From NCBI GenBank assembly GCA_013335275.1, contig JAAXVX010000060.1, positions 1 to 7,793 on the forward strand: a stretch of DNA of 7,793 nt. The letters run 5' to 3'. The notes under the pieces are model-generated. The model was not told the origin of the DNA, searched no databases, and saw nothing but the letters and a program-made list of their open reading frames with translations. The translations under genes and the position numbers were made by a program. Shown here one piece after another: positions 1 to 7,793 of this stretch. Position 1 is the stretch's first letter. Each line of letters begins with the position of its first letter. The stretch is from Bacteroidales bacterium (lineage in GTDB: Bacteria > Bacteroidota > Bacteroidia > Bacteroidales > UBA932).

Positions 1-1483
1 TGTGTATTGTTGCCTTCATACTTCTTGATAGTGAGTCAAAAAAGTGGCGGAACATATCCGACTCTATACCTCCAATAAATGGAGCAGAAAATTTCAAATC
101 CCACATTAGAAAAGATCTTCCTCCGGCATCAATGAGAACTTCGGCCTTTGATTCATCCATGGGCAATGCAAAACCATATCTGTCATTAATTTCCCCATTT
201 GAGAAAGCTTCGTAAAGTGCTTCTCCAAGAACAATTGCCGTGTCCTCAATTATATGGTGAGCGTCTACTTCAATATCTCCAGAGACATCTATATCCATGG
301 TAAATCCGGCGTGAAGTGCTATCTGCTCAAGCATGTGATCAAAAAACATGATTCCTGTTGAGACAGAGGTGACCATATTCCCGAAAAGATCTATTTTAAC
401 AGAAACACTGGTCTCCTTAGTATCTCTTTTCTTCTCAATTAAAGGAGAGATAAGACCCTGAGATTCACCGTTAATTATAGCAAGCAGTAAATCGTTCTCA
501 CTCCTTTTTCCAACAGTAATACGTAATGTTTCACTGCAACCATATTGAGAATTCCTTTCCCTAACGATAATGCCTTTTCCTTTCAACCGGTTAAAGACTT
601 TTAAAGAATCAGAAAATTTTACCAGCAAAAAATTGGCAGAGCTGGGGTATACTTTTTTAACGCATTTTACCGACATAAGTGAATTAGATAGCCTTTCCCT
701 CTCCCCAATTATAGTTTCCGTATTTTTGCTATTTCCGTTTATAATCAATCTAATTGCACGCTCCTGACTAAAAGAATTAATATTATAAGGATATTTTACC
801 TTATCCATATATGAGATTATCTCTTTTCCTGAGAATGCAAAACCAACCCTTAATGCCGCCATACCCCAAGATTTTGAAAGAGTTTGCAACACAACAAGGT
901 TTTTAAATTCACTAATTTTTGAAACAAATCCACTGTCTTCGGAAAAGTCTATATATGCTTCATCTATGACTACTACTCCTTTAAAGTTTTTAATGACCTC
1001 TAAAACATCTCTTTTGTTCAATAAATTTCCAGTTGGATTGTTTGGAGAACATAAAAAAACAAGTTTTGAGTTTGAATCGGCTGCCGAAAGCAGTTTGCCG
1101 GCGTCTAAAGAAAAATCCTCATTAAGAGCAACCTCCCTGTATTCCACATCATTTACAGCAGCTGCAACTTTATACATTCCATATGTGGGCAATACAGAGA
1201 TAATATTATCTGTCCCGGGAATACAAAAAACTCTGATTAGAATATCTATTGCCTCATCGCTGCCATTCCCCGCAAAAATATTCTCCTCCAAAACATTTTT
1301 AATTTTCGAAATTACTCTCTTAAGCTTCTTTTGTCTTGGATCGGGATATCTGTTATATCCATTGTTATAAGGAGATTCATTTGCGTCAAGGAAAATCCCG
1401 CTTGTCGCCTCGGCTTCGTCTCTGGCAGTTGAATATGCCGACATTAATTTGATATTGTCTCTCACTAAAGTATTAATATCCAT
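1..1483 (-). CDS. hisCB: HisC-HisB fusion: histidinol-phosphate aminotransferase joined to imidazoleglycerol-phosphate dehydratase (3' end missing)
   Basis: I translated this frame by hand from ATG 1483; it stays open for 494 codons to the window edge. Residues about 1-338 are a PLP-dependent HisC: ANESPY (34-39), SPNNPTG (146-152), DEAYIDF (174-180), the PLP-lysine motif TLSKSWGMAALRVGF with Lys204, and LRITVG (320-325). After a short linker (about 339-351), residues 352-494 are a HisB dehydratase: KETSVSVKIDLFG, STGIMFFDHMLEQ, metal-binding HHxxED (409-414), and RHFFDSL near the edge. Roughly 50 dehydratase residues lie beyond base 1. HisC transaminates imidazole acetol-phosphate; HisB dehydrates imidazoleglycerol-phosphate, the step just before. 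No ATG, GTG or TTG codon lies in frame between the HisC core and the start of the dehydratase, so one polypeptide is likely. The usual N-terminal HAD phosphatase of bifunctional HisB is missing. The start overlaps the hisD end by 11 nt, suggesting translational coupling. Confidence 0.9.
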   Translation of the reverse strand, partial: MDINTLVRDNIKLMSAYSTARDEAEATSGIFLDANESPYNNGYNRYPDPRQKKLKRVISKIKNVLEENIFAGNGSDEAIDILIRVFCIPGTDNIISVLPTYGMYKVAAAVNDVEYREVALNEDFSLDAGKLLSAADSNSKLVFLCSPNNPTGNLLNKRDVLEVIKNFKGVVVIDEAYIDFSEDSGFVSKISEFKNLVVLQTLSKSWGMAALRVGFAFSGKEIISYMDKVKYPYNINSFSQERAIRLIINGNSKNTETIIGERERLSNSLMSVKCVKKVYPSSANFLLVKFSDSLKVFNRLKGKGIIVRERNSQYGCSETLRITVGKRSENDLLLAIINGESQGLISPLIEKKRDTKETSVSVKIDLFGNMVTSVSTGIMFFDHMLEQIALHAGFTMDIDVSGDIEVDAHHIIEDTAIVLGEALYEAFSNGEINDRYGFALPMDESKAEVLIDAGGRSFLMWDLKFSAPFIGGIESDMFRHFFDSLSRSMKATIH

Positions 1484-2762
1484 TTTTTTGCTCCTCCATT
1501 CTTACTGTTACTGCATTTCTATGCGCTTCCAAACCCTCAGCAGATGCCATTATCTCAATAGCCTGACTAAGATTACCAATACCCTCCCGGGTAATTTCCT
1601 GATATGATATAGTATGAGTAAAACTGTCCAAAGAGAGTCCTCCCTGAGACTTTGCCCATCCTCCTGTGGGAAGAGTGTGATTGGATCCTGATGCATAATC
1701 TCCGGCACTTTCCGGAGAATAGTTACCTATGAAGATGCTTCCTGCGGCTTCAATTTTATTGGCAATGCCCCAGGGATCAACGGTGCTGATAATTAAGTGC
1801 TCCGGCGCATAAATATTAGCGAATTCTATCATATTTTCTCGCTTTTTCAAGATAATAGATATGCTTTTTTCCAGTGTTCCTGCAATCTCTTTTTGCCTGT
1901 TTAGTTTTGCAGATTGTTTTTCTATCTCATTAATACATTTTTCTGCAACTGTAGGACATGACGCTACAAGAAATACCTGTGAGTCTGTGCCATGTTCTGC
2001 CTGCGATAGCAAATCTGCGGCAACAAATACCGGACTTGCTGTCTCATCGGCAATAACCATTAATTCGGATGGACCGGCAAACATATCAACCGCAACGTCT
2101 TTACATATAGCTTGTTTTGCAAATGCAACAAAGCTGTTCCCCGGACCAAAAATTTTATCAACTTTATTTATGCTCTCTGTTCCGTATGCCATTGCTCCAA
2201 TCGCCTGAGCACCGCCAATTGTATAAATCTCCTTTATTCCAAGATAATCGGCAGCAAATAATATCGCAGGATTTATCTCCCCCAGCTTATTCGGAGGAGT
2301 AAATAAAACAATCTCTTTACAACCGGCAACCTTTGCCGGTATTCCAAGCATAAGAACCGTAGAAAAAAGAGGTGCAGAGCCTCCGGGAACATAGAGTCCA
2401 ACTCGCGTTAAAGGCAAACGTCGTTGTATACATCTTACTCCGGGGGAAGTTATTACATCAACATCCGGGACTATTTGCGCTTTGTGAAATTTTTCAATAT
2501 TCGATGCCGCAAGTGATATGGCCTCTTTTAGTTTTTCATCCAAAAACCGGCCGCTCTCCTTTATTGTTTTTATGTTAACTCCGAAGCTGTTCAGTTTAGC
2601 TCCGTCTAACACTTTTGTATAAAAAAAGAGAGCTTCATTTCCTCTTTTTTTCACGTCTTCAAGAATACTGTTTACAGTTTCCTGTACCATTTTTTCATTT
2701 TTCTCCGGTCTTCTGGCTATTTCATTCCACAAGTCCCTCGCAGGTTCGATATAGATTTTCAT
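1473..2762 (-). CDS. hisD: histidinol dehydrogenase
   Basis: Cytoplasmic zinc enzyme that oxidises L-histidinol to L-histidine in two NAD-dependent steps, the last reactions of the pathway. The 429-residue length is normal for HisD. The expected catalytic and zinc residues are all visible: Gln254 and His257 in LLSQAEHGTDSQ, Glu321-His322 in NIYAPEHLI, Asp355 in SAGDYASGSNHTLPTGG, and His414 in GLEAHRNAV. They are each offset by five from the E. coli positions 259, 262, 326/327, 360 and 419. The glycine-rich VGLYVPGGSAP (121-131) and FGPGNSFV (205-212) segments are also typical. ATG 2762 shares its A with the hisG stop (TAATG), and the 3' end overlaps hisCB by 11 nt. The gene therefore sits in a tightly coupled operon and appears intact. 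Confidence 0.97.
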   Translation of the reverse strand: MKIYIEPARDLWNEIARRPEKNEKMVQETVNSILEDVKKRGNEALFFYTKVLDGAKLNSFGVNIKTIKESGRFLDEKLKEAISLAASNIEKFHKAQIVPDVDVITSPGVRCIQRRLPLTRVGLYVPGGSAPLFSTVLMLGIPAKVAGCKEIVLFTPPNKLGEINPAILFAADYLGIKEIYTIGGAQAIGAMAYGTESINKVDKIFGPGNSFVAFAKQAICKDVAVDMFAGPSELMVIADETASPVFVAADLLSQAEHGTDSQVFLVASCPTVAEKCINEIEKQSAKLNRQKEIAGTLEKSISIILKKRENMIEFANIYAPEHLIISTVDPWGIANKIEAAGSIFIGNYSPESAGDYASGSNHTLPTGGWAKSQGGLSLDSFTHTISYQEITREGIGNLSQAIEIMASAEGLEAHRNAVTVRMEEQKNGY

Positions 2763-3613
2763 TACGGCATCATTTTATCAAGTGACAACACTAATATTCC
2801 CTCCGCTCCCAAGGCTTTTAAACTCTCCAGCTTTGGCCACAGCTGACTCTCATTTACAACTACATGCATTGAACACCAGCCGGGTTGTACAAGAGGCAGA
2901 ATCGTAGGGCTTCTCATTCCGGGAATAATGATTGTTGCATCATCTACCATTGAGAGTGGAATATTCATAAGCAAATACTTCATCCCTTTGCTTCTTTCAA
3001 CGGCCTCAAACCGAGAAATAAGCTGATTTACAAGCACTCTCTTTTCAGCATCAATCCCTTTGTTAATAATAAGAACTGCTTCTGAAGAAAATACCTTTTC
3101 CACCTCTTTTAACCCGTTTGTAATTAGTGTCCCTCCTGTACTAACAATATCAAAAATTGCATCGGCCATTCCAACAGATGGGGCAACTTCAACCGAACCA
3201 GCTATTTTGTGAATTTGCGCAGAGACTCCCTTAGAAAAAAAATAATCTTTAAGAATTTCCGGATATGATGTTGCTACACGTTTGCCATTGAAAGAAGCTA
3301 CCCCTTCATACTCTTCCGATTTTGGAATAGCTAGGGATAACCGGCATCTTCCAAAACCCAGTTTATGTATAATCTCAACATCGGCACCCTTTTCAACCAC
3401 TTCATTCAATCCCACAATCCCAATATCCGCGACTCCCATTTCAACGGCTCCGGGGATATCATCATCCCTCAGATATAGAATCTCCAATGGAAAATCCTCA
3501 CATCTGGTCAATAATTTTCTTTTTCCTTTCTCAATACTAAGCCCCGATTCCAATAAAATCCCGGTACTTTCTTCGTTTAATCGGCCTTTTGCCTGAATTG
3601 CCAGTCTTATCAT
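2762..3613 (-). CDS. hisG: ATP phosphoribosyltransferase, long form
   Basis: Catalyses the first committed step of histidine synthesis: ATP plus PRPP gives N1-phosphoribosyl-ATP. The 283-residue length is that of the long HisG form, which carries its own C-terminal regulatory domain and needs no HisZ partner. The N-terminus (IRLAIQAKGRL) is typical and supports ATG 3613. The PRPP loop is at 151-163 (DAIFDIVSTGGTL), inside the family signature that begins at Glu142. The ACT-like regulatory domain spans about 206-283 and includes KYLLMNIP, PGMRSPTILPL and LKALGAEGILVL; in the family it binds histidine for feedback inhibition. No clear Shine-Dalgarno is seen, as is common in Bacteroidota. The T-tract of the attenuator ends only 12 nt before the start codon. 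This is the first structural gene of the operon. Confidence 0.97.
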   Translation of the reverse strand: MIRLAIQAKGRLNEESTGILLESGLSIEKGKRKLLTRCEDFPLEILYLRDDDIPGAVEMGVADIGIVGLNEVVEKGADVEIIHKLGFGRCRLSLAIPKSEEYEGVASFNGKRVATSYPEILKDYFFSKGVSAQIHKIAGSVEVAPSVGMADAIFDIVSTGGTLITNGLKEVEKVFSSEAVLIINKGIDAEKRVLVNQLISRFEAVERSKGMKYLLMNIPLSMVDDATIIIPGMRSPTILPLVQPGWCSMHVVVNESQLWPKLESLKALGAEGILVLSLDKMMP

Positions 3614-3625
3614 AACTTTTTGGAT

Positions 3626-3660
3626 AAAAAAAAGGGCCTACCGCAATGGTAAGCCCCTTT
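3626..3660 (-). terminator. his attenuator: intrinsic terminator ahead of hisG
   Basis: On the minus strand, AAAGGGGCTTACC (3660-3648) pairs with GGTAGGCCCTTTT (3642-3630) around the 5-nt loop ATTGC. That gives 13 pairs with two G-U wobbles. The 3' side is a run of eight T (3633-3626), four of them in the stem. It lies between the leader peptide stop (3686) and the hisG start (3613), so it can only act as a conditional terminator of the his operon or as a stop for transcripts arriving from ccsA. Confidence 0.93.
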
Positions 3661-3762
3661 AAGGTTTAATTATATATATTTATTCTTATCTCATATATAC
3701 AAATAGCCTCTCAAGCCTACCGTTAAACTGCAGGTGATGATGATGGAGTAAATTGCTATTTG
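3648..3762 (-). promoter_or_regulatory. his leader RNA: alternative protector and antiterminator pairings
   Basis: Three mutually exclusive pairings can be drawn. First, the leader segment GGTAGGCTT (3721-3713) repeats the terminator's 3' arm and can pair with the terminator's 5' arm (GGGGCTTACC, 3657-3648) as an antiterminator of about 9 pairs, three of them G-U. Second, CCTGC (3734-3730), which starts at the last base of the final His codon, can pair with GTAGG (3720-3716) and hide that segment. Third, CAAATAGC (3762-3755) is a perfect complement of GCTATTTG (3707-3700) and closes a larger protector stem, possibly extended by CTC/GAG. A ribosome stalled on the His codons would cover CCTGC and leave GGTAGGC free, favouring readthrough into hisG. 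Pairings are read by eye; energies were not computed. Confidence 0.75.
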
Positions 3763-3775
3763 AATAATTGAACAT
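3686..3775 (-). CDS. hisL: his operon leader peptide (29 codons, four consecutive His)
   Basis: This short reading frame starts at ATG 3775, the first start codon after the predicted transcription start. It encodes 29 residues and ends with TAA at 3688-3686. It begins MFNYSNSNLL; residues 11-14 are His-His-His-His (CAT CAT CAT CAC, 3745-3734); it ends LFVYMR. A His run in a tiny frame directly ahead of a terminator and hisG is the hallmark of a his attenuation leader. Its translation, not the peptide itself, is the likely function: ribosomes should stall at the His codons when charged His-tRNA is scarce. It differs in sequence from the enterobacterial HisL, so the symbol is given by position and role. 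No strong ribosome binding site is visible; GGGA lies very close to the start. Confidence 0.9.
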   Translation of the reverse strand: MFNYSNSNLLHHHHLQFNGRLERLFVYMR

Positions 3776-3792
3776 GTTCCCGATTTGTGCTG

Positions 3793-3825
3793 CAAATGTA
3801 GCAGAAAAAATAACTCTAAAACAAA
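3793..3825 (-). promoter_or_regulatory. his operon promoter, Bacteroidota type
   Basis: On the minus strand TACATTTG (3800-3793) matches the Bacteroidota -7 consensus TAnnTTTG exactly. A TTTG (3825-3822) lies 21 nt upstream as the -33 element. Transcription would start near 3788-3785, about 10-13 nt before the leader peptide ATG, giving a leader RNA of roughly 175 nt before hisG. The -33 box begins 6 nt past the ccsA stop codon. Confidence 0.75.
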
Positions 3826-3831
3826 ATTAAT

Positions 3832-4605
3832 TTAATAAACATGAATGCTACCCTGTGCTGCAGGAAGATAGCTTACTCCCAGCCAGGTTATTAACAAAAG
3901 AATAAAAGCCAGAGGAAGTATCCACAATGATTTTTTTCCGGAGATGCCTGCTTTAGGAGCATGTATGTACAGCATATATGAAGCAGCTGTGATAAACGCC
4001 CAAACCTCTTTCGGATCCCATGTCCAGTAATCTCCCCAAGCCTCTTTTGCCCATACTGCTCCCATCAGCATTCCTGCAATGAGAAAACCTAGGCCAATAT
4101 ATACCAGATTATCAATCAATTCAAAATAACCCATACGCTTCTCCGTTCCCTTATACAGCACGATGACAGCACCAATTGTAGCAGCTCCCAGCATCGCATA
4201 GGAAAGAATATAAACGGTAACATGAGGCACAAACCAGATACTTTGAAGCGCAGGCATAAGATTAGTTGTGTGTATTTCCGGCTTAATGAGATTTATGATT
4301 ATAAAAACCGTAGACACAGCAACACTGTATGCCATTAACCATTTATACCTCCAGCGCCTGTATGTGACATAACCTACCAGAACAAGGAAAAAAGAATACA
4401 ACAACCTGGTTTCGCCCATCGTTTTCATTGGCGGGTGGCCCAGTGACTGCCACAAAGCCACAATGAAACCGGCGAATACAAGTAACCCTGTTATTATCAG
4501 AGCATCTCCCAGCCATTTTGATTTAGATTTGTATAGGGCCAAAACCCCTGTATACCAGAAAACAATAGATATTAATGCAAAGAATATAAATTCATTCCAG
4601 TTCAT
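3832..4605 (-). CDS. ccsA: CcsA, membrane haem-handling subunit of system II cytochrome c synthase
   Basis: Polytopic membrane protein that carries haem across the membrane and, with ResB/CcsB, attaches it to apocytochrome CxxCH sites. From ATG 4605 it has 257 residues and several hydrophobic helices. The WWD haem-binding signature is clear at 185-202 (WAKEAWGDYWTWDPKEVW). The flanking histidines expected to bind haem are His128 (FVPHVTVYILSYA) and His255 near the C-terminus. A longer reading from TTG 4623 adds six residues. ATG 4605 is preferred because AGGAGG lies 6 nt upstream and the ATG overlaps the resB stop as ATGA. The position after nrfHA and resB suggests it matures the Nrf cytochromes, possibly including the unusual CxxCK site as NrfI does in Wolinella. 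It could also serve other c-type cytochromes. Confidence 0.92.
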   Translation of the reverse strand: MNWNEFIFFALISIVFWYTGVLALYKSKSKWLGDALIITGLLVFAGFIVALWQSLGHPPMKTMGETRLLYSFFLVLVGYVTYRRWRYKWLMAYSVAVSTVFIIINLIKPEIHTTNLMPALQSIWFVPHVTVYILSYAMLGAATIGAVIVLYKGTEKRMGYFELIDNLVYIGLGFLIAGMLMGAVWAKEAWGDYWTWDPKEVWAFITAASYMLYIHAPKAGISGKKSLWILPLAFILLLITWLGVSYLPAAQGSIHVY

Positions 4606-5726
4606 TTTCTTCCTCCTTTCCAAAAAAGTGTAACAGCACCGGCCATCACCATAATTATTCCGATATATACAGGAATTAACCAGGGATCACGGACCAATTC
4701 AAAAACTGAATATTCCGAATCTCTTCCCATGTTTGAGTCGTATGAATACTGATAAATTTTCCAGCTGCCTGCTGTCAGAGGGTCATTAACTTCAATTATT
4801 CCGCTTTTTTTCAAACCTCTTTTTGTAAAAACCTCAACCTTTGAACTGAACCTCTTCGGCTCGGGATAGGTCATTGCAAAACAATAAATATCAGACACAT
4901 CAAGGGTTTTAAACGACTGAAAATAATTACCGCAGCTTATCCAGCCGGCAAGAGTCCCGCCGTCATTTTTGTTTTTTGCAATAATATAGGCCGCAGGAGC
5001 AACCCCTGGCCTGTCTTTTATCGAATCAACTTTTACCGACCACTCTCCGATATTACCCGAACTGCCTTCAAAAGACTCCATCAATGACGGTTTTCCAGCA
5101 GGAAATGTTTCCCCGTTTCTCTTGTCTATGATTGCAATTTTAGGAGGATACATATCCATTGAGAAATCCTCAAGTGAAATTGCAACAGGCAAATCCGTTA
5201 ACTCGCCGGTCTTAGTGTTTTCTCCTCTCCATTCAACCTTGCCTTCATATACTCTCATAAAATATCTCTGCAAATCTGCAGATCCGAGCCCGGCTGAAAA
5301 CAGAAAAATAAAGAGTCCTATGTGATTAAGGTAAAATCCGTAATCCTTCCATTTGAATTGTCTTATTCTTTTCCCAATGACCAGGATTATATTTATCAGA
5401 ATTAACAGGTAGGTGAGTACAAATGGCCATGAGGTTTTAACCCCGTTATTTGCTACTATGCCCATATACAGACACATCAGCGTTATTATAGCCAACAGAC
5501 AGAGTGATACCTTTGCAGACCCGAACCGGCCGGTTGCACCGGATGGTTTTACCAGCAAAAGCAGTAACATAACCGCGAGCACAATAACGTTTACCGGAAA
5601 TGATATGATTGAATAATCGAACGGACCTGCAGCAATTTGCAGGGCAAAACCGGCAATTACGATGGCAATTATTATGATTCGTTCGTTTATAAAAGTTTTT
5701 TGCCCGCTTTTGCTTTCTCTATCCAT
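4602..5726 (-). CDS. resB: ResB/CcsB-family cytochrome c biogenesis protein
   Basis: Partner of CcsA in system II cytochrome c maturation; the family holds the apocytochrome and helps deliver reduced haem. The 374 residues show about five N-terminal membrane segments (near 16-34, 41-59, 73-91, 100-118 and 130-148), a large outside domain (about 150-345) and one C-terminal segment (about 349-369). Typical family elements are the HIGLFIFLFSAGL segment, VNDPLTAGSWKIYQYSYD (313-330), and RDPWLIPVYIGII leading into the last helix. The protein is somewhat shorter than many ResB proteins. Its start overlaps the nrfA end by 40 nt. The next in-frame ATG codes for Met53 and would remove the first helix and most of the second, so ATG 5726 is preferred. 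The stop overlaps ccsA by 4 nt, indicating coupled expression of the two subunits. Confidence 0.85.
   Translation of the reverse strand: MDRESKSGQKTFINERIIIIAIVIAGFALQIAAGPFDYSIISFPVNVIVLAVMLLLLLVKPSGATGRFGSAKVSLCLLAIITLMCLYMGIVANNGVKTSWPFVLTYLLILINIILVIGKRIRQFKWKDYGFYLNHIGLFIFLFSAGLGSADLQRYFMRVYEGKVEWRGENTKTGELTDLPVAISLEDFSMDMYPPKIAIIDKRNGETFPAGKPSLMESFEGSSGNIGEWSVKVDSIKDRPGVAPAAYIIAKNKNDGGTLAGWISCGNYFQSFKTLDVSDIYCFAMTYPEPKRFSSKVEVFTKRGLKKSGIIEVNDPLTAGSWKIYQYSYDSNMGRDSEYSVFELVRDPWLIPVYIGIIMVMAGAVTLFWKGGRK
4612..4617 (-). promoter_or_regulatory. ribosome binding site that fixes the ccsA start
   Basis: A perfect AGGAGG lies 6 nt before ATG 4605 on the minus strand, inside the last codons of resB. 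Strong Shine-Dalgarno sequences are uncommon in Bacteroidota, so this one stands out. It argues against the TTG at 4623, which lies upstream of it. Confidence 0.7.
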
Positions 5727-7177
5727 TGTGGAATAATTGTAGATTTAAACACGTCCTTTTTTGCCTTAAGATCTTTCATATCAAGTCCTATGTATTCCTG
5801 AGCCTTCTCTTTTGTGGAGATATCGGGCATGGGAACATCTCCTTTTACACCAAGAGACGCCAGTACTTTTTGAACTTCAAGCTGAGCCTGATAGCTTTTA
5901 TCAAGCGCGTGTGCCATTATTCGCTGAGTCTCCACCGGCGCATGAAAGGATGCTCCGTGAGAAGCAACTGCAAAATCCCATCTCCACTGGGCAGCCCTCA
6001 GCAGTTTGAGAACCGGTTCCATTTGTTTTTCGTTTGCTCCGTTATCCCAGGCATACTTTGCTTCAACATGTGCCTTAACCAGTTCTTTCTCAACCCGGTC
6101 TCTTATTTCAAGAAGCTTATCCTGATATTCATAGACATATTTCATCAGGTTTTCTTTTGTATCGCGATGGCAGCTAAGACAGGTTCTGTCTATGTTAAGC
6201 AGAGGAGACACGAGCTGGTGATCGCTGTATTTAATTGCTCCGTCTGTTTTATAAGGCATGTGGCAGTCTGCGCAAGAGAGCCCCCGCTGAGCGTGAGGGC
6301 CAAGTTTAAACAATTCATAATCGGGGTGCTGTGCCTTTAACATTGGTGCCTTGCTGATCGAATGCGTCCAGTCCGAGAACCCGGCCTCGTCGTAGTATTC
6401 CTCAATGTTTTCAACAGTCATTCCCTTGTCCCATGGGAATGTGAGATATTTATTATCCCCTTTGAAATAATATTCAACATGGCACTGGGCACACGCCAGT
6501 GAACGCAGGTCCTGTATTGAAGACTTCCCTACATCTTTGCCCATGCGGGTAAATGCCTCAGCCAACGCAGGCCTGGAAATGCTTACATTCATGTTCTCCG
6601 GATTGTGGCAATCTGCACAGCCTATGGGGTTGACTATTTCCGAACCCATGCCACCCCATTTTTTTGCATAAAAGTTTTCGATGCCAATTTCGGACATCAT
6701 CCGGGGCACATCCGGGCTCTTGCATGTCCAGCAGGTTGCCGGCTGAGGGCCCTCATCATCGGTCATTGGTGCTCCGGTGCGAAGCGAATTTCTAATGTCG
6801 TCAATTGCGTGAAAATGGCCGCGGGGCGATGTATACTCTTTGGAAAATGCATACCCGGCCCATAAAACAACCATCTCCGGCCTCGCCGCCAGAACATCTT
6901 TCACAACATTTCCATTGTGTTTGCTTTCGAACGTTGTGTCTGCCGTTTTTTGCCAGGTTTCGTATTCCCTTGGGTAATTCTCTCCCCATATTTCATTTCT
7001 TGCCTCTATGCCTTTAATTTCGACCCTCTTGTTGTTGAAAAGAGTGGCAATTTCTGCCCGTCTTTCGTTTACCGATGCAGCCAGAAGGCCAAGTAGAAAA
7101 ACAACTACTATTGTACCTCCAAAGAGAACCCACATTAGCAGTCCTCTGTTTTTTTCAATAAACAGTTTAAGTTTCAT
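5687..7177 (-). CDS. nrfA: cytochrome c nitrite reductase, catalytic pentaheme subunit
   Basis: Reduces nitrite to ammonium with six electrons outside the cytoplasmic membrane. The 496 residues carry five haem sites: the active-site CWTCK (149-153), then CADCH (187-191), CAQCH (229-233), CADCH (302-306) and CLSCH (333-337). The CxxCK site with lysine as haem ligand is diagnostic of NrfA. Other active-site and calcium-site residues fit the family: LRTGAP just before haem 1 (probably the catalytic Arg133), Glu235-Tyr236 in QCHVEYYF, and Lys281, Gln283 and His284 in the KAQH motif. An N-terminal hydrophobic segment (about 13-34) is either a signal peptide or a membrane anchor; AAS before Val36 could be a cleavage site. 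It starts 10 nt after nrfH and overlaps resB by 40 nt. The gene appears complete. Confidence 0.97.
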   Translation of the reverse strand: MKLKLFIEKNRGLLMWVLFGGTIVVVFLLGLLAASVNERRAEIATLFNNKRVEIKGIEARNEIWGENYPREYETWQKTADTTFESKHNGNVVKDVLAARPEMVVLWAGYAFSKEYTSPRGHFHAIDDIRNSLRTGAPMTDDEGPQPATCWTCKSPDVPRMMSEIGIENFYAKKWGGMGSEIVNPIGCADCHNPENMNVSISRPALAEAFTRMGKDVGKSSIQDLRSLACAQCHVEYYFKGDNKYLTFPWDKGMTVENIEEYYDEAGFSDWTHSISKAPMLKAQHPDYELFKLGPHAQRGLSCADCHMPYKTDGAIKYSDHQLVSPLLNIDRTCLSCHRDTKENLMKYVYEYQDKLLEIRDRVEKELVKAHVEAKYAWDNGANEKQMEPVLKLLRAAQWRWDFAVASHGASFHAPVETQRIMAHALDKSYQAQLEVQKVLASLGVKGDVPMPDISTKEKAQEYIGLDMKDLKAKKDVFKSTIIPQWIEKAKAGKKLL

Positions 7178-7187
7178 AGGATATCGT

Positions 7188-7754
7188 TTATTTCATAATT
7201 TCTTTCAACCATTTGGGAACTGCGGAATTTGGCAATGGAACTATTGCATTCGGGCTCATTGCGAGGTTTGAGATTCTTCCGTGAGGAACCTCCCTGTGGC
7301 AATCCCAGCAAGCCTTTCCTCCGCCATCTTTCGTTTGTGCATATCCAATCATGCCTGTCTTTACAAATTCGGTATTTAGCTGTGTATGGCAACGGATACA
7401 ATTGTCCATAATAACCTCGTAACTGGCGTCCCTGGGACGCAATACCTGAGGCTCCATCCGGAGAGTGAAAACAGATGCATGGAACAGACCGTCTTTTGCC
7501 TTGAAAAGATATTTATTTGCAACATTATTGTGCGGGACATGACACTCGTTGCAGTTTGTCCATGGCTGGTGAGAACTCTTTTGCCATGACTGAAAGTAAG
7601 GTGCCATTATATGACAATTTACACAGGCCGAAGGGTCGTCCGAGAGGTAAGAAGTCATTCGGGATATGTAAATAAGATATGCTAAAGAGCCTACTGCCGC
7701 GCCAAGCAGTATGATCGTAGGGACAACAAGTTGCTTTGGAAATTTGTACAACAT
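7188..7754 (-). CDS. nrfH: NrfH, membrane-anchored tetraheme quinol dehydrogenase subunit of nitrite reductase
   Basis: NapC/NirT-family cytochrome that takes electrons from menaquinol and passes them to NrfA. The 188 residues have one N-terminal membrane helix (about 9-30) and four haem sites: CVNCH (44-48), CNECH (68-72), CIRCH (119-123) and CWDCH (149-153). The first site continues as CVNCHIM, the CxxCHxM pattern in which Met50 is expected to ligate haem 1, as known for Desulfovibrio NrfH. Length and haem count fit NrfH rather than longer NapC relatives, and the adjacent nrfA settles the assignment. It is the first gene of the nrf set, starting 39 nt from the right edge. A weak AGG lies 7 nt before ATG 7754. 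Confidence 0.95.
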   Translation of the reverse strand: MLYKFPKQLVVPTIILLGAAVGSLAYLIYISRMTSYLSDDPSACVNCHIMAPYFQSWQKSSHQPWTNCNECHVPHNNVANKYLFKAKDGLFHASVFTLRMEPQVLRPRDASYEVIMDNCIRCHTQLNTEFVKTGMIGYAQTKDGGGKACWDCHREVPHGRISNLAMSPNAIVPLPNSAVPKWLKEIMK

Positions 7755-7765
7755 AAAATTACCTT

Positions 7766-7779
7766 TTGATCCTTAACAA
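7766..7779 (-). promoter_or_regulatory. possible FNR/CRP-family binding site before nrfH
   Basis: TTGTTAAGGATCAA matches the FNR consensus TTGAT-N4-ATCAA at 9 of 10 fixed bases. It overlaps the end of the -7 box. FNR-type control of nrf genes is known in other phyla. Its position at the start site would suit repression more than activation, and a chance match in AT-rich DNA is possible. Confidence 0.35.
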
Positions 7780-7784
7780 AGATA
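7777..7784 (-). promoter_or_regulatory. -7 box of a probable nrf promoter
   Basis: TATCTTTG on the minus strand matches the Bacteroidota TAnnTTTG consensus and lies 22 nt before the nrfH start codon. The -33 element would fall beyond the right edge, so only half of the promoter can be seen. Confidence 0.55.
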
Positions 7785-7793
7785 AAAAGATAT

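Follow-up and report, generated by a model that had tools for sequence, protein, structure and literature searches.

The leader peptide of E. coli, HisL, contains a run of seven His. In the enterobacterial his leader (RF00514; HisL), the His codons lie in a short open reading frame (ORF) before the first his gene and are followed by alternative antiterminator and terminator hairpins. Outside the Proteobacteria, his attenuators with three to five His in a row, a terminator and an antiterminator were identified in Firmicutes by comparative genomics (PMC9413887, 2022). In the sections cited here, that study gives no RF00514 matches in the phylum and a patchy distribution over 17 species. Leaders with His codons were also described for hisS and hisZ in Firmicutes (PMC2965389, 2010). 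The string "bacteroid" is absent from the main texts of both papers.

Within Bacteroidota, the transcriptome of Flavobacterium psychrophilum offered strong clues for leader-peptide attenuation before amino-acid operons, and a 5' element of hisG was described there as conserved in Flavobacteriaceae and without Rfam hits (PMC9723704, 2021). In the passages cited, conservation is given at the family level only, without an anatomy of the element; the phylum, the gene and the lack of an Rfam match are shared with the present locus. For Bacteroides thetaiotaomicron, long 5' UTRs were reported that contain small ORFs resembling leader peptides, and attenuation was suspected (PMC7366714). The relevant passage names a hypothetical protein gene and no amino-acid operon, and the word "histidine" is absent from the main text. 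The F. psychrophilum report appears to be the closest notice in Bacteroidota, in a literature search that was thin on subscription journals.

The window (the whole stretch of 7,793 nucleotides analysed here) carries a his operon on its minus strand. Upstream of the operon, profile searches matched a NapC/NirT cytochrome, a cytochrome c552 (nrfA-like), ResB and the cytochrome c assembly protein CcsA on the same strand. The stop of ccsA (3832) and the ATG of hisG (3613) enclose a gap of 218 nt. A preliminary description, made from the sequence, had placed in this gap a Bacteroidota-type promoter, a 29-codon leader with four His in a row and a 13-bp terminator with a T8 tract; the gap and each of these elements were recovered, the terminator by a dedicated scan (Table 1). 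At the far end of the operon, a HisC-like aminotransferase and a HisB imidazoleglycerol-phosphate dehydratase domain share a single open frame, an apparent fusion, which runs past the window edge.

Table 1. Features of the his operon and its upstream region (window positions)
Feature	Position	Strand	Basis
Promoter -33-like TTTG	3822..3825	-	read from sequence; 21 nt before -7 element
Promoter -7 element TACATTTG (TAnnTTTG)	3793..3800	-	sequence match; recurrence in relatives
Leader peptide ORF MFNYSNSNLLHHHHLQFNGRLERLFVYMR, 29 codons, stop TAA 3688-3686	3686..3775	-	translation; kept in genus alignment
Four consecutive His codons CAT CAT CAT CAC (putative sensing codons)	3734..3745	-	sequence; alignment
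Segment 1 (CCTGC), 5' arm of proposed protector hairpin 1:2	3730..3734	-	pairing in alignment
Segment 2 (GGTAGGCTT), inside leader ORF; antiterminator 5' arm	3713..3721	-	pairing and covariation in alignment
Segment 3 (AAAGGGGCTTACC), terminator 5' arm; alternatively antiterminator 3' arm	3648..3660	-	terminator scan, alignment, folding
Segment 4 (GGTAGGCCCTTTT), terminator 3' arm	3630..3642	-	terminator scan, alignment
T8 tract of predicted intrinsic terminator, overlapping segment 4 end	3627..3634	-	terminator scan
hisG, ATP phosphoribosyltransferase, operon gene 1	2762..3613	-	PF01634 and PF08029 above cut-off
hisD, histidinol dehydrogenase, gene 2	1473..2762	-	PF00815; one base overlap with hisG stop
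hisC-like aminotransferase and imidazoleglycerol-phosphate dehydratase domain (HisB), one frame	2..1483	-	PF00155 at 40-335, PF00475 at 376-494

As is expected of amino-acid operon attenuators, a candidate promoter, read as a sequence element, lies upstream of the leader. It agrees with TTTG/TAnnTTTG, which we take to be the Bacteroidota consensus. Among leader loci with enough flank, TAnnTTTG was found in the 60 nt that precede the leader start at 21/22 genus, 2/2 family, 45/66 order and 31/39 class loci, against shuffle expectations of 0.6, 0.0, 3.5 and 1.4, respectively. A sigma-70 promoter was set aside after a scan of the region gave no site. Unlike the enterobacterial his leader, none of the 22 genus leaders has a Shine-Dalgarno (SD)-like 4-mer within 20 nt upstream. 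Such strings (AGGA, GAGG or longer) were likewise absent at this distance from the 2 family and 39 class loci and were present in 4 of 66 order loci. Bacteroidota ribosomes initiate largely without Shine-Dalgarno pairing.

The putative leader is a short ORF with consecutive cognate codons upstream of hisG, the operon's first gene, from whose ATG it is separated by 72 nt. Eleven of the 12 columns of the His run are invariant among 22 aligned sequences. The pattern CAYCAYCAYCAY has three sites in the whole 1.92-Mb assembly, and a control pattern has none. A leader was scored under a strict definition (an ORF of 8–60 amino acids with at least four His in seven codons, no more than 450 nt upstream of hisG). 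Class-wide, 130 of 171 hisG loci carry one, compared with 6 of 3420 dinucleotide-shuffled upstream regions; by strand, His-rich ORFs were seen in 63/89 sense and 1/89 antisense sequences. A chance origin of the run was set aside on its scarcity in the assembly, on the antisense strand and in the shuffled regions.

Conservation was followed outward from the genus, where hisG is present in 22 of 25 genomes, the window's own included. The His-rich ORF was found in 22/22 genus, 2/3 family, 67/94 order and 39/52 other class loci. Leader and terminator-like hairpin in succession were found in 22/22, 2/3, 64/94 and 27/52 loci. The preliminary description had named relatives devoid of both the His run and the terminator as evidence against an attenuator; both are present in every genus locus and, outside the genus, in 93 of 149 other class loci. 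No strict leader was scored at 41 of the 171 loci, and a simple scan detected no terminator after 15 of the 130 leaders, of which 12 belong to the 39 class leaders. A further 16 loci combine a three-His ORF with a terminator in the last 200 nt, the ORF being poorly placed in some (G076, G200).

The loci behind these counts were chosen as follows. G022 was kept in the genus set although its hisG is cut, and a leader comparison was made without L068 and L085, which have fewer than 100 nt upstream. The order set consists of 93 of the 94 genomes with a match other than G000, G157 (split) having been dropped, together with G047. G060 was counted under the order though it is of the window's family. 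The hisG fragments of G045, G051 and G056 were excluded from the locus counts, and G176, with 82 nt upstream, was scored as without a leader.

Between the leader ORF and hisG lies a predicted intrinsic terminator. Segments 3 and 4 form 13 pairs around the loop ATTGC, with 13 nt between the end of the hairpin and the hisG ATG. A single terminator-like site was detected in the region, against a shuffle mean of 0.2. Folded as one RNA, the 181-nt leader gave a z of −1.92, and 9 of 200 shuffles folded as well. This single-fold score is unconvincing alone; what convinces is the conservation.

The predicted antiterminator, which was absent from the preliminary description, is the part with the best covariation. 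Its core GGTAGGC (3721-3715) complements GCTTACC (3654-3648) of the terminator 5' arm. The core pairing is kept in 154/154 cells of the 22 aligned sequences (A1, A2), which comprise 21 from the genus and G035 of another genus, with G022 left out. One 2:3 pair shows a U-A/C-G double change in 8 sequences, the other pairs showing none; with 8 cells changed on both sides, the helix scored higher than any of 500 shuffles. Within the leader, the changed base is the wobble position of a glycine codon; in those 8 sequences the other arm of the terminator has the matching base. In G017 and G009 the terminator arm is shifted in the alignment. On the hisG tree, at least three double changes were counted. 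The within-genus covariation statistics are modest, since only two independent comparisons rest on well-supported branches; four of the seven pairs are invariant.

Outside the genus, sequences diverge yet pairing stays, as with CTCAGGCG and CGTCTGAG in G068 and G114. The region after the His codons was scored against its own terminator arm, giving a mean z of −3.07 in the genus, −1.82 in the order and −2.06 in the class. Binding was better than in shuffles (p ≤ 0.05) in 22/22, 33/64 and 12/27 loci, respectively. The own arm was better than all 40 swapped arms in only 2/22, 11/64 and 3/27, as relatives share motifs. The proposed protector hairpin 1:2 was paired in 95.5% of cells, without double-sided change and without excess over shuffles.

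Folding calculations were carried out with a simulated ribosome. With the ribosome on the second His codon and segment 4 unmade, the probability of 2:3 pairing, scored on the 7-nt core, was at least 0.99 in 22/22 sequences; in the window, with segment 4 likewise unmade, the antiterminator reached 0.98 whichever of the four His codons the ribosome occupied. Together with the covariation, this points to an antiterminator just downstream of the His codons that is mutually exclusive with the terminator. At equilibrium, with the whole leader made and the ribosome stalled, the window gave 1.00 for 3:4 and 0.00 for 2:3. Segment 3 of the whole leader was then paired downstream with a probability of at least 0.83 in 21/22 sequences and of 0.48 in G003. 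Because the terminator wins at equilibrium despite the stalled ribosome, the proposed switch must rest on folding order. For a ribosome at the stop codon, the RNA behind it was dropped from the calculation, so the resulting 2:3 probability of 0 holds by construction and is no evidence. Without a ribosome, the antiterminator scored above 0.9 in 10/22 sequences, below 0.2 in 10 and 0.40–0.62 in 2; given these mixed scores, an untranslated leader cannot be called clearly "off".

Onto these elements we infer a sequence of stalling, timing and histidine dependence. RNA polymerase would start some 12 nt upstream of the leader ATG, with a ribosome following. With charged tRNA-His in short supply, the ribosome would stall at the His run and leave segment 2 free to pair with segment 3 as the latter emerges. 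The 2:3 antiterminator would then delay the 3:4 terminator until the polymerase has entered hisG-hisD-hisC/B. When histidine is plentiful, the ribosome would reach the stop codon, which lies inside the antiterminator loop, and disrupt the antiterminator; segments 3 and 4 with the T8 tract would then bring transcription to an end 13 nt short of the hisG ATG.

The predicted logic is that of the enterobacterial his leader, though the His run of the window, at four, is shorter. The window gave no match to the Rfam His_leader model (RF00514), even with the cut-off relaxed to E ≤ 5, and the leader is therefore not of the enterobacterial sequence family. This search had been proposed in the preliminary description, which considered the two leader peptide sequences unrelated, and its outcome agrees. 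The lack of similarity fits an independent evolution of the two. T-box models gave no match in the window or in the loci of 20 relatives, where the only match at gathering score to any Rfam model was a small SRP RNA in L204. A T-box or other catalogued RNA was discarded, the weak matches in the window scoring 20.3 bits for suhB, 20 for NrrF and 14.2 for sR14 against cut-offs of 41, 60 and 38. The earlier wording "little-described" held: no Rfam family matched, though an element of this kind had already been hinted at in Flavobacteriaceae (PMC9723704).

Compared with the patchy Firmicutes leaders, which share consecutive His codons, a terminator and an antiterminator, 130 of 171 sampled hisG loci is a broad distribution for one class. 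Outside the class, 38 of the 54 same-phylum genomes with hisG were sampled. Judged by the ORF alone, leaders with at least four His were found in 17/38 loci, belonging to two families (8/9 and 9/9), and in 0/20 loci spread over 12 other families. One family outside the class, f183 (L333, L335, L348, L350, L353, L355 and others), has spaced His pairs, e.g. VHHLHQGHHHA. These spaced-His leaders precede hisG in 9/9 loci and are read from GTG in 8.

Two His leaders in series before hisG were found at 6 of 94 order loci (G067, G098, G075, G218, G173 and G047). By reading, each module has its own hairpin and T run; the tandem leader–terminator loci are L146, L150, L181, L185, L190 and L027. Judged by ORFs, pairs also occur before other genes, with Trp leaders before trpE in G041 and Asn leaders before asnA in G073 and G058.

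Leaders of other operons in the order carry other residues: WWW before trpE, Val runs before ilvD and Phe/Tyr mixtures before pheA. The trpE, ilvD, pheA and asnA loci were judged by the leader ORF alone; loci were used from 27/32 trpE genomes, 28/29 for ilvD and 23/26 matches for pheA, the remainder being fragments or weak. At least three Trp in seven codons were found at 19/27 trpE loci. At least four Val were found at 12/28 ilvD loci compared with 4/89 hisG regions, the search covering 350 nt for the ilvD comparison and 450 nt for hisG regions. Neither Leu (7/28 versus 16/89) nor Ile (4/28 versus 12/89) showed a clear excess at ilvD. For pheA, at least four Phe were found at 14/23 loci versus 6/89 hisG regions, and a looser count of at least three Phe, made without a control, gave 23/23. 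Leaders with at least four His were absent from all 27 trpE, 28 ilvD and 23 pheA loci. Asn leaders are not general, as only 4/24 asnA loci have at least four Asn in seven codons.

A covariance model was built from the 22 aligned sequences and run on 60 relatives. Its 23 best matches lay directly upstream of hisG, 22 of them being training sequences. Independent matches before hisG were obtained in G022, G045, G026, G037, G058, G044, G053 and G052 and for both modules of G047. Matches with E between 1e-6 and 1e-3 included four-Tyr leaders with a terminator in G000, G011, G021, G006 and G020, which precede a gene of the tryptophanase/tyrosine phenol-lyase family. Further matches were an Asn-rich leader before asnA in G012, with others in G007 and G015 at E 0.0024–0.0026, and one just before trpE in G039 (E 0.0016). 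Gene identity downstream of the leader was determined for L320, L323, L324 and L326; the others were called by first-residue resemblance. Inspection of the matches L328 and L329 showed no such leader, and some weaker matches lie antisense to the terminator.

The four-Tyr leader of the window's own genome, MKSTNYNINSLYYYYRRLPRVGYGIGLC, lies with its terminator at L320:2461-2609 (G000:C356:2960-3108, minus strand). The gene after it passes NF009709 and falls below the tyrosine phenol-lyase equivalog cut-off; the best solved relatives of its product are tyrosine phenol-lyases. Such a degradative-looking enzyme would be an odd target for a starvation-type switch, and the odd pairing may mean that it makes tyrosine. 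In genus members, Asn-rich leaders with terminators stand before asnA at L323:707-862 and L326:718-857.

Taken together, the stretch between ccsA and hisG very probably controls the his operon by ribosome-mediated transcription attenuation, as the preliminary description had predicted; the His ORF and terminator conserved throughout the genus support this. The hairpin might instead be the terminator of the ccsA unit, with a fortuitous His ORF and hisG expressed otherwise. ccsA is co-directional with hisG and is the upstream neighbour at 20/20 genus loci having leader, terminator and a flank of at least 450 nt, and the hairpin would also stop read-through from ccsA and may have this double role. 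However, ccsA is in the flank of 0/91 such loci outside the genus, and since it adjoins only there, this reading was set aside. Against it also stand the rarity of His-rich ORFs in shuffled regions and the covariation between the terminator arm and a codon wobble position of the leader, and we consider it very unlikely. About equally improbable is a translational attenuation in which the stalled ribosome would expose the start region of hisG rather than prevent termination. The closeness of the hairpin to the hisG ATG and the 15 leader loci scored without a terminator would suit it, but there is a T8 tract at the end of the hairpin, every genus locus has a terminator after its leader, and translation starts in Bacteroidota generally depend little on access to an SD sequence.

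That the small ORF encodes a functional His-rich peptide, for example a metal-binding one, whose message the hairpin merely ends, seems the least credible reading. Most of the genus keeps a recognisable peptide outside the His run, as such a function would have it, but this part differs widely beyond the genus, other operons show other repeated residues at the same place, and after the His run conservation is highest in the codons that make up segment 2. Ribosome reinitiation from a nearby leader was a separate candidate. In Bacteroidetes, leader-to-gene spacing peaks at 11–14 bp, a peak linked to reinitiation (PMC4833913); reinitiation was set aside, as leader and hisG are 72 nt apart in the window.

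Attenuation by a leader peptide is a known kind of mechanism. What is newer here is the unmatched sequence, the breadth of its distribution, the scarcity of SD-like signals and the tandem form. On balance, we cautiously favor a wider reading, in which leader-peptide attenuation operates throughout Bacteroidota without Shine-Dalgarno signals and the repeated codon names the pathway: His for hisG, Trp for trpE, Phe/Tyr for pheA, Val for ilvD and, in places, Asn for asnA and Tyr for a tyrosine phenol-lyase/tryptophanase-family gene. Some lineages would stack two attenuators, giving a steeper, two-step starvation switch. Classical leader-peptide attenuation requires that a ribosome follow RNA polymerase closely. 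Should it operate across the phylum with matching codons and little use of SD sequences, tight coupling of transcription and translation would be implied there. A map of amino-acid regulation could then be read from sequence for major gut and environmental bacteria, and leader codons would aid the annotation of downstream genes whose substrate is uncertain.
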